This document shows, one piece after another, positions 1 to 64,000 of a stretch of DNA of 64,000 nt (positions are counted from its first letter, which is position 1; every line of letters begins with the position of its first letter). Source of the stretch: an uncultured Eubacteriales bacterium (lineage in GTDB: Bacteria > Bacillota > Clostridia > Christensenellales > Aristaeellaceae); contig CADAPM010000004.1 of the NCBI GenBank assembly GCA_902789795.1, forward strand, positions 1-64,000, given 5' to 3'. A program made the translations under genes and the position numbers. The notes below the pieces were generated by a model that searched no databases, was not told the origin of the DNA, and was given only the letters and a program-made list of their open reading frames with translations.

Positions 1-152
1 ACATCAAGTATTCGTCCCTGACCAGGGAGTACACGGAGCTGCTGCACAGCCACGGCGTCAAGGTGAACGTCTGGACTGTCAATACCGAGGAGGACGCCCA
101 GCGCATGATCGACTGCGGCGTGGACTTCATCACCACGAACATCCTGGAATGA
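1..152 (+). CDS. Glycerophosphodiester phosphodiesterase, C-terminal fragment
   Basis: This is the 3' end of a gene that enters from the left edge, read in the frame starting at base 3. The last 49 residues contain VNVWTVN, then ERMID-like spacing (AQRMIDCGVDFITTN) and a short tail. That is the usual C-terminal strand of the GDPD TIM barrel, where the family has VxxWTVN...GVDGIITN. GDPD enzymes hydrolyse glycerophosphodiesters to glycerol-3-phosphate and an alcohol. The catalytic part lies outside the window, so activity cannot be judged. A terminator follows 22 bp after the stop. Confidence 0.8.
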   Translation, partial: IKYSSLTREYTELLHSHGVKVNVWTVNTEEDAQRMIDCGVDFITTNILE

Positions 153-173
153 CCAGGCCATGATGGCCATCAT

Positions 174-203
174 ATCCCCCGCTCCGGCGGGGGATCGCTT
201 TTG
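174..203 (+). terminator. Rho-independent terminator of the GDPD gene
   Basis: An 8-bp perfect stem (ATCCCCCG at 174-181 and CGGGGGAT at 188-195) with a 6-nt loop is followed by CGCTTTTT. It lies just downstream of the GDPD stop codon. Confidence 0.75.
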
Positions 204-232
204 GATGGAGTCTTCTTTTGGACGGAGTCTTT
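199..232. repeat. Two tandem copies of a 17-bp repeat
   Basis: Two adjacent copies of TTTTGGA(T/C)GGAGTCTT begin at 199 and 216. The first overlaps the T-tract of the upstream terminator. The second runs straight into the 32-bp-period repeats that follow. Function unknown. Confidence 0.6.
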
Positions 233-315
233 CGGTTGGCAAATTTGAAAAAAATCCTGGTTTTCGGTTGGCAAAATTGAAAAGATTTACGATTTTCGGT
301 TGGCAAAATTGAAAT
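230..315. repeat. Three direct repeats with a 32-bp period
   Basis: A 22-bp unit (core TTTCGGTTGGCAAAATTGAA) occurs at 230-251, 262-283 and 294-315. The period is exactly 32 bp, with 10-bp AT-rich spacers that differ in sequence. The repeats fill the gap between the upstream terminator and the prolyl-tRNA editing gene. Their regular helical phasing (about three turns) suggests binding sites for a regulator of the downstream gene, but this is inference. Too short and too few to be CRISPR. Confidence 0.65.
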
Positions 316-403
316 AGTGATGTATAACGGAGGGAGAGCTCCACGTTTGCCCGGTGTATGCGGCAGGCTATATCGCGCAGGACTGCGAAGTGTGAGGTGT
401 TTT

Positions 404-940
404 ATGACTGATCAGATCCAACTCGACGTCCATGAATCGGAGCAAAAGGTTCTCCGCCGCCTGGACGAGCTGAAGGTGCCTTACGAGTACCACCAGCACC
501 ACGCGGTACACACCATCGATGAGTGTCTGGAGCTGCCCTATGCGGAGGCGGACGTCACCTTCTGCAAGAATATCCTGCTGTGCAACCGGCAGAAGACGCA
601 GTTTTACCTGTATGTGACCGTGCCGAAAAAGCCCTACCGGACGGCGGACGTCTCCAAGCTGCTGGGGGTGTCCCGGCTGAGCTTCGCGCCGGACGAGGCG
701 CTGCCGGAGCTGCTGCGGCTTTATTCCGGCTCGCTGACGCCGCTGGCGCTGTGGCTCAACCCGGATTCCGGAGTGCAGCTGGTGCTGGACCGGGAGATCC
801 GGCAGCCCGGGCGCATCGCCTTTCACCCGGCGGTCAATACCGCCACAGTGATCTTCCGGCAGGAGGACTTCTTTGACCGAGTCGTTCCGGCCCTGCCGGG
901 CACGCCGATCTTTCTGGACGTTCCCTGGCCGGTAGTTTGA
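404..940 (+). CDS. YbaK/ProX-type aminoacyl-tRNA (prolyl-tRNA) editing protein
   Basis: A 178-residue stand-alone editing domain related to PrdX/ProXp and the INS domain of prolyl-tRNA synthetase. Such proteins deacylate Ala- or Cys-tRNA mischarged by ProRS in the cytoplasm. Family signatures seen are the CKNILLCNRQ strand, the lysine-rich KKPYRTADVSKLLG segment, LSFAPDEAL, SGSLTPLAL and the closing FHPAVNTATV strand. The reading frame is open from 317, but ATG 404 is preceded by GAGGTG at a proper distance, and the residues before it look non-coding, so 404 is chosen. The substrate (Ala, Cys or other) cannot be decided from sequence. It sits alone behind the repeat cluster and about 15 bp before the ParB/HAD gene, so co-transcription with that gene is likely. 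Confidence 0.85.
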   Translation: MTDQIQLDVHESEQKVLRRLDELKVPYEYHQHHAVHTIDECLELPYAEADVTFCKNILLCNRQKTQFYLYVTVPKKPYRTADVSKLLGVSRLSFAPDEALPELLRLYSGSLTPLALWLNPDSGVQLVLDREIRQPGRIAFHPAVNTATVIFRQEDFFDRVVPALPGTPIFLDVPWPVV

Positions 941-955
941 GTGGGGTGGAGAATC

Positions 956-1840
956 ATGGCTGACACGCAATTATTCCGTTTCGATGAATACCTTCAGCAG
1001 GATCTGGAGCAGACGGCGGGGCTCAGGTATCCCGTAAAGGCGGGCTGGCTCGAGCAACTGCTGACCCGAAAAGTGTCTCCCTGGAAGCTGCATGCCAACG
1101 CGACGGACCTGTTTTGCTCCCCTTCCGTGGGGCCGAACCATGGGATCATTCAGAAGTATATCCAGGGCATCACCCATAATATGAAGTTTGGCGTGCCCAT
1201 CTTTGCCGAGCCGCTCATCATTGAAAAGATGCGGCCCAACGGCTACCTGCTGCTGAACGGCCACCACCGCTGGGCGGCGGCGCTGCGGCTGAATGTAAAG
1301 AAGGTCCCCGTCCAGCTGGTCAACATGACCCATGTGCCGGATATCGCCAAAGTGCTGGAAAAGTCCACGGCTGATCGGCGGGCCAGCATCAACCTGGACG
1401 ATGTGGTGTTCTGCACCGGGGATGCGGAACCGGCGGAGAAGATGCTCCCCTTCCCGGCGCGGCGCTTCTTCAAGGAGAGGATCCGGCTCGGCATCCCGGC
1501 GCTCTTCCACGCCCTGCATGAACAGGGCTATGACGTCTGGGTCTATACCGCCGGCTACGCGTCCACCGATTATATCAGCCGCCTGCTCAAGCGTTATCAC
1601 ATCCATGCGGACGGCATCGTGAACGGCGCCAACCGTCTGAAGGATGAGAAGGACGCCGCGGCCCCCAAGGTGCGGGAAATGATGGAAAAGAAATACCGCG
1701 TGACTCTGCACATCGACACGGATTCCGTGGTCAGGATCCATACCGATCAGCGGGATTTTGAGCAGGAGATGATCGAAGCCGGGGGCGATAAGTGGTCCGC
1801 CCGGGTGATCTCCATCGTGCGCGGATTCAAGGAGAAATGA
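956..1840 (+). CDS. ParB-like domain fused to a degenerate HAD-like domain
   Basis: A 294-residue protein. Residues about 45-125 contain a ParB/Srx-like fold signature, with NGHHRWAAAL at 101-110 resembling the GHHR motif of ParB-related nuclease or kinase domains. Residues about 143-294 align end to end with the next gene's HAD-type protein (shared LPFP.R.F.ERIRLGIP, VW.YT, Y.I.ADG.V and YR.TLHID). In HAD motif I the nucleophilic Asp is replaced: the sequence reads INLDD, against FDLDE in the neighbour. This half is therefore probably catalytically dead or repurposed. Start ATG 956 has GGTGGAG upstream; an in-frame GTG at 941 is possible. The next ORF begins at once, so the pair forms an operon. 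The fusion suggests a regulatory or nucleic-acid-linked role, which is inference. Confidence 0.65.
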   Translation: MADTQLFRFDEYLQQDLEQTAGLRYPVKAGWLEQLLTRKVSPWKLHANATDLFCSPSVGPNHGIIQKYIQGITHNMKFGVPIFAEPLIIEKMRPNGYLLLNGHHRWAAALRLNVKKVPVQLVNMTHVPDIAKVLEKSTADRRASINLDDVVFCTGDAEPAEKMLPFPARRFFKERIRLGIPALFHALHEQGYDVWVYTAGYASTDYISRLLKRYHIHADGIVNGANRLKDEKDAAAPKVREMMEKKYRVTLHIDTDSVVRIHTDQRDFEQEMIEAGGDKWSARVISIVRGFKEK

Positions 1841-1842
1841 TC

Positions 1843-2322
1843 ATGGATGCGGTCAGAGTTTCTTTTGATCTGGATGAGGTGCTTTTCGTATCGCCCAGGA
1901 CTCATGAGACGGAGCCGAAGCTGCCCTTTCCGCTCGATCGTATCTTTCCCGAGCGGCTGCGCCTCGGCACGCCGGACCTGATCCATCAGCTGCAGGACAT
2001 GGGCTGCGAGGTGTGGATCTATACCTCCTCGGAGCGCAGCGAGCGCTACATCCGCAGCCTGTTCAAGCTCTATCACGTTCATCTGGACGGGGTGGTCAGC
2101 GCCGAAAGGCACCAGCGGGAGGTGCAGCGGGGCCGCAGGGAGATGCTGCCCCAGAAAATGCCCAGCTGGTACCGCATCACGCTCCATATCGACGACGAGG
2201 CCGTCATCTGCACCGCCGGGAAGGAATACGGCTTCGACGTCTATCAGCTGAGTGGGCCGGACAAAGAGTGGAAAGAGAAAATCATCCGTTACCTGAAGCA
2301 CATCCTGGAGATGCGGAAATGA
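1843..2322 (+). CDS. HAD-superfamily hydrolase-like protein
   Basis: A 159-residue protein with the HAD motif I FDLDEVLF near the N-terminus, a motif II-like WIYTSSERS (Thr/Ser after a hydrophobic strand) and a C-terminal LHIDDE segment in the place of the acidic motif IV. This resembles small cytosolic HAD phosphatases of the 5'-nucleotidase C type. It is paralogous to the C-terminal half of the upstream gene but keeps the nucleophilic Asp. ATG 1843 is preferred because AAGGAG lies 8 nt upstream; an ATG at 1837 overlapping the previous stop is too close to it. Substrate unknown. Confidence 0.65.
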   Translation: MDAVRVSFDLDEVLFVSPRTHETEPKLPFPLDRIFPERLRLGTPDLIHQLQDMGCEVWIYTSSERSERYIRSLFKLYHVHLDGVVSAERHQREVQRGRREMLPQKMPSWYRITLHIDDEAVICTAGKEYGFDVYQLSGPDKEWKEKIIRYLKHILEMRK

Positions 2323-2355
2323 GGATGTGAAGGACCGAGCGGAAAGGAGCCAGCC

Positions 2356-3180
2356 ATGAGTGAAAAGTGGGTCGAAGACCGGATCCGCGCGGGCCGCGGG
2401 CTGTTCAGCAACTTTACCCGGGAGCCCGAAGGTGAGTACCACACGGATCAGGAATTAAAAAAGCCCCAGCCGCCGCTGGCGAAAGCGCCGATGACGGGGG
2501 ACACGCGCGACCTGCCTCACGATTTTTCGGGGCTGCAGATCGACAACGATTTCCTGCATGTCATCAACAGCCGGAAGAGCCACCGGGTCTATACGGACGA
2601 GCCCATCACCATGACCCAGCTGTCCTATCTGCTGTGGTGCACCCAGGGCGTCAAGAGCGTGCGCGGCAAGTCCTACGCCACGCTGCGCACGGTGCCGGGC
2701 GGGGGCGCGCGGCACCCCTTTGAGTGCTACATGGCCATCCGCCGGGTCGAGGGCCTCGAGCCGGGACTCTACCATTATCTGCCCATGACGCATCAGGTGG
2801 AGTTCCTGGGCGCCCTGGACAGGCTGGAGGAGATGATCGGCCGGACCCTGAGCGGCCAGCGCTGGGCGGAAAAGGCCAGCGTGGTCTTCTACTACAGCTG
2901 CGTGTTCTACCGCGCGGAATGGCGCTACGGCATCTGGGCGCACCCGACCGTGCTGATCGACAGCGGCCACATCACGGAAAATCTGTACCTGGCGGCCACC
3001 TCCATCGGCCTGGGTGGCTGCGCCGTGGCCGCCGTGGATGGTCATGACGCTGACCGTGTTTTCGGCCTGGACGGGCAGGAGGAGACGATCTTTTACGCCA
3101 TGCCCGTGGGCACCGTCGCGCCGGAGAACCAGGAGGCGGAGGACGCCTTCTATGCCTTCGTAAAGGAACAGGGGCTGTGA
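2356..3180 (+). CDS. SagB/nitroreductase-family dehydrogenase
   Basis: A 274-residue member of the SagB/ThcOx branch of the FMN-dependent nitroreductase superfamily. Seen: the leading SRKSHRVYTDEPITMTQLSYLLW segment (FMN phosphate-binding RKSxR), TVPGGGARHPFECY, GLYHYLP, the ATSIGLGGCAVAA FMN-site helix and a C-terminal MPVGT strand. In peptide clusters SagB oxidises azolines to azoles. No YcaO or precursor peptide is adjacent here, so this is more likely a free-standing oxidoreductase of unknown substrate. ATG 2356 is preceded by GGAAAGGAG. It follows the HAD gene by 33 bp and may share its transcript. Confidence 0.8.
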   Translation: MSEKWVEDRIRAGRGLFSNFTREPEGEYHTDQELKKPQPPLAKAPMTGDTRDLPHDFSGLQIDNDFLHVINSRKSHRVYTDEPITMTQLSYLLWCTQGVKSVRGKSYATLRTVPGGGARHPFECYMAIRRVEGLEPGLYHYLPMTHQVEFLGALDRLEEMIGRTLSGQRWAEKASVVFYYSCVFYRAEWRYGIWAHPTVLIDSGHITENLYLAATSIGLGGCAVAAVDGHDADRVFGLDGQEETIFYAMPVGTVAPENQEAEDAFYAFVKEQGL

Positions 3181-3243
3181 GCGGATCAGCATGTGTTTTA
3201 TTATGACAATAGAGCAATTCAAAGAGAAAGGAAAGGCAGAACC

Positions 3244-4779
3244 ATGGTGAAAACAACATTGAAGCTTTTGATCCTGACCTTCGCTGTACTGGTGATGCTG
3301 GCATCCTGTGTGTCGGCGGAAAACATGGCGGTATGCACCTTTGACGGTCTGTCTGTGTCCTACCCTCAGGACTGGTCCCGCTATGAAGATCGGCAGGGCA
3401 TCTTCCTGGAAAAGGATGGAGGCTTCTTTCAGATCAATACAGCTGTATTCCCTGAAGGCTTCACCATGAGCGCTGCTGAAATGATCGAGTCCGGAGCTAT
3501 TGCGTCGCTCATGAAGGACGATGCACCGGAAAAGCTGCGGTATACTTCTGAACCGGAGCTGATTTCAGTCAATGGCAGGGAGTATGTCAGGCTTTCTGCC
3601 ATGAACGGTGAAACGCCGCTCATCCAGTACATCGGGTTCATGGACAATATTCTGCTCGTGTTCACCGCCAAAGGGGAAACCTGCCAGGCGGAGGCAGAGA
3701 ACATCATCACCAGTCTCCGGCTCGCGAAGGACGGTGAGGTGTCCAGCGATGCCGCTTCCGGCCAGGATAATGTGAATAAGCAGATCCACCGCCAGAATGC
3801 CGAAGGCCGGCAGGAACTGGTAGGCATGATCAGTGATCCCGTGCCCGCCGTGTTCAGTGAGTTTGCTCCGATATTCGCCGGTTCGATGGCGGTTCTGAAC
3901 TCGAGCGTGCCAGAGGATGCAGTCGATCTCGGCCGCTGCTATTATTCGGACAGCCGGTATGTGTACGCATGGCATTATCTGGATTCGATCATCCGGGTGT
4001 ATGTCCAGGGCACATCGGAAAAAGCCATGATCAGCGAAATCGTCATTACTGCTCCGAATTCCATGGACGAAAAGCTTGCCGGGCAGCTGATCGCGGACCT
4101 GCTGGTGGCTTCATACGGAAGCCTGAGCCGTGTCGGTTCTTCTGCCTACGACCGCCTGTTCGCACTGAAAAAAACGGGGATCCCGTTTGACGGCCCCGAG
4201 AAGCCTTACTGGACCGAGAACGGGTGGAGCATCGTGTTCGAACGCCCTGATTACTTATATCAGTGCCGGATCAGCTATTCCGGCGAATTGGAGCACCTTC
4301 AGGAGCCGCCCGTGATCGCAGAGGATTTCACTGCGTTGCCGCCGGCTTTTCGGGACGGTCTGACTGCTGACGTTTTCCTGGAGCGTTTCAACTGGGTCAG
4401 CGGGCTCATGCAAATGAAGGAGCTGCGTCTGTCTGAACCGGGCGAAGGTGACGCGGGTGTCCGGGCCGGTATGTTCGAGGATGTCGGCATGCTGTCCCTG
4501 AGATTTGAAAACCCGGAACAGCCGGATTGTATCACAGGCATATACCTGAATACGCTCAACAATGATACCGGCGTCCTTTGGGCGGGCTGTGTGGCGGCCA
4601 TGTATGCGTTTTCCGGCATGGATGAGGCCGACCTTCAGAGCTTGATCCTGCTGGGCGGCGGTTCCGGGAACTGGCCGATGCTGGCGGAAATGAAGCCGTA
4701 CGTCTGCCTGAACGGCGTGGCCCTGCAGGCGTTCATCGTCAACGACCGCCCGATGGCGGCGATCTTTGGAACGAGATAA
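3244..4779 (+). CDS. Predicted secreted lipoprotein, function unknown
   Basis: A 511-residue protein with a signal peptide and lipobox: a Lys-containing N-region, hydrophobic residues about 7-19, then MLASC, so Cys21 would be lipidated and the protein held on the outer face of the membrane. The first part (SYPQDWSRYED, then residues to about 165) resembles small PsbP/DUF1795-like modules used in Bacillota exported proteins. The rest I do not recognise. The reading frame extends upstream to 3193, but ATG 3244 is followed by the signal peptide and preceded by AGGAAAGG. A bidirectional terminator lies 53 bp after the stop. Confidence 0.7.
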   Translation: MVKTTLKLLILTFAVLVMLASCVSAENMAVCTFDGLSVSYPQDWSRYEDRQGIFLEKDGGFFQINTAVFPEGFTMSAAEMIESGAIASLMKDDAPEKLRYTSEPELISVNGREYVRLSAMNGETPLIQYIGFMDNILLVFTAKGETCQAEAENIITSLRLAKDGEVSSDAASGQDNVNKQIHRQNAEGRQELVGMISDPVPAVFSEFAPIFAGSMAVLNSSVPEDAVDLGRCYYSDSRYVYAWHYLDSIIRVYVQGTSEKAMISEIVITAPNSMDEKLAGQLIADLLVASYGSLSRVGSSAYDRLFALKKTGIPFDGPEKPYWTENGWSIVFERPDYLYQCRISYSGELEHLQEPPVIAEDFTALPPAFRDGLTADVFLERFNWVSGLMQMKELRLSEPGEGDAGVRAGMFEDVGMLSLRFENPEQPDCITGIYLNTLNNDTGVLWAGCVAAMYAFSGMDEADLQSLILLGGGSGNWPMLAEMKPYVCLNGVALQAFIVNDRPMAAIFGTR

Positions 4780-4832
4780 CAGGGCCCTGACAGTGCGATG
4801 GACGGGAGCGTTCATCCGTGATTTTTCAAACT

Positions 4833-4859
4833 AAAAAAGCGCTGCAATGGCGCTTTTTT
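4833..4859. terminator. Bidirectional Rho-independent terminator
   Basis: A 10-bp perfect stem (AAAAAAGCGC, loop TGCAATG, GCGCTTTTTT) with A- and T-runs on both sides. It separates the plus-strand lipoprotein gene from the convergent TfoX-like gene and serves both. Confidence 0.9.
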
Positions 4860-4910
4860 CAGTTGAACAGGCACTGCGCGGGTTGATCAACTCAACAGCC
4901 CCTGGCGATG

Positions 4911-5228
4911 TCACTTTTTCTTTGGCTTGGGAGCGGGCAATTCATGATACATGGCCGTCAGCAATTGGCTCAGGAAATCCCTGCTGTCCACATTGTCGAC
5001 CAGCAGCATCTCTTTCGCGCCTTCGTAGGGAAGCTCCAGATCGGCATCCGGCATCATGGCCCTGGCTGATTGGGTCGGCTTGACCAGGAAGCGGTCGTCG
5101 TAGATCCCGCCGATGATCCGGCCGTTCATATACAGGATGTATTCGCCCATCATCGGCTTCCAGGTGATCCCGTCAACGCCCGAAAGCTGCTCCAGAATAA
5201 AGTTCAGGTATGCTCTGCTGGATGCCAT
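4911..5228 (-). CDS. TfoX/Sxy N-terminal-domain protein
   Basis: A 105-residue stand-alone TfoX N-domain. Seen: the N-terminal helix, then WKPMMGEYILYMNGRIIG and YDDRFLVKP, the typical beta hairpin of the family (MFGGYGLY...G...A.I.DD.LYLK), and a basic PKPKKK tail. In gamma-proteobacteria TfoX links to competence, but stand-alone N-domains in Bacillota have no established role. It reads toward the shared terminator and is separated from the upstream GNAT-YoaP gene by 57 bp, so it could be in the same transcript. Confidence 0.8.
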   Translation of the reverse strand: MASSRAYLNFILEQLSGVDGITWKPMMGEYILYMNGRIIGGIYDDRFLVKPTQSARAMMPDADLELPYEGAKEMLLVDNVDSRDFLSQLLTAMYHELPAPKPKKK

Positions 5229-5285
5229 GCCGCTTTTCCCTCCATCTATGAATTGAGCCCGGCTGTCGTAAATACCTCAGCTGAT

Positions 5286-6038
5286 TCACATCTGTTCCGC
5301 TGCCAGTTTCAGGAACCTGGCAGCGTTCATCTGTTCGTTCGTCAAATACTTTCCATTGCGGAACACAGCGTAAGTCGTGACAGGCGTGGGAGCGCTTCGG
5401 GCTTCTTCTTTGCTTTTAATATGAATGGTTCTTAACGGTATTCCGTGCTCTTTGGCGGTCTGCTCGACGATGGGTACATATTTCGCGTTAAAAGGACACT
5501 GGCTGGTATAATACAGGACATATCCTGCTTCATCCAGGCGAGGGTGCTTTGCGCACTCCAGAAACACCGGAGGCTGTGCGTCCGCGGAGAATGGCAGATA
5601 CCACAGCTGGATGCCGTTATCCGCTTCGTCACTGACGGAAAAGCCTTTATACTTCAGATACTTCGGATCGGCCAGAAAGGGCTTCTTCTTAGCCGCGCTC
5701 AGGATGCACAGCCCCTTTTTTCCTTTCTCTTTACTGTCCCGGACGCATGCGTCCAACAGGTCGCTGGAATATCCGTGCCCTTTGAAAGCGCCGGAAACCC
5801 ATAAGCAGTCGATGTACATAAAGCCTTCCGCATGGATCGGGTTCCATGCGTTCTCTGCCGGGATATACTCAATAAAGCATTTTCCCCGCTCAACGCTTTT
5901 CAGGAATACCAGTCCATCCTCGAACCGGTCAAGCAGCCATGCTTTCTTGGAGGCCACCTGTACGTCCTTATTGTTGGATATGGCGCAGCAGATATGCTCC
6001 TGATCGAGATTTTCCTTTGTAACACGTATATATTCCAT
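5286..6038 (-). CDS. GNAT acetyltransferase with C-terminal YoaP-like domain
   Basis: A 250-residue two-domain protein. Residues about 1-145 form a GNAT fold: the acetyl-CoA loop appears as VSGAFKGHGYSSDLLDACV, followed by KGKKGLCIL. Residues about 150-250 match the YoaP-like tail, with YVLYYTSQCPFNAKYVPIV containing a Cys-Pro dipeptide like a redox site, then IPLRTIHIKSKEEA and a TYAVFRNGKYLT strand. The family is widespread in Bacillota but its substrate is unknown. The gene follows MerR with a hairpin between them. ATG 6038 has AGGAGG upstream. Confidence 0.8.
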   Translation of the reverse strand: MEYIRVTKENLDQEHICCAISNNKDVQVASKKAWLLDRFEDGLVFLKSVERGKCFIEYIPAENAWNPIHAEGFMYIDCLWVSGAFKGHGYSSDLLDACVRDSKEKGKKGLCILSAAKKKPFLADPKYLKYKGFSVSDEADNGIQLWYLPFSADAQPPVFLECAKHPRLDEAGYVLYYTSQCPFNAKYVPIVEQTAKEHGIPLRTIHIKSKEEARSAPTPVTTYAVFRNGKYLTNEQMNAARFLKLAAEQM

Positions 6039-6059
6039 CTTGCATCCTCCTGAAGAAGC

Positions 6060-6086
6060 CGCCAGGGAGCTTCGCGCTCCCTGGCG
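6060..6086 (-). terminator. Hairpin between the MerR and GNAT-YoaP genes
   Basis: An 11-bp perfect stem (CGCCAGGGAGC and its complement) with a 5-nt loop lies 10 bp after the MerR stop on the minus strand. The downstream tract is only moderately T-rich (GGCTTCTTC), so it may be a partial terminator. Confidence 0.55.
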
Positions 6087-6095
6087 ATTATATAC

Positions 6096-6902
6096 TTATT
6101 CGATGGGGAAACAAAGCTCTGTTACATATTCATCCGGATTCTGGGTTTCGTGCGGGCTGACATGGTAAACATTGAACATGGGGCCGTTGGGCTGATAGCC
6201 GTTTTCGTTGATCCAGGAGACGACCGCGGCGGTCGCTTCGCCCATCCGGGCATAGCTTCCCTTGACCACGCAGCTGGCGACCTTGACTGCCGGCAGCGTC
6301 CGGAACTTCACGTGCTCCGTATCCTCATAGGTGCCTTTGACGGTCATGGAAACCATGATCTCCACGTTCTCTTCCTTGTATTCCTTGTCCAGGAACGTCG
6401 CCGCCGCCAGGCAGGGCTCGGTGGGGATCAGCGGTGTTTTGCTTTCGGCCATCATCATGCCCCAGAGCATGCCTTCGTCCTCGTAGTGTGGCACGATCAT
6501 TCGCACCGTGGCTGCGTACCGTTTGGGAATGGTCCTGACTGTCACATCAAAATTCATATTCTGCTCCTTTCTCAGCCGTTTTCTGGCTGTTTCCAGAAGC
6601 GTTAGCCTGTACTCCGTTTCCTTTGACAGCCGGGACAGTTCTTCTTCCCGGGCTGTGAGGAACGCATCGAGCTGATCCCGGTCATCGTATATCTCCAGGA
6701 TCCGGACGATATCCGCCAGGGCAAAGCCCATATCCTTCAGGGCAGTGATCCGCCCCATGACGAGCAGCTGATCCTCCCGATAATACCGGTAGCCGGTAAA
6801 CGCGTCTGTCTCTGCCGGCTTCAGCAGCCCGATGTCATCGTAATGGCGAAGCATTCTGACGCTCACTCTGGAAAGCTTTGAAAAATCTCCGATCTTCAGC
6901 AT
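6096..6902 (-). CDS. MerR-family regulator with GyrI-like effector domain
   Basis: A 268-residue regulator. Residues about 2-70 form the MerR winged helix (KIGDFSKLSRVSVRMLRHYDDIGLL, then GYRYY), residues about 75-115 a coiled-coil linker, and about 120-268 a GyrI-like/BmrR effector-binding domain (FDVTVRTIPKRYAATVR at its start, YVTELCFPIE at its end). Members sense small hydrophobic or cationic drugs and activate efflux or detoxification genes. The gene carries its own MerR-type promoter with a 19-bp spacer, so autoregulation is likely. No efflux gene is adjacent; the target could be the downstream GNAT-YoaP gene. Confidence 0.85.
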   Translation of the reverse strand: MLKIGDFSKLSRVSVRMLRHYDDIGLLKPAETDAFTGYRYYREDQLLVMGRITALKDMGFALADIVRILEIYDDRDQLDAFLTAREEELSRLSKETEYRLTLLETARKRLRKEQNMNFDVTVRTIPKRYAATVRMIVPHYEDEGMLWGMMMAESKTPLIPTEPCLAAATFLDKEYKEENVEIMVSMTVKGTYEDTEHVKFRTLPAVKVASCVVKGSYARMGEATAAVVSWINENGYQPNGPMFNVYHVSPHETQNPDEYVTELCFPIE

Positions 6903-6943
6903 CTGCTGTTCCCTCCATGGACGGTGTTTTTGAGCTCGCCATT

Positions 6944-6974
6944 ATCTTAATCCCTGACATAGTGTGAGAGTCAA
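6944..6974 (-). promoter_or_regulatory. MerR-type promoter with 19-bp spacer
   Basis: On the minus strand TTGACT is followed by exactly 19 bp and TAAGAT, 42 bp before the MerR start codon. The long spacer is the signature of promoters that MerR proteins activate by untwisting. This supports autoregulation. Confidence 0.7.
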
Positions 6975-7004
6975 TACCTGCGGGTGAATTTTCTGGAAAA
7001 TATT

Positions 7005-7029
7005 AAAAAAGCGCCGCATGGACGCTTTT
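7005..7029 (-). terminator. Terminator of the heat-shock operon
   Basis: AAAAGCG and CGCTTTT pair over a 9-nt loop, and on the minus strand the stem is followed by TTTTTTAATA. It lies exactly at the far end of the 161-bp repeat element that follows dnaJ, so the element is inside the dnaJ 3' UTR. Confidence 0.75.
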
Positions 7030-7190
7030 ATACTGAATTGCGTCTATAAGATATACAGATGCGGGATGGATTTTGCTTCATATCAAGGAAGACATCCGAA
7101 AGCGTACCCGAAGGTACGGTGAGGGTGGCTGACGCAGAGATGGAGCAAAAGACACACGCAGATGTGTATTGTTTAGACGCAATTCAGTAT
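7030..7190 (-). repeat. 161-bp palindromic element, copy 1 (3' UTR of dnaJ)
   Basis: Perfect 17-bp terminal inverted repeats (ATACTGAATTGCGTCTA, 7030-7046 and 7174-7190) continue inward as a long imperfect palindrome. The centre holds a GTACC-TTCG-GGTAC hairpin. Read on the minus strand it is clearly homologous to 26274-26436 read on the plus strand, sharing CACCGTACC, CGGGTACGCTTTCG and GTCTTCCTTGAT. Its first base is the last base of the dnaJ stop codon. It fills the whole space between dnaJ and the terminator. No ORF. I see no target-site duplication. Confidence 0.8.
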
Positions 7191-8320
7191 TAGTTGAACA
7201 GGCTCTTCACCTTGTCCAGGAAGCTCTTGCTGCCTTCGTACTCGCGGCCGGTGGAGACCGCGTCGAACTCGCGCAGGAGCTCTTTTTGTTTGTCGGTCAT
7301 GCGCTTGGGCACTTCCACCTTCACATGCACCAGCAGGTCGCCCTTGAGGGACGAGCCGACGCGGGGGAGACCCTGGCCGCGGATGCGGAACTCGGTCTCG
7401 GACTGGGTGCCCTCAGGGATGTGATACTTGACCGTGCCGTCCAGGGTCGGGACGTCGATGTCCGCGCCGAGGGCTGCCTGGGTGAAGCTGATGGGCATAT
7501 CCAGGAGCAGCGTGGTGCCGTTGCGCTTGAACAGCTTGTGGGGGCGGACGGAGATGAAGACGATCAGATCGCCCGCAGGACCGCCGTTGACGCCCAGGCC
7601 GCCCTGACCGCGCAGTACCAGCGGATTGCCGTTGTCAATGCCGGCGGGGATGTTCAGCTTGGCCGTGCGGCGCAGGCGCTTGATGCCGGTGCCGCCGCAC
7701 TTTTCGCACTTGTCGGTGACGATCTTGCCGGTGCCGCCGCAGGTGGTGCAGGTGCGGGTGACCATCATGAAGCCGCCCTGCATGCGCACTTGGCCGGTGC
7801 CCTTACAGGTGGGGCAGGTCTTGGGCTGGGTACCCGGCTTCGCGCCGGTTCCGTGGCAGACCTCGCAGACCTCGTCGCGCATGAACTCAAAGGACTTCAC
7901 GCAACCCTTCGCGGCCTCCTCGAAGGAGATCTTCAGCTCATACTGGATGTCCTCGCCGGCCCGAGGCGCATTCCGGCGTGCGCCGGCGCCGCCCATGCCG
8001 CCGCCAAAGAGCTGGTCCAGGATGTCGCCCATCCCGCCCATGCCGCCGAAGCCGGAGAAGTCGAAGCCTGCTCCGCCCGCGCCGAAGGGGTTCTGGGGGC
8101 CGTCCATGCCGTACTGGTCGTAGCGTGCGCGCTTTTCCGGGTCGGACAGCACCTCGTTCGCCTCGTTCAGCTCCTTGAAGCGCGCCTCGGCGTCCTTGTC
8201 GTTGGGGTGCAGGTCCGGGTGGCACTCCTTGGCCAGTTTGCGGTAAGCCTTTTTGATGTCTTCAGCGCTCGCTGTCTTCGGAACGCCCATGACCTCGTAA
8301 TAATCGCGTTTTGTTGCCAT
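7190..8320 (-). CDS. dnaJ: Chaperone DnaJ (Hsp40)
   Basis: A 376-residue class I DnaJ, the co-chaperone that stimulates the DnaK ATPase and hands over unfolded substrates. Seen: J domain at about 4-68 with the HPD motif, a Gly/Phe-rich linker at about 75-115, four zinc-binding CxxCxGxG repeats ([32 protein letters not shown]) and the C-terminal substrate-binding domains. ATG 8320 ([10 protein letters not shown]) is preferred over an upstream in-frame start at 8335 because GTGGTGAT precedes it. It is last in the hrcA-grpE-dnaK-dnaJ cluster. A heptad-repeat palindrome occupies the dnaK-dnaJ gap and a 161-bp element follows its stop. Confidence 0.97.
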
Positions 8321-8337
8321 TGTATCACCACACAATC

Positions 8338-8470
8338 AGTGTGAAGAGTGGAGAGTGAAGAGTGGAGTTATATGGTTCTGAATCAGTTTAACCGGTCAGA
8401 TCTGAGAAATTCCGAGCTATGCGAGGAATTTCATCCATCACTTCACTCTCCACACTTCACTCTTCACACT
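8338..8470. repeat. Heptad-repeat palindrome A (dnaK-dnaJ gap)
   Basis: The left arm at 8341-8368 is four tandem heptamers of the form GTG(A/G)AG(A/T). The right arm at 8440-8467 is four heptamers whose reverse complement has the same form. The arms can pair over about 30 bp, enclosing about 70 nt with an inner GAAATTCC/GGAATTTC hairpin. The same architecture recurs at 20553, 21634, 33956 and 59151 with other heptamers. Confidence 0.75.
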
Positions 8471-8507
8471 TGTCTGTTATCGTTATGAAATGTGAATACC
8501 CTTTTGA

Positions 8508-10346
<1,839 letters not shown>

Positions 10347-10396
10347 AGTTCTTTTCCTCCGTTTATTTGTTCGTAAATAGTCAATTGCTTATTTAT

Positions 10397-10422
10397 ATGA
10401 AAGCGGCTGTGCCGCGTTTCAT
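10397..10422 (-). other. Intercistronic hairpin between grpE and dnaK
   Basis: ATGAAAGCGGC and GCCGCGTTTCAT form a nearly perfect stem six bases after the grpE stop. There is no U-tract, so it looks like an mRNA stability or processing hairpin rather than a terminator. Confidence 0.5.
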
Positions 10423-10427
10423 GCGCT

Positions 10428-11009
10428 TTATTCGGGCACGACCTTGACCATGGCGGTCCTCAGGACGTAATTGCCCATCTTGTAGCCTTTCTGCAGCACC
10501 TGGCAGACGGTGCCCTTTTCGCCGTCTTCGGGCGTGCCCTGCATCACGGCGTTCTCCTGGTTCGGGTCGAAGGGCTCGCCCTGGCGGTCGATCACCGTCA
10601 CGCCGCGCTTTTCCATCACGTCGCTCAGCTGCTTGAGCACCATTTCGACGCCCGTGTGCAGCTTCTCGTCCGCGGTTTCGATGGCTACCGCGCGCTCCAG
10701 GTTGTCGATCACCGGCAGCAGGCTGGTCACCAGGTCGCGCGCGCCTTCCTCATAGGCGTCGGCGCGGACGGAATTGTTGCGCTTGCGGAAGTTGTCGAAG
10801 TCCGCCTGTACGCGCTGGGCCAGGTTCAGATACTCCTCGGCCTTCTGGCGGGAGGCTTCCAGCAGGGGCTTCAGGTCCTTGACGATCTCTTCTTCTGCAG
10901 CCGCGGCTTCTTCGGCGCTGTTTTCAGCGGTCTGCTCCGGGTCTTCCCCGTTCTCAGGCTTTGGCTCTTCGTCGCGGTTCTTGAATTTCTTTTTCATGTC
11001 TTCCTCCAT
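10428..11009 (-). CDS. grpE: Nucleotide exchange factor GrpE
   Basis: A 193-residue GrpE, which releases ADP from DnaK. It has a charged, disordered, Glu-rich N-terminus (residues about 1-45), a long coiled coil (about 45-105, LNLAQRVQADFDNFRKRN) and a C-terminal beta wing with the family motif near FDPNQENAVMQ...GTVCQVLQKGYKMGNYVLRTAMVKV. Two starts are supported: ATG 11009 with GGAGGTGAG upstream, and in-frame ATG 10997 with GGAGG 5 nt upstream. The hrcA stop is next to the first, implying translational coupling. Confidence 0.96.
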   Translation of the reverse strand: MEEDMKKKFKNRDEEPKPENGEDPEQTAENSAEEAAAAEEEIVKDLKPLLEASRQKAEEYLNLAQRVQADFDNFRKRNNSVRADAYEEGARDLVTSLLPVIDNLERAVAIETADEKLHTGVEMVLKQLSDVMEKRGVTVIDRQGEPFDPNQENAVMQGTPEDGEKGTVCQVLQKGYKMGNYVLRTAMVKVVPE

Positions 11010-11010
11010 T

Positions 11011-11936
11011 TTATCTCACCTCCGCAAACAGGTTGGTCATTCTCTGACTGATCGTGTACAGCGTGCGCATTACCTGGCCGTACGGCATCCGCATGGGGCC
11101 GATCACGCCCAGGGTGCCGCGGCATCCGCCGTAGCTGAAGCCGGCGTTCACGACGCTGCAGTCAGCCATGTCCGGGATGCCCAATTCGGTGCCGATCCGG
11201 ACGCTGACGGGCTGGTCGTTGTCGCACATCAGGCTGATCAGCCGGTCCGGCGCTTCCAGGGTGGAAAGGAACGCGCGCGCCTTGTCCAGATCGCTGAACT
11301 CCGGATAGCTCAGGATGTTGTGCGCGCCTTCCACGGCCACGCTGTCCTCGGAGGCCTGCCGCGCCATCTGCGCCGCCAGGTCCCTGACAGGGTCCGGCTG
11401 ATGGCGTACAGTCCGTCCATGTCCAGCCTGCGGCTCACGTGGATCACCGTGTCGCGCACGATGCCGCTGTCGGTCACAATGACCAGCAGGGCTGAGCCGT
11501 TCGGCATGGGCACCAGCTGCAGGGTCGCGATCCGCATGGTGGGCTGACCGGGCAGTACTGCCACCGCTGTCAGGTGGGTCAGGGCGCTGACGGCCTGCAC
11601 GGCGGTCTTGACGATGTCGTCCATCTGGAGCGCCTGCTCGTCAAAGTAGCTGCCGGCGGTTTCGTCCAGGGGCGTCTGTCCCGCCCAGTGGCTCATCAGC
11701 TGATCCACATACAGGCGGTAGGCCTTGTTGCTGGGCACGCGCCCTGCGGAGACGTGGGGCTGATCCAGATAGCCCAGCTCCGTGAGGTCGCTCATCTCGT
11801 TGCGGATGGTAGCGGGGGAGACGCCGATGTCGTGCCGCCGGGTGATCGTTCTGCTGCCCACCGGCACCGCGGTCTCGATGTAATCATCAATGATCGCGCT
11901 CAGGATCCGCAGCTTCCGCTCGTCCAGCTCCATCAC
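11011..11936 (-). pseudogene. hrcA: Heat-inducible repressor HrcA, frame-disrupted
   Basis: HrcA binds CIRCE and represses chaperone genes. The N-terminal part (about 11936-11390; IDDYIETAVPVGSRTI, SPATIRNEMSDLTELGYLDQPHVSAGRVP winged helix and the start of the GAF-like core) is intact. The C-terminal part (about 11390-11014; ILSYPEFSDLDKARAFLS, RIGTELGIPDMADCSVV, LGVIGPMRMPYGQVM) is in another frame. The shift falls at 11380-11400, within a near-palindromic GGACCCTGTCAGGGACC. The two pieces total about 306 codons against about 340 in usual HrcA, so an internal deletion of roughly 100 bp out of frame fits. A sequencing or assembly error is the alternative. Start is GTG 11936 or ATG 11933, both behind GGGAGG. 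Confidence 0.8.
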
Positions 11937-11968
11937 TCATCGCCTCCCCTTTCTTCTCAGTCCCGCTG

Positions 11969-11995
11969 TTAGCACTCAACGTTGACGAGTGCTAA
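11969..11995. promoter_or_regulatory. CIRCE operator
   Basis: TTAGCACTC, 9 bp, GAGTGCTAA: a perfect match to the consensus inverted repeat bound by HrcA. It lies between the promoter and the hrcA start codon, 33 bp upstream of the gene. Confidence 0.97.
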
Positions 11996-12006
11996 CAACT
12001 GTGAGA

Positions 12007-12035
12007 AATATAACACAGAGTGATAGCTTTGTCAA
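12007..12035 (-). promoter_or_regulatory. SigA-type promoter of the heat-shock operon
   Basis: On the minus strand TTGACA, a 17-bp spacer and TATATT lead directly into the CIRCE element. The -35 is perfect. Together with the divergent promoter at 12201 it accounts for most of the 362-bp gap between hrcA and the amidohydrolase gene. The rest (12036-12200) shows only AT-rich sequence with no feature I can support. Confidence 0.9.
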
Positions 12036-12200
12036 TAGGTAAATTGACCCTGCTGCGATTTTCTTCATTTATTATTCGCGCGCGTATAGGCCGCTCCCCA
12101 TGCGGATTTCCGAACGATTTCCGAATCTGACAAAATTTGACCGGATCGGATAACGTCGTATTATTTGAGAAAAAATACAGCAAAATATGGCTGTTTTCCG

Positions 12201-12229
12201 TTGACAAACGGGCTCGATCAGCGTAATAT
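12201..12229 (+). promoter_or_regulatory. SigA-type promoter of the nucleoside operon
   Basis: TTGACA, 17-bp spacer, TAATAT, 70 bp before the amidohydrolase start. The short leader can form an ACATTTT/AAAATGT hairpin but shows no purine-riboswitch core. Confidence 0.85.
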
Positions 12230-12298
12230 GAGTGCGTACATTTTTTCTCTAAACGGGGAAAATGTTCGGATTTTATGCGATATAAGAGGTGTATTGAT

Positions 12299-13651
12299 AT
12301 GAAAACGCTGCTGAAAAACGCGTATATCGTCACCATGGACCCTGAAAAGGGCGTTTACACCCGGGGTTATGTGATCGTAGAAAATGACCGCCTCACGGCG
12401 GTCAAGAGCGGGGAAGCCCCTGCGGGCGAATATGACGAAGTGATCGACTGCGACGGCAAGATCGTCATGCCCGCCTTCGTCAACACCCATGTGCATACCT
12501 CCCAGCAGCTGGGCCGCGGCCTGGGCGACGACGTGAACCTGCTGACCTGGCTGCATGACCGCATCTGGCCCTATGAGAGCAGCATGACTGAGGACGACAG
12601 CTATGTGTCCACCCTGCTGTGCTGTGCCGAGCAGATCAAGGCCGGCTGCACCCTGTTCGCCGAGCCCGGCGGCCAGTTCGTCTCCGGCATGGCCCGGGGC
12701 GTGACCGAAGCGGGCATCCGCGGCAAGCTGGCCAACAGCATCATGGACTGCGGCGAGGGCCTGCCGAAAAACTGGATCCACTCCACGGACGAGGAGATCG
12801 CCCGCACGGTGGAGGATATCAAAAACTTCCATAATACTGCGGACGGCCGCGTCCAGGTCTGGTTCGGCCTGAGGACCATCTTCAACAACACGGACGAGCT
12901 GATCCTGCGCAGCAAGGAAGAGGCGGACAAGTACGGCGTCGGCGTGCACATGCACGTGGCTGAGGTCAAGGACGAGGTGGAATACCTGAAGGCCAAGATC
13001 GGCGTGCAGACCGTCACCCACCTGAACGACCTGGGCGTGCTGGACAAGAACTTCCTGGCGGTGCACACCGTATGGCTGACCAACGACGAGGTGCTCATGT
13101 TCAAAAAGCACGATGTCAAGGTCTCTCACAACCCCGCCGCCGCCATGCGCGTGCTGGGCTTTGCCAAGGTCCCGCGCATGCTCCGGGAGGGCATCTGCGT
13201 GACCATCGGCACCGACGGCGCGCCCAGCAACAACCGCATGGACATCGTGGACGAGATGTGGCTGACCAGCCTGATCCACAAGGGCTGGCGCCTGGAGCCC
13301 GACGTGGTGAAGGCGGAAGAAGTCCTGAACATGGCCACCATCAAGGGCGCCGAAGCCCTCATGGAGGAAAAGAACCTGGGCAGCCTGACCGAAGGCAAGA
13401 AGGCCGACCTGATCGTCATCAACCCCCGTTCCGCCGGGATGCTCCCGCTGCATGACCCTGTGGCGAACCTGGTCAGCAGCATGCACTCCGAGAACGTGGA
13501 AAGCACCATGTGCGACGGCAAGTGGCTCATGCGCGAGCGCAAACTGCTGACCATCGACGAGGATGCCCTGTACACCGAAGCGCAGCAGCGCGCGGACGCC
13601 ATCCGCAGCCGCGCCGGCATCGAGCTGCCCTGCCGCTTCCCGACCGTGTGA
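12299..13651 (+). CDS. Amidohydrolase of the TRZ/ATZ (SAH/guanine deaminase-like) family
   Basis: A 450-residue metal-dependent deaminase. It has the N-terminal beta sandwich, then NTHVHTSQQLGRG (HxH metal ligands), MHVAEVKDEVEY (metal His), LAVHTVWLTNDEV, VSHNPAAAMR and TIGTDGAPSNNRMD (catalytic Asp). This is the order seen in S-adenosylhomocysteine, 5'-deoxyadenosine and related purine deaminases. It is first in an operon with a nucleoside-type BMP transporter, so its substrate is probably an imported purine base or nucleoside; the exact one cannot be assigned. ATG 12299 has AGAGGTG upstream; an in-frame start at 12275 lacks a site. Confidence 0.85.
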   Translation: MKTLLKNAYIVTMDPEKGVYTRGYVIVENDRLTAVKSGEAPAGEYDEVIDCDGKIVMPAFVNTHVHTSQQLGRGLGDDVNLLTWLHDRIWPYESSMTEDDSYVSTLLCCAEQIKAGCTLFAEPGGQFVSGMARGVTEAGIRGKLANSIMDCGEGLPKNWIHSTDEEIARTVEDIKNFHNTADGRVQVWFGLRTIFNNTDELILRSKEEADKYGVGVHMHVAEVKDEVEYLKAKIGVQTVTHLNDLGVLDKNFLAVHTVWLTNDEVLMFKKHDVKVSHNPAAAMRVLGFAKVPRMLREGICVTIGTDGAPSNNRMDIVDEMWLTSLIHKGWRLEPDVVKAEEVLNMATIKGAEALMEEKNLGSLTEGKKADLIVINPRSAGMLPLHDPVANLVSSMHSENVESTMCDGKWLMRERKLLTIDEDALYTEAQQRADAIRSRAGIELPCRFPTV

Positions 13652-13670
13652 TCAAAAGCATAGCTTTTGA
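13652..13670 (+). other. Intercistronic hairpin
   Basis: TCAAAAGC-ATA-GCTTTTGA is a perfect 8-bp stem directly after the amidohydrolase stop. No U-tract follows, so it may be a processing or stability hairpin that lets the solute-binding gene be expressed at a different level. Confidence 0.45.
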
Positions 13671-13695
13671 CAAATATAATGAAAGAGGTACTGAT

Positions 13696-14688
13696 ATGAA
13701 GAAGCTCCTTTCCATCCTGCTCTGCGCGATCCTGGTCCTCACCTCTGCCGCAGTCGCTCTGGCGGAAGACAAGCCCCTCAAGGTTGCCCTGATCGTGACC
13801 GGCAAGGCCCAGGACGGCGGCTGGAACCAGTGCGCCTATGACGGCCTGCAGCTGCTGATCAACAAGTACAACGTGGAGTTCAGCGTGATGGAAGATGTCT
13901 CCGTCGCCGATGTGGAAAACCATCTGATCTCCTACGGCAACGACGGCTACGATATCGTGTTCGGCCACAGCCAGCAGTACGGCGAGTACATGCTGGACGT
14001 CGCTGAGATGTTCCCCGACACCAAGTTCATCGCCATCGAGGGCACTGACTGCAACGGCAGCAACATGGCCTCCTACCAGCTCAAGTGCCAGGAGACCGCT
14101 TACGTCATCGGCACTCTGGCCGCGAAGACCTCCAAGAGCCAGAAGATCCTGATCGTGTCCTCCTTCCCCGGCCCCTCCATGAACAAGATCGTCAACGGCT
14201 ACTATGACGCCGCCAAGGCCGTGAACCCGGACATCACCGTGCTGGCCCAGTACACCAACTCCTATGTGGATATGACCGTGGCCCAGGAGATCGCCGAGAA
14301 CGCCATCCAGAACGGCACCGACTTCATCTATCACTGCGCCAACGCGGCCGGCGACCCCGCCCTCATCGCGGGCATCAACCACCAGCTGCCCGTAGTCGGC
14401 GACAGCTATGACCAGTCCTACCTCTCTGCGGATTACGTGCTGACCAGCGCCCAGTACAACGTGGACAAGCTGATGGAAAAGGCCTATAACGACATCGTGA
14501 ACGGCGCCTTCAATGGCTCCATCGTCGAAGGCGGCATGGCGGACGGCGTGGTCGGCCTGGTGTATGGCACCGAGACTTTCAACCCCAGCGTTCCCGCTGA
14601 ACTGCAGGCCGAACTGAATGACATGATCGCCAAGATCACCAGCGGCGAGATGGAGATCGTCGGCAACCCGGCAGACCTCAAGCAGTAA
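13696..14688 (+). CDS. BMP-family (nucleoside) ABC transporter substrate-binding protein
   Basis: A 330-residue exported protein. The signal peptide (MKKLLSILLCAILVLTSAA) ends at ALA before Glu-Asp, so signal peptidase I cleavage is likely and no lipobox is evident. That is unusual for a Gram-positive binding protein, which is normally lipidated. The mature part matches the BMP/Med family: VALIVTGKAQDGGWNQCAYDGLQ, IVFGHSQQYGEY, FIAIEGTDCNGSN, YVIGTLAAKTSKS and DFIYHCANAAGDPALI. BMP proteins bind purine nucleosides. It follows the deaminase by 44 bp and precedes the ATPase and two permeases, with a MITE between. Confidence 0.9.
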   Translation: MKKLLSILLCAILVLTSAAVALAEDKPLKVALIVTGKAQDGGWNQCAYDGLQLLINKYNVEFSVMEDVSVADVENHLISYGNDGYDIVFGHSQQYGEYMLDVAEMFPDTKFIAIEGTDCNGSNMASYQLKCQETAYVIGTLAAKTSKSQKILIVSSFPGPSMNKIVNGYYDAAKAVNPDITVLAQYTNSYVDMTVAQEIAENAIQNGTDFIYHCANAAGDPALIAGINHQLPVVGDSYDQSYLSADYVLTSAQYNVDKLMEKAYNDIVNGAFNGSIVEGGMADGVVGLVYGTETFNPSVPAELQAELNDMIAKITSGEMEIVGNPADLKQ

Positions 14689-14707
14689 GCCCGATATCAT
14701 TCGATCC

Positions 14708-14949
14708 CGAAGGGGCTGTTGCACAAGTGTGAACCCCCTCATCCGTCACGCCTTTGGCGTGACACCTTCCCCCGAAATCGGGGGAAGGCTCTCACTTTGC
14801 TGTATGCAAAATCGTCTGAACTTGCAAAGCGTTCCGATAATTAGTGAATACAGTCAACCAAAAGCCTTCCCCCGATCTCGGGGGAAGGTGGCCGAACGAA
14901 GTGAGGTCGGATGAGGGCTGTTGCGTGAAAATGTGCAACAGCCCCTTCG
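14708..14949. mobile_element. 242-bp MITE-like element
   Basis: Perfect 17-bp terminal inverted repeats (CGAAGGGGCTGTTGCAC and complement, 14708-14724 and 14933-14949) enclose subterminal repeats CCCTCATCCG/CGGATGAGGG and two GC-rich hairpins (CCTTCCCCCGA..TCGGGGGAAGG). It has no ORF. Such sequences are common as non-autonomous elements in gut Clostridia. It fills the gap between the binding-protein and ATPase genes of the transporter. No clear target-site duplication is visible. Confidence 0.8.
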
Positions 14950-14994
14950 TTCCAGAATTCAGTCTATCCATTGAGTAAAAGGAGTTGGTCCCGC

Positions 14995-16530
14995 GTGGCA
15001 CTGCTGGAAATGCAGGATATCAGTATCTCGTTTTTCGGCTCCTACGCCAACGAGCATGTAAATCTTTCGGTCGAGGCCGGGGAGATCCATGCCCTGCTGG
15101 GCGAAAACGGCGCCGGAAAGACGACGCTGATGAACATCCTCTACGGTATTTACCGCGCGGAGAGCGGCCGTATCTTCTGGCAGGGCCAGGAGGTGGATTT
15201 CCGCGCTCCCCAGGAGGCCATCCGCGCGGGCATCGGCATGGTGCACCAGCATTTTTCCCTGGTGAACGCCAAGACCGTGCTGGATAATATCCTGCTGGGC
15301 GATGAGCAGGTGCCCTTTTTCCTGCCGCGCAAGAAGCTGCGCGCGCGGGTGCTGGAGTTGTCTGAACGCTACGGCCTGAAGGTGGATCCCGACGCGCTGG
15401 TGGGCGACCTGTCCATCGGCGAAAAGCAGCGGGTCGAGATTTTGAAGGCCCTGTACCGGGACATCCGGCTGCTGATCCTGGACGAGCCCACCGCCGTGCT
15501 CACCCCCGGCGAGACGGAGCAGCTGTTCCAGGTGCTCAAGGCCCTCAAAGAGCGCGGCTTCGCCGTGATCCTGATCACCCACCGCATGAGCGAGATCATG
15601 AACAATACCGACCGCATCACCGTGCTGCGGGGGGGCAAGTGCGTGGGCACCCTGAAGACCGCTGAAACGGACGCGGCTGCCCTTTCCGCGCTGATGGTGG
15701 GGCGGGAGCTGGAGGTGCCCAGCAATACGGCCTTCTGTGACGACAGCAAGGAGATGCTGTCCCTCGACCATGTCAGCGTGTTCCGCAGCGGGCGCAAGCG
15801 CGCGACCATCGATGACGTGACCCTCTCGGTGCACGCGGGCGAGATCCTGGGTATCGCGGGCGTGGAAGGCAACGGCCAGAAGGAGCTGGCCGAGGCCATC
15901 GTGGGCATCCGCCGCCGCAGGGTGCGGGGCAGCATCCGCGTGGAGGATCAGGACCTGACCGGAACCTCCGTCTGCGTTCGGGCGGAGCGTGGCATGGCCT
16001 ACGTGCCGGACGACCGCCAGCACGACGCGCTGGTGCCCGGCATGGACATCGGGGAAAACCTGCTGTTGCGGCAGTACAACCATGTGCCCTTTTCCAGCGG
16101 CCGCGTGTTCCATAAAAAGGCGATCCGCAAGAATGCCCAGGACGCGGTGGATACCTATAACATCCGCACCGTGGGCAGCCTGGGCATCCATTCGCCCGTG
16201 CGCATGCTCTCCGGCGGCAACCAGCAGAAGATCGTGCTGGCGCGGGAGATCACGCCCGGCGCGCGCTTCATCGTGGCCAGCCAGCCCACCCGCGGGCTGG
16301 ATATCAGCGCCTCAGCCTTTGTGCATGAAAAGCTGCTGGAGCAGAAGCGCCTGGGCAAGGGCGTGCTGCTGATCAGCGCGGACCTGGAGGAGATCCTGGC
16401 CCTTTCGGACCGCATCGCGGTCATGTACAATGGCCGCATTGCCGGCGTACTGAGCCGCGCGGAAGCGACGGTGGAGAAGATCGGTCTCCTGATGGGCGGC
16501 ATGACCGGGGAAAAGGAGGCAGTCGCGTGA
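14995..16530 (+). CDS. Nucleoside-type ABC transporter, double ATPase subunit
   Basis: About 511 residues with two tandem ABC modules, as in YufO/NupO and sugar RbsA-like proteins. The first module has Walker A GENGAGKTT, Q-loop MVHQHFSLV, signature LSIGEKQRVEI and Walker B LLILDEPTAVLTPGE. The second has a degenerate Walker A (GVEGNGQKEL), signature LSGGNQQKI and ASQPTRGLDISA. The Lys loss in the second site is normal for this class. GTG 14995 follows AAAGGAG by 10 nt and is preferred; ATG 15010 and an in-frame TTG at 14971 are alternatives. The start lies 45 bp from the MITE end, so the ribosome site is outside the element. Confidence 0.9.
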   Translation: MALLEMQDISISFFGSYANEHVNLSVEAGEIHALLGENGAGKTTLMNILYGIYRAESGRIFWQGQEVDFRAPQEAIRAGIGMVHQHFSLVNAKTVLDNILLGDEQVPFFLPRKKLRARVLELSERYGLKVDPDALVGDLSIGEKQRVEILKALYRDIRLLILDEPTAVLTPGETEQLFQVLKALKERGFAVILITHRMSEIMNNTDRITVLRGGKCVGTLKTAETDAAALSALMVGRELEVPSNTAFCDDSKEMLSLDHVSVFRSGRKRATIDDVTLSVHAGEILGIAGVEGNGQKELAEAIVGIRRRRVRGSIRVEDQDLTGTSVCVRAERGMAYVPDDRQHDALVPGMDIGENLLLRQYNHVPFSSGRVFHKKAIRKNAQDAVDTYNIRTVGSLGIHSPVRMLSGGNQQKIVLAREITPGARFIVASQPTRGLDISASAFVHEKLLEQKRLGKGVLLISADLEEILALSDRIAVMYNGRIAGVLSRAEATVEKIGLLMGGMTGEKEAVA

Positions 16531-17561
16531 AGGCAGTGCGTATACTGACCCGGGTGCTGATTTACGTCCTGGCGCTGGCGGCGGTCTCGGTGCTGCTCAT
16601 CGCGGCGTCGGGCGCTGATCCGGTGTCGGCCCTGGGCATCTTTGTGAACGGCATCTTCGGCAATAAAAACAGCTTCTGCGAGATCTTTGTCAAGGGCACG
16701 CCGCTGATCCTGACGGGCCTGGCCTGTGCCTTGGCGTTCCGTACCGGCTTTTTCAACATCGGCACTGAGGGCCAGTTTTACATTGGCGCGATGGCTGCCG
16801 CAGCGGTCTCGCTGCGCTGCACCTTTCTCCCGCCGGTATTGCGGGTGGTCGGCGCGTTTATCATCGGTTTCCTGGCGGGCGGGCTCTGGTCGCTGATCGC
16901 CGCGGGCATGAAGCTGCGTTTCAATATCTCGGAGATCATCGTCACCATTATGCTCAATTACATCGCCATCAATTTTGTGGGCGTGGCGGTGCACAGCTTT
17001 TTACAGGATCCCGCCTCCGGCCTGCCCCAGAGCGAGCGCCTGGCGGCGGAGGTGACCCTGCCGCGCATCGTCAGCGGCACCCGGCTGCACATCGGGTTCT
17101 TTATCGCCCTGGCGCTGGTGGTGCTGATCTGGTTCATCCTGGAAAAGACCACCTGGGGTTATGAAATGCGGCTCGTGGGCCTGAACCCCCGCGCGGCGGA
17201 GGTGAACGGCATCTCCGTGGCGGGCGGCGTGGTCCGCGCGGCCATGTTGAGCGGCGGCCTGGCCGGCCTGGCGGGTGTGATCGAGCTGATGGCGATCCAG
17301 AAAAAGCTGCTGGAGGGCTTCTCGGCGGACTGCGGCTATACGGGCGTGCTGATCGCGCTGCTGGCGGCCAACCGGCCGGAGCTGGTACCGGTGGCGGCGC
17401 TGCTCTACGCGGCGGCGCAAGTCGGCGCGGCGGCCATGCAGCGCCAGGCCAATGTCCCGTCCTCCATGGTCAGTATCCTGATCGGCTGCATCGTGATCAT
17501 GCTGCTGGCCAGGGCCTGGCTGTCCGGGCGCGTATCGCGGAGGGGAAAACAACGTGTTTGA
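16527..17561 (+). CDS. Nucleoside-type ABC transporter permease 1
   Basis: A 344-residue BPD_transp_2 permease (YufP/NupP-like) with about 8-10 hydrophobic segments. Family motifs include AFRTGFFNIGTEGQFYIGA and FNISEIIVTIMLNYIA, followed by GGLAGLAGVIE. It opens the transmembrane path for nucleosides together with the next gene's product. GTG 16527 overlaps the ATPase stop by 4 nt (GTGA), so translation is coupled. Confidence 0.92.
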   Translation: MKAVRILTRVLIYVLALAAVSVLLIAASGADPVSALGIFVNGIFGNKNSFCEIFVKGTPLILTGLACALAFRTGFFNIGTEGQFYIGAMAAAAVSLRCTFLPPVLRVVGAFIIGFLAGGLWSLIAAGMKLRFNISEIIVTIMLNYIAINFVGVAVHSFLQDPASGLPQSERLAAEVTLPRIVSGTRLHIGFFIALALVVLIWFILEKTTWGYEMRLVGLNPRAAEVNGISVAGGVVRAAMLSGGLAGLAGVIELMAIQKKLLEGFSADCGYTGVLIALLAANRPELVPVAALLYAAAQVGAAAMQRQANVPSSMVSILIGCIVIMLLARAWLSGRVSRRGKQRV

Positions 17562-18495
17562 GACGATCATGACCTGGTCCTTCTGGACGATGCTCCTGGC
17601 CAGCGGCGTGCGCATGGCGATGCCGCTGCTTTACGCGGGCCTGGGGGAGATGGTGAGCGAGCGCGCCGGGGTGCTGAATATCGGCATGGAGGGCGTGATG
17701 CTCTGCGGCGCGTTTTTCTCCTTTGCGGGGGCTTATTATACGGGCTCCCTGGGGCTGGGACTGCTCTTTGGTATGCTGGGCGGCGCGCTGATCAGCATGA
17801 TCCACGCGGCGCTCTGCGTCAAGGGCAAGCAGAACCAGACCGTCAGCGGCCTGGCCCTCAACATGTTGGCCCTGGGGCTCACGAGCTTTTTGTATAAGCT
17901 GATGTTCAATTCCGGCGAGCGCATGCAGATCAGCGTACTGCCCAAGGTCAAGGTGCCGCTGCTCAGCGAGATCCCCGTGATCGGCGAAGCGTTTTTCAAC
18001 CAGGATATCCTGGCCTATGCGGCCTATGTCCTTCTGATCGCGGCCTTCGTCCTGATCCGCTACACGCGCCTGGGCCTGTCCATGACCAGCATCGGGGAAA
18101 ACCCCATGGCGGCGGACGCGGCGGGCATCCATGTGGAAAAGCGGCAGATGCTGGCCTGCCTGGTCAACGGCCTCCTGGGCGGCGCCGGCGGGGCGTACCT
18201 GATCATTGCCCAGCTGGGCCTGTTCAATGACAACCTGACCGCCGGGCGCGGCTACATCGCGCTGGCGACAGTGATCCTGGGCCGGTATTCGCCCTTCGGC
18301 GTGTTCCTGGCGGCGCTCTTGTTCGGCACGGCCAACGCGGTGGAGATCCGCCTGCAGGCCTTCGGCGTGCCCGTGCCCACTCAGGCGCTGGCCATGCTGC
18401 CCTACATCATCACCCTCTGTGCGCTGCTGATGACCAGCGGTCGCAACCGGGAGCCGGAAGCGCTGGCCAAGCCTTACATCCGCGGCGGCCGGTAA
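17554..18495 (+). CDS. Nucleoside-type ABC transporter permease 2
   Basis: A 313-residue permease of the YufQ/NupQ type with about nine hydrophobic segments. Motifs: RMAMPLLYAGLGEMVSERAGVLNIGMEGVM at its start, GKQNQTVSGLALNML, and GENPMAADAAGI with GRGYIALA further on. It starts at GTG 17554, inside the end of the first permease (8-nt overlap), with GAGGGG upstream. It is the last gene of the nucleoside operon. The SCIFF promoter follows 23 bp after the stop and no strong terminator is visible between. Confidence 0.92.
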   Translation: MFETIMTWSFWTMLLASGVRMAMPLLYAGLGEMVSERAGVLNIGMEGVMLCGAFFSFAGAYYTGSLGLGLLFGMLGGALISMIHAALCVKGKQNQTVSGLALNMLALGLTSFLYKLMFNSGERMQISVLPKVKVPLLSEIPVIGEAFFNQDILAYAAYVLLIAAFVLIRYTRLGLSMTSIGENPMAADAAGIHVEKRQMLACLVNGLLGGAGGAYLIIAQLGLFNDNLTAGRGYIALATVILGRYSPFGVFLAALLFGTANAVEIRLQAFGVPVPTQALAMLPYIITLCALLMTSGRNREPEALAKPYIRGGR

Positions 18496-18518
18496 GCCCT
18501 TAGAAACAAATAAAAACC

Positions 18519-18547
18519 TTGACATCGGAGACACGATTTTGTAGAAT
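18519..18547 (+). promoter_or_regulatory. SigA-type promoter of the SCIFF gene
   Basis: TTGACA, 17-bp spacer, TAGAAT, 31 bp before the SCIFF start codon. It gives the peptide gene its own transcript. Confidence 0.85.
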
Positions 18548-18578
18548 AGGGTGTACACTCAGAAAGGAGGGCATCCAG

Positions 18579-18731
18579 ATGGCTCATATTCAGACCCTGC
18601 CGACCCGCGACCTTTGCGAGAGCGCCAAGAACGGTGGCTGCGGCGAGTGCCAGACCTCTTGCCAGTCCGCTTGCAAGACCAGCTGCGGTATCGCCAATCA
18701 GAAGTGCGAAAATCAGAAGACTGAAAAATAA
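18579..18731 (+). CDS. scfA: SCIFF ranthipeptide precursor
   Basis: A 50-residue Cys-rich peptide of the SCIFF family (six cysteines in forty-five residues), substrate of the adjacent radical SAM maturase, which installs Cys thioether links. The conserved block CGECQTSCQSACKTSC occupies residues 21-36, with a further Cys at 43. A seventh Cys at 13 lies in the leader half. The N-terminus (MAHIQTLPTRDL) is typical of the recognition part. AGAAAGGAGG lies 8 nt before ATG 18579. The mature product and its function are not established for the family. A hairpin separates it from scfB. Confidence 0.95.
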   Translation: MAHIQTLPTRDLCESAKNGGCGECQTSCQSACKTSCGIANQKCENQKTEK

Positions 18732-18749
18732 TTGAAATCACAAGGCAAA

Positions 18750-18786
18750 ACCCGCATGTATAATCATATATATGCGGGTCTTGTTT
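18750..18786 (+). terminator. Attenuator-like terminator between SCIFF and its maturase
   Basis: A 13-bp stem (ACCCGCATGTATA with TATATATGCGGGT, one G-U pair) with an ATCA loop and a tail CTTGTTT lies 18 bp after the peptide stop. Partial read-through would give far more peptide than enzyme. Confidence 0.75.
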
Positions 18787-18807
18787 CATCTATCAGGAGA
18801 AAGAATC

Positions 18808-20174
18808 ATGCTGCATCAGTACCGGCTGAACGGCCGGAATATCGTGCTGGACGCCTGCTCCGGGGCCGTCCATGTGGTCGATGACCTGGCCTATGACGTC
18901 ATCGGCCTGTTTGAGAACCACACTGCGGAGCAGATCGTTGAAGCGCTCAAAGGCCGCTATCCGGAAAATGAGATCCGGGAGTGCGCGGAGGAGGTCGGAC
19001 AGCTGAAGGCTGCCGGCCGGCTTTTTGCGCCGGACACCTTTGCCCCCATCGCGGGCGAGCTGAAGTCGCGCACGGCGGGCGTCGTGAAGGCGCTTTGCCT
19101 GCACGTGGCCCATACCTGCAACCTGAACTGCAGCTATTGCTTCGCCAGCCAGGGCCGCTACCATGGCGAGCGCGCGCTCATGTCCTTTGAGACAGGCAAG
19201 AAGGCGCTGGACTTCCTGGTGGCCCACTCCGGCACCCGCAGGCACCTGGAGGTGGACTTCTTCGGCGGTGAGCCGCTGATGAACTTTGACGTGGTCAAGC
19301 AGCTGGTGGCTTACGCCCGGAGCATCGAGAAGGAAGCGGGCAAGCAGTTCCGCTTCACCCTGACCACCAACGGCATGAACATCGACGACGACGTGATCGA
19401 CTTCTGCAACCGAGAGTGCCACAACGTGGTGCTGAGCCTGGACGGGCGCAAGGAGATCCACGATTTCGCGCGCGTGGACTATCAGGGCCGCGGCAGCTTT
19501 GACCGCGTGGTGCCCAAGTTCCAGCGCCTGGTGGAAAAGCGCGGCGGGAAGAACTACTATATGCGCGGCACCTTCACCCACCGGAACCCGGACTTTTTGA
19601 AGGATATCATGACCATGCTGGACCTGGGCTTCACCGAGCTTTCCATGGAGCCGGTGGTCTGCGCGCCGGATGATCCGGCGGCCCTGACTGCGGAAGACCT
19701 TGAGATCGTCAAGCAGCAGTACGAGGAGCTGGCCGTGCTCATGGACGAGCGCCGGAAAGAGGGCCGACCCTTCACCTTCTACCACTATATGATCGACCTG
19801 ACCGGCGGTCCGTGCATCTACAAGCGCGTGTCCGGCTGCGGCTCGGGCACCGAATACCTGGCGGTCACACCTACGGGCGAGCTGTACCCCTGCCACCAGT
19901 TTGTGGGCGAGGAGCGCTTCCGCCTGGGCAGCCTGGACGAGGGCATCACGAAGCCGGACACCCAGACCGAATTTGCCAATACCAACGTCTATACCCGCGA
20001 GGAGTGCCGGGACTGCTGGGCGCGCCTGTGGTGCGCAGGCGGCTGCGCGGCCAACGCCTGGCATGCCACCGGCAGCATCAACGGCGTGTACAAGGCCGGG
20101 TGCGAGCTCTTCCGCAAGCGCATGGAGTGCGCCATCTGGCTGGAGGCCGTGCGCCTCTCGGACGGGCAGGAAGC

Positions 20175-20178
<4 letters not shown>
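18808..20178 (+). CDS. scfB: SCIFF radical SAM maturase (thioether-forming)
   Basis: A 456-residue radical SAM/SPASM enzyme. Residues about 1-90 are the peptide-recognition (RRE-like) domain. The SAM [4Fe-4S] motif is CNLNCSYC, Cys104/108/111, followed by FFGGEPLMN and TTNGMNI. The C-terminal SPASM region holds many Cys (GCGSGTEYLAVTPTGELYPCHQF and CRDCWARLWCAGGC), matching the auxiliary-cluster sites of CteB-type enzymes. It cross-links Cys residues of the SCIFF peptide. ATG 18808 has CAGGAG upstream; an in-frame ATG at 18772 lies inside the attenuator hairpin and is rejected. It overlaps the decarboxylase start by 4 nt. Confidence 0.95.
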
Positions 20179-21602
<1,424 letters not shown>

Positions 21603-21633
21603 TAGCGGGCAGGACGCTGTGCCACCCGCAAGA

Positions 21634-21753
21634 GTGAAGTGTGAAGAGTGGAGAGTGGAGTGAATACTCCTGCTCATGGCGTCTGATGTAATAAAAGAAA
21701 CAGCGCTTGCGCTGTTTCCACCTGAACTTCACACTTCACTCTCCACTCTCCAC
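21634..21753. repeat. Heptad-repeat palindrome B
   Basis: Left arm 21634-21661: GTGAAGT, GTGAAGA, GTGGAGA, GTGGAGT. Right arm 21726-21753: four complementary heptamers. The loop holds CTGCTCATGGCGT, shared with element C, and a GAAACAGCG-CTTG-CGCTGTTTC hairpin. It fills the gap between the decarboxylase and pepT genes and may act as a terminator through the inner hairpin. Confidence 0.8.
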
Positions 21754-21782
21754 ACAGAATATAAGCAATAGGGGGTCTTTAT

Positions 21783-22991
21783 ATGGATTTGATTGAACGT
21801 TTCCTGAACTATGTGAGCATCGATACCTGCAGCGACGAGTTGAGTGATACCTGCCCGTCCACGGCCCATCAGTTCGACCTGGCGAACCTGCTGGTGAAAG
21901 AGCTCAACGAGATGGGTGCGAAGGACGCGCGGGTGGATGAACACGGCTACGTGTACGCCGAGGTCCCGGCTACGGCGGAGGGCCAGCCGGTCATTGGTCT
22001 CATCGCGCACATGGACACGGTCAGCTGCGTGAAGAGCGCGGACATCCATCCCCGGTGCTTCGTCTACGAGGGCGGGGACATCCTGCTGAACGCGGAGAAG
22101 AACATCGTCATGAAGGAGGCCGAGTTCGAGGCCCTCGGCAAGCTGCACGGGCACGAGCTGATCGTGACCGACGGCACAACCCTGCTGGGCGCGGACGATA
22201 AGGCCGGCGTGGCGGAGATCATGCAGCTGGCGGAATGGCTGATTGAGCATCCCGAATTCCCGCACGGCACAGTCAAGATCGGCTTCACCCCGGATGAGGA
22301 GATCGGCCGCGGGGCGGACCTGTTCGACGTCAAGGGCTTCGGGGCGGACTTCGCCTATACCCTGGACGGCGACGCCGCGGGCGGCATCGAGTATGAGAAT
22401 TTCAACGCCGCCGGCGCGAAGATCACCGTGCATGGCCGCAACATCCATCCCGGCAGCGCCAAGAACAAGATGCTCCACGCCTGCAAGGTGGCTATGGAGT
22501 TCCACTCTATGCTGCCCGTGCGCGAAGCGCCGGAGAACACCGAGGGCTACGAGGGCTTCTTCCACCTGACCCAGATGGGCGGCAACGAGGAGCTGGCGAC
22601 CCTGCAGTACATCATCCGCGACCATGACCGGCAGAAGTTCGCGGTCAAGAAGGAACGCGTCGCGAAGATCGCCGCCTATCTGAACGACAAGTACGGCGAG
22701 GGCACGGTGGTGGCCGAGGTGCGCGACCAGTACGAGAACATGAAAGAGATCATCGACCGCAACCCGGACATCATCGAGCGCGCCCGGGAGGCGGTGCGCA
22801 GCGTGGGCCTGACGCCCTTCAGCAAGCCTGTCCGCGGCGGCACCGACGGCGCGAGGCTGTGCTATATGGGCCTGCCCTGCCCGAACCTGGGCACCGGCGG
22901 CGGCAACTTCCACGGCAATTTCGAGTACGCCTCCGCTACGGAGATGCGCCAGATGGTCGAGGTGCTGAAGGCGCTGGTGAAGGCGAGGTAA
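21783..22991 (+). CDS. pepT: Peptidase T (tripeptide aminopeptidase)
   Basis: A 402-residue M20 metallopeptidase releasing the N-terminal residue of tripeptides in the cytoplasm. Seen: IAHMDTVSC (first zinc His and catalytic Asp), LLGADDKAGVAEIM (bridging Asp), FTPDEEIGRGADLFDV (catalytic Glu pair), YTLDGDAAGGIEYENFNAA and the C-terminal GGTDGARLCYMGLPCPNLGTGG. Length is normal for the family. ATG 21783 has GGGGG about 7 nt upstream, 30 bp after palindrome B. Confidence 0.95.
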   Translation: MDLIERFLNYVSIDTCSDELSDTCPSTAHQFDLANLLVKELNEMGAKDARVDEHGYVYAEVPATAEGQPVIGLIAHMDTVSCVKSADIHPRCFVYEGGDILLNAEKNIVMKEAEFEALGKLHGHELIVTDGTTLLGADDKAGVAEIMQLAEWLIEHPEFPHGTVKIGFTPDEEIGRGADLFDVKGFGADFAYTLDGDAAGGIEYENFNAAGAKITVHGRNIHPGSAKNKMLHACKVAMEFHSMLPVREAPENTEGYEGFFHLTQMGGNEELATLQYIIRDHDRQKFAVKKERVAKIAAYLNDKYGEGTVVAEVRDQYENMKEIIDRNPDIIERAREAVRSVGLTPFSKPVRGGTDGARLCYMGLPCPNLGTGGGNFHGNFEYASATEMRQMVEVLKALVKAR

Positions 22992-22992
22992 G

Positions 22993-23577
22993 GTGTCGGG
23001 AATGGAAATGCAGACACAGCCCGCAATGGAGGGGGAAACCCTGCCTATCGTCATCCGGGGAGAACTGACCCCGAAGATCGAGGAAAAGGGCCTGCGCTAC
23101 TATGGCATACAGAGCACGCTGCGCGCAGGCCTGATCCTGCTGGCGCTGTACGGCCTGTCTGTTTTCAGCGCTTTACAGAACTATGGCGTATTCATCCATG
23201 ACAGAAGGCAGCTGCTCAGCGTGCTTCTGTTTTCCTCGCCTCAGGTGTATGTGCTGCTGATCATCGCGGTCTACGCCTTCCTGATGATCTGGTATATCCC
23301 GTATCTTCAGCGCAAAAGTCTGGAGCGGGTGCATGGCGATCATCTGAGCGTGGAGTACACTTTCGGCCAGGACGAGCTCACCGTCCGTTCTTCCGGCAGC
23401 CAGACCCAGAGCACCATCATCCTCCGCTATGCGGAGATCACCCGCTGCAGGATGAACAAATATCAGATCTTTCTGCGCAAGAAGGGATTCAAATTTCACA
23501 TCAATCGGCAGGAGTTCACGCCGGAAAACGAACAGCGGATGCTGGATGCCCTGCGCCTGTACTGCGGATTGAGATAA
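22993..23577 (+). CDS. YcxB-like membrane protein
   Basis: A 194-residue protein with two membrane segments (about 45-65 and 80-102) and a soluble C-terminal part (about 115-190). In that part LSVEYTFGQDELTVRSSG, ILRYAEITRCRMNKYQIFLRKKG and FTPENEQRMLDAL match the YcxB-like domain, a small PH-like fold of unknown function. GTG 22993 follows GAGGTAAG; ATG 23002 after AAGGTG is also possible. Paralogous to the next gene. Confidence 0.7.
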   Translation: MSGMEMQTQPAMEGETLPIVIRGELTPKIEEKGLRYYGIQSTLRAGLILLALYGLSVFSALQNYGVFIHDRRQLLSVLLFSSPQVYVLLIIAVYAFLMIWYIPYLQRKSLERVHGDHLSVEYTFGQDELTVRSSGSQTQSTIILRYAEITRCRMNKYQIFLRKKGFKFHINRQEFTPENEQRMLDALRLYCGLR

Positions 23578-23612
23578 GAAATGGATTGGATACTGAATAA
23601 GGAGGAACAATA

Positions 23613-24179
23613 GTGTCGGAAGTAATGAATGAGGCCGAAGTTCCTTTTCTGACCCTGACGGGCCAGCTGACCGCCGACGCACGGGTCAGAGCCTACCGCT
23701 CAAACGTCCTGCGCCTGATCGTCATCCGGGTGCTCATCTTCATTGCGGTGATGCTGGTAATGTCGGCTGCAATCAACCTGTATTACGGGCTCCCGGCGTT
23801 CGATTTCTCGATCCTCTTCAGCAGTTTTGTCTTCCGGATCGGATTGCCGCTGATCATCCTCGTCTACGCGGTAGAGGGCCTCTGGCTGCGCCCGCGGAAG
23901 CTCAGGAAGAACATGATCGAGCTGTACGGCGACACGCAGCCCTGGGAAACGAAATACGAGTTCTACGAGAAGGGCTTCTCCAGCGGGATCGTCAGCGGCA
24001 AGAATCCGTCGGACCTCCGCCTCGATTACGCGGATCTGAAGAAGCTGAAGGTGCGCCGCCGGGATATCTTCCTGAAGACGAAGACCGGCAACAGGTTTGC
24101 CTTCACCCGGGGCGAGCTTTCGCCGGAGGATGAGCAGAAAATGATCGACACGCTGCGGGAGCGCAGCGGCGTCAAATAA
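23613..24179 (+). CDS. YcxB-like membrane protein (paralogue)
   Basis: A 188-residue protein with the same layout: two hydrophobic segments (about 34-55 and 67-90), then a C-terminal domain ending in LDYADLKKLKVRRRDIFLKTKTGNRFAFTRGELSPEDEQKMIDTL (quoted in outline only; positions about 137-183), closely parallel to the end of the previous gene. GTG 23613 has AAGGAGG upstream. The tandem pair sits between pepT and dnaX. Function unknown. Confidence 0.7.
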   Translation: MSEVMNEAEVPFLTLTGQLTADARVRAYRSNVLRLIVIRVLIFIAVMLVMSAAINLYYGLPAFDFSILFSSFVFRIGLPLIILVYAVEGLWLRPRKLRKNMIELYGDTQPWETKYEFYEKGFSSGIVSGKNPSDLRLDYADLKKLKVRRRDIFLKTKTGNRFAFTRGELSPEDEQKMIDTLRERSGVK

Positions 24180-24193
24180 GGACGGGAATCATC

Positions 24194-25783
24194 ATGTATC
24201 AAGCCCTTTACCGCGTCTGGCGTCCCCAGACGTTCTCGGATATGGTGGGCCAGACGGCCATCGTGCGCACTCTGCGCAACCAGGTGCGGATGGGCCGCAC
24301 GGCCCACGCCTACCTGTTCTGCGGCAGCCGCGGAACGGGCAAGACCAGCGCGGCCAAGATCATGGCCCGGGCGGTCAACTGCGAGCACCCCAACGACGGC
24401 GATCCCTGCGGCGAGTGCGCAGCCTGCCAGAGCATCCTGAGCGGCGCCAGCATGGACGTGGTGGAGATGGACGCGGCCTCCAACAGCGGCGTCGATCAGA
24501 TCCGCGACCTGCTGGAGAAGGTGGATTATCCGCCCCAGTTCGGGAAGTTCAAGGTCTACATCATCGACGAGGTCCACATGCTGTCGGCGGCGGCCTTCAA
24601 CGCGCTGCTCAAGACCATCGAGGAGCCGCCGGCCTACATGATCTTCATCCTGGCCACCACGGAGCCTCAGAAGGTGCCGGCCACCATCCTTTCCCGCTGC
24701 CAACGCTTTGATTTCGGGCGCTTCACCATGGAGGAGCTCATCGGCCGCATGAAGCAGGCGGCGGAGGGCGCGCCGGTGACCGAGGAGGCCTATACCCTGA
24801 TCGCCCAGTCCGCCGAGGGCGGCATGCGCGACGCCTTGTCCCTGCTGGACATGTGCTTAGGCATGGGCGGCGAGGTCACGGAGGAGAGCGTGCGCCTGGT
24901 GCTGGGCGCGGCGGACAGCCAGATCCTGTTCGACCTGGCGGATAATATCGCCGCCGGGGACGCGGCGGGCGCCATGACCACCATCGACCGCCTGTACAGC
25001 ATGGGCTCGGATGTGACGGTGTTCCTGCGCGACTTCGGGCGGCACATGCGCTACCTGACCACGGCGCGGCTCTGCGGCTCCGCAGCGTTAAGCGGCATGA
25101 GCGCGGAGCGGGCCGAGCGGTACGCGAAGCAGGCGGAGGCGTTTTCCACCCAGAAGCTCATGCGCGTGATGGACCACATCCTGCACGCGGAGTCGGATAC
25201 CCGCTGGGCCAGCAGCCCGCGCTCCGTCCTGGAGATGGCGGTGCTGCGCGCCTGCGATCCGCCGGAGGCCCAGGACGTCACGGCGCTCTTAGAGCGCATC
25301 GATACCCTTGAAAACCGTCTGAAAGCCATCGAGAGCGGCGTGGTTGCGGTGCGCGCGGCGGCGTCCGCGCCGGCGGCAGCGGCAGAGCGGGCGGCACAGC
25401 CCCGGACCGCGGCGGCCTCCGTCCCAGCCCAGCCCGAACCGCCCAAGAGTGAGGCGGAGGTCTGGAAGCGCGCGGTGGCGAAGATCAAAGCCGAGCACAT
25501 CGAGCTCTCCTTCATCCAGCGCGGGCGCTTCCAGGGCGTGCAGGATGGCGCTTATGTGGTGGCTTTCCAGCCCCAGGACGATTTTTATCTGACCCTGATC
25601 AACAACGAAGGCAGCAAGAAGGTGCTGGGCGAAACGCTGCTGAGCTGCGGCGCGGCCACCGGGGAGGTCCGGGCCGAGCTGATGAAAGACAAGGCAGCGG
25701 AACAGCGCGAGACCCAGGCGGAAGAGAGCATGCAGACGCTGTTTGATACCTTTGGCCGGGACAGCGTGCAGGTGAGCGAATGA
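24194..25783 (+). CDS. dnaX: DNA polymerase III subunit gamma/tau
   Basis: A 529-residue clamp-loader ATPase. Seen: YRVWRPQTFSDMVGQ at the start, Walker A GSRGTGKTSAAKI, a four-Cys zinc module (CEHPNDGDPCGECAACQ), Walker B IIDEVHMLS, sensor I ATTEPQKVPATILSRCQRF and sensor II GGMRDALSLLDM. An Ala/Pro-rich linker at about 385-420 leads to the polymerase-contact domain. Usually recR and a YbaB gene follow dnaX in Bacillota, but here a Cys-cluster protein overlaps the stop instead. No obvious slippery site was sought beyond the linker. Confidence 0.96.
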   Translation: MYQALYRVWRPQTFSDMVGQTAIVRTLRNQVRMGRTAHAYLFCGSRGTGKTSAAKIMARAVNCEHPNDGDPCGECAACQSILSGASMDVVEMDAASNSGVDQIRDLLEKVDYPPQFGKFKVYIIDEVHMLSAAAFNALLKTIEEPPAYMIFILATTEPQKVPATILSRCQRFDFGRFTMEELIGRMKQAAEGAPVTEEAYTLIAQSAEGGMRDALSLLDMCLGMGGEVTEESVRLVLGAADSQILFDLADNIAAGDAAGAMTTIDRLYSMGSDVTVFLRDFGRHMRYLTTARLCGSAALSGMSAERAERYAKQAEAFSTQKLMRVMDHILHAESDTRWASSPRSVLEMAVLRACDPPEAQDVTALLERIDTLENRLKAIESGVVAVRAAASAPAAAAERAAQPRTAAASVPAQPEPPKSEAEVWKRAVAKIKAEHIELSFIQRGRFQGVQDGAYVVAFQPQDDFYLTLINNEGSKKVLGETLLSCGAATGEVRAELMKDKAAEQRETQAEESMQTLFDTFGRDSVQVSE

Positions 25784-26274
25784 GCATGGACGCGATGGAA
25801 GCCCTGCTGACCGCCCGGCGGCTCACGGAGGGCGTGACCCCGCTGAAGACGGACTGCGGCCGCGCCTGCGCTCACGCCTGCTGCCAGCCCGACGAGACGG
25901 GCCGGGGCGGCATGCTGCTGTTCCCGGGGGAGGAGCAATTGTACCGCGGGCTTGCCGGATACCGGATCACCCCGTATACGGCGCTGGAGATCCCGGCTCT
26001 GCTCCTGACCTGCGAGGGCCAATGCGTCCGGACGGAGCGGCCGCTGAGCTGCCGCATCTTCCCGCTGCTGCCCAAGTATAAGGACGGGAGCGTGCGCGTG
26101 GTCCGCGACCGCCGGGGGTTTGAGGTGTGTCCGCTGCTGCCCAGCGGGCTCGGCGCTTTCCGGCCCGAGTTCGTGGAGGCGGTCCGCTCTGCCGGAGAGG
26201 TATTGTATCAGTCGGAGGCGCACCGGAACTTTCTGGATCAGCTGCATAAGCTGATCGCGGGATTTGTGCTTTAA
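25780..26274 (+). CDS. YkgJ-like cysteine-cluster protein
   Basis: A 164-residue protein whose cysteines (CGRACAHACC near 27-36, then CEGQCVRTERPLSCRIFPLLPKY near 81-103, and CPLL at about 115) match the CxxxxxxCC...C...RPxxCRxFP pattern of YkgJ/FliB-type clusters, probably metal-binding. Role unknown. ATG 25780 overlaps the dnaX stop (ATGA), so the two are co-translated. Its TAA stop is shared with the start of the second 161-bp-type element. Confidence 0.7.
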   Translation: MSMDAMEALLTARRLTEGVTPLKTDCGRACAHACCQPDETGRGGMLLFPGEEQLYRGLAGYRITPYTALEIPALLLTCEGQCVRTERPLSCRIFPLLPKYKDGSVRVVRDRRGFEVCPLLPSGLGAFRPEFVEAVRSAGEVLYQSEAHRNFLDQLHKLIAGFVL

Positions 26275-26436
26275 TACTTATTTGCATCTAACTCATGCAC
26301 ATCTGCCGGCGACTTTTGCACCGGCTCATCGTCAGCCGCTCTCACCGTACCACAGCGGGTACGCTTTCGAGCGTCTTCCTTGATCCGGCACAAAATTCAT
26401 CCGGCATATGTACATTCATTAGACGCAAATCAGTAT
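26274..26436 (+). repeat. 161-bp-type palindromic element, copy 2
   Basis: A 163-bp sequence from ATACTTATTTGCATCTA to TAGACGCAAATCAGTAT, homologous to the minus strand of 7030-7190 along its length. The central GTACC-ACAGC-GGGTAC hairpin and GTCTTCCTTGAT box are conserved. The arms differ from copy 1 but still pair (for example CACCGG opposite CCGGCAC). It begins on the last base of the TAA stop of the Cys-cluster gene and ends next to the ribosome binding site of the methyltransferase gene. Confidence 0.8.
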
Positions 26437-26449
26437 AACAGGAGGGACT

Positions 26450-27694
26450 ATGGACGTTCGTCAGGTAACCTGTGCGCGGGAAATGCGAAGCGGCGCCCGC
26501 GGCGAGATCCGGCTGGGGGACAGCACCCGCATGGATCTGTCGCAGTATTGGGATCGAGTCTCCTGTGTGTACCTGGATCCGCCCTATCTGACGGGCGATC
26601 AGTTCATCCTGCGCCAGCGCATCGGCTTTGAGGGCTGGAGCGGGGAAAAGCGCACCGTGGACCTGCCGGCCTATTCCGACCGCTGGCCGGACCGGGATGC
26701 CTATCTGACGATGCTGCGCGGCATGGTGGGCCAGGCGGTGAAGCTGCTCACGGACGAGGGCGCGCTCTTTGTGCATGTGGATACCCGGGTGGACGCCCAT
26801 GTGCGGCTCATGCTGGACGAGATGCTGGGGGAAAGGAATTTTGTCAACCAGCTGGTCTGGTCCTATCAGTCCGGCGGCCGCGCCAAGAACCACTATTCCC
26901 GGAAGCACGATATCATCTTCTTCTACCGCAAGTCCCCGGCGCTGCGCTTCGATATCACCCGGGTGCCCCTGCCCCGGGGCGAGAACCGGCAGAACCACAT
27001 GAAGCGTACCTTTGATGAAAACGGCCGCCCCTGCCGCACCATCCGGTCCGGCGGGAAGACCTATGTATACTATGACGACGATCCGGTCTATCCGGGCGAC
27101 GTGTGGAACGATCTTTCGCATCTGCAGCAGAAGGACCCCCAGCGCACGGGCTACGACACCCAGAAGCCCCTGACGCTGCTCAACCGGGTGCTGCTGCCGG
27201 TCTCGGAGCCGGACAGCCTGGTGGCGGACCTCTGTGCGGGCTCCGGCACCACGGGCCTGGCCGCTGCCCAGGCGGGGCGGCGCTTCCTGATGGCGGACCA
27301 GAGCAAGACGGCGGTCATGGTCATGCGCCGCCGGCTGCTGCATGCGAAGGTCCGGTTCGACCTGGAAGCCGCCACGAGCGAAGAACCGGCCAAGGCGGAT
27401 ATCCGGGTGTACCCGGGTCTCGGCTTTGACGATGTGTGCCTGGCGGGCTTCGAGCCGCCGACGCCCTGGCCCGAAGGCGTTACGGGCATGGATGGGGTGG
27501 AGCAGTGGTCCGTGGGGCAGCTGCGGGACGGGGTGCTGCACGTCATGGCAGACGCCTTCCGGTCCCGGACCACCCCGGAGCTGCAGGACGTGCTGCAGGT
27601 GCCCATGAATACGCCGGACCTGGCGGCGCTGATCGTGGACATCCTGGGCAACCGCTACTGCTTCAGCCTGAATGGCGGAGGAGAGGGAGCATGA
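26450..27694 (+). CDS. Site-specific DNA methyltransferase (beta class, N6A/N4C)
   Basis: A 414-residue amino-methyltransferase. The catalytic DPPY motif (residues 43-46, VYLDPPYLTGD) comes before the SAM-binding motif (LCAGSGTTGLAAAQAG, about residue 262), the order of beta-class enzymes such as Type III Mod and CcrM relatives. GKTYVYYDDDP and YDTQKPLTLLNR are also typical of the group. No restriction endonuclease or specificity gene is adjacent, so it looks like an orphan methyltransferase. GGAGGG lies just before ATG 26450. It shares an operon with a P1 peptidase and an aminotransferase, each overlapping by one to four bases. Confidence 0.85.
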   Translation: MDVRQVTCAREMRSGARGEIRLGDSTRMDLSQYWDRVSCVYLDPPYLTGDQFILRQRIGFEGWSGEKRTVDLPAYSDRWPDRDAYLTMLRGMVGQAVKLLTDEGALFVHVDTRVDAHVRLMLDEMLGERNFVNQLVWSYQSGGRAKNHYSRKHDIIFFYRKSPALRFDITRVPLPRGENRQNHMKRTFDENGRPCRTIRSGGKTYVYYDDDPVYPGDVWNDLSHLQQKDPQRTGYDTQKPLTLLNRVLLPVSEPDSLVADLCAGSGTTGLAAAQAGRRFLMADQSKTAVMVMRRRLLHAKVRFDLEAATSEEPAKADIRVYPGLGFDDVCLAGFEPPTPWPEGVTGMDGVEQWSVGQLRDGVLHVMADAFRSRTTPELQDVLQVPMNTPDLAALIVDILGNRYCFSLNGGGEGA

Positions 27695-28683
27695 TCTTTC
27701 CAGTGGGCAGACTGCCGCACGGCCCCCGGAATCTGATCACCGACGTGCCCGGTGTCCGGGTCGGCCACTGCACGATAGATGAGGGGAATTGCCATACCGG
27801 CGTCACGGTGGTGCTGCCACCGGTGCATAACCCGTTTGTGGAGAAGCTGACCGCCGCATCCCAGGTGTTCAACGGCTTTGGCAAGACCCTGGGCCTCGTG
27901 CAGGTGGATGAGCTGGGCACGCTGGAGACGCCCATCGCCCTGACCAATACGCTGAACGTGGGGCGGGTGCACGACGCGCTCGTTTCTTATATGCTCGGGC
28001 TGTGCCGGGAGGACGGCGTCCGCCTGACCTCAGTGAATCCCGTGGTCTGCGAGTGCAATGACAGCCGCCTCAGCGATATCGCCCGCAGGCCGGTGGGGGA
28101 GAACGAGGTGCTTGCCGCCATCGGGAGCGCGGGGGAGGACTTCGCCCAGGGCGCGGTAGGCGCCGGGCGCGGCACCACCTGCTACGGCATGAAGGGCGGG
28201 ATCGGCTCCTCCTCGCGGCTGATGGAGATCGACGGCCGGACCTATACGATGGGCCTGCTGGTGCAGAGCAACTACGGCGCTTCGGCGGATTTCCGCCCCG
28301 GTGCGCTGCCGGAGGGCTTAGCTGCCTGCGACCAGGGCAGCATCATCCTGGTGGCGGCCACGGACCTGCCGCTGTCCGCGCGGCAGCTTAAGCGGGTGCT
28401 GCGCAGGGCGTCCGTGGGCATGGCGCGGCTGGGCTCCTATATCGGCCACGGCAGCGGCGAGATCGCTGTGGGCTTCACGACAGCCCGCCCGGAAGGGTCG
28501 GGCAGCTTCTGCCGCCAGACCGTGCTTCGGGAAGACCTGATGGACCTCCCCTTCCGCGCTATCGGCGAATGCGCGGAGGAGGCGATCCTGCAGTCCCTCT
28601 GGCATGCCGCGCCGGATACGGCGCTGGACGGCACGCCCGTGCCCGCCTGGAGGGAGCTCATGAAAAACGGAGGAGCCGGCTGA
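27691..28683 (+). CDS. P1-family (DmpA/NylC-like) self-processing aminopeptidase
   Basis: A 330-residue N-terminal nucleophile hydrolase of the DmpA family. Seen: NLITDVPGVRVGHCTID at the start, GFGKTLGLVQVDELGTLETPIALTNTL (outline), GRGTTCYGMKGGIGSSSR at 160-176, in which Ser would become the new N-terminal nucleophile after self-cleavage, and LVQSNYG. Members are cyclised-amide or D-amino-acid aminopeptidases. ATG 27691 overlaps the methyltransferase stop (ATGA). Pairing with a D-amino-acid aminotransferase hints at use of D-residue peptides, which is inference. Confidence 0.85.
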   Translation: MIFPVGRLPHGPRNLITDVPGVRVGHCTIDEGNCHTGVTVVLPPVHNPFVEKLTAASQVFNGFGKTLGLVQVDELGTLETPIALTNTLNVGRVHDALVSYMLGLCREDGVRLTSVNPVVCECNDSRLSDIARRPVGENEVLAAIGSAGEDFAQGAVGAGRGTTCYGMKGGIGSSSRLMEIDGRTYTMGLLVQSNYGASADFRPGALPEGLAACDQGSIILVAATDLPLSARQLKRVLRRASVGMARLGSYIGHGSGEIAVGFTTARPEGSGSFCRQTVLREDLMDLPFRAIGECAEEAILQSLWHAAPDTALDGTPVPAWRELMKNGGAG

Positions 28684-29522
28684 TGAAAGAACTGGGTTAT
28701 TACAACGGCAGGATCGGCGAGCTGAGCGAAATGACCGTCCCCATGACCGACCGCGTGTGCTGGTTCGGGGACGGCGTATACGACGCGCAGATGTGCCGCA
28801 ATTACCATATATTCGCCCTGGATGAGCATGTGGACCGCTTCTTCCGCAGCGCAGCCATGCTGAGGATGACGGTGCCCATGTCCAAGGACGAGCTGAAAGC
28901 GCTGTTGAACAGCCTGGTCAAGAAGATGGATACGGGCGACATGTTCCTGTACTACCAGCTGACCCGCGGTGCGGGCCCCCGAGGCCACGCTTTCCCCAAG
29001 AGCCAGCCCAACCTGTGGGTGACGCTGACCCCCAAGCAGCTGATCGACAAGCGGGAGCCCATCTCCCTGATCACGGTGGAGGATACCCGCTTCCTGCACT
29101 GTGATATCAAGACGCTGAACCTGATCCCCTCCGTCATGGCGGCGCAGCAGGCGGCGGAAGCCGGGTGCTACGAGGCGGTCTTCTACCGCCCGGGCGGCCG
29201 GGTCACGGAGTGCGCCCACAGCAATGTCCACATCCTGAAGGAGGGGACGCTGTACACAGCGCCCTGCGACAATCTGATCCTGCCCGGCATCGCCCGGGCG
29301 CGGCTGCTGGCGGCCTGCCGGAGGCTCGATATCCCCGTGAAAGAGGAGCCCTTCTTCCTGCCGGACCTGCTGGCTGCGGATGAGATCATCACCAGCAGCT
29401 CCTCCGCCCTCTGCCTGCGGGCGGGCGTGGTCGACGGCCAGCCCGCCGGGCTGCGGGACCCGGAACGCTATAACCGCATCCACGACGAGATCATCCGGGA
29501 ATATATGGAAGAAACAAAATAA
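28683..29522 (+). CDS. Class IV aminotransferase (D-amino acid aminotransferase-like)
   Basis: A 279-residue fold-type IV PLP enzyme. It begins YYNGRIGELSEMTVPMTDR and has the PLP Lys in CDIKTLNLIPSVMAAQ. ECAHSNVHILKEGTLYTAP and ITSSSSALCLRAGVVDG are typical of D-alanine and branched-chain aminotransferases. Length and motifs favour the D-amino acid branch. Its start codon ATG 28683 shares a base with the peptidase stop. It is last in the operon and is followed by a strong terminator. Confidence 0.85.
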   Translation: MKELGYYNGRIGELSEMTVPMTDRVCWFGDGVYDAQMCRNYHIFALDEHVDRFFRSAAMLRMTVPMSKDELKALLNSLVKKMDTGDMFLYYQLTRGAGPRGHAFPKSQPNLWVTLTPKQLIDKREPISLITVEDTRFLHCDIKTLNLIPSVMAAQQAAEAGCYEAVFYRPGGRVTECAHSNVHILKEGTLYTAPCDNLILPGIARARLLAACRRLDIPVKEEPFFLPDLLAADEIITSSSSALCLRAGVVDGQPAGLRDPERYNRIHDEIIREYMEETK

Positions 29523-29537
29523 AAAAGAGCATATGTT

Positions 29538-29568
29538 AAACGGCCGGACCAGGGAGGTCCGGCCGTTT
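29538..29568. terminator. Bidirectional terminator between convergent genes
   Basis: A 13-bp perfect stem (AAACGGCCGGACC and complement) with a 5-nt loop lies between the aminotransferase stop and the AraC stop. A- and T-rich flanks are moderate. Confidence 0.8.
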
Positions 29569-29571
29569 GGC

Positions 29572-30633
29572 TTATTCTTGGATGTTGTCGCGTATACTGT
29601 GCTTGTGCCGGTAGGCGCTGGGGGTGATGCCTGCGCGCTTGCGGAAGGTGCGGATGAAGTGCTCGTTGCTCTCGTAACCCACCAGCGCAGCGATATCGTT
29701 GACCGGCAGGGTGGTGTCCCGCAGCAGCTGCTCCGCGTTTTCCAGGCGGATGCTGGTCAGCAGGCGGATAAAGGGCTGGCCGGTCACCCGCTTGATGAGG
29801 CGGGAGGTGTATTCCGGCGAGTAGTGGAACTCCGCGGCCAGGTCGCCCAGGGTGGCGGTGGCGGCGTTCAGCTGCAGGTAGCGCGCGATGTCGATGGCGG
29901 TCTGGGTGTCCTTGATCTGGTCCTCCGGCAGCTCGCAGCTGCCCGTGTGCCGGCGCAGCAGCAGCACGAAGATCTTGGTGACTACGGCGTTCACGAGGAC
30001 GGAGAAATAGGACTCCTGGTCAAAGAACTCCGAACACAGCTCGATCATGGCGCGGTGCAGTTCCTCGTCTTCGCCGGTGTGGAAGATCAGGTAGTCGATG
30101 CCCTGCTTGCTGTACAGGGTGCTCATGAAGAAATTGCCCAGCAGGTTGTCGCCCTGCAGGATGCTGTAAAAGTAATGACGGAAGGTGGAGCGCCGGATCA
30201 GGATGTCGATGACGATGCTCTCGTCGCTCACGTCCAGGGAGTGGGTGACCTGTGGCTGGATCAGGCACAGATCCCCGGCCTTGAGTAGGGAGCGGTTGTC
30301 CCGTACCTGGTGGATGCAGCGGCCCTCCAGCACGTAGAACATCTCGAAGAAATTGTGATAATGGGGCACCGCCGGGGTATAGCAGTTGTGCTTGGATACA
30401 TGGATGCCCACCCGCTTGTCGGGGGAAAAGAAGGACTCCTCCAGGTATTCGGGCTTGATGGTGTCCGGCCACTCGGGGATCAGCAGGGCCCGTCTGCGGA
30501 CCTCGTCCGGATCCAGCTGGTTCAGGTAGGCCTGAAAGCTGTTGGGCGATGACCGGGCCAGGCGGTAGTTGCGGTAAAAGATCTCGCTCTCGTTGAGGGT
30601 GCGCAGTTTGGTGAGCAGCTGCTGCTCGTTCAC
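29572..30633 (-). CDS. AraC-family regulator with N-terminal cupin
   Basis: A 353-residue regulator. Residues about 85-165 are a cupin sugar-sensing domain (YTPAVPHYHNFFEMFYVLEG, AGDLCLIQPQVTHSL). Residues about 245-345 carry the double helix-turn-helix (LGDLAAEFHYSPEYTSRLIKRVTG, then VNDIAALVGYESNEHFIRTFRKRAGITPSAYR, outlined). GTG 30633 has AAAGGAG upstream. It is divergent from the glycoside-hydrolase locus with a 250-bp gap and is the likely activator of that locus in response to a rhamnose- or arabinose-type inducer (inference from position). Confidence 0.88.
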   Translation of the reverse strand: MNEQQLLTKLRTLNESEIFYRNYRLARSSPNSFQAYLNQLDPDEVRRRALLIPEWPDTIKPEYLEESFFSPDKRVGIHVSKHNCYTPAVPHYHNFFEMFYVLEGRCIHQVRDNRSLLKAGDLCLIQPQVTHSLDVSDESIVIDILIRRSTFRHYFYSILQGDNLLGNFFMSTLYSKQGIDYLIFHTGEDEELHRAMIELCSEFFDQESYFSVLVNAVVTKIFVLLLRRHTGSCELPEDQIKDTQTAIDIARYLQLNAATATLGDLAAEFHYSPEYTSRLIKRVTGQPFIRLLTSIRLENAEQLLRDTTLPVNDIAALVGYESNEHFIRTFRKRAGITPSAYRHKHSIRDNIQE

Positions 30634-30674
30634 GGCGTTCTCCTTTCGGTCGAAGGGGCGGCTTTGTTGATAAT

Positions 30675-30703
30675 AGTATACAAAACTGGTTCGATTTTGT
30701 CAA
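30675..30703 (-). promoter_or_regulatory. SigA-type promoter of the AraC gene
   Basis: On the minus strand TTGACA, 17-bp spacer, TATACT, 42 bp before the GTG start. On the opposite strand a lone TATAAT at 30842-30847, without a matching -35, may be the activator-dependent promoter of the hydrolase genes. Confidence 0.85.
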
Positions 30704-30884
30704 TAAAACTGTCTGATTTTGAATTTGTGAAAAATAATCAGGCATGAAACCAGCCACGGCATACAGGGGACAGATGCGGATGTCAAAAATTATCACATAA
30801 AGAGAACAAAAATGTATATAACGTCCGGTAGTGAATGGCAGTATAATGAAAATGCAAGTTGATCGTTACGAAAGAGGGACGCTG

Positions 30885-32429
30885 ATGCAGCTGATTTCCA
30901 TTATCCCCGGTTTTCAGCCCATGACAGACCGCCGTTTGCTGGACAAAGCGGCGGTATTGACACCCGCCCTTGTTTATACAGAGCATCCCGTGCCTGTGCG
31001 CTGCGCGCTGAACGGAGAAGAGATGACCTTTGAAGCGCTGGCGTCCCGGCCCCTGAGCCGGGGCGACCAGGCCGTTCTGGATTTTGGCCACCACCTGGTG
31101 GGCCGCGTCACTTTGAGCCTGGACTGCGCGGGCTCTCATCAGGACGCGCCGGCCTTCTTCCGCCTGGACATGGCGGAGATCGCCAGCGAGCTCGACGAAG
31201 ACGCGGAAGCCTACGATGGGTGGCTCTCCCGCAGCTGGATCCAGCAGGAAAAGCTGCATGTGGACCTGCTGCCCGCGCGCATCAGCCTGCCGCGGCGGTA
31301 CGCTTTTCGCTATCTGCGGTTGACGGTGCTGGACACCTCGCCCAAGTACCAGCTGCTGCTGAAGGAAGCCTCCTGCGTGTCGGAAAGCAGCGCTGACCCT
31401 GAGGCCCTGCCTGAACGCCATTTCGCGGACAGCCGGCTGAACAGCATTTATGAAGCGAGCCTGCGCACCCTGAAGGACTGCAGCCAGCAGGTGCTGGAGG
31501 ACGGCCCCAAGCGCGACCGCCGGCTGTGGCTGGGGGATCTGAGGCTGCAGGCCCTGACCTCCTATGTGTCCTACCGCAGCTATGACCTGATCAAGCGCTG
31601 CCTGTATCTGTTCGCGGGCTCCCGCTTCCCGGACGGGCGCATGAGCGCTAATGTCTTCACGGACGCGGAGCCGGAGGCGGACGACACCTACCTGATGGAC
31701 TACGCCCTCATGTTCCCGCTGGCCCTCAACGAGTACCTGGAGGAGACGGGGGATCATGAAGCGCTCGGCGATCTGCTGGAACCAGCCCTGGAGCAGGTCG
31801 AGTATGTGCTCAGGCACGGGATGACGGCGGACAGGACGGTGGCCCCGGAGCAGGCCTCTTCCGGCTTTATCGACTGGAGCGACGGCCTCGACCGGCAGGC
31901 GAGCCTGCAGGGCGTGCTGATCTGCGCGCTGGACGCCGCTTCTTCCCTCTGCGCGCGCGCCGGCGACGAGCAGCGCCGCTGCCGCTATGCCGAACTGGCG
32001 CAGTCCATGAGGGACGCGGCCAGGACTGAGTTCTGGTCCGATGAACGGGGACTGTGCGTCTCCGGCGGGCAGGTCTCCGTCCACTCCCAGGTCTGGATGA
32101 CGCTGGCGGACGTGATGACGGGGGAGACCGCGGCCCGTGCAATGGATGCGGCGCTGGCGGCCCCGGACGCCCCGCCCATGGGCTCGCCCTACATGCACCA
32201 CTATTATGTGATGGCCCTTTTGCGGGCGGGCCGCCGGGAACAGGCCCTCGACCACCTGCGCTCTTACTGGGGCGGGATGCTGGACGCCGGGGGAGATACC
32301 TTCTGGGAATGCTGGGTCCCAGACGAGCCCCGGACTTCTCCCTACGGGGGCATGATCGTGAACAGCTTCTGCCACGCCTGGAGCTGCACTCCGGCCTATA
32401 TCCTGACCAAGTTTTTCCTCACGACTTGA
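30885..32429 (+). CDS. GH78-like alpha-L-rhamnosidase (short form)
   Basis: About 514 residues with no signal peptide, so probably cytoplasmic. Residues about 50-150 are a small beta domain; residues about 185-500 are an (alpha/alpha)6 barrel. The GH78-type block DGPKRDRRLWLGDLRLQALT carries the acidic residues of the catalytic region, and YWGGMLDAGGDTFWE and NSFCHAWSCTPAYIL are the C-terminal barrel signatures shared with the second GH78-like gene at 44810. It is shorter than classic rhamnosidases (over 900 residues), lacking extra beta domains. ATG 30885 follows AGAGGG; upstream in-frame ATGs at 30831 and 30846 overlap the -10 region. Confidence 0.8.
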   Translation: MQLISIIPGFQPMTDRRLLDKAAVLTPALVYTEHPVPVRCALNGEEMTFEALASRPLSRGDQAVLDFGHHLVGRVTLSLDCAGSHQDAPAFFRLDMAEIASELDEDAEAYDGWLSRSWIQQEKLHVDLLPARISLPRRYAFRYLRLTVLDTSPKYQLLLKEASCVSESSADPEALPERHFADSRLNSIYEASLRTLKDCSQQVLEDGPKRDRRLWLGDLRLQALTSYVSYRSYDLIKRCLYLFAGSRFPDGRMSANVFTDAEPEADDTYLMDYALMFPLALNEYLEETGDHEALGDLLEPALEQVEYVLRHGMTADRTVAPEQASSGFIDWSDGLDRQASLQGVLICALDAASSLCARAGDEQRRCRYAELAQSMRDAARTEFWSDERGLCVSGGQVSVHSQVWMTLADVMTGETAARAMDAALAAPDAPPMGSPYMHHYYVMALLRAGRREQALDHLRSYWGGMLDAGGDTFWECWVPDEPRTSPYGGMIVNSFCHAWSCTPAYILTKFFLTT

Positions 32430-32483
32430 ATAGCGGCGTGCCGCTTAGGAATAAATGACACGACAGAAACGGAGGCGTTCCCC

Positions 32484-33950
32484 ATGAAAACCAAGCAGGC
32501 TTTCAACCCCTACCTCCCCAGCTGGGAATATGTGCCGGATGCCGAACCCCATATCGTGGATGGCCGCGTGTACATTTACGGCTCCCACGACCTGTTCAAC
32601 GGCCTGAATTTCTGCCTGGGGGATTATGTGTGCTGGTCCGCGCCGGTGGATGACCTGGGCAACTGGACCTACCACGGCTGCATCTACAAGCGGGAGCAGG
32701 ACCCCGCCGCGCCCAAGATCCGCCTGACCAACGGCCTGGCGGCGCCGGACATGGTGGTGGGCCCGGACGGACGGTACTACCTGTACTATTTCATGGGCGG
32801 CACCAAGATGATCTCCGTGGCGGTATGCGACGAGCCCGCCGGCAAGTATGAGTTCTACGGCTACGTCAAATACCAGGACGGCACGCCCATCGGCAAGCGG
32901 AACGAGCCCTTCCAGTTCGACCCCGGCTGCCTGATGGACGAGGATGGCCGCCTGTACCTGTACACCGGTTTTGCCTTCGGCGGCAACCCCATTTTGCTGG
33001 ACGGCTCCGCGCCTACCAAGAAGGGCCCCATGTACTTCGAGCTTGATCCCAGCGACATGCTGACCGTCATCTCCGGCGATGAGCTCAATTATATCGGCGT
33101 GCTCACCGGCGACGAGGCCAAGGACACCGCTTACGAGGAGCAGCCCTTCGGCGAGGCCAGCTCCATGCGCAAGTTCAACGGCAAGTACTACTTCATTTAC
33201 AGCTCACTCAACAGCCACAACCTCTGCTACGCGGTCAGCGACCGCCCGAACGGCGGCTTTGAGTTTGGCGGCGTCCTGGTCAGCTGCGGCGATATTGGCC
33301 TGCCCGGCGTGCCGGACGTGAAGCACGCGCACATGTGCACCGGCAACACCCACGGCAGCCTGATCGAGATCAACGGAAAATACTACATCTTCTATCACCG
33401 CCATTCCAACCGCAAGCAATCCTCCCGCCAGGCCTGCGCGGAGGAAATCCGCTTTGAGGACGGCAAGTTCTACCAGGCGGAGATGACCTCCTGCGGCCTG
33501 AACGGCGGTCCGCTCAGCGGCAAGGGCGTCTATCCCTCCTACATCGCCTGCAACGTCTACGGCCGGAACGGCACGCGCTTCCTCTCCATGATCAAGCATC
33601 CCAAGGGCATGGATCCCTTCCTGACCCAGCGCGGCGGCGACCGGGAAGAGGGCGACGACCAGTACATCTCCAACTTCTGCACCGACTGCACCGTGGCCTT
33701 CAAGTATTTCGACCTGCGTGAGACGAAGACCATCTCCCTGAAGCTCCAGGGCTACGGCAATGGCTGCACGGTGACCGTGCGCACCCAGGAAAACGGCGAG
33801 CCCATCTGCCGCATCCCGGTAGAGACCGCCCTGCAGGAAAAGACCTTCACCGGCACCCTCCCCGAAGGCCTCGACGAGCGCGAAGCCCTCTACTTCAGCA
33901 TTGAGGGCAAGGGGGGAACGTTCGATTTCAATTCGTTTGAACTGGCGTAA
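32484..33950 (+). CDS. Glycoside hydrolase family 43 (beta-xylosidase/arabinofuranosidase-like)
   Basis: A 488-residue five-bladed beta-propeller enzyme. Seen: NPYLPSWEYVPDAEPHIVDGRVYIYGSHD with the first catalytic Asp region, LAAPDMVVGPDGRYYLYYF (pKa-modulating Asp) and FGEASSMRKFNGKYYFIYS (general-acid Glu position), outlined. Residues about 370-488 form a beta-sandwich extension. No signal peptide, so it would act on imported oligosaccharides. It follows the GH78-like gene by 54 bp. Confidence 0.85.
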   Translation: MKTKQAFNPYLPSWEYVPDAEPHIVDGRVYIYGSHDLFNGLNFCLGDYVCWSAPVDDLGNWTYHGCIYKREQDPAAPKIRLTNGLAAPDMVVGPDGRYYLYYFMGGTKMISVAVCDEPAGKYEFYGYVKYQDGTPIGKRNEPFQFDPGCLMDEDGRLYLYTGFAFGGNPILLDGSAPTKKGPMYFELDPSDMLTVISGDELNYIGVLTGDEAKDTAYEEQPFGEASSMRKFNGKYYFIYSSLNSHNLCYAVSDRPNGGFEFGGVLVSCGDIGLPGVPDVKHAHMCTGNTHGSLIEINGKYYIFYHRHSNRKQSSRQACAEEIRFEDGKFYQAEMTSCGLNGGPLSGKGVYPSYIACNVYGRNGTRFLSMIKHPKGMDPFLTQRGGDREEGDDQYISNFCTDCTVAFKYFDLRETKTISLKLQGYGNGCTVTVRTQENGEPICRIPVETALQEKTFTGTLPEGLDEREALYFSIEGKGGTFDFNSFELA

Positions 33951-33955
33951 ACAAA

Positions 33956-34075
33956 TTAGAAAGTAGGGATTAGGAAGTAGAAAGTAGGAAGTAAATAATG
34001 TTCTGCTCATGGCGTTACTGACGCCACTGCATAAGTATAATTACCTCCTACCTCCTACTTCCTACCTTCTCACTT
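33956..34075. repeat. Heptad-repeat palindrome C
   Basis: Left arm 33956-33990: five heptamers of the form (G/T)TAG(A/G)(A/G)A. Right arm about 34039-34075: complementary heptamers (reverse complement GTAGGA(A/G)). The loop contains CTGCTCATGGCGT, identical to element B, followed by a GGCGT-TACTG-ACGCC hairpin. It lies between the GH43 and GH3 genes. Confidence 0.75.
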
Positions 34076-34144
34076 AGATTTGTTGTTTCCCCGTCCATCG
34101 GGTGAACATACACTATCGACTACCAAAGAAAGGAAGTATGTAAC

Positions 34145-37100
34145 ATGGGTAAACTGTCCGGTTTCTTCCGGGGCATGGCTGCGCTGATGGCCTGCCTGCT
34201 GGTGCTGGCGAATGTCGGTACCGGCGTCGTGGAGTCCTACCGCTCCGCGCTGGATAACGTGCTGGGAACCAGCAGCTATGAAACGATCACGGACGAGAGC
34301 GCCGCGCGTTTCAAGAAAGACTATGCCACCATCGAGGACATGGCGGCAGCAGCCAAGGCCCTGGCGATCCGCGAGGGTGAGGAAGGCACCGTGGTCATGA
34401 AGAATGACAACGGCGTGCTCCCGCTGAGCGCGGACAAGCAGGTCGTGCTGTTCGGCCTGGCCTCCTATGCTCCGTATCCCTATACGGCCGGCGACCTCCG
34501 TGCGGGCAATGCCGACGCGGTGGATCTGCTGCAGGCCCTGACCGACGCGGGCCTGAGCATCAACGAGACGGTCAAGAACTTCTACGAGAAGGGCATCCTG
34601 AACAAGCACATCGAGCAGGTGCCCAACATGTGGACCGGCGAGCTGGTGGACACGGTCGCGTATGACAACATCTACGTGGCGGCTCCCGGCGATATGACCC
34701 AGTACAAGGTCGTGGAAGTACCCCCGACGCTGTTCGAGGAAAAGGGCGCTCCCGCTGACTGGAAGAACAGCATCGACAAGGACAACGCCGTGGCTATCGT
34801 CACCTTCGCCCGCGGTGCTGGTGAAGGCAACACCTACGCTCCCGGCTCCGCGCTGAACTTCGCCGGCGAAGCGACCGGCAAGGACCCCCTGGCCCTGTCT
34901 GACGACGAGCTCGCCGTCATCGACGTGGCGAAGGAGACCTGCAGCCAGGTGCTGGTACTGATCAACTCCGGCAACAACATGGTCCTCAAGGAGATCGCCA
35001 AGGGCGGCGCCCATGAGGTCGACGGCATCGCCTACATCGGCGTCATCAACGACTATCAGCCCATCGGCATCGCGAACGTGCTGACCGGCAAGGTCAACGC
35101 CACCGGCGCGCTGCCGGACACCTATGTGGCCGACAACGCCTCCATCCCCGCGGTCGTCAACTTCGGCGGCGACTACTATGCGGACTATGAGATCGTCGGC
35201 ACCCAGGGCACCGATGCCCGCTACCCCGGCGAGACCATCGCCAACACGAAGGCCAGCTCCTTCGGCGGCTCCTCCACCTACAACGGCGGTCACTACATCG
35301 TCGAGGCGGAAGGCATCTACGTGGGCTACAAGTACTTTGAGACCCGCTACTTCGACTCCGTCATGAATCCCCAGTTCAACGCCGCTTCTGCCAAGGGCGC
35401 GACGCAGGCCGAAACCTGGGATTACAACAAGGAAGTCCTCTACTCCTTCGGTCATGGCCTGTCCTACCTGGACTATGAGCAGACCCTGAAGAGCGTGAAG
35501 GTGGACCTGAGCGAGAACGGCAACGTGACCGCTGAGATCGAGATCAAGAACCTGAGCGACAAGGACGGCTACTTCCTGGCTCAGCTGTATGTGCAGCAGC
35601 CCTACACCGAGTATGATAAGACCAACCTGGTCGAAAAGTCTGCCGTCAACTTCCTGAATTCCGGCAAGGCCCAGGTCAAGGCCGGCGGCACCGCCACCGT
35701 GACCCTGACCGTGCCCTCCAAGTACCTGGCCAGCTATGACTACAAGAACGCCAAGACCTGGATCCTGGACGAGGGCGACTACCTCTTCACCGCGGCTCCC
35801 GGCTCCCACGCTGCGGCCAACAACTTCCTGGCTCACCTGGGCAAGACCGCTGCCGACGGTATGGATACCGACAAGACCGGCGCTGTCGTGACCTGGAACC
35901 TGGGCGCCTTCGACAAGACCACCTTTGCCACCGCCAATGGCCATGAGGTCACCAACGTCGCGGATGACGCCGACCTGAACTACTGGACCGGCACCGACAC
36001 CGTGACCTATCTCTCCCGTCAGGATTGGGACGCCACCTATCCCATCGACTACAGCAAGGTCGCGATCAAGATCGGCGACAGCCCCAAGAAGGACGAGTGG
36101 ATCGCCGAGCTCCGCGGCCAGACCTACACCATCCAGACCAATGATCCCGCCAACGAGGGCGTGGACCGCGGCCTGCGCTTCAACGCCGAGAGCATCCAGG
36201 ATGAGCAGCTCGCCGACGTGAACGACGAATACTGGGACAACCTGGTCTCCCAGATCACCATCGACGAGGCGGTCGGCGCTGTCATCCACGGCGGTTCCAG
36301 CTCCGACGTGCTCACCAACGTGGACAACCCGAAGGTCCTCCAGAACGAAGGCGTCAGCGGCTTCACCGCGGCTTACAACGACGAGGCCACCGGCAAGACC
36401 TACAAGTTCAACGTCCACTCCCAGACCCTGATCGCCTCCTCCTTCAACCCCGAGCTCGCCTACGAGTGGGGCCTGATCGAGGGCAACAGCGGCCTGTGGC
36501 TGCAGCGCTACGACCTGTGGGGCACCGGCCTGACCCAGCGCCGTACTCCCTACAACGGCCGCAACTATGAGTACATCTCCGAAGATCCCATGCTCACCAA
36601 CCGCATCGGCTACGGTATCATGCAGGGCTGCTCTGACAAGGGCATCATCAACGGACCCAAGCACATGGGCTTCAACGATCAGGAGCACAACCGCGGCGGT
36701 GTCAGCGTCTACATGACCGAGCAGAAGTTCCGTGAGACCGACCTGCGCGGCTTCCAGGGCGGCTTGGACGACGCGGACGGCCGTGCCGTCATGATCGCCT
36801 TCAACCGCATCGGCGCCACCAACGCTGCGCACCATGTGGGCATGCTCCAGAAGATCATGCGCGACGAGTGGGGCTTCACCGGCCTCGTCTCCACCGACAT
36901 GATGAACAACAAGTACTACTTCAACGCCGAGTCCATCGTGATGGCCGGTGTCACCCAGATCGCGGACTTCGCCCAGAACGATAACCACATCAACGAGGGC
37001 GAGGGCGGCGTCGACAAGACCTGGGGCTACATCTCTCCCGAAACCGTCAAGAACGACGGCGCGCTGGTCAAGCAGGCCCGCGAGAACCTCAAGTATCAGC

Positions 37101-37267
37101 TGTACACCTTCGCCAACAGCGCTGTGCTGAACGTCTCCACCCGCAAGGTGGCCACCTGGTATGACAACGCGATCAGCATCGTCAAGACCGTCAGCCTGGT
37201 CCTGACCATCTGCTGCGGCCTGGCGTACATCGCCACCACCGTACTCAAAAAGAAGAAGGAGGCCTGA
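34145..37267 (+). CDS. GH3 beta-glucosidase-type enzyme, inverted domains, membrane-anchored
   Basis: A 1040-residue GH3 protein with the domain order reversed. The alpha/beta sandwich (GH3_C-like; EGTVVMKNDNGVLPLSA, then TFARGAGEGN) comes first at about 75-360. A fibronectin-like domain follows at about 415-560. The TIM barrel (GRNYEYISEDPML, IINGPKHMGFNDQEHNR, GLVSTDMM with nucleophile Asp918) comes last. Some rumen GH3 enzymes are known with this order. An N-terminal hydrophobic segment (about 8-27) and a C-terminal one (about 1012-1034) before KKKKEA suggest an extracellular enzyme tethered at both ends. The gene lies behind palindrome C and is coupled to a four-helix membrane protein. 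Confidence 0.88.
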   Translation: MGKLSGFFRGMAALMACLLVLANVGTGVVESYRSALDNVLGTSSYETITDESAARFKKDYATIEDMAAAAKALAIREGEEGTVVMKNDNGVLPLSADKQVVLFGLASYAPYPYTAGDLRAGNADAVDLLQALTDAGLSINETVKNFYEKGILNKHIEQVPNMWTGELVDTVAYDNIYVAAPGDMTQYKVVEVPPTLFEEKGAPADWKNSIDKDNAVAIVTFARGAGEGNTYAPGSALNFAGEATGKDPLALSDDELAVIDVAKETCSQVLVLINSGNNMVLKEIAKGGAHEVDGIAYIGVINDYQPIGIANVLTGKVNATGALPDTYVADNASIPAVVNFGGDYYADYEIVGTQGTDARYPGETIANTKASSFGGSSTYNGGHYIVEAEGIYVGYKYFETRYFDSVMNPQFNAASAKGATQAETWDYNKEVLYSFGHGLSYLDYEQTLKSVKVDLSENGNVTAEIEIKNLSDKDGYFLAQLYVQQPYTEYDKTNLVEKSAVNFLNSGKAQVKAGGTATVTLTVPSKYLASYDYKNAKTWILDEGDYLFTAAPGSHAAANNFLAHLGKTAADGMDTDKTGAVVTWNLGAFDKTTFATANGHEVTNVADDADLNYWTGTDTVTYLSRQDWDATYPIDYSKVAIKIGDSPKKDEWIAELRGQTYTIQTNDPANEGVDRGLRFNAESIQDEQLADVNDEYWDNLVSQITIDEAVGAVIHGGSSSDVLTNVDNPKVLQNEGVSGFTAAYNDEATGKTYKFNVHSQTLIASSFNPELAYEWGLIEGNSGLWLQRYDLWGTGLTQRRTPYNGRNYEYISEDPMLTNRIGYGIMQGCSDKGIINGPKHMGFNDQEHNRGGVSVYMTEQKFRETDLRGFQGGLDDADGRAVMIAFNRIGATNAAHHVGMLQKIMRDEWGFTGLVSTDMMNNKYYFNAESIVMAGVTQIADFAQNDNHINEGEGGVDKTWGYISPETVKNDGALVKQARENLKYQLYTFANSAVLNVSTRKVATWYDNAISIVKTVSLVLTICCGLAYIATTVLKKKKEA

Positions 37268-37269
37268 GC

Positions 37270-37746
37270 ATGTTGAAGAAAATGTCCGTCGGCGCGTGGA
37301 TCACCTGCTGCGCGGCGATCCTGATCATCGTCTCTCTGATCGTGTATTCCGCCAACGTGAGCGGCGAAGGCTACTTCCAGGGCCGTTCCGTCAACGGCGT
37401 GACCCTGTGGCTGATCATCGCGGCCGTGCTGCTGGTCTGCGCCATCGCGCTCAAGCTGCTCAACCTGAAGGGTTCCGCGGCGACCAGCGCTGACCTGGCC
37501 TCCGGCCTCATGCAGATCGGCGCGCCCGTGCTCGTGGCGCTGAGCCTGATCAACCTGATCGCCTCCCGCGTGGAAGGCCTGGGCTTCATCTACTTCTCCA
37601 ACGCGGACGTCATCAAGGAAGTCCAGACGCCCGCCAACATGGCCTCCGGTACCGGCGCTATCGCCAGCATGGTGGTCATGGGTGTGGCCCTGGTGGTCGC
37701 CATCGTCGCGGCCTTCTGCGGCCTGCGCAAGAAGGAAGCCAAGTAA
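37270..37746 (+). CDS. Four-helix membrane protein paired with GH3
   Basis: A 158-residue protein with four hydrophobic segments (about 10-28, 45-63, 82-100, 128-150) and a basic C-terminus (RKKEAK). It starts two bases after the GH3 stop, so the two are co-translated, suggesting a partner or anchor for the tethered glucosidase. I do not recognise a family. Confidence 0.7.
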   Translation: MLKKMSVGAWITCCAAILIIVSLIVYSANVSGEGYFQGRSVNGVTLWLIIAAVLLVCAIALKLLNLKGSAATSADLASGLMQIGAPVLVALSLINLIASRVEGLGFIYFSNADVIKEVQTPANMASGTGAIASMVVMGVALVVAIVAAFCGLRKKEAK

Positions 37747-37760
37747 TCAACTCTGACTGA

Positions 37761-37792
37761 AGCCTGCGGGAGGACTAACCCTCCCGCAGGCT
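37761..37792 (+). terminator. Hairpin terminator after the GH3 pair
   Basis: A 13-bp stem (AGCCTGCGGGAGG with CCTCCCGCAGGCT) lies 15 bp after the stop. The tail (GCTCCATTTATTG) is weakly T-rich, so termination may be partial. Confidence 0.65.
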
Positions 37793-37832
37793 GCTCCATT
37801 TATTGCGAATAATGTTGAAAGGGGGAAGGGAC

Positions 37833-38054
37833 ATGCTCACAGCGCTCACCGTGATCCTGGCAGTCAGCGCGCTGGTTTTAACGGCGCTCGGCGCGTGGAA
37901 GCGGTCCTTCCTCCTGTCCTGGCTCGGGGGGCTCAGCTTTGTGCTGTTCCTGGCCCTGATGCTCTATCTGGACCGCCCGTGGGAGGAGATGCTGGTCTTT
38001 GCCCTCCTCTTGCCTGGCTTGTCCATGCTGCATTTGCGGGGTGAAAAGCCGTGA
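37833..38054 (+). CDS. Small membrane protein before MBOAT
   Basis: A 73-residue protein of two to three hydrophobic segments (MLTALTVILAVSALVLTALGA first). ATG 37833 is preceded by AAGGGGGAAGGG. Its stop overlaps the GTG start of the MBOAT gene by 4 nt, so it is translated with it and is probably an accessory subunit. No family recognised. Confidence 0.6.
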   Translation: MLTALTVILAVSALVLTALGAWKRSFLLSWLGGLSFVLFLALMLYLDRPWEEMLVFALLLPGLSMLHLRGEKP

Positions 38055-39433
38055 GCTTCGATACGCCCCGTTATGTGCTGTTTTTAGCCGCTGCGGTCTT
38101 TCTGCATCGGCTCTGCCCGGCCCAGTGGCGCTGGGCGCTGCTGCTTATCGGCAGTCTCTTCTTTTACGCCTGCTGGTCCGCGCCGCTGACGCTGGTGATC
38201 GTGGGCGTGATCCTGCTCACCTGGGCCGCGGGCCTGATGATGGAAAAAAGCGGGACGAAGCGCGCAAAAAGGCTGTGGCTGGCCCTGTCCGTCCTCTGCT
38301 GCGTCGGCCTGCTCATCTGGTTCAAGTACTTCAATTTTCTGGCGGATGCCTTCGTGAGGCTCGCGGGGGGGCGCTGGGAGCCGCTCAGGCTGCTGCTGCC
38401 GGTGGGCTGCTCCTTTTACACCTTTCAGGCCATGTCCTACGTCTTCGACGTATACCGCGGCACGATCCCGGCGGTGCGGCATCCGGGACACTACGCCCTG
38501 TTCATCGCCTTCTTCCCCCAGCTGGTGGCGGGACCCATCGAGCGGACGGATTCCCTGCTGCCGCAGCTGATCGCCGCCCGCACGGCGGACCGGGAGGACG
38601 TGAAGGCGGGGCTCATGCTGCTCTTGAGCGGGTTTTTCCGCAAGCTGGTGATCGCCGACCTGGCGGCTCCGGCGGTGGACCGGGTCTTTGCGGCCCCGTC
38701 CCCGGACGGCAGCGCGGTGCTCCTGGCCCTGATCCTGTTCTCCTTCCAGATCTACTGCGATTTCGCGGGCTACTCCGAGATCGCCCAGGGCAGCGCGCGC
38801 CTGCTGGGCATCCGCATCCGGCGGAACTTCGACCGCCCGTACCTGGCTCAGACCGTGCGCGGGTTCTGGCGGCGCTGGCACATCTCCCTGACCGGCTGGT
38901 TCACGGATTACGTCTATATTCCGCTGGGGGGCAATCGGAAGGGCCGGGGCCGGCAGGTGCTGGCCACCTTCGTCGTGTTCCTGCTCAGCGGCCTCTGGCA
39001 CGGGGCCAACTGGACCTTCGTGCTCTGGGGCGCGTTCCACGGCCTGCTGTGCGCCGTCGAGGTGCTGATGAACCGGCGGGAGATTGCGGAGCCGGGCGTC
39101 CGCAGACATATTCAGTGGGTCCTGACGGCGGTGCCGGTGCTCTTGTCCTGGCTGCTGTTCCGGGCGGAAAGCCTCGGCCAGGCAGCGGCGTTTGCGGTGC
39201 GACTGTTCTCTGCCTGGGACGTGCGCGCGGGGCTTTCCCTGCTGGGTCTCACCTGGGCGCAGGCCGCCGCTTTCCTGCTGGGGCTTTCTTATCTGCCCAT
39301 GCTGCACAGGCTGTCCCAGGGGCGGAGGATCTCGGCCATGGCCTGTTTCTTCCTGGCCGTGTGCATCCTGCTGGCCTGGTTCGCCCGGGCGGCGGGGCAT
39401 GGGGCCGGCGCGTTCATCTATTTCCAGTTCTGA
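38051..39433 (+). CDS. MBOAT-family O-acyltransferase (AlgI/DltB-like)
   Basis: A 460-residue membrane-bound O-acyltransferase with about ten hydrophobic segments. Family signatures: GCSFYTFQAMSYVFDVYRG, FFPQLVAGPIERTD, CDFAGYSEIAQGSARLLGI, FWRRWHISLTGWFTDYVYIPLGGNR (outline) and the catalytic His317 in SGLWHGANWTF. AlgI-type MBOATs pass acetyl groups across the membrane to an SGNH-type partner (AlgJ, AlgX, DltD or PatB) that modifies an extracellular polymer. The next gene encodes a protein with two such SGNH-like domains. GTG 38051. Confidence 0.93.
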   Translation: MSFDTPRYVLFLAAAVFLHRLCPAQWRWALLLIGSLFFYACWSAPLTLVIVGVILLTWAAGLMMEKSGTKRAKRLWLALSVLCCVGLLIWFKYFNFLADAFVRLAGGRWEPLRLLLPVGCSFYTFQAMSYVFDVYRGTIPAVRHPGHYALFIAFFPQLVAGPIERTDSLLPQLIAARTADREDVKAGLMLLLSGFFRKLVIADLAAPAVDRVFAAPSPDGSAVLLALILFSFQIYCDFAGYSEIAQGSARLLGIRIRRNFDRPYLAQTVRGFWRRWHISLTGWFTDYVYIPLGGNRKGRGRQVLATFVVFLLSGLWHGANWTFVLWGAFHGLLCAVEVLMNRREIAEPGVRRHIQWVLTAVPVLLSWLLFRAESLGQAAAFAVRLFSAWDVRAGLSLLGLTWAQAAAFLLGLSYLPMLHRLSQGRRISAMACFFLAVCILLAWFARAAGHGAGAFIYFQF

Positions 39434-39445
39434 CGGAGGGTAAGA

Positions 39446-42379
39446 ATGGGCAAAAGACTGCTGGGGATCTCTGCGCTGGCGCTGATACTGCCGGTGATGG
39501 TCCTCCTTTGCCTTTTTGCCCTGCCGCCCCAGTATGCCCGCACCTATACCGCCGCCCTGGGCGACAAGGCGGCGCTGCTCAGGAAGACCGAGGGGCCGAG
39601 GATCGTGGTCATCGGCGCCAGCGGCGCGGCCTTCGATACGGACTCCGCGCTGCTGGAACAGGAGTTTCCGGGGTACAGGGCCGTCAATTTCGGCCTGTAC
39701 GCGGGGCTCGGCACCACCGTCATGCTGGAATTGGCCCTGCCGGACCTGCGGGCGGGGGACATCGTCGTCTTCATGTCCGAGGTCAGCGAGCAGACCCTGT
39801 CCGACTGGTTCGACGGGGAGCTGATGTGGCAGGCCTCAGAAGGGGACCGGAGCCTGCTTATGCGGCTGGACGCTTCGCGCTGGGAGGAAATGCTGGCAGC
39901 CCTGCCCCGGTACGCTGCGCGGAAAGCCGGGTTCTTTTTCCGGGGCGACGCGCCGGAGGGGGACCAGGTCTATGCCCGGAGCTCGTTCACTGAGAAGGGC
40001 GACGTGCGGCCGGAGCTGAAGCCGGCCAACCGGATGCCCGGGGGCTGGGACAGTTCTGTCCCCCTGCGCTTTGACGAAAGCTGGCCCTCGGAGGAGTTTT
40101 TGGCCCGCGTCGATCGCTTTGCTCAGGCCTGCCGGAAGCGCGGCGTGCAGTTCTTTTTCCGCCTCTGTCCCATGGACCGGGCCGCGCTGGAGGTTGGAGA
40201 GGAAGCGAAGGCGGAGGCCTTCCTGGAAAGGCTGCGGACCGCGCTCAACTGTCCGGTCATCGGCACCGGGGACCGCGCGATCATGGAGCCCGGCTGGTTC
40301 TTCGACACCAATTTCCACCTGAACGCCTCCGGCGCTGAGATGAACACCCTGCATTTGGCGGAGGACCTGAAGACGGCCCTGGGCGAGCCGCTGCCTGTGA
40401 GGGCGGAGCTGCCCGAAATGCCGTCGCTCCAGGTGGAGAATACCGCCGCGGGGGACGACAGCGACGCGGGACTGTTCACCTATGCGCCCGTCGGGGAAGG
40501 CCTGGCGATCACGGGGGTGACCGAAGGGGCCAAGGGCCGGGAAAGCCTGACGGTCCCCACCCATGCCCAGGGGCGGTCCGTCCTGACGCTGGCGCGCAAC
40601 GCCCTGCGGGGAGCGGAGAGCCTGCGGACGCTGACCCTGCAGGCCAACATCCGGACCATCGAGGACGGGGCCTTTGCGGGCTGTGACAGCCTGGCGGACA
40701 TCATCCTGCTGCAGGACGATCCCGCCCGGTGCGCGGTCGGCGCGGGGCTGCTGGAGGGTTCTAGGGCTACGGTCACGGTGCCGGCGTCCCGCTACGGCAG
40801 CTATTGCACCAACTATTTCTGGGCTGTCCACGCGGACCGCCTGAGGGCCGGAGGCGAAGCTCCGGCTCCGACCGCTACGCCTGTTCCTGCGGAAACACCT
40901 GTCGCTGCCAAGGCTTCGGTCACCCGCATCACCTATGAAGGCAACGGCGGCAACCTGAGGGGCGCTGACGGGACGAGCCTCACGCGGGACGTGACCTTTG
41001 CCCACCTGCGGGAAAACACCCTGCAGGGAACGGTCTGGTTCAGGCGGGAGGGCTATACGCTGACGGGCTGGAATACCCAGCCGGACGGCAGCGGCAGGCC
41101 GGTGGGCCTGGGCAGCCGGATCGACCCCGCAGACGCCCCGGTGCTGTACGCCCAATGGCTGGCCTGGAGCGCGGACAGCGATTTTGACTGGGCGGTGGAC
41201 AGCGGGAGCGCGGCGGTGACGGGCTATCACGGTGCGGCGGACGCCTGCGTCATCCCGGAGGAGCACGAGGGCCTGCCCGTCCGTGCCATCCATCCGGGCG
41301 CGTTTGAGGATGCGGAGTTTGAGCTCCTGGTCCTTCCGCCCTCCCTGCGGCGGGTGGAGGACGGCGCATTTGCGGACTGCGGGATCGGCACGCTGATCCT
41401 GTACGACAGCCTGGAAAAGATCGGCGACGCCGGTTTCCCCGGCAGTGAGATCACGACGCTCCGGGTCAACGCGGCGGTGGGCCCGTCCTACAGCGGCAGC
41501 TATTTTGACACCTTCCAGGATAAGCTCGACTATCTGCGAACCCTGCGGGGCAAGCGCAAGCTGATCCTGTCCTCCGGCTCCTCGGGCCGCTACGGGTACG
41601 ATTCGGAGATGCTGAAGGCGGCGTTCCCGGAGCTGGAGCCGGTGAACATGGGGGTGTATGCCTATACCGCCGCCCGGCCCCAGCTGGAGCTGATCCTGCC
41701 CTGGGCGGAGGAGGGGGATATCCTGCTCTACGCGCCGGAGTTCGACGCCATCCGGGAGCAGTTCTGCACCGACCGCGCCTTGGACAAGGGCTTCTGGGCG
41801 ATGATGGAATCCAACTACGATGTGGCCGCGGAGCTGGACATGCGAAAGTATTCTTCTGTGTTCGACAGCTTCGGGGAGTACCTGCGGGTGCGCGCCATGA
41901 TGCCGGACCGGGGGTATGAGGTGAGCCCCGCCAAGTACGACGACGACGGCGTCTTCTACTACGGGTTCTTCACCTACAACAAGTACGGCGATTTCGTCCT
42001 GCCGCGCCCCAATGGGGAAACGGACGAGCGCCTGCGCCACAACATCGCCGATTACACCCTGGACAGCTTCCCGCCGGGAACGGTGGAAGCCCTGAACGCC
42101 GCCCTCAGGCCCTTCACCGACAAGGGCGTGACCGTCTGGTTCGGCTATACGCCGCGCAACAGCGCTTCCCTGACGGAAAAAAGCACCCTGGAGGCCCGGG
42201 CGGCGCTGGAGGAGCACATGCGCAATACCTTGGAAGTGCCGGTGATCTCGCGCCTGGAGGACAGTCTGATGCCGGGCCGGTACTTCTGGCTGATCGACAG
42301 CCACCTGAGCACCGAAGGCGCGCGCCTGCGCACGAAACAGATCATCAGTGACCTGCGTACTGCCATGTCACAAGAATAA
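39446..42379 (+). CDS. Double-SGNH surface protein with LRR and InlB B-type repeats (MBOAT partner)
   Basis: A 977-residue protein with an N-terminal anchor (about 5-27). Domain 1 (about 50-315) is SGNH-like: VVIGASGAAFDTD with Ser59, and DTNFH with Asp287/His291. Residues about 335-465 are BspA-type leucine-rich repeats (LARNALRGAESLRTLTL). A Pro/Thr linker (about 470-490) leads to an InlB B-repeat/Flg_new-like module (about 492-571; ITYEGNGGN, GYTLTGWNTQPDGSG). A second LRR stretch spans about 585-690. Domain 2 (about 700-977) repeats the SGNH pattern: LILSSGSSGRYGYD, and DSHLSTEG with Asp951/His953. It follows MBOAT by 12 bp. It probably receives acyl groups from MBOAT and acylates a surface polymer, while the LRR part binds wall or substrate (inference). 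Confidence 0.75.
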   Translation: MGKRLLGISALALILPVMVLLCLFALPPQYARTYTAALGDKAALLRKTEGPRIVVIGASGAAFDTDSALLEQEFPGYRAVNFGLYAGLGTTVMLELALPDLRAGDIVVFMSEVSEQTLSDWFDGELMWQASEGDRSLLMRLDASRWEEMLAALPRYAARKAGFFFRGDAPEGDQVYARSSFTEKGDVRPELKPANRMPGGWDSSVPLRFDESWPSEEFLARVDRFAQACRKRGVQFFFRLCPMDRAALEVGEEAKAEAFLERLRTALNCPVIGTGDRAIMEPGWFFDTNFHLNASGAEMNTLHLAEDLKTALGEPLPVRAELPEMPSLQVENTAAGDDSDAGLFTYAPVGEGLAITGVTEGAKGRESLTVPTHAQGRSVLTLARNALRGAESLRTLTLQANIRTIEDGAFAGCDSLADIILLQDDPARCAVGAGLLEGSRATVTVPASRYGSYCTNYFWAVHADRLRAGGEAPAPTATPVPAETPVAAKASVTRITYEGNGGNLRGADGTSLTRDVTFAHLRENTLQGTVWFRREGYTLTGWNTQPDGSGRPVGLGSRIDPADAPVLYAQWLAWSADSDFDWAVDSGSAAVTGYHGAADACVIPEEHEGLPVRAIHPGAFEDAEFELLVLPPSLRRVEDGAFADCGIGTLILYDSLEKIGDAGFPGSEITTLRVNAAVGPSYSGSYFDTFQDKLDYLRTLRGKRKLILSSGSSGRYGYDSEMLKAAFPELEPVNMGVYAYTAARPQLELILPWAEEGDILLYAPEFDAIREQFCTDRALDKGFWAMMESNYDVAAELDMRKYSSVFDSFGEYLRVRAMMPDRGYEVSPAKYDDDGVFYYGFFTYNKYGDFVLPRPNGETDERLRHNIADYTLDSFPPGTVEALNAALRPFTDKGVTVWFGYTPRNSASLTEKSTLEARAALEEHMRNTLEVPVISRLEDSLMPGRYFWLIDSHLSTEGARLRTKQIISDLRTAMSQE

Positions 42380-42395
42380 AGGAGACGGTGAGACC

Positions 42396-44813
42396 ATGAA
42401 AAAGCTGGACTTCAATACGGGCTGGACCTGCAAGCCCCTGAGCGGGAGCACTCCGGCGATCCCCGTGCTGCTGCCCCACGACGCGATGCGCACGGAGCAG
42501 CGCACCGCCGCCAGTCTGGGCGGGGGGAACATCGGCTGGTTCGAAGGGCTCGACTACTGCTATGAGAAGACCTTTGTCCTGCCGGCCGAGCTTACCGGCC
42601 AGCACCTGGAACTGCAGTTCGAGGGCGTCTACCACGATCCGGAGATCACGGTCAACGGTCAGAAGGTGGCCGCGCCGCTCTATGGCTATACGGATTTCAA
42701 TATCGATCTTGACGGCCTGCTTCATGAGACCGGGGAAAACCGGATCACGGTCATCGCCCATAACTCGGACCAGCCCAACTCCCGCTGGTACTCCGGCACG
42801 GGCATCTACCGCCCCGTCTGGCTGTGGGCGGGCCCTGAAAAGTATATCCTCATGGACGGTCTGCGGGTCACCACCCTGTCCCTGGATGAAAGGAAGATCC
42901 GCGCGGAGGCCGAGATACAGGGCGAAGGCGAGGCCGAATTCTGCGTGATGGACGGGGAAAAGTGCCTGGCTGCCGCCAAGGCAACGGCGGAGGACGGCAA
43001 GGCCGTGGCGGAATTGGCGCTGCCTCAGGCGGAGCTCTGGAGCCCGGAGCATCCGAAGCTCTATACCCTGCGCGTCTGCTTCGGCGGCGACAGGGCGGAG
43101 ACGGACTTCGGCGTCAGGACCCTCGCCTGGGATCCGGAGCACGGCCTCACGATCAACGGGGCGCGGACGATCCTGCGCGGCGCGTGCATCCATCACGACA
43201 ACGGCGTGCTGGGCGCGTGCACCTATCCCGAGGTGGAGGAGCGCCGGGTGCGCATTTTGCAGGCGGCGGGCTATAACGCGGTGCGCTCGGCCCACAACCC
43301 GGCGTCCCGGTACCTGCTGGAGGTCTGCGACCGGCTGGGCATGCTGATGATGGACGAGTACGTGGACTGCTGGTATATGCACAAGACGGAGCACGATTAC
43401 GCCTCCCACGTGCTGGAAAACTGGAAGGCCGACCTGCAAAGCCTGGTCTGGAAGGACTATAACCACCCCTCCGTCATCATGTATTCCACCGGCAACGAGG
43501 TGGCCGAGAGCGCCCAGGAGAAGGGCATCCGGCTGCAGAAGGACTTTACCGAATACCTGCACGGGCTGGACCCGACCCGGCCCGTCACCTGCGGCATCAA
43601 CATTTTCTTCAACTTTCTGAGCAGCATGGGCTTCGGCGTATACAGCGACGAGAAAGCGAAAAAGGAAGCGGAAGCGGCGGAAAAGAACGCCCAGCGCCAG
43701 AAGGAGGCCCAGCTGCCCAAAAAGAAAAAGTCCGTGGGCTCCGAGTTCTTCAACAACATGGCGGCGAAGCTGGGCACGGATTTCATGAAGTTCGGCGCGT
43801 GGCTGCCGCCCTGCGACTGGAAGACCCGGGACGCCTTCGCGGCGATGGACATCGCGGGCTACAACTACGGCAACTGGCGCTACCGCAAGGATTGCCGCAA
43901 GCACCCCGACCGGCTGATCCTGGGCTCCGAGACCCTGATCGGCGACGCGCGGCCCTTCTGGCTCCTGGCTCAGGAGCAGCCGCGGATCATCGGCGATTTC
44001 GTCTGGGCCGGCTGGGATTATATCGGCGAGTGCGGCGGCGACAGCCCCGAGTACGGCAGCTACCGCACGGAGAAGGACGAAGACCGCATCCGCGGCGGCA
44101 CCTGCCGCATCGATGTGACGGGCAAGCTGACGCCGGAAGCGGATTACACCCGCGTGGTCTTTGATCTGGAGCCGGCCCCCCGGCTGGCGGTGGTCCCGCC
44201 CAGCGAGGACGTCAAGCCGACCCTGACCGGCTGGCAGCTGACCCGCGCCATCCGCAGCTGGAGCTATCCGGGCTGCGAGGGAAAAACGGCCCAGGTCGAG
44301 GTCTACTCCACGGCTCGGCGCGTCCGCCTGAGTCTGAACGGCAGGGTCGTCGGCACCAAAGCCGTGCCCTCCGGCTGCCGGGTGCTTTTCAGCGTCCCCT
44401 ACGAGGCGGGCGAGCTGAAGGCGGAAGCCCTGGACGGGAACGGCCGGGTGATCGGCAGCGATATCCTCGCCAGCGCGGGCGCGGAGACGGAGCTCCGCCT
44501 GGAGCCGGAAACGGTATCGTGCCTCCCCGGCGGGATGGTCTACCTGCGCATGCGTTATACGGACGGAAAGGGCGAAGTCAAGCCGTTGGAACGGCACACG
44601 GTGAGCGTGGCTGCGGAGAACGCGGAGGTCATGGGTACGGCCAACAGCTGCACTTTCTTTGAGGGCAATTACGCCCAGCCCCGGGTGCCCGTCTATTTCG
44701 GCGAGGCCCAGGCGGTGGTCCGGGCCGGAAAACCGGGCGTCATCCGTATCACGGTAACGGACGGGGAGCGCAAGGCGGAAGCGCAGATCGAATGCAGGGA
44801 GAACGAAGCATGA
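42396..44813 (+). CDS. Glycoside hydrolase family 2 (beta-galactosidase-like)
   Basis: An 805-residue GH2 enzyme. It has a jelly-roll domain (about 1-150; HHHGE-like RWYSGTGIYRPVWLW), an immunoglobulin-like domain (about 150-250) and a TIM barrel (about 250-560). The acid/base is Glu368 in YSTGNEVAES and the nucleophile Glu512 in ILGSETL. C-terminal beta domains (about 580-800) follow. A Lys/Glu-rich insertion at about 425-445 sits in the barrel. No signal peptide. ATG 42396 follows GGAGACGG. Substrate could be beta-galactosides or beta-glucuronides; the rhamnosidase partner suggests pectic side chains. Confidence 0.85.
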   Translation: MKKLDFNTGWTCKPLSGSTPAIPVLLPHDAMRTEQRTAASLGGGNIGWFEGLDYCYEKTFVLPAELTGQHLELQFEGVYHDPEITVNGQKVAAPLYGYTDFNIDLDGLLHETGENRITVIAHNSDQPNSRWYSGTGIYRPVWLWAGPEKYILMDGLRVTTLSLDERKIRAEAEIQGEGEAEFCVMDGEKCLAAAKATAEDGKAVAELALPQAELWSPEHPKLYTLRVCFGGDRAETDFGVRTLAWDPEHGLTINGARTILRGACIHHDNGVLGACTYPEVEERRVRILQAAGYNAVRSAHNPASRYLLEVCDRLGMLMMDEYVDCWYMHKTEHDYASHVLENWKADLQSLVWKDYNHPSVIMYSTGNEVAESAQEKGIRLQKDFTEYLHGLDPTRPVTCGINIFFNFLSSMGFGVYSDEKAKKEAEAAEKNAQRQKEAQLPKKKKSVGSEFFNNMAAKLGTDFMKFGAWLPPCDWKTRDAFAAMDIAGYNYGNWRYRKDCRKHPDRLILGSETLIGDARPFWLLAQEQPRIIGDFVWAGWDYIGECGGDSPEYGSYRTEKDEDRIRGGTCRIDVTGKLTPEADYTRVVFDLEPAPRLAVVPPSEDVKPTLTGWQLTRAIRSWSYPGCEGKTAQVEVYSTARRVRLSLNGRVVGTKAVPSGCRVLFSVPYEAGELKAEALDGNGRVIGSDILASAGAETELRLEPETVSCLPGGMVYLRMRYTDGKGEVKPLERHTVSVAAENAEVMGTANSCTFFEGNYAQPRVPVYFGEAQAVVRAGKPGVIRITVTDGERKAEAQIECRENEA

Positions 44814-46708
44814 ACGAGAACAGAGCGCGGTGGATCTGGTACCCCGGGGATCTGGAGCTGTACCACGCCATGAAGCAGAATTTTTCCCGGGTGGAGCGGG
44901 GCTTCTCCTGGCCGGCCTTCTGGAAGAGCGAGGGCTTCCGCCATCGGGTGGCCTACAAGCGCGACTATCAGCTGGAGGGAGAGACCAGCTTCACCGTCAC
45001 CGTGCCGCCGGAATCCTCGGCCTTCGTGCGCGTGAACGGGGAGAAGCGCCCGGTGGGGCAGAAGATCGTCTGCGGCCCGGGGGCCGTCTCGCTGACGGTG
45101 CATATCGGCCGGATCATCGGCGTGCCCGCGGCCTACATCGAGGGGGACGTGATTTGCTCTGACGAGGGCTGGATGGTGGAGGACTACTGCGAGCCCCCGG
45201 TGCCCGCGGGTTCCAACCGGTACTTTACGGAGCCAGACCAGCAGGTGGATCAGTGGCCCATGCTGGAAAAAGCCTATGAGCCGGTGAGCGTGGAAACGGT
45301 GAACGGCGGGGCGCTGTATACCTTTGAGACCGAGCTGACCGCCGCGCTGGAAGTGCTGCCCCTGGGCGAGAACACCGAGCCGCCGCTGGTCTATCTCGGG
45401 GAATCCCGGGCGGAGGCCCTGGATACGGCCCGGTGCTATTACTTCTGCCGTCTGGACGCGCAGACGGGCCGCTGCCCGCGACAGGCCCTGCGCTATGCCT
45501 ATCTGCCGGGCGTCGATCCGGCGGCGGTCAGGGTCCGGGCCCTGCACCAGTATGTGGATGTCCCGGTCCGGGCGTCCTTCCGCAGCGGCGATCAGGAGCT
45601 GGACCGCATCTTCGAGGTGGCGGCCCACACCTTCTCGCTGTGCTGCGATGTGTTCTTCCTGGACGGCATCAAGCGCGACAAGTGGATCTGGGGCGGGGAC
45701 GCCTATCAATCCCTGTTCGTGAACCGCTACCTGACCGGTGACCGGGAGATCGAGCAGCGCACCCTGACCGCGCTTCGGGGCAACGATCCGGTCACCACCC
45801 ATATCAACACCATCGTGGATTATTCCCTGCTGTGGATCCTGAGCATGGCGGAGCATTACGATACCTACGGCGACCGAAAGTACCTGGACCAGATGCTGCC
45901 CAAGATGGAGAGCCTGACGGAGCTGCTCTTGAGCCAGCGGGACGAAAACGGCTTCCTGATCGGGCGGGAGAAGGACTGGGTGTTCGTGGACTGGGCGGAC
46001 TTTGACCGGGACGGCCCCCTCTGCGCCGAGCAGATGCTTTTGTGCGCAGCCCTGGGCGTCATGGCCCGGTTCGCGCCGGAGGACAAGGCCGCCCGCTACC
46101 GGGAGATCCGGGATCAGTTGCTCCAAAACATCGAGCTCCGCTTCTGGGACGAGGGCAGGCAGGCCTATATCGACTCCTGGACCTCCGGCAAGCGCCATGT
46201 GACCCGGCACGCCAACATCCTGGCCATCCTCTTCGGCCTCGTGAGCCCCGAGCGCCAGCGCGTGCTGGCCCGGTCGGTGCTCATGGATCCGGCGGTGCCG
46301 GCCATCACTACGCCCTATTTCCGCTTTTTCGAGCTGGAGGCCCTCTGCAGGCTCGGCTATCTCCAGGAGGTGCTGGAGGGGATCAAGGCCTACTGGGGCG
46401 GCATGCTCAAATTGGGGGCCGTGACCTTCTGGGAGCAGTACGACCCTGCCCTGCCGCTGGAGCAGCAGTACGCCATGTACGGCGATCCCTTCGGCAAAAG
46501 CCTCTGCCATGCCTGGGCGGCCAGCCCCATCTACCTGCTGGCCCGGTACTTTATCGGGCTCCGGCTGGACGCGTCCGCGCCTGAGGGGTACGTCCTCGAA
46601 CCAGCGGAAGGCTTCTTCCGGGACCTGGACTGCGCCTTCCCCGTGGGGGACAGGGTTTTGAAGATCCGCATGCGGGACGGTCAAGTGAAAACCGCCGTAC
46701 TGGAATGA
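44810..46708 (+). CDS. GH78-like alpha-L-rhamnosidase
   Basis: A 632-residue enzyme with an N-terminal beta-sandwich (about 1-130), a second beta domain and an (alpha/alpha)6 barrel. FLDGIKRDKWIWGGDAYQSLF holds the catalytic acidic residues of the family, EKDWVFVDWADFD follows, and the C-terminal KSLCHAWAASPIYLL matches the first GH78-like gene. No signal peptide. ATG 44810 overlaps the GH2 stop (ATGA). Releases L-rhamnose for the kinase that follows. Confidence 0.85.
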   Translation: MNENRARWIWYPGDLELYHAMKQNFSRVERGFSWPAFWKSEGFRHRVAYKRDYQLEGETSFTVTVPPESSAFVRVNGEKRPVGQKIVCGPGAVSLTVHIGRIIGVPAAYIEGDVICSDEGWMVEDYCEPPVPAGSNRYFTEPDQQVDQWPMLEKAYEPVSVETVNGGALYTFETELTAALEVLPLGENTEPPLVYLGESRAEALDTARCYYFCRLDAQTGRCPRQALRYAYLPGVDPAAVRVRALHQYVDVPVRASFRSGDQELDRIFEVAAHTFSLCCDVFFLDGIKRDKWIWGGDAYQSLFVNRYLTGDREIEQRTLTALRGNDPVTTHINTIVDYSLLWILSMAEHYDTYGDRKYLDQMLPKMESLTELLLSQRDENGFLIGREKDWVFVDWADFDRDGPLCAEQMLLCAALGVMARFAPEDKAARYREIRDQLLQNIELRFWDEGRQAYIDSWTSGKRHVTRHANILAILFGLVSPERQRVLARSVLMDPAVPAITTPYFRFFELEALCRLGYLQEVLEGIKAYWGGMLKLGAVTFWEQYDPALPLEQQYAMYGDPFGKSLCHAWAASPIYLLARYFIGLRLDASAPEGYVLEPAEGFFRDLDCAFPVGDRVLKIRMRDGQVKTAVLE

Positions 46709-46709
46709 G

Positions 46710-46737
46710 TTGATTTACCACGGATCTGTGATAGAAT
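46710..46737 (+). promoter_or_regulatory. Possible promoter of rhamnulokinase gene
   Basis: TTGATT, 16-bp spacer, TAGAAT directly after the GH78 stop. Spacing is one base short of optimal. Confidence 0.5.
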
Positions 46738-46772
46738 AGGAACCGATGAAAATGATGAAGGGAGCTGATCGT

Positions 46773-48059
46773 TTGGTTACACTGGCGGTCGATATCGGCG
46801 CGTCCTCGGGGCGGCATATCGTGGGATGGATGGAGAACGGAGAGCTCAGGACCCGGGAGGTCTACCGCTTCCCCAACGGCGTGACGGAAAAGGAGGGGCA
46901 CCTGACCTGGAATATCGCGGCGCTGGAAAACCATGTGCGGACCGGCATTGACGAAGCGCTGAAGGAATTCCCGGATATCGCGAGCCTCTCGGTGGACACC
47001 TGGGGCGTGGACTATGTGCTCCTGAAGGGTGACGAGCCCGTGCTGCCCTGCTACGCCTACCGCGACAGCCGCACGGAAGCCGTGATCCCCGAAGTGCATG
47101 AAAAAATGCCCTTCTCCGCGCTGTACGCGGAAACGGGCATTCAGTTCCAGCCGTTCAATACGATCTATCAGCTGTATGCGGATCAGCTGGCCGGGCGGCT
47201 GGAGGGGGTCACCGATTTCCTGATGATCCCGGAATATCTGCTGTACCGGCTTTGCGGCGCAAAAGCCCATGAGTATACCAACGCCACCACCGGCGGCATG
47301 GTCAGTGCCGCCACGGGAGAATACGACCAGAAGATCATCCGCGCCCTGGGCCTGCCGGAGCATTTGTTCCAGCCCCTGAGCCAGCCGGGCACAGTGATCG
47401 GCGAATACAAGGGCGTCCGCTGCCTGCTCTGCGCCACCCACGACACGGGCAGCGCGGTCGAGGGCATCCCCATGGAGGGCGACGCCTTGTATATCTCCTC
47501 CGGCACCTGGTCCCTGCTGGGCGTCAAGACGCCCCATCCCCTGACGGACGAAATGAGCATGGCGGCCAACTACAGCAATGAGGGCGGCGTGGGCTACAAC
47601 CGCTACCAGAAGAATATCATGGGCATGTGGCTGGTGAACCGGCTGCGGGCGGAGCTCTGCCCGGACAAGCCCTGGAGCGAGATCACCGCCGAGGCGGAGG
47701 AAAAGCACTTCGACCACCTGGTGGACGCCAATGATCCCATCTTTCTGGCTCCGGAGAGCATGAAGGCGGCCTTCGACGCGAAGCTGCCCCATCCGCCCAA
47801 GTGTATGGCCGGCTATTTCCGCTGCGCCTATCGCTCCCTGGCCCAGAGCTACAAGAACGCCATCACCGAGATCGAGCGCAACACCGGCAGGACCTATGAC
47901 CGGCTGTATATCGTGGGCGGCGGCGCGAAAAACGCCTTCCTGAACCGCCTGACGGAGGAGGCTACCGGCAAGCAAGTCATCGCCCTGCCCATCGAGGCCA
48001 CCGCCATCGGCAATCTGCAGATCCAGCTGAAGGCCATGGCGAAGTCAGAGGATGCGTAA
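46773..48059 (+). CDS. rhaB: Rhamnulokinase
   Basis: A 428-residue FGGY-family kinase, which phosphorylates L-rhamnulose at C1. Seen: AVDIGASSGRHIVGWM (phosphate-1 loop), LSVDTWGVDYVLL, CYAYRDSRTE, FQPFNTIYQLYA, YISSGTWSLLGV and the adenosine motif YIVGGGAKNAFLNRL. TTG 46773 is preferred because AAGGGAG lies 8 nt upstream and the family starts just before the VDIGASSG strand; ATG 46746 is an alternative. No rhamnose isomerase or aldolase gene is adjacent, so the pathway must be completed elsewhere. The 3' end overlaps the convergent phosphoesterase gene by 15 bp. Confidence 0.92.
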   Translation: MVTLAVDIGASSGRHIVGWMENGELRTREVYRFPNGVTEKEGHLTWNIAALENHVRTGIDEALKEFPDIASLSVDTWGVDYVLLKGDEPVLPCYAYRDSRTEAVIPEVHEKMPFSALYAETGIQFQPFNTIYQLYADQLAGRLEGVTDFLMIPEYLLYRLCGAKAHEYTNATTGGMVSAATGEYDQKIIRALGLPEHLFQPLSQPGTVIGEYKGVRCLLCATHDTGSAVEGIPMEGDALYISSGTWSLLGVKTPHPLTDEMSMAANYSNEGGVGYNRYQKNIMGMWLVNRLRAELCPDKPWSEITAEAEEKHFDHLVDANDPIFLAPESMKAAFDAKLPHPPKCMAGYFRCAYRSLAQSYKNAITEIERNTGRTYDRLYIVGGGAKNAFLNRLTEEATGKQVIALPIEATAIGNLQIQLKAMAKSEDA

Positions 48060-48788
48060 GGGCAGCCACCTGAGATAATCCCCGGATACCAGGCGGTACA
48101 GGACCCCGTGATAGCTGCCGTGGATGCTGTCGGCAAAGCGGGCCTCCCCATGGGAGTGGGCGTAGATCACCTGTTCTGCGCCGTACTCCTCCGCCATGCG
48201 GGTAAAGCCGCTGTCTTTTTCCAGGAGATTGGTGGGCGGGTAATGCAGGAACATGATGAACCGCCGGTACCCGTCCTGCCGCGCTGCCTCGAAGGAGAGG
48301 CGCAGGCGGGTGAGCTCCCGGTCCACGATCTTTTTTGCGTGCTCCTCCTGCTCATGGTCCCAGCCGATCACCCGGCCCCGGCGATCCAGGTAGAAGGGCC
48401 CCTCGAAGGTGAAGCCCTTGGTGCCCACCAGGGCATAGTCCCCATAAGCGTAATAATTGTTCTGCAGGAAGTTCAGCCGCCCTTCGAACTGCGCGTTCAG
48501 GGCGGCTGTTTTTGCCGCGTCCCAGAACATGTCATGGTTGCCCCGCAGGAGGATCTTGCGCCCGGGCAGATCTATGATGTATTGAAGGTCCTGCTCGCAC
48601 TCGGCGAGCTTCCGGCCCCAGCTGTGGTCCCCGGCCAGCAGCAGGGTATCCTCCGGGCGGATCAGCTTTTGACAGTTCTTAAGGAAGACCTGCTCATGAT
48701 CCCGCCACAGGGGGGAGGTCTTTTGATCCCTGGCCTTCAGCTCGGCCTGAAAGTGCAGGTGCAGATCGCCGATGGCGTACAGGCTCAT
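48045..48788 (-). CDS. Metallophosphoesterase
   Basis: A 247-residue calcineurin-like phosphoesterase. Metal ligands appear in order: AIGDLHLHF (DxH), LLLAGDHSWG (GDxxW), LLRGNHDMFW (GNHD), FLHYPP and YAHSHG (GHxH-like). The metal-binding set is complete, so it is likely active; substrate unknown. It starts 4 nt inside the end of the Nudix-GNAT gene and is translated with it. Confidence 0.88.
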   Translation of the reverse strand: MSLYAIGDLHLHFQAELKARDQKTSPLWRDHEQVFLKNCQKLIRPEDTLLLAGDHSWGRKLAECEQDLQYIIDLPGRKILLRGNHDMFWDAAKTAALNAQFEGRLNFLQNNYYAYGDYALVGTKGFTFEGPFYLDRRGRVIGWDHEQEEHAKKIVDRELTRLRLSFEAARQDGYRRFIMFLHYPPTNLLEKDSGFTRMAEEYGAEQVIYAHSHGEARFADSIHGSYHGVLYRLVSGDYLRWLPLRIL

Positions 48789-50119
48789 GGGCGCGCAGCT
48801 TCCTTCTGAGAGATGTCGTAGGCGAACCGGGGGTCGTTGTCCTCCTCCACGTGGATGACGCCGCGCCGGGCGAAGCCCAGCTTGTTGAGCAGCCCCTGCA
48901 TGACCGTATTGTCCGGGTGGGTGTCGATGCGGAGATACCCCGCCTGGGAAAGGGCCCAGCTGAGGATGGCCGCGCCCACGCCCGGCCTGAGCCCGGCGGA
49001 GGCGGCGCGGTGCACGACGCCGTAGGGGCGGTCAAAGGCCCAGGCGCCCTCCTCGATGTTCCGGTAGCCCGGCTCCGCGTCCCGGCAGAAATCGTAATAG
49101 AAGGTGCCCTGGATATTGCCGTCCGCGATGCAGACATAGCACTTCCCGCGCTCGATGTCCCGGGCGATCAGGCTTTCCGGCGGCCAATGGCTCTGGCCCC
49201 ACTGGCGCGGGTTGCCGTGCTCCGCCATGAAGGCGCGGGCGCGCTCGTAGATCTGCATCAGCCGGGGCAGCTCCTCTGCCCGGGCGTGGCGGAAGATGTA
49301 GCCCCTTTCCGGCGGGAAGGGGTCAAAGCCGTCCCGGAACCGGGAGATCAGGTGAAAGGTCAGGGACGCGCTGTCGCTGAGCTCGCCGATCTCCTCGCGC
49401 CTGAGCCAGTAGGCGTCCTTGAGCTCGCTGTGGTCCACGCGGATCTCCCCGTCCTCCACCTCGCAGTAGTAGCCTAAGAGCAGGTCGTGCTCGAAGCCCC
49501 AGGGCTGAGCGCCTGCGTACCGCGTGCGGGTGACCTTCAGGCCCACCTCCTCCATGACCTCCCGGCGGACCGTGTCCTCCGGGGTCTCGCCGATCTCGCA
49601 GAAGCCGGCCAGCAGGGCCATGCCGCCGTAGGGGCGGCCGGAGTAGTGGGAGACCAGGATGCGGCCGCGGTGCACGACGCCGATGATCACCGCCGGGGCG
49701 ATGGTGGGGTAGACGGTGTTGCCGCAGGCGGGGCAAAAAAGGGCGCGCTCGGTCTGGGAGGGCTGCATGGCCGCGCCGCAGCAGCCGCAATGGCGGTTAT
49801 GGGTATACCAGTAGTGCAGGTGCATGCCCGTCACGGCCGCGAAGGCCCGGGCCTGGGGCTGGGCCACGCGCAATAAGCGCCGGTCCGCCAGCTCCCATTG
49901 GGGGTCTGGCTCGGCGTCCGCCAGGTAATAGTCCTCCCCGGCCATTTTGAACAGGTAGGTCAGCGTTTTTCCGGTGAAATCCTGCGCCTTGGGGAAGCTC
50001 AGCGGATCCCTGCCGGTGGTGGCGACCATGCCCTTTTGATAGCACAGGACGGGGTCCGCAGGGCGCGGGGATTTGACGGCAAAACTGTTGTCGAACACCG
50101 ATCCGACGTCTTGAAGCAT
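48785..50119 (-). CDS. NudC-like Nudix hydrolase fused to a GNAT acetyltransferase
   Basis: A 444-residue fusion. Residues about 1-110 are a NADH-pyrophosphatase-like N-domain. A four-Cys zinc ribbon follows (CGCCGAAM, then FCPACGNTVYP), then a Nudix box at about 175-200 (GFCEIGE, REVMEEVG) and the NudC-type AQPWGF variant of SQPWPFP. Residues about 290-440 are a GNAT domain (GVVHRAASAGLRPGVGAAILSWA). The first half would hydrolyse NAD(H) or decap NAD-RNA; the second acetylates an unknown target. ATG 50119 after GGGAGG is chosen over an upstream extension that would cross the divergent promoter. Confidence 0.85.
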   Translation of the reverse strand: MLQDVGSVFDNSFAVKSPRPADPVLCYQKGMVATTGRDPLSFPKAQDFTGKTLTYLFKMAGEDYYLADAEPDPQWELADRRLLRVAQPQARAFAAVTGMHLHYWYTHNRHCGCCGAAMQPSQTERALFCPACGNTVYPTIAPAVIIGVVHRGRILVSHYSGRPYGGMALLAGFCEIGETPEDTVRREVMEEVGLKVTRTRYAGAQPWGFEHDLLLGYYCEVEDGEIRVDHSELKDAYWLRREEIGELSDSASLTFHLISRFRDGFDPFPPERGYIFRHARAEELPRLMQIYERARAFMAEHGNPRQWGQSHWPPESLIARDIERGKCYVCIADGNIQGTFYYDFCRDAEPGYRNIEEGAWAFDRPYGVVHRAASAGLRPGVGAAILSWALSQAGYLRIDTHPDNTVMQGLLNKLGFARRGVIHVEEDNDPRFAYDISQKEAARP

Positions 50120-50145
50120 ATGGCTAATTTCCTCCCAGAAATGAC

Positions 50146-50174
50146 TTGCAATTTGGCGGACTATCATGTATAAT
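50146..50174 (+). promoter_or_regulatory. SigA-type promoter of the DUF4332 gene
   Basis: TTGCAA, 17-bp spacer, TATAAT, 55 bp before the start codon, in the gap to the divergent Nudix-GNAT gene. Confidence 0.8.
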
Positions 50175-50228
50175 GAGGATGTCCCTATAAGGAGATTAAT
50201 TTGTGATCGATATGAAAGGATGAACGTT

Positions 50229-50633
50229 ATGAAGAAGATCCAACAGATCGAAGGCATCGGCGAGGTCTACCAGGCCAAGCTGAATGAGCTGGGAATCATT
50301 TCTGTGGAGCAGTTCCTGGACACCTGCAAAACCAAGAAGGGTCGCAAGGAGCTGGCAGAAAAGGCCGGGATCTCCGAAGACCTGATCCTCACCTGGACCA
50401 ACCATGCGGATCTGTTCCGCATCAAGGGCGTCGCGGGCCAGTACTCCGAGCTGCTGGAAGCCGCCGGCGTTGACACCGTGAAGGAGCTGGCCCAGCGCAA
50501 TCCCGAAAACCTGACCACGGCCATGGAAAAGGTCAATGAGGAAAAGCACCTCGTGCGCAGCGTGCCCTACCTCAAGATGGTCAAAAAGTGGGTAGCCCAG
50601 GCCAAGGAACTGCCCAGGGTCGTAGAATACTGA
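50229..50633 (+). CDS. DUF4332 helix-hairpin-helix protein
   Basis: A 134-residue cytosolic protein with two HhH-like units: IQQIEGIGEVYQAKLNELGI at the N-terminus and LFRIKGVAGQYSELLEAAGVDTVKELA in the middle. This is the DUF4332 layout. HhH repeats usually bind DNA backbone or proteins; no role is established. ATG 50229 after AAAGGA; ATG 50220 is also in frame. Single-gene transcript with its own promoter and a strong terminator. Confidence 0.85.
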   Translation: MKKIQQIEGIGEVYQAKLNELGIISVEQFLDTCKTKKGRKELAEKAGISEDLILTWTNHADLFRIKGVAGQYSELLEAAGVDTVKELAQRNPENLTTAMEKVNEEKHLVRSVPYLKMVKKWVAQAKELPRVVEY

Positions 50634-50660
50634 TCACAGACATTCCGAGAAACCTCTCCC

Positions 50661-50693
50661 GGCGGCGCGAGCGATCGCGCCGCCTAAGTTTTT
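50661..50693 (+). terminator. Rho-independent terminator
   Basis: GGCGGCGCGA-GCGA-TCGCGCCGCC is a 10-bp perfect GC-rich stem with a tetraloop, followed by TAAGTTTTT. Confidence 0.9.
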
Positions 50694-50703
50694 GAAAACG
50701 AAA

Positions 50704-50784
50704 ATGCCGTCCCGCTGCGGGTGAAGGAAACGGTTGATCCCGCAAACACTTCGCCCCACAGTATTATAATACAGGACGGCGTAT
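50704..50784. other. Structured non-coding segment
   Basis: AAATGCCGTCC and GGACGGCGTATTT can pair across a loop that contains a CCCGC-TG-CGGG hairpin and the perfect 12-bp palindrome GTATTATAATAC. It lies between the DUF4332 terminator and the end of the WG-repeat gene, downstream of both genes. It may be a transcript-end structure for the minus-strand operon or a small RNA. No homologous copy in the window. Confidence 0.4.
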
Positions 50785-50803
50785 TTCGCCAATAGGGAGA
50801 TTT

Positions 50804-52267
50804 TCAGAACGTCCGGTTGCCCTGCTCGTCCAGAATGGTCAGATATCCGTTTTTGCTCAAAATGAAGTAGCCTCCCTGGAAATATCCGTCATCATATTCA
50901 CACGGGATGATGACGTGACCCTGATGATCCAGATATCCGGTTTTATACTGGCCGGATTCATCCCGCCGGGTGACTTCGGTATACTTGTCGCCTGTCAGCT
51001 GAAACAGGATGTCCCATTGCGCAGGTGAAAGTATCTCGCCGCTGATATGGACAAGCCCGTATTTGACTGTGTTTTCGCTCATGGCACGTATCGGCTCCTG
51101 GTAATGATTGGCAAAGGAAAACGCGCCATCGCCGAGGTATTTCAGATAACAGTATTCACAGGGCAGGGCCAGCTGACCGTCCTGCGTGAGTACGCCTTCG
51201 TTGGTTTCCGCTTTCACGACGGCATAACCGTCCGGACAGAGCCCTACCCACTCCCATTTGCAGGGAGTGATGAGTTCTCCTGATGGATCAATGATGCCGT
51301 ATTTTCTGTCCTTTTTGACGACAGCGCGCCCTTCGAAAAAGCATTCCGCTTCCTCCCATTGACAGGGCAATACCAGCTGACCATTCTGGTCGGCATATCC
51401 CCATCGGCCATGGGCATCCATGACCGGGATCTTCCCTTCACGGTAGGTCCCTTCTACTGTACAGTTTTCAGGCAATTCTGCGATGGTATGGCCCTGTCGA
51501 TCGATCAGAAGATACTGCCCGCCGTTTTCGGGCAGAACCGCGGCCAGGCCGTCGCTGAAGGGGAATGCTTTGATATATTGGGCCGGAATGATCCATTCAC
51601 CCTGATTATTCAGATAGCCATATTTTCCGCCGTCTTGGACCAGCAGTATGTCTGCGTTAAGATACTTTCTCTCATTCAGGCGAGCAGAGTAATAATATGA
51701 CAACCCTTCGACGTGGTCGACTGTGACCACTTCTTCACCCGTGGCGCGGTACAGGGTATCTTTTCCGTCATGACTCAGGATAAACAGGCCGCAATCGGCT
51801 TCCGGAGTTCTGGCCAGTGTTTCGTCAAAGCCGTCAAAAAAGGTGTGCTGTAGAGTGTATGAAACCAGTATTTCTCCGGAACGATTGATCAGCATTTCCT
51901 GACCGTCACGCTTGGCAATGGCCGCTCCGTGGTAAAAGTCATCGATAAAGTCCCATTCAAACGGGATCACTACCTGCCCCTTTTCATCGATGCATCCGGC
52001 GCGGCCGTTTTTTCGTACTGATACCAATCCATCGCTGAAGTATCGGCTGGATATTTCGTAGGGTTCATCCGAGAGCCGGTTTCCAAAAGGATCAATGATA
52101 AAGCCGCGCATGCCGTTTTCATCTTCGCTGACCGATATCCATGTAAATCCATTGATGATCGGCCCAAAGTCGATGCAGCGATGCGCCTCATCCTCCAGGG
52201 TTTCGGCAACGGCTGACAGGTCTGTAAGCAGACAGAAAAGCAGCAGGATACACAATGCCTTTTTCAT
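50804..52267 (-). CDS. Exported WG-repeat protein
   Basis: A 487-residue protein with a signal peptide (MKKALCILLLFCLLTDLSAVAE) and about eight to ten WG repeats of the G.I...G....P..WD...F form (for example GCIDEKGQVVIPFEWDFID, WGYADQNGQLVLPCQWEEAECF). WG repeats form extended beta structures of unknown ligand, on surface proteins of many Bacillota. ATG 52267 follows GGAGG by 9 nt. Last gene of the operon running from 55838. Confidence 0.85.
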   Translation of the reverse strand: MKKALCILLLFCLLTDLSAVAETLEDEAHRCIDFGPIINGFTWISVSEDENGMRGFIIDPFGNRLSDEPYEISSRYFSDGLVSVRKNGRAGCIDEKGQVVIPFEWDFIDDFYHGAAIAKRDGQEMLINRSGEILVSYTLQHTFFDGFDETLARTPEADCGLFILSHDGKDTLYRATGEEVVTVDHVEGLSYYYSARLNERKYLNADILLVQDGGKYGYLNNQGEWIIPAQYIKAFPFSDGLAAVLPENGGQYLLIDRQGHTIAELPENCTVEGTYREGKIPVMDAHGRWGYADQNGQLVLPCQWEEAECFFEGRAVVKKDRKYGIIDPSGELITPCKWEWVGLCPDGYAVVKAETNEGVLTQDGQLALPCEYCYLKYLGDGAFSFANHYQEPIRAMSENTVKYGLVHISGEILSPAQWDILFQLTGDKYTEVTRRDESGQYKTGYLDHQGHVIIPCEYDDGYFQGGYFILSKNGYLTILDEQGNRTF

Positions 52268-52284
52268 TTGGTGATACCTCCGGA

Positions 52285-52887
52285 TCATGCGTGATTTATG
52301 TATATGTTCCGCCGGAATAAAAGGGGCGGCAGGAGGCGCCTGTAGATGGCCTCGTATCCGGCGCGGCAGGCTTCCTGCGCGTGCGTACCGTGGACGGGCA
52401 CCTCCAGGATGCTGAAATCGACGTGGAACACATTGGCGGTGACCCCGGTATCCACCAGGCCGTTCCGGGCGTAAAAGGCTGCCCGGCGCAGGCGGTGTTC
52501 CCGCTCTGACCCTTCCGCGAAGGCGGGATCGTCGATCTCCAGGAGCACCATCTCCGCTTCGGGCAGGACATCCCGGCCCAGGGCCTGCAGAAAGGCGCTG
52601 CCGACGCCCCGGTCGCGCCGGGCCTCGTCCACCGCCAGGTAGTCGAACAGCCAGATGGTCTGGCCCTTCTCCCGGATGGTCACAAAGAAGGCGTAGGCCG
52701 CGATGGCGCCGCCCTCCAGGCCGCCGTAGCAGCGGTATTCGCCGCGCTTTACAGCACGCTCGATCATGGTGAGGGGCTTGAGCTCGTCGGCGGGAAAGTC
52801 GTGCACCATCCGCTCCTTGTAGAGGGTGCGGATCTCCGGGAGGGTCAGGAGCCGGATCGTCAGTTGGATAGGTTCTTGTGCGGTCAT
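52285..52887 (-). CDS. GNAT-family acetyltransferase
   Basis: A 200-residue GNAT protein. WLFDYLAVDEARRDRGVGSAFLQAL is the beta4-alpha3 acetyl-CoA loop (R-x-x-G-x-G/A), preceded by GGAIAAYAFFV and followed by VLLEIDDPAFAEG. Substrate unknown. ATG 52887 overlaps the stop of the binding-protein gene by 4 nt. Confidence 0.8.
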   Translation of the reverse strand: MTAQEPIQLTIRLLTLPEIRTLYKERMVHDFPADELKPLTMIERAVKRGEYRCYGGLEGGAIAAYAFFVTIREKGQTIWLFDYLAVDEARRDRGVGSAFLQALGRDVLPEAEMVLLEIDDPAFAEGSEREHRLRRAAFYARNGLVDTGVTANVFHVDFSILEVPVHGTHAQEACRAGYEAIYRRLLPPLLFRRNIYINHA

Positions 52888-54158
52888 GGTTCGTCCTTTT
52901 CGTTCAGGGGTGTGTAGCCAGTCTTTTCGATCAGCGCCTGGCCCTGGGGCCCGCGGATCCAATCGACCAATGCGCGGGTGTTCTCATCGGCGTCGCTGCG
53001 GGTGACGGCGTAGAAGCTGGAGGCCAGGGGATAGGTGCCGTTCTCGATGTTCTCCACGGTGGGCTCAATGCCGTTCACGGCCAGCAGCTTCACATCGAAG
53101 TTCTTCATCAGCGCGGTGCAGTAGAAGCGGAAGGAATAGCCGATGGCGTTCTTATGGTTCTGGTAGGCGGACACCCGCTCCACGATGCCGCCCATGTCGG
53201 CCACGACGTTCTGCTTTTCGGCGGGCATCAGCGGCGTATCCCGCATGACGAAGCGCTCAAGGGCCGTCTGGCTGCCGCTGCCCTCGTCCCGCTGGAAGGC
53301 CCGGATGCTCCCGAGGCCCTGTACGCCCAGCTGATCCCACCGGGTGGTCTCTCCGGCATAGATCTTGCGGATCTCGTCCAGCGTCAGGCTAGTGACGGGA
53401 TTGTCCGGATGCACGAAGAAGACGAAGGCCTCCCGGCCGATGGGGGTATAGTTGAGTTCTACGCCCTTTTCCCGGGCATAGGCTTCCTGCTCCTCGCTGG
53501 GTCCGGCCACGAAGATGATATCACAATTTCCGTCCACGATGCGCCGGTATGCGCTGCCTGTGGTGCTGCATGTGATGGTGTTCTCAAAATCCACGGCATT
53601 CATGTCCTTCATGGAATCCGGGTAAACTGCCTGGACGAAGGCGGCGTAGACGGGGTACAGGGCCGTCGCGCCGTCCATTCGGGGCAGGGCGTCCCCATCG
53701 TGGAAGTGCAGTGTCGCTTCCTCATCCAGCTTCTTGACCAGGCTGCCCTCCGTGAAGGGCCTGTAGGTCCGGTAATCGAAGTGCTCCCGCAGGGTGATGC
53801 TGCGCAGGTACTGATCATGCCGAAAGCTGGCCCAGTAGCCGCCCATGACGAGCACGGCACAGATACACAGGGCCAGAAAGCGCTTTCCTGTCAGCCACTG
53901 GGCCATCAGGCTGACGAGCAGCCCTTCTGCCAGCAGCCCCAGCAGGATCAGGCAGAGCTTGGTATACCAGTGGGCTTCAAAGGCGCACAGAAGGAGTACG
54001 AAGACACCGATGAAGAAGGCGTCCGCGAGGGCGAGACCGAGGATCGGCCACTTCAGCCGGGAATCCCGCAGCCGGGGGATGCCCCGCTGTTTTTCCCTGT
54101 GCCGGTCGAACGTGAGGGTTATATTCCCGATGATCAAAGCGATGATTATAAAAAACAT
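52884..54158 (-). CDS. Membrane-anchored PstS-like solute-binding protein
   Basis: A 424-residue protein with four N-terminal membrane segments (about 1-17, 37-60, 68-89, 94-109) and an extracellular type II periplasmic-binding domain (about 125-420). LPRMDGATALYPVYAAF is the phosphate-loop-like start, ITCSTTGSAYRRIVDG and QRDEGSGSQTALERF resemble PstS ligand loops, and DEIRKIYAGETTRWDQLG is the PstS-family motif. No ABC permease is adjacent, so it may be a sensor rather than a transporter part. ATG 54158 after GAGGTAAG. Confidence 0.8.
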   Translation of the reverse strand: MFFIIIALIIGNITLTFDRHREKQRGIPRLRDSRLKWPILGLALADAFFIGVFVLLLCAFEAHWYTKLCLILLGLLAEGLLVSLMAQWLTGKRFLALCICAVLVMGGYWASFRHDQYLRSITLREHFDYRTYRPFTEGSLVKKLDEEATLHFHDGDALPRMDGATALYPVYAAFVQAVYPDSMKDMNAVDFENTITCSTTGSAYRRIVDGNCDIIFVAGPSEEQEAYAREKGVELNYTPIGREAFVFFVHPDNPVTSLTLDEIRKIYAGETTRWDQLGVQGLGSIRAFQRDEGSGSQTALERFVMRDTPLMPAEKQNVVADMGGIVERVSAYQNHKNAIGYSFRFYCTALMKNFDVKLLAVNGIEPTVENIENGTYPLASSFYAVTRSDADENTRALVDWIRGPQGQALIEKTGYTPLNEKDEP

Positions 54159-54179
54159 TTGGCTTACCTCACGTTCAAA

Positions 54180-55838
54180 TCAATTTTCCGGCATCAGCCT
54201 TTCCGGCGCGCCGCAGATACGGCAGCACAGCAGTACGCGGAAGGCTGGGTCATCGAGCTCGCTATAGTGGAAGACGCCTGATAGCGGGCGGTATTTGGAG
54301 TTCACTGAGGGACAGTCGGGATCTGCGTGGTAAAGCCTGCCGCCTTCGGGATTATAGTAGAGGGGCATATCAGGGTCAGTTTCCGGTACGCCGCTTTTCT
54401 TGGCGGCCATGACCTGAAGGTATCTCTCAGCGGCATTAGTCAGTTCGTCAAAGTACAGTCCCGTCAGCTGGTCGTGCATGCGGTATGTCCACATGCTGTC
54501 TTCGGAGGGAACCCAATAATCATTGAAGGCGAATCCCCCGTCCGCGGCTTTAGCTGTCCATGTCTGTCCGTCCGTGAAATCGGTGAGCCACCAGTCGCTG
54601 TCCCTGTATTCAAAGGTCAGGAAATAATGGTCGGACTCATTGGCTTCTTCCTGATCCGCTCCTTCCGGCAGACCGACCGGGTAACTCATCAGGATGTGGA
54701 CGTCACTGGCATGGTACTCGTCCAGGACCGTAAAGGCCGGAAGGGTGTTTGAGAGGAAGGTCTGCCCGTCCTGCATAGTGACGCGGAGGAAAGTAAGGCC
54801 GTTCTCGTTCTGGATGATCTCCGGCTTCCGGGCCGGGAATGCATCGGAAGTGTACAGCACGGCCCAGTCCCGGGTGTTGGCAGACCAGATCCGGCTGTTG
54901 TACTGGGCTTGCGTCTCCTGGGCACAGTCCGGGTTCAACAGTACCGGCTCTGACCAGAGGAACGCGCCGTACCCGATCCATTCAACGGAGGCGGGGACGG
55001 TGATAGCCTTTGCCTTGATCTCGGTGAAGGCGAAGGCACCGATCCGTTTGATCCCTTCGTTGAGGACGATACTGGTGGCAGAATTGCAGTACAAGGCATA
55101 GTCGGCGAGCTCGACCACGCTGCCGGACACGATGATCTGTTCCAGGCTCACGCAGTCATAAGCGTTGGAGCTGCCGATGTATTCGACGCTGTCAGGGAAT
55201 TCGAGCACCTTCTGCCAGTAGCTGTAATTCAAGAGCGCCGCGTCCTCGATGCGCCGGACGCGGGGCAGGGGCTGTTTCCGGGCAGAGGGGGCGCAATAGA
55301 ACAGGCTTTCAGTCCGGCGGTCGATCAGGAAGCCGTCCTCAATGCTGTAGTATTCGTTTCCGTTCGGGAACTCGATCTCGGCATGGGCGCCGATGAAGCA
55401 GGGAGCGGTGCTGATCTCCGTCAGGGTGGAGGGCAGGAAGATGACCGGTACGTCGTTTGCTTCCAGAAAGGCGCCTTCCAGCAGTGTGGTGACGCCTTCC
55501 GGGATGACGATGCGCTCCACGGCTTCCCCGTTATACTTCTTTTGCCAGCCGTCCGGACTTTTATAGGTGTTCCAGCTGTCGAAGGCGCCCCGGCCAATGG
55601 CGGTCAGCGGATGGCCGTCCAGCATGGAGGGAACTTCGATCACGGCGGGCTGCTCCGCCCCCTCCGGGAGCCAGTAATCCGTCAGGATGGCGCCGCCGTT
55701 CTCATCCAATTCATAGCAGAAGTGCTCCTCCCGGTCATTGATGACCTGGAGCGGCGCGGTGAAAAAGGCCTCCGGTTCCGCTGAAGCGGCAGCGAAGCAG
55801 CATAAGACGATAAGAAGGGCAGGTAATATGCGTTTCAT
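54180..55838 (-). CDS. Exported BspA-type leucine-rich repeat protein
   Basis: A 552-residue protein with a signal peptide (MKRILPALLIVLCCFAAASA) and LRR_5 repeats at about 60-290 (GEAVERIVIPEGVTTLLEGAF, LNEGIKRIGAFAFTEIKAKAITVP, outlined). The C-terminus (about 500-552) has a possible metal site: YHADPDCPSV, then LLCCRICGAPERL (His/Cys pattern). First gene of a four-gene operon (LRR, binding protein, GNAT, WG) whose products are mostly envelope-located. Confidence 0.8.
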   Translation of the reverse strand: MKRILPALLIVLCCFAAASAEPEAFFTAPLQVINDREEHFCYELDENGGAILTDYWLPEGAEQPAVIEVPSMLDGHPLTAIGRGAFDSWNTYKSPDGWQKKYNGEAVERIVIPEGVTTLLEGAFLEANDVPVIFLPSTLTEISTAPCFIGAHAEIEFPNGNEYYSIEDGFLIDRRTESLFYCAPSARKQPLPRVRRIEDAALLNYSYWQKVLEFPDSVEYIGSSNAYDCVSLEQIIVSGSVVELADYALYCNSATSIVLNEGIKRIGAFAFTEIKAKAITVPASVEWIGYGAFLWSEPVLLNPDCAQETQAQYNSRIWSANTRDWAVLYTSDAFPARKPEIIQNENGLTFLRVTMQDGQTFLSNTLPAFTVLDEYHASDVHILMSYPVGLPEGADQEEANESDHYFLTFEYRDSDWWLTDFTDGQTWTAKAADGGFAFNDYWVPSEDSMWTYRMHDQLTGLYFDELTNAAERYLQVMAAKKSGVPETDPDMPLYYNPEGGRLYHADPDCPSVNSKYRPLSGVFHYSELDDPAFRVLLCCRICGAPERLMPEN

Positions 55839-55900
55839 ATGTCCGTCCGCCTCCCGATTGATCATTCATCTTCATTCTATCTGTTGGTCCAAACAAAGTC

Positions 55901-55929
55901 AAGGCCGGCGCGGACGCCAGCCTTGATTT
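55901..55929. terminator. Terminator of the metal-efflux operon
   Basis: AAGGCTGGCG-TCCG-CGCCGGCCTT on the minus strand is a 10-bp stem with one mismatch, 12 bp after the last gene of the operon. The plus strand ends in GATTTT, so it could work in both directions. Confidence 0.7.
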
Positions 55930-55936
55930 TACAGCT

Positions 55937-56881
55937 TTATGAAATCTTGTCTGCGATCTTTTTCAGCGGCCGGGCATCGAGGCGCTGCCGGTCGGTCTCG
56001 ATGGCCTGCTTGAGGGCCTTCATCTCGTCGGTGGCGGTTTTGTCATCATACAGCAGGGAGATCAGGCGCTCCTGGTTGTTGATGATGGTGCTCTTGACCC
56101 GGGTGGCGGGCTCGACCGCGCTGACGAGCTGGGCTTTCTGGGCGGACAGGCGCTGCTCGGCCTCCCGGCGCAGGCGCTCCGTCTCGGCCTTGACCTTCTC
56201 GAGCCGGGCTTTGATGCGCTCGGTGCGGTAGATCACTTCCGGATAGGCGTCCGCGAAGCGGCGGTAGAAGATGTTGCGGTCGCTCAGCAGGGTCCGGATC
56301 TCGCGGTTCACGGCCTCGGTGCTGTCGGCCTCGCTGTTTTCCACGCCGATCCGGATCAGTTTCATCACGAAGTGGGTCATCACGAAGTCCGCCGCGAAAA
56401 CCGCCAGCAGTACGGCGCAGAGAATCTGCTTTGCACTCAGCTCCATGCCGTCCAGAACGGGCATGATCAGTGGGTTGACCAAATGAATGATGGCCACGCC
56501 GCCCAGACCGAACAGGATCAGGTTGCCGATCCAGATGCGCCCGTGCAGGTTCATGGGCTTCTGGCTGTAATCCCACCAGCGGGCGTGGAAGCGTTTTTCC
56601 ATATACCAGCTGGTCAGGTATTCCAGCGCCCCGCACAGCAGGAAGGAGATGGCGAAGGTGGTGCCTACAGCGGTCTCCAGCGGCGCGAGCCAGCGGATCG
56701 CCAGCGTGATCAGCAGCGCCCCAAACCCGTAAATAGGGCAGATGGGCCCGGTCAGGAAACCCCGGTTGATGAAGCGGTGGTACTGGATGAACTTTCCGAC
56801 GACCTCGATGCACCAGCCGAGGAAGGAGTAGAAGAAGAACAGAAGGATAAGGTTCAATATCGTTTCAGTCATGATGATCAT
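55937..56881 (-). CDS. CmpB-type ABC-transporter-like membrane protein with coiled coil
   Basis: A 314-residue protein. Residues about 5-200 hold five to six membrane segments of the putative ABC transporter CmpB family (FFYSFLGWCIEVV, NRGFLTGPICPIYGFGALL, EYLTSWYMEKRFHARWWDYS, NLHGRIWIGNLILFGLGG). Residues about 215-310 form a charged coiled coil. Function is unknown despite the family name. ATG 56881 overlaps the ArsR stop (ATGA); ATG 56872 is an alternative. Its place in the operon suggests a link to metal stress. Confidence 0.75.
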   Translation of the reverse strand: MIIMTETILNLILLFFFYSFLGWCIEVVGKFIQYHRFINRGFLTGPICPIYGFGALLITLAIRWLAPLETAVGTTFAISFLLCGALEYLTSWYMEKRFHARWWDYSQKPMNLHGRIWIGNLILFGLGGVAIIHLVNPLIMPVLDGMELSAKQILCAVLLAVFAADFVMTHFVMKLIRIGVENSEADSTEAVNREIRTLLSDRNIFYRRFADAYPEVIYRTERIKARLEKVKAETERLRREAEQRLSAQKAQLVSAVEPATRVKSTIINNQERLISLLYDDKTATDEMKALKQAIETDRQRLDARPLKKIADKIS

Positions 56882-57246
56882 TCCATGATGTGGTCCCAGC
56901 CTTGCTGGATAATGGTGCTGACATGGTCGTCCGCCAGGGAATAGAAGACGCTTTTGCCCTGCCGCCGGGCGCGGATGAGGCCGTTGGATTTGAGCAGCCG
57001 CAGCTGGTGGGAGATGGCGCTCTGGGTCATGTTCAGGGTCTCCGCCATGTCGCACACGCACATTTCGGACTCAAAGAGCACGAACAGGATGCGGATGCGG
57101 GTGGTGTCGCCGAAGATCTTGAACAGCTCGGCCAGGTCCTGCATGCTGTTTTCCTCGGGCAGCTTGGCCCGGACCTCGCTCACCAGGTCATTATGTACGG
57201 CGGGCACTTCGCAGCATTCCACGCCGGGATCGTAAAGTTCAGTCAT
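56878..57246 (-). CDS. ArsR/SmtB-family metal-sensing repressor
   Basis: A 122-residue winged-helix repressor. Seen: FKIFGDTTRIRILFVLF, then MCVCDMAETLNMTQSAISHQLRLLKSNGLI (outlined) with the CVC metal-site pair in alpha-3 as in CadC, plus an N-terminal Cys pair (ECCEV). Cys pairs in both places fit a Cd/Pb/Zn sensor of the CadC type. Release from DNA on metal binding derepresses the efflux operon. ATG 57246 after AAAGGAG, 8 nt inside the ATPase end. Probable operator at 59548. Confidence 0.88.
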   Translation of the reverse strand: MTELYDPGVECCEVPAVHNDLVSEVRAKLPEENSMQDLAELFKIFGDTTRIRILFVLFESEMCVCDMAETLNMTQSAISHQLRLLKSNGLIRARRQGKSVFYSLADDHVSTIIQQGWDHIME

Positions 57247-59128
57247 GGGCTTCTCCTTTCTGAGGGACTTTATACAGCAGGATGCGCACGGCGTTCAGCA
57301 CGGCCAGCACCATCACGCCCACGTCGGCAAAGATGGCCAGCCACATGTTGGCGATGCCCAAGGCGCCGAGGATCAGGCACAGCAGCTTCACGCCGATGGA
57401 AAACACGATGTTCTCCTTCACGATGCGCATGCACAGCCGGGAAATGCGGATGGCGGTGGACAGCTTGCGCGGGTCGTCATCCATCAGCACCACGTCCGCG
57501 GCTTCGATGGCCGCGTCGCTGCCCAGGCCGCCCATGGCGATGCCCACGTCGGCACGGGAGAGGACGGGGGCGTCATTGATGCCGTCGCCCACGAAGGCCA
57601 GCTTGCCCTTCGCTTCGCCCAACAGGCGCTCGACTTCGGTCACTTTGTCGTCCGGCAGGAGGCCGCTGCGTAGCTCATCCACCCGGAGGGTATCGGCGAT
57701 CTCCAAGGCGCTTTGCTCGCGGTCGCCGGTCAGCATGACGGTTTTGCTGACGCCCAGGGCGCGCAGGCTCTGCACGGCTTCCGCCGCGCCGGGCTTCAGC
57801 TGGTCGGAGATCAGGATGTGCCCATGGTACTGGCCGTCCACGGCCACGTGCACCACGGTGCCGGAATGGGAGCAGGGAATGTATTCCACGCCCTCCTGCT
57901 TCATCAGCTTGTCCGATCCCGCCAGCACTGTGCGGCCGTCTGCGAGCACGGCGCGGACGCCCAGGCCGGACAGCTCCTTGACCTCGGCGATCTCCCGCTC
58001 GTCCGGCTCGTCCGGGCAGGCCAGGCGGATGCTCTGGGCGATGGGGTGGGTGGAGTGGCTTTCTGCCAGCGCGGCCAGGCGCAGCAGGGCGGCGTCATCC
58101 ACGGGGGAATGGTGCACCCCCGCAACCTCGAACACGCCCCGGGTCATGGTGCCGGTCTTGTCGAAGACGACGGTGTCCGTGGCGGCCAGGGCTTCCAGGT
58201 AGTTGGAGCCCTTGATCAGCACGCCGTGCCGGGACGCGACGCCCAGGCCGGCGAAGAAGCTCAGGGGGATGGAGACCACCAGCGCGCAGGGGCAGCTGAT
58301 GACCAGGAAGGTCAAGGCGCGGTACAGCCAGTCCGTCCAGCGGGGATCAGCGCCTGCCAGCAGGGAGACGACCGGCGGCAGCAGCGCCAGCGCCACGGCG
58401 CACAGGCAGACAGCCGGGGTATAGACCCGCGCGAACCGGGTGATGAAGGCTTCCGACCGGGACTTGCGGCTGGAGGCGTTCTCCACCAGGTCCAGGATGC
58501 GGCTGGCGGTGGACTCCCCGAACTCGTGGGTGGTGCGGACGGTCAGCAGGCCGTCCATGCTGATGCACCCGCTCTGCACCGTATCGCCCGCGCGCACGGT
58601 GCGGGGGACGCTCTCGCCGGTCAGGGCGGCGGTGTCCAGCCGCGCCTCGCCTTCGATCACCGTGCCGTCGATGGGGATCTTTTCCCCAGGCTGGATCACG
58701 ATGACGCTGCCGACCTCCACCTCGTCGGGGTCGACCTCTTCGAGCGTGCCGTCCTCATGGCGGATCCGCGCCGTATCGGGGCGGATGTCCATCAGCCCGG
58801 CGATGGAGCGGCGGCTCTTGCCCACCGCGTAAGACTGGAACAGCTCGCCGATCTGGTAGAAGATCATGACCGCCGCGCCCTCCAAGTATTCGCCCAGGGC
58901 GAACGCACCGATGGTGGCCACCGCCATCAGAAAGCACTCGTCCGTGGGCTGCCGGTTGATGATGCCCTTCACGGCTTTGCGCAGGATGTCATAGCCGGCG
59001 ATCAGGTAGGGGATCAGATACAGCCCCAGGGCGAGCCACCGGTTTTCAGGCTTCACGATCAACAGGATGATCGTGATCACCACTGCGGCGACGATGCGCC
59101 CCAGCATGATCTTTTGTTTGCGGGACAA
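57239..59128 (-). CDS. Heavy-metal P1B-type ATPase (Zn/Cd/Pb-exporting type)
   Basis: A 629-residue P-type ATPase. Seen: actuator TGES, the metal-site helix ISCPCALVVSIPL (CPC), phosphorylation motif DKTGTMT, the HP locus and the hinge GDGINDAPVLSRADVG. The CPC motif with an ArsR partner favours divalent Zn/Cd/Pb export over Cu. The usual N-terminal HMA domain is absent and is encoded by the separate gene at 59301. TTG 59128 is preceded by GGGAGG at 8 nt; ATG 59107 is an alternative. Confidence 0.92.
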   Translation of the reverse strand: MSRKQKIMLGRIVAAVVITIILLIVKPENRWLALGLYLIPYLIAGYDILRKAVKGIINRQPTDECFLMAVATIGAFALGEYLEGAAVMIFYQIGELFQSYAVGKSRRSIAGLMDIRPDTARIRHEDGTLEEVDPDEVEVGSVIVIQPGEKIPIDGTVIEGEARLDTAALTGESVPRTVRAGDTVQSGCISMDGLLTVRTTHEFGESTASRILDLVENASSRKSRSEAFITRFARVYTPAVCLCAVALALLPPVVSLLAGADPRWTDWLYRALTFLVISCPCALVVSIPLSFFAGLGVASRHGVLIKGSNYLEALAATDTVVFDKTGTMTRGVFEVAGVHHSPVDDAALLRLAALAESHSTHPIAQSIRLACPDEPDEREIAEVKELSGLGVRAVLADGRTVLAGSDKLMKQEGVEYIPCSHSGTVVHVAVDGQYHGHILISDQLKPGAAEAVQSLRALGVSKTVMLTGDREQSALEIADTLRVDELRSGLLPDDKVTEVERLLGEAKGKLAFVGDGINDAPVLSRADVGIAMGGLGSDAAIEAADVVLMDDDPRKLSTAIRISRLCMRIVKENIVFSIGVKLLCLILGALGIANMWLAIFADVGVMVLAVLNAVRILLYKVPQKGEAHD

Positions 59129-59150
59129 GGATAATACCTCCCTTTGGTAG

Positions 59151-59265
59151 GTTGAAGGTTGAAGGGAGAAGGTTGAAGGTTTGATCAGTTCTGCCTGACA
59201 GTATATGCCCGGCAGGGCGCATCCTGAACAAACTGACCTTCAACCTTAAACCTTCACCCTTCAAC
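59151..59265. repeat. Heptad-repeat palindrome D
   Basis: Left arm 59151-59178: GTTGAAG, GTTGAAG, GGAGAAG, GTTGAAG. Right arm 59238-59265: complements of GTTGAAG, GTTTAAG, GGTGAAG, GTTGAAG. The loop contains TTCTGC as in element C and a TGCCC-GGCA-GGGCGCA hairpin. It lies between the HMA gene and the ATPase gene of one operon. Confidence 0.8.
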
Positions 59266-59300
59266 CTTAATACTTCACTTTATTTGTGTTTTGCAGGCTA

Positions 59301-59519
59301 TCAGAGGTAGATCTCGCAGTCGCTTTCCACCTTTTTGCAGTTGGCCAGCACGTCCTTCATGACGGTCTTGGGGTCCGCGCCTTCGGTGAAGGTCACATTC
59401 ATTTTCAGCAGCATGAAATTGACACTGGCTTCCTGGACGCCCGGGGTGGCGTTGGCGGCGTCTTCCATCTTGCGGGCGCAGTTGGCGCAATCCACGTCGA
59501 TCTTGTAGGACTTTTTCAT
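59301..59519 (-). CDS. HMA-domain heavy-metal-binding protein
   Basis: A 72-residue ferredoxin-like metal-binding domain. The metal loop is VDCANCARKME (CxxC without the usual Met before it), followed by VNFMLLKMNVTF and the C-terminal alpha-beta unit. It replaces the missing N-terminal domain of the downstream ATPase and may deliver or sense metal. ATG 59519 follows AAAGGAG. First gene of the operon. Confidence 0.88.
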   Translation of the reverse strand: MKKSYKIDVDCANCARKMEDAANATPGVQEASVNFMLLKMNVTFTEGADPKTVMKDVLANCKKVESDCEIYL

Positions 59520-59547
59520 GGCTGGTCTCCTTTCAAAAACAAACAAT

Positions 59548-59561
59548 TGAACAACTGTTCA
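59548..59561. promoter_or_regulatory. Probable ArsR-family operator
   Basis: TGAACA-AC-TGTTCA is a perfect inverted repeat just downstream of the -10 of the HMA promoter, where a repressor would block initiation. TGAACA/TGTTCA half sites are typical of ArsR/SmtB metal sensors. Confidence 0.75.
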
Positions 59562-59566
59562 TATTT

Positions 59567-59595
59567 ATAATACCATGGCTGACGGCGGATGTCAA
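59567..59595 (-). promoter_or_regulatory. Promoter of the metal-efflux operon
   Basis: On the minus strand TTGACA, 17-bp spacer, TATTAT, 47 bp before the HMA start and overlapping the likely repression zone. Confidence 0.88.
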
Positions 59596-59609
59596 GCGTT
59601 ATGTTATCC

Positions 59610-59638
59610 TTGACAGTATTCAGGATCTTCCGTATAAT
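59610..59638 (+). promoter_or_regulatory. Promoter of the cobalamin-uptake operon
   Basis: TTGACA, 17-bp spacer, TATAAT: a perfect consensus SigA promoter divergent from the efflux promoter. It starts transcription about 10-15 bp before the riboswitch. Confidence 0.92.
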
Positions 59639-59658
59639 TTTGCTACAACTGAACAGCA

Positions 59659-59877
59659 GACACAGATGCGCGGCAACGCGCGGCGGCCGGGGGACAACCG
59701 GCCCGTCATGGGAAGCGGATGTGAGGTCCGCACTGTCCCAGCAACCGTGAAGCAGACGAAGCGGCACGAGCACGGATTATTCCGTGCCCAGCCACTGTGC
59801 GCAGCCGGGTGAGCGGCATAGGACGCATGGGAAGGCGCTGCGGAGGATGAAGCCAAGTCGGGAGACCTGTCTGTGTC
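59659..59877 (+). promoter_or_regulatory. Cobalamin riboswitch
   Basis: The P1 stem is GACACAG (59659-59665) with CTGTGTC (59871-59877). Core sequences in order: GGGAA...GATGTGAGGTCC...CTGTCCCAGCAACCGTGA, an AGCCACTG segment and the 3' AAGCCAAGTCGGGAGACCTGTC, which correspond to the B12-box GCCACTG and the CC-GGAAGACCTGC side of the consensus. It lies between a strong promoter and an ABC transporter of the BtuFCD type. Binding of cobalamin should reduce transporter expression. Confidence 0.9.
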
Positions 59878-59926
59878 CAGGATGGATGCGGATCCCTGGG
59901 GATGGAAACGCGGCATATGATGTCAT

Positions 59927-59978
59927 TCCCTCCGCTGTTCTCTTGCAATGACGCCGCTGACGCGGCGAATTGGAGGGA
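59927..59978 (+). promoter_or_regulatory. Expression platform: ribosome-site sequestering helix
   Basis: TCCCTCC (59927-59933) is exactly complementary to GGAGGGA (59972-59978), the ribosome binding site of the first gene. A GCCGC-TGAC-GCGGC hairpin lies between. Pairing would hide the site, so control looks translational; no terminator is seen in the leader. Confidence 0.7.
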
Positions 59979-59986
59979 CCATATTC

Positions 59987-60895
59987 ATGATGAAGAAACT
60001 GATGAGCGCCCTGCTGGCGCTCAGCTTGCTGTGCGTGTGCGCGGGCGCTTTCGCTGAAGAGCTGACCGTGACGGACATGACCGGCCGCGAAGCCAAACTG
60101 GCTGAGCCGGCCAAGCGCATCGTGGCCCTGACGGCCTCCAATGTGGAGATCCTGTACGCCATCGGCGCGGGCGACATGCTGGTGGGTCGCGGTGAATACT
60201 GCGACTATCCTGCCGAGTGCCTGGAGCTGCCCGTGGTAAACTCCGGCTCCGAGACCAATATCGAGCAGATCCTGGCTCTGCAGCCCGACGTGGTGATCAT
60301 GGATACCATGGCGCAGACCGTGGACCAGGTGGAAGCGCTGGAAAACTCCGGCGTCCACGTGATCGTGACCAAGGAAGCGGGCATCGAGGGCGTGTACGAG
60401 GCCATCAGCCTGATCGCCAAGGTCTCCGGCCATGACGCCGAAGGCGAAAAGGTGATCCAGGGCATGAAGGACACTTTTACCGGCCTGGAGCCCATCGGCA
60501 ACGGCCGCACGGTGTACTTTGAAGTCAGCCCCCTCCAGTGGGGCCTCTGGACCGCGGGCAAAGCTACCTTCATGGACGAGATCGCCGCGATGCTGGGCCT
60601 GACCAACGCCTTTGCGGACGTGGAAGGCTGGGCGGCCATCTCCGAGGAGCAGCTGCTGAGCCGTGACCCGGACTTCATCGTTACCACCATGATGTACTAC
60701 GGCGAGGGCCCCACTCCCGTGGAAGAGATCATGGGCCGTGACGGCTGGGACGTGCTGAAGGCTGTGCAGAATGGCCAGGTCTTCAACGCGGATTCCAACG
60801 CCATCACCCGCCCCGGCCCGCGCCTGGCGGACGCTGCCCAGGCCCTGTACCAGTTTGTGCTGGAGCATACGGCTGCCCTTGAACCGGCGGCCTGA
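59987..60895 (+). CDS. btuF: Cobalamin-type ABC transporter substrate-binding protein
   Basis: A 302-residue class III binding protein of the BtuF/FhuD group. The signal peptide (MMKKLMSALLALSLLCVCAGAFA) seems to end before Glu-Glu; the Cys residues lack a proper lipobox. Mature part: VTDMTGREAKLAEPAKRIVAL, NVEILYAIGAGDMLVGRGEYCDYP, LQPDVVIMDT and a long central helix. The cobalamin riboswitch makes B12 or a corrinoid the likely ligand. Fe-siderophore is the alternative on sequence alone. Confidence 0.88.
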   Translation: MMKKLMSALLALSLLCVCAGAFAEELTVTDMTGREAKLAEPAKRIVALTASNVEILYAIGAGDMLVGRGEYCDYPAECLELPVVNSGSETNIEQILALQPDVVIMDTMAQTVDQVEALENSGVHVIVTKEAGIEGVYEAISLIAKVSGHDAEGEKVIQGMKDTFTGLEPIGNGRTVYFEVSPLQWGLWTAGKATFMDEIAAMLGLTNAFADVEGWAAISEEQLLSRDPDFIVTTMMYYGEGPTPVEEIMGRDGWDVLKAVQNGQVFNADSNAITRPGPRLADAAQALYQFVLEHTAALEPAA

Positions 60896-60912
60896 ATCCT
60901 ATCACCGGTTGT

Positions 60913-61944
60913 ATGAGGAACTTGCGCGGGCGGACCGGGATCATCCTGGCGGGCTTGGCCCTGACAGGCTTAGTTTTCGCGCTCTGCCTGTGCCTCGGTT
61001 CCGTACCCATTGCCTTTAAGGATACGCTGGACGTCCTGCGCAGCGCTCTCACCGGCGCTGCGCGGGAGGATTATATCGGCGTCATCCTGCTGCGCCGGCG
61101 GCTCCCGCGCGTTTTATGCGCGGGGCTGATCGGCGCTTCGCTTTCTTTATCCGGCGCGGTCATGCAGGGCCTGCTGCGCAACTCCCTGGCGGACGGCTCT
61201 ACCCTGGGCGTATCCTCGGGCGCGTCCCTGGGCGCGGCGGTGGCCATCGTCACCGGCTTCGGCGTCACCATGGGCGAGCTGACCGGCACCACCCTGATGG
61301 CGATCCTGTTTGCCGGCGTCTCCCTGGCGGGCGTGCTGGGCCTGGCCTATGCGCTGGACAGGAGCCTCTCCACCCAGACCATCATCCTGCTGGGCGTGGT
61401 GTACGGCATGCTGGTCAGCGCCCTGTTGACGCTGCTCATCACCTTTTCCGGGGAAAAGCTGCGCACCATCACCTTCTGGACCATGGGCTCCCTGGCGTCT
61501 GTGAACTGGGCGAACGTGGGCCTGCTGCTGGGCGCCTTCCTGCTGTTCGGCGCGGTGCTGCTGCCCCATGCGCCGGCCCTGGACCTGTTCGCCCTGGGCG
61601 AGAGCCGCGCGGTGCACCTGGGCGTCAGCGTCCGGCGCACGAAGGTGGTGTGCATGGCGGCGGTGTGCGCCCTCTGCGGCGTCTGCGTGTCCGTGGGCGG
61701 CGGCATCGGCTTTGTGGGCCTGGTGACCCCGCACATGGCGCGGCTGGTGGTGGGGCCCTCCCATAAGCGCCTGCTGCCGGCCTGCATCGTGGGCGGTGCG
61801 AACTTCCTGATGCTGTGCGACCTGGCGGCTCGGACCCTGTTCAGCCCCCGGGAGCTGCCCATCGGCGTCATCACGTCGATCATCGGCGCGGTGGTCTTCA
61901 TCCTGCTGTACGCGAAAAGGGGGCGGGACGATGCGGACGCTTGA
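60913..61944 (+). CDS. btuC: Cobalamin-type ABC transporter permease
   Basis: A 343-residue FecCD/BtuC permease with about nine to ten membrane segments. Motifs: RLPRVLCAGLIGASLSLSGAVMQGLLRNSLADGSTLGVSSGASLGA (outline) near the N-terminus, LDLFALGESRAVHLGVSVRR, and GIGFVGLVTPHMARLVVGPSHK with the ELPIGVIT coupling loop. The ribosome site before ATG 60913 is poor, so it may depend on read-through from the binding-protein gene. Second gene of the riboswitch-controlled operon. Confidence 0.92.
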   Translation: MRNLRGRTGIILAGLALTGLVFALCLCLGSVPIAFKDTLDVLRSALTGAAREDYIGVILLRRRLPRVLCAGLIGASLSLSGAVMQGLLRNSLADGSTLGVSSGASLGAAVAIVTGFGVTMGELTGTTLMAILFAGVSLAGVLGLAYALDRSLSTQTIILLGVVYGMLVSALLTLLITFSGEKLRTITFWTMGSLASVNWANVGLLLGAFLLFGAVLLPHAPALDLFALGESRAVHLGVSVRRTKVVCMAAVCALCGVCVSVGGGIGFVGLVTPHMARLVVGPSHKRLLPACIVGGANFLMLCDLAARTLFSPRELPIGVITSIIGAVVFILLYAKRGRDDADA

Positions 61945-62692
61945 AGCCTCCTCCCTCTCCGTCCGCCGCGGGGGCAAGCTGCTGCTGAGCGAGGTCAGCT
62001 TCCGCCTGAACGCCGGGGACTGGCTGGCGGTGGTGGGCCCCAATGGGGCAGGGAAATCCACCCTGCTGAAAGCGCTGGCGGGGGAATGGCCCTATGCCGG
62101 GGATCTGGACCTGGACGATCGTCCGCTGCGCCAGATGAAGCCGCGGGAGCGCTCAAAGCTGGTGGGACTCATGGATCAGGCGGCCTTCGGTCAGTTTTCC
62201 TTCACGGTGGAGGAGGTCGTGCGCATGGGCCGCTATCCCTACCGCCGGGGCTTCCTGAACGGCGGGGACCCTGAGGAGGACCAGGCGGTGGAGCAGGCCC
62301 TGCGGGATACGGATCTGACGGGCCTCAGGCATCGCAGCATCCTGACCCTTTCCGGCGGCGAGCAGCAGCGCTGCGCCTTGGCCCAGGCCCTCTGCCATCA
62401 GCCGGAGGTGTTGCTGCTGGATGAGCCCGCCAATCACCTGGACCTGAACTTCCAGAAGGAGCTCTATCGGATCACGGACCGGTGGCGGCAGCGCCCCGGG
62501 CACGCGGTCATCACCGTGCTGCACGATCTGTCGGCGGCCCGACGCTTTTCGACCGCCGCCCTGGTTCTGCATCAGGGCCGGCCTCTTGCTTACGGAGCAC
62601 CGGAAACAGCCCTCTCGGACAAGATCCTCCTGGCAGCCTGGGGGATGGACGTGGCCGGGTGGATGCGCGAGATGAGCGAGGTCTGGAGCTGA
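61931..62692 (+). CDS. btuD: Cobalamin-type ABC transporter ATPase
   Basis: A 253-residue ABC ATPase. Walker A is GPNGAGKSTLL, Q-loop MDQAAFGQ, signature LSGGEQQRCALAQAL, Walker B VLLLDEPANHLDLNF and H-loop VLHDLSAA. It is of the FepC/BtuD type that pairs with FecCD permeases. ATG 61931 lies 14 bp inside the permease gene. Last in the operon; a terminator follows. Confidence 0.92.
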   Translation: MRTLEASSLSVRRGGKLLLSEVSFRLNAGDWLAVVGPNGAGKSTLLKALAGEWPYAGDLDLDDRPLRQMKPRERSKLVGLMDQAAFGQFSFTVEEVVRMGRYPYRRGFLNGGDPEEDQAVEQALRDTDLTGLRHRSILTLSGGEQQRCALAQALCHQPEVLLLDEPANHLDLNFQKELYRITDRWRQRPGHAVITVLHDLSAARRFSTAALVLHQGRPLAYGAPETALSDKILLAAWGMDVAGWMREMSEVWS

Positions 62693-62706
62693 TTTGAACC
62701 AATGAT

Positions 62707-62736
62707 AAAAGCACTGCCGAACCGGGCAGTGCTTTT
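62707..62736. terminator. Bidirectional terminator
   Basis: AAAAGCACTGCC and GGCAGTGCTTTT form a 12-bp stem with a 6-nt loop between the convergent ATPase and gamma-glutamyltransferase genes. Confidence 0.9.
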
Positions 62737-62752
62737 GCTATGCGTGTATCGC

Positions 62753-64000
62753 TTAGAAACAGGCGATATTGCTGTCTGTCCGGGACTCGGTGCCGCCCAC
62801 CAGCACACCGTTGTCGAGGCGTACGATCATCTGCCCGCGGCCAAAGCTGGGGGTGTTCAGATCCACAGAGATCCGGTGACCTTTCCGCTGCAGCGCTTCT
62901 GCCAGGTGGGGGTCGAAGCGCGTTTCCACGGTGACGCGGTCATCCCGCATCCACTGCCAGCGCGGGGCGTCCAGGGCCTGCTGGGGATCCATGCGGAAAT
63001 CCACATAGTTGGAGACGACCTGCAGGTGCGCCTGGGGCTGCATATAGCCGCCCATGACGCCGAAGGGCCCGACGGGCGAGCCGTCCGCTTTCAGCAGGAA
63101 GCCGGGGATGATGGTGTGGTAGGTGCGTTTGCCGGGCTCCAGGCAGTTGGCGCTTGCGGGATCGAGGGAGAAGTCGCTGCCCCGGTTCTGCAGGGAAATG
63201 CCCGTGCCGGACACCACGATGCCCGAGCCGAAGCCCATATAGTTGGACTGGATGTAGGAGACCATGTTCCCTTCCCCGTCGGCGCAGCACAGGTAGACCG
63301 TGCCGCTCTTGGGCGGGATCGCGTGGGTATAGGTGCCGGCCCTGTCCGTGATCTCCCGGGCCCTCTGCGCGCCGTAGGCCGGGTCCAGCAGGGCGTGATA
63401 GTCGATCTTCATCCGGTCCGGGTCGGTCACATAGTGGAAGGCGTCTGCAAAGGCGATCTTGATGGTTTCCAGCTGGCGGTGGGCTGTTTCTGCGCTGTCT
63501 CTGTCCTTGAGCTCAAAGTTGTTCAGGATGTTCAGCGCCATCAGTGCCACGATGCCCTGGCCGTTGGGCGGGATCTCGCAGACCTGATAGCCGCGGTAGC
63601 TGACCCGGATGGGCTCCACCCATTTCGCTTCAAAGGCCGCCAGGTCCTCATAGCGGAGGTAGCCGCCGAACTTGCGGCTCTCGGTGTCGATCTTCCGGGC
63701 GAGCTCTCCGGTATAGAAGGCCGCCGCGTTGGTCTCGCCGATGACCTCCAGGGTGTCCGCGTGATCCGGCAGGCGGATCATGTCGCCCGCCTCGTAGGGC
63801 CTGCCCTCGGGGGCGAAGGTCTTGAACCACGCGTCGAATTCCGGGCCGGTCAGCGTTTTCACGTAGCGGTCGTAGGCGAGCTGCCACATCCGGGCCAGGT
63901 TCGGCGCGCAGGGATAGCCCTCCCGGGCGTACCTGACCGCCGGGGCCAGATCCTGCGAAAGGGAGAGACGGCCGAACCGGGCGTTGGTCTCCGCCCAGGC
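62753..64000 (-). CDS. Gamma-glutamyltransferase family protein, C-terminal part
   Basis: The last 415 codons of a gene that begins beyond the right edge; the frame stays open to base 64000. The catalytic Thr at the start of the small subunit is seen in SGTVYLCCADGEGNMVSYIQ, followed by GFGSGIVVSGTGISLQNRG and the GVMGGYMQPQAHLQVVSNYVD block (outline), typical of YwrD-like enzymes. These self-cleave and transfer or hydrolyse gamma-glutamyl groups. The large-subunit start and any signal peptide are outside the window. Confidence 0.9.
   Translation of the reverse strand, partial: AWAETNARFGRLSLSQDLAPAVRYAREGYPCAPNLARMWQLAYDRYVKTLTGPEFDAWFKTFAPEGRPYEAGDMIRLPDHADTLEVIGETNAAAFYTGELARKIDTESRKFGGYLRYEDLAAFEAKWVEPIRVSYRGYQVCEIPPNGQGIVALMALNILNNFELKDRDSAETAHRQLETIKIAFADAFHYVTDPDRMKIDYHALLDPAYGAQRAREITDRAGTYTHAIPPKSGTVYLCCADGEGNMVSYIQSNYMGFGSGIVVSGTGISLQNRGSDFSLDPASANCLEPGKRTYHTIIPGFLLKADGSPVGPFGVMGGYMQPQAHLQVVSNYVDFRMDPQQALDAPRWQWMRDDRVTVETRFDPHLAEALQRKGHRISVDLNTPSFGRGQMIVRLDNGVLVGGTESRTDSNIACF

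Follow-up and report, generated by a model that had tools for sequence, protein, structure and literature searches.

The locus at 21634 consists of two facing arms of tandem heptamers, complementary to each other across a loop, and raises the question of how such arms come to match and whether they are kept matched. It lies in a window of 64,000 nucleotides (the whole stretch of DNA analysed), in which a sequence-only reading had listed five loci of one design, each with its own heptamer, and had proposed that the two arms of a locus evolve together. All five are present where they had been placed, each loop being flanked by arms of some 4-4.5 heptamers:

8341..8367, + strand: locus 1, purine arm of GTGRAGW heptamers, in the dnaK-dnaJ gap
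8439..8471, + strand: locus 1, pyrimidine arm; an orthologous palindrome with the same loop is found in congener G007
20553..20583, + strand: locus 2, left arm of four AATGCGG units, inside a decarboxylase-like ORF; six congeners lack it
20607..20639, + strand: locus 2, right arm, with the AATTCGG theme on the opposite strand
21630..21660, + strand: locus 3 (the locus under study), purine arm of GTGRAGW heptamers
21661..21725, + strand: locus 3, loop; by eye, its start resembles the family A core (CTGCTCATGGCGT) and its end a family B hairpin (AAACAGCGC..GCGCTGTTTCCACCTGA)
21726..21753, + strand: locus 3, pyrimidine arm
33955..33993, + strand: locus 4, purine arm of GTAGGAA heptamers, between GH43 and GH3 genes
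33994..34041, + strand: locus 4, loop, family A core of 48 nt
34042..34065, + strand: locus 4, pyrimidine arm
59149..59181, + strand: locus 5, purine arm of GTTGAAG heptamers
59236..59268, + strand: locus 5, pyrimidine arm

The idea of one design carried by many heptamers with complementary arms is borne out across these loci and across the genome. The heptamer does differ among the loci, but it marks dispersed families rather than single loci. Similarly, the arms of a locus are complementary, as had been noticed, but an exact match is not needed, since the arms at 20553 differ by one constant base in every unit (AATGCGG on the left, AATTCGG on the right). When folded as single-stranded DNA, each of the five loci is more stable than expected (z = -4.6 to -8.2), with none of 200 shuffles as good. 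Judged by eye, the loop of the locus at 21634 looks like a hybrid of families A and B. No Rfam match at the gathering score was obtained for the window elements or for six further loci. Two known RNAs lie elsewhere: a cobalamin riboswitch (RF00174, 55.5 bits) at window positions 59648-59888, upstream of a periplasmic-binding-protein gene at 59948, and a Gut-1 RNA (RF01706, 58.2 bits) among palindromes of the same genome (L112:8765-8839, - strand). In addition, the intergenic gap at window positions 26274-26449 is occupied by a long inverted repeat of non-heptameric make-up (arms of 36 nt, score 20.6); in G007 this gap measures just 15 nt, and in G002 23 nt.

Within the window, a scan of lags 4-15 returned seven arrays at lag 7, seven at lag 14, one at lag 15 and none elsewhere, while 20 dinucleotide shuffles gave a mean of zero at lags 7 and 14. 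The excess is also clear in the genome of origin (G000, 2.59 Mb), of which 1.26 Mb, about half, was analysed: this sample, part of which was picked around known hits, contains 128 lag-7 arrays, as against 0-3 at lags 3, 4, 5, 8, 10, 11, 13, 16, 17, 19 and 20. Lags 6, 9, 12, 15 and 18 gave 6-13 arrays, reflecting codon effects, and lags 14 and 21 gave 78 and 42. A 0.79-Mb subset made up mostly of consecutive runs still holds 65 lag-7 arrays, with 0-2 at the same eleven background lags. Three successive GTGRAGW units are matched 65 times in the 2.59-Mb genome and the reversed pattern twice.

The arrays are head-to-tail 7-nt units, dispersed, mainly intergenic and of about four units each, which places them among heptameric tandem repeats of the STRR-like SSR kind. 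The four tracts of at least three G that define a G-quadruplex are not found, the main heptamers lacking GGG on reading. Across the 1.26 Mb we count 54 paired elements (hairpins) and 37 unpaired arrays, the former without the window locus 20553, whose right arm is too pyrimidine-poor for the pairing rule. The most frequent arm lengths are 31 and 33 nt (median 32, about 4.5 units), and loop lengths cluster at 48-52 nt and 95-113 nt. Array neighbours within 300 bp are ordered purine-then-pyrimidine in 47 cases, the reverse in one, like-with-like in five and mixed in three; of 48 opposed pairs, 47 thus start with the purine arm. Other genomes (G001, G004, G168, G283, the f23 group and G076) yield 16 purine-then-pyrimidine pairs and no reverse one, although in some of the 16 the heptamers of the two arms do not match. 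Within the genome of origin, every one of the 47 pairs has a 7-mer of the left arm in common with the reversed right arm, whereas random re-pairing gives a mean of 15 and a maximum of 25.

These figures bear on the simplest account, in which heptamers expand locally through polymerase slippage and the pairs are incidental. Heptamer repeats are over-represented in many bacteria for no agreed reason, and the general excess has been ascribed to polymerase contacts, as discussed in passages of Rehm et al. (2015, PMC4692102), which speaks for slippage. The matched heptamers on both arms, the fixed purine-first order and, above all, the recurrence of the same loops (described next) contradict it, and we regard plain slippage as very improbable.

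Seven heptamer classes were defined by hand, and under this definition both arms fall in the same class in 47 of the 54 paired elements, four of the other seven looking compound. The dispersed families comprise GTAGGAA, GTGRAGW, GTGATAA, GTGAGGA, AATKCGG and GTTGAAG. Family A is represented by 16 copies with clear boundaries, a loop of 48-50 nt, and loop and arms in common. Its two arms can be told apart, GGAGTTAGG occurring in 9 of 16 3' arms and 1 of 16 5' arms; this distinction tracks the orientation of the loop and is reached in 15 of 1000 random flips. In family B, the loop is about 100 nt long and built of hairpin modules delimited by TTCAGG, TTGCGG or TTGTGG and their complements, and these modules are common to GTGAAGA, GTGATAA and GTGAGGA elements. 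Accordingly, 49 of 57 loop matches between different classes fall among these three heptamers, and the remaining eight involve GTAGGAA. With terminal inverted repeats, no coding capacity and multiple copies, the elements have the make-up of MITEs.

The sharing of loops by different heptamers is where copying of one arm from the other has to be weighed. If copying is templated by the hairpin, snap-back synthesis or conversion of one arm by the other would keep the arms matched and rewrite the heptamer in place. Such a process would fit B loops that are 82-94% identical over 63-99 nt and yet bear GTGAAGA, GTGATAA or GTGAGGA on both arms, as well as the dnaJ-dnaK site, where the heptamer differs on both arms among congeners. 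Against it, arms are no more alike within an element than across elements. In four classes, the similarity of an arm to its own partner against that to arms of other elements was 0.859 vs 0.873 (n = 11), 0.865 vs 0.899 (n = 17), 0.831 vs 0.864 (n = 7) and 0.889 vs 0.904 (n = 8), and own-partner similarity was reached in 1779, 2000, 1864 and 1951 of 2000 shuffles, respectively. The heptamer is therefore a trait of the family.

Orthologous loci point the same way. Independent drift of the arms, the outcome that the sequence-only reading itself had named as counting against it, appears in two of three comparisons with the same heptamer: at L050:4754 against G004, and at dnaJ-dnaK against G005, the left arm is identical while the right arm and the loop have changed. 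In the third, dnaJ-dnaK against G007, both arms are nearly unchanged. Taken with the within-element similarities, and with the constant base difference at 20553, these comparisons leave continuing arm-to-arm copying unsupported. Nonetheless, founder elements with newly matching arms must originate in some way, since sister species carry another heptamer on both arms at a shared site and one loop family bears at least three heptamers. Templated copying, disfavoured as a continuing process and still considered as a rare founder event, is to our judgement quite unlikely.

A different light is shed by sites shared with congeners. The dnaK-dnaJ gap holds a heptamer palindrome in G000, G007 (heptamer and loop as in G000), G005, G004 (GTGAGGA, which departs from GTGAAGA by one base in each unit) and G002 (AATKCGG), and by eye other inverted repeats in G003 and G001; G006 gave no match. 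At the 21634 site, G002 carries an AATTCGG palindrome, and no palindrome is found in the gap of G007, G001, G005 or G003. The 33956 site is occupied in G002 by a GTGAGGA palindrome with a loop that is B-like by eye, and the 59151 site by what appears by eye to be a decayed GTAGGAA-type palindrome, the latter site having none in G004, G007 and G001. Elsewhere, C7:50179 bears GTAGGAA in the genome of origin and GTGAGGA in G004, and C3:63734 bears GTAGGAA, G004 having GTGAGGA inside a common outer arm. Three other sites have no called array in G004, although one of them, C1:148878, keeps two leftover heptamers there. No palindrome was found in G002 at C3:63734, L046:4833 or L122:15603, which have one shared flank or an unpaired array.

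Where both flanks are shared, G002 has a palindrome at four of five sites occupied in the genome of origin and at none of 19 unoccupied gene pairs, and G004 at four of eight and none of 54; the comparison is not even-handed, the occupied sites being recognised partly by eye and the unoccupied ones by threshold alone. The base rates of an inverted-repeat scan are lower bounds, given that at its cut-off of 14 the G002 palindrome of 33956 scores 13 and that of 21634 is missed. Orthologous pairs were defined with a hexamer gene caller, which missed one occupied G004 site (L188, added by eye). With the two called sites, the G004 association has a Fisher P of 0.0085 over all 60 pairs and 0.07 over gaps >60 nt. 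At the shared occupied sites the heptamer differs in four of four cases in G002 and three of four in G004 (7/8 together). Occupied sites thus persist while the heptamer changes, an observation that is new and absent from the literature searched. Against this pattern of exchange and mobility stand L050, a shared site that keeps the same heptamer, and C7:50179, which is empty in G002. Identities at dnaK, dnaJ (G005 apart) and the ATPase give the closeness order G004, G002, G007, and those at pepT, compared without G004, G002 then G007. The dnaK/dnaJ tree is weakly supported (18, 25, 47, 92), with the dnaJ of G005 oddly close to that of G000, and the order of swaps at the dnaK-dnaJ site is not derivable from it.

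Persistence at a site could also reflect selection on RNA: hairpins in operon gaps and at gene ends would act as mRNA stabilisers or attenuators, and any palindrome would suffice at a given site. The occupation of the dnaK-dnaJ gap in G000 and several congeners agrees with this, as do the hairpin modules of B loops, in which pairing is kept while the stem sequences differ (by eye, unscored). So does gene context, the 85 array groups being distributed over 53 tandem and 24 convergent gaps, 4 divergent ones, 2 called inside genes and 2 at edges, compared with 273 tandem, 76 convergent and 88 divergent among all gaps >60 nt. Nevertheless, avoidance of promoters alone accounts for this context, and the 21634 and 59151 sites are without a palindrome in several congeners. 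Covariation is almost nil in the family A loop, where RNAalifold finds two-sided change in 1 of 17 predicted pairs, and we set that loop aside as a covarying RNA.

Further evidence against RNA selection is the copy inside a gene. Of the two cases called inside genes, L122:15603 probably reflects a misplaced start, and 20553 is real. The latter sits in an Orn/Lys/Arg decarboxylase-like ORF (19812-21602) and is absent from six congeners, the spacing of the flanking matches being 81 nt shorter in G001, G003, G005, G006 and G007 and 82 nt shorter in G002; G004 gave no match at this site. The 81 nt amount to 27 codons, and the ORF remains open despite the insert. At the same site G002 reads AATTCGGGAAGCGG, and AATTCGG is present there. 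All considered, selected RNA hairpins appear an unlikely explanation of the palindromes.

We incline to the view that the palindromes form several families of non-autonomous mobile elements, which enter gaps often at resident palindromes and replace these by nesting. An element would measure about 70-250 bp, its purine arm holding 4-5 heptamers and being followed by a loop and then a pyrimidine arm; the loop would be of family A (about 48 nt), of family B (about 100 nt, with modular hairpins) or of another kind. The heptamer would be inherited with the family, and copying of the whole element would yield matched arms, each of which would later drift alone; families and matched arms are both expected because the element is copied whole. 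New copies would be placed in intergenic gaps, chiefly those behind or between genes and seldom those separating divergent genes, with one in-frame copy inside a gene. A newcomer landing inside an older palindrome would leave the old arms outside to decay, so that the site persists and the heptamer changes. Shared sites with different families imply either a preference for landing at resident palindromes or selection that retains a hairpin.

Transposition, rather than local rearrangement, is the likely mode of spread, although 20553 is the only clean case of full and empty loci. Nesting, presumably the usual route of replacement, is favoured by three observations: the new GTGAGGA/B palindrome at G004_C3:81805 still has, outside it, an outer pyrimidine arm with homology to the one at C3:63734; some arrays in the genome of origin combine two heptamer classes; and the purine skew continues 30 nt beyond the arms (0.615 left vs 0.401 right). 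A by-eye impression that the heptamer register is kept through nested arrays was discarded, as a register between different heptamers is undefinable. Against mobility, neither a target-site duplication nor a shared or complementary flank was detected (direct-repeat score 4.62, vs 4.52 shuffled). Most swapped sites hold no remnant of an earlier palindrome, and there independent insertion or local replacement fits equally. In this regard, a possible though doubtful alternative is that hairpin sites are fixed and rewritten as a unit, the palindrome staying through speciation while the heptamer of both arms, and often the loop, is exchanged by nesting or templated resynthesis. If true, such rewriting would renew complementarity without compensatory mutation.

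The kind of element is already known. The sequence-only reading knew of no named counterpart in Clostridia, and our literature searches found none there either, but counterparts exist in bacteria at large; literature on dnaK-dnaJ hairpins, including the passages of PMC4853749 and PMC4990558 consulted, offered nothing of use. Arrays of about four heptamers with convergent pairs are described for Xanthomonas (GGGAATC) and Nostoc (GGGGAYT), in the passages of Rehm et al. (2015, PMC4692102) with a single G-rich type of heptamer in each genome, for which a quadruplex is discussed; the present genome has instead at least six heptamers, most without G-tracts, along with structured loops that recur and shared sites at which heptamers are swapped. 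Geobacter metallireducens comes close, with dispersed elements of four GGGACCG or five MTYCTGA heptamers, hence more than one heptamer per genome, and class 3 sites depicted in a looped layout of two strands (PMC2700814). There the elements are read as regulatory elements or regulator sites, and loop families and comparison of orthologous sites are absent from the passages of that source consulted. The tandem heptamers of Beggiatoaceae (TAACTGA) are likewise dispersed, but in the parts of PMC4679880 seen they are direct repeats of a single heptamer with one indirect case only. REP/REPIN sequences and MITEs are short, palindromic and dispersed, lying 3' of genes and sometimes within them, but their arms are not described as heptameric in the excerpts used (PMC3733652, PMC3116915). 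The present palindromes differ from both in that RAYT (Y1 transposase) does not track them and no target-site duplication is seen.

A further likeness is offered by Nostoc, in which Elhai et al. (2008) reportedly described small repeats, the SDR elements, nested within arrays of tandem heptamers, as well as STRR. The literature searched describes neither a clostridial genome in which several heptamers go with common loops nor an exchange of heptamers at shared sites.

The elements are unevenly spread within the genus. Matches to three successive GTRRRRR units number 69 in G000, 152 in G001 and 58 in G004, against 0-1 in the remaining five congeners; read backwards, the pattern, which purine 7-mer arrays also satisfy, is matched 27, 64 and 41 times in these three and 0-2 times in the others. 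Among 120 family genomes drawn, the B-loop and A-loop DNA queries each matched G000 and G004 alone, G002, G003 and G006 not being among the genomes shown. The loops are not confined to two species, because G002 carries the B-like loop, recognised by eye, at the 33956 site. In the phylum, longer arrays of GTRRRRR occur in 30 of 299 genomes, several of which also give large counts for the reversed pattern, and 20 stretches from 11 of these genomes show purine-pyrimidine pairs in some (G168, G283, G076) and single arrays in others.

No candidate for a mobilising enzyme follows the abundance of the elements. As regards a parental transposon with the same ends, ORFs of the 1.26 Mb analysed reach at most two copies at >60% identity, in a single pair. 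RAYT was rejected as a candidate, since its presence does not follow abundance: one weak hit in G000, presence in G001, and none in the element-rich G004, a genome 91% complete. An origin by reverse transcriptase, with telomerase-like or retron-like template copying, was also rejected, RVT_1 not being found in G000, G001 and G004 (88-91% complete). The hairpin nuclease SbcD has no match above cut-off in G000, G002 and G004 and is present in the other five congeners (genomes 68-92% complete). Its loss was dismissed as a cause, the nuclease being present in the element-rich G001, and G002, without it, being poor in the commonest arrays.

Because the genus includes species both rich and poor in these elements, and because one genome holds several heptamers, with loops and sites in common, the origin of heptamers becomes testable, in a setting that separates slippage, transposition and templated copying. 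For the putative enzyme, comparison of gene content between the rich G000, G001 and G004 and the five congeners poor in the commonest arrays offers itself, and the dnaK-dnaJ site raises the question of whether such hairpins become functional.

Two further observations concern other genomes. Stretches L144, L145 and L147 (G022, G141), from another family of the phylum, carry dispersed single arrays such as AGTGAGGAGTGAGGGGTAAGGGGTGAGGGG, with the recurring flanks TTAGTAAGAAA and TTTAGTTTATTTC. Within the genus, L166 of G001 contains composite repeats at 816-1094 and 2617-2871, in which GTAGGAGG arms surround an AATGCGT array and a GTGAAGA array; the enclosed heptamers are unlike, and the two repeats lie in opposite orientations.
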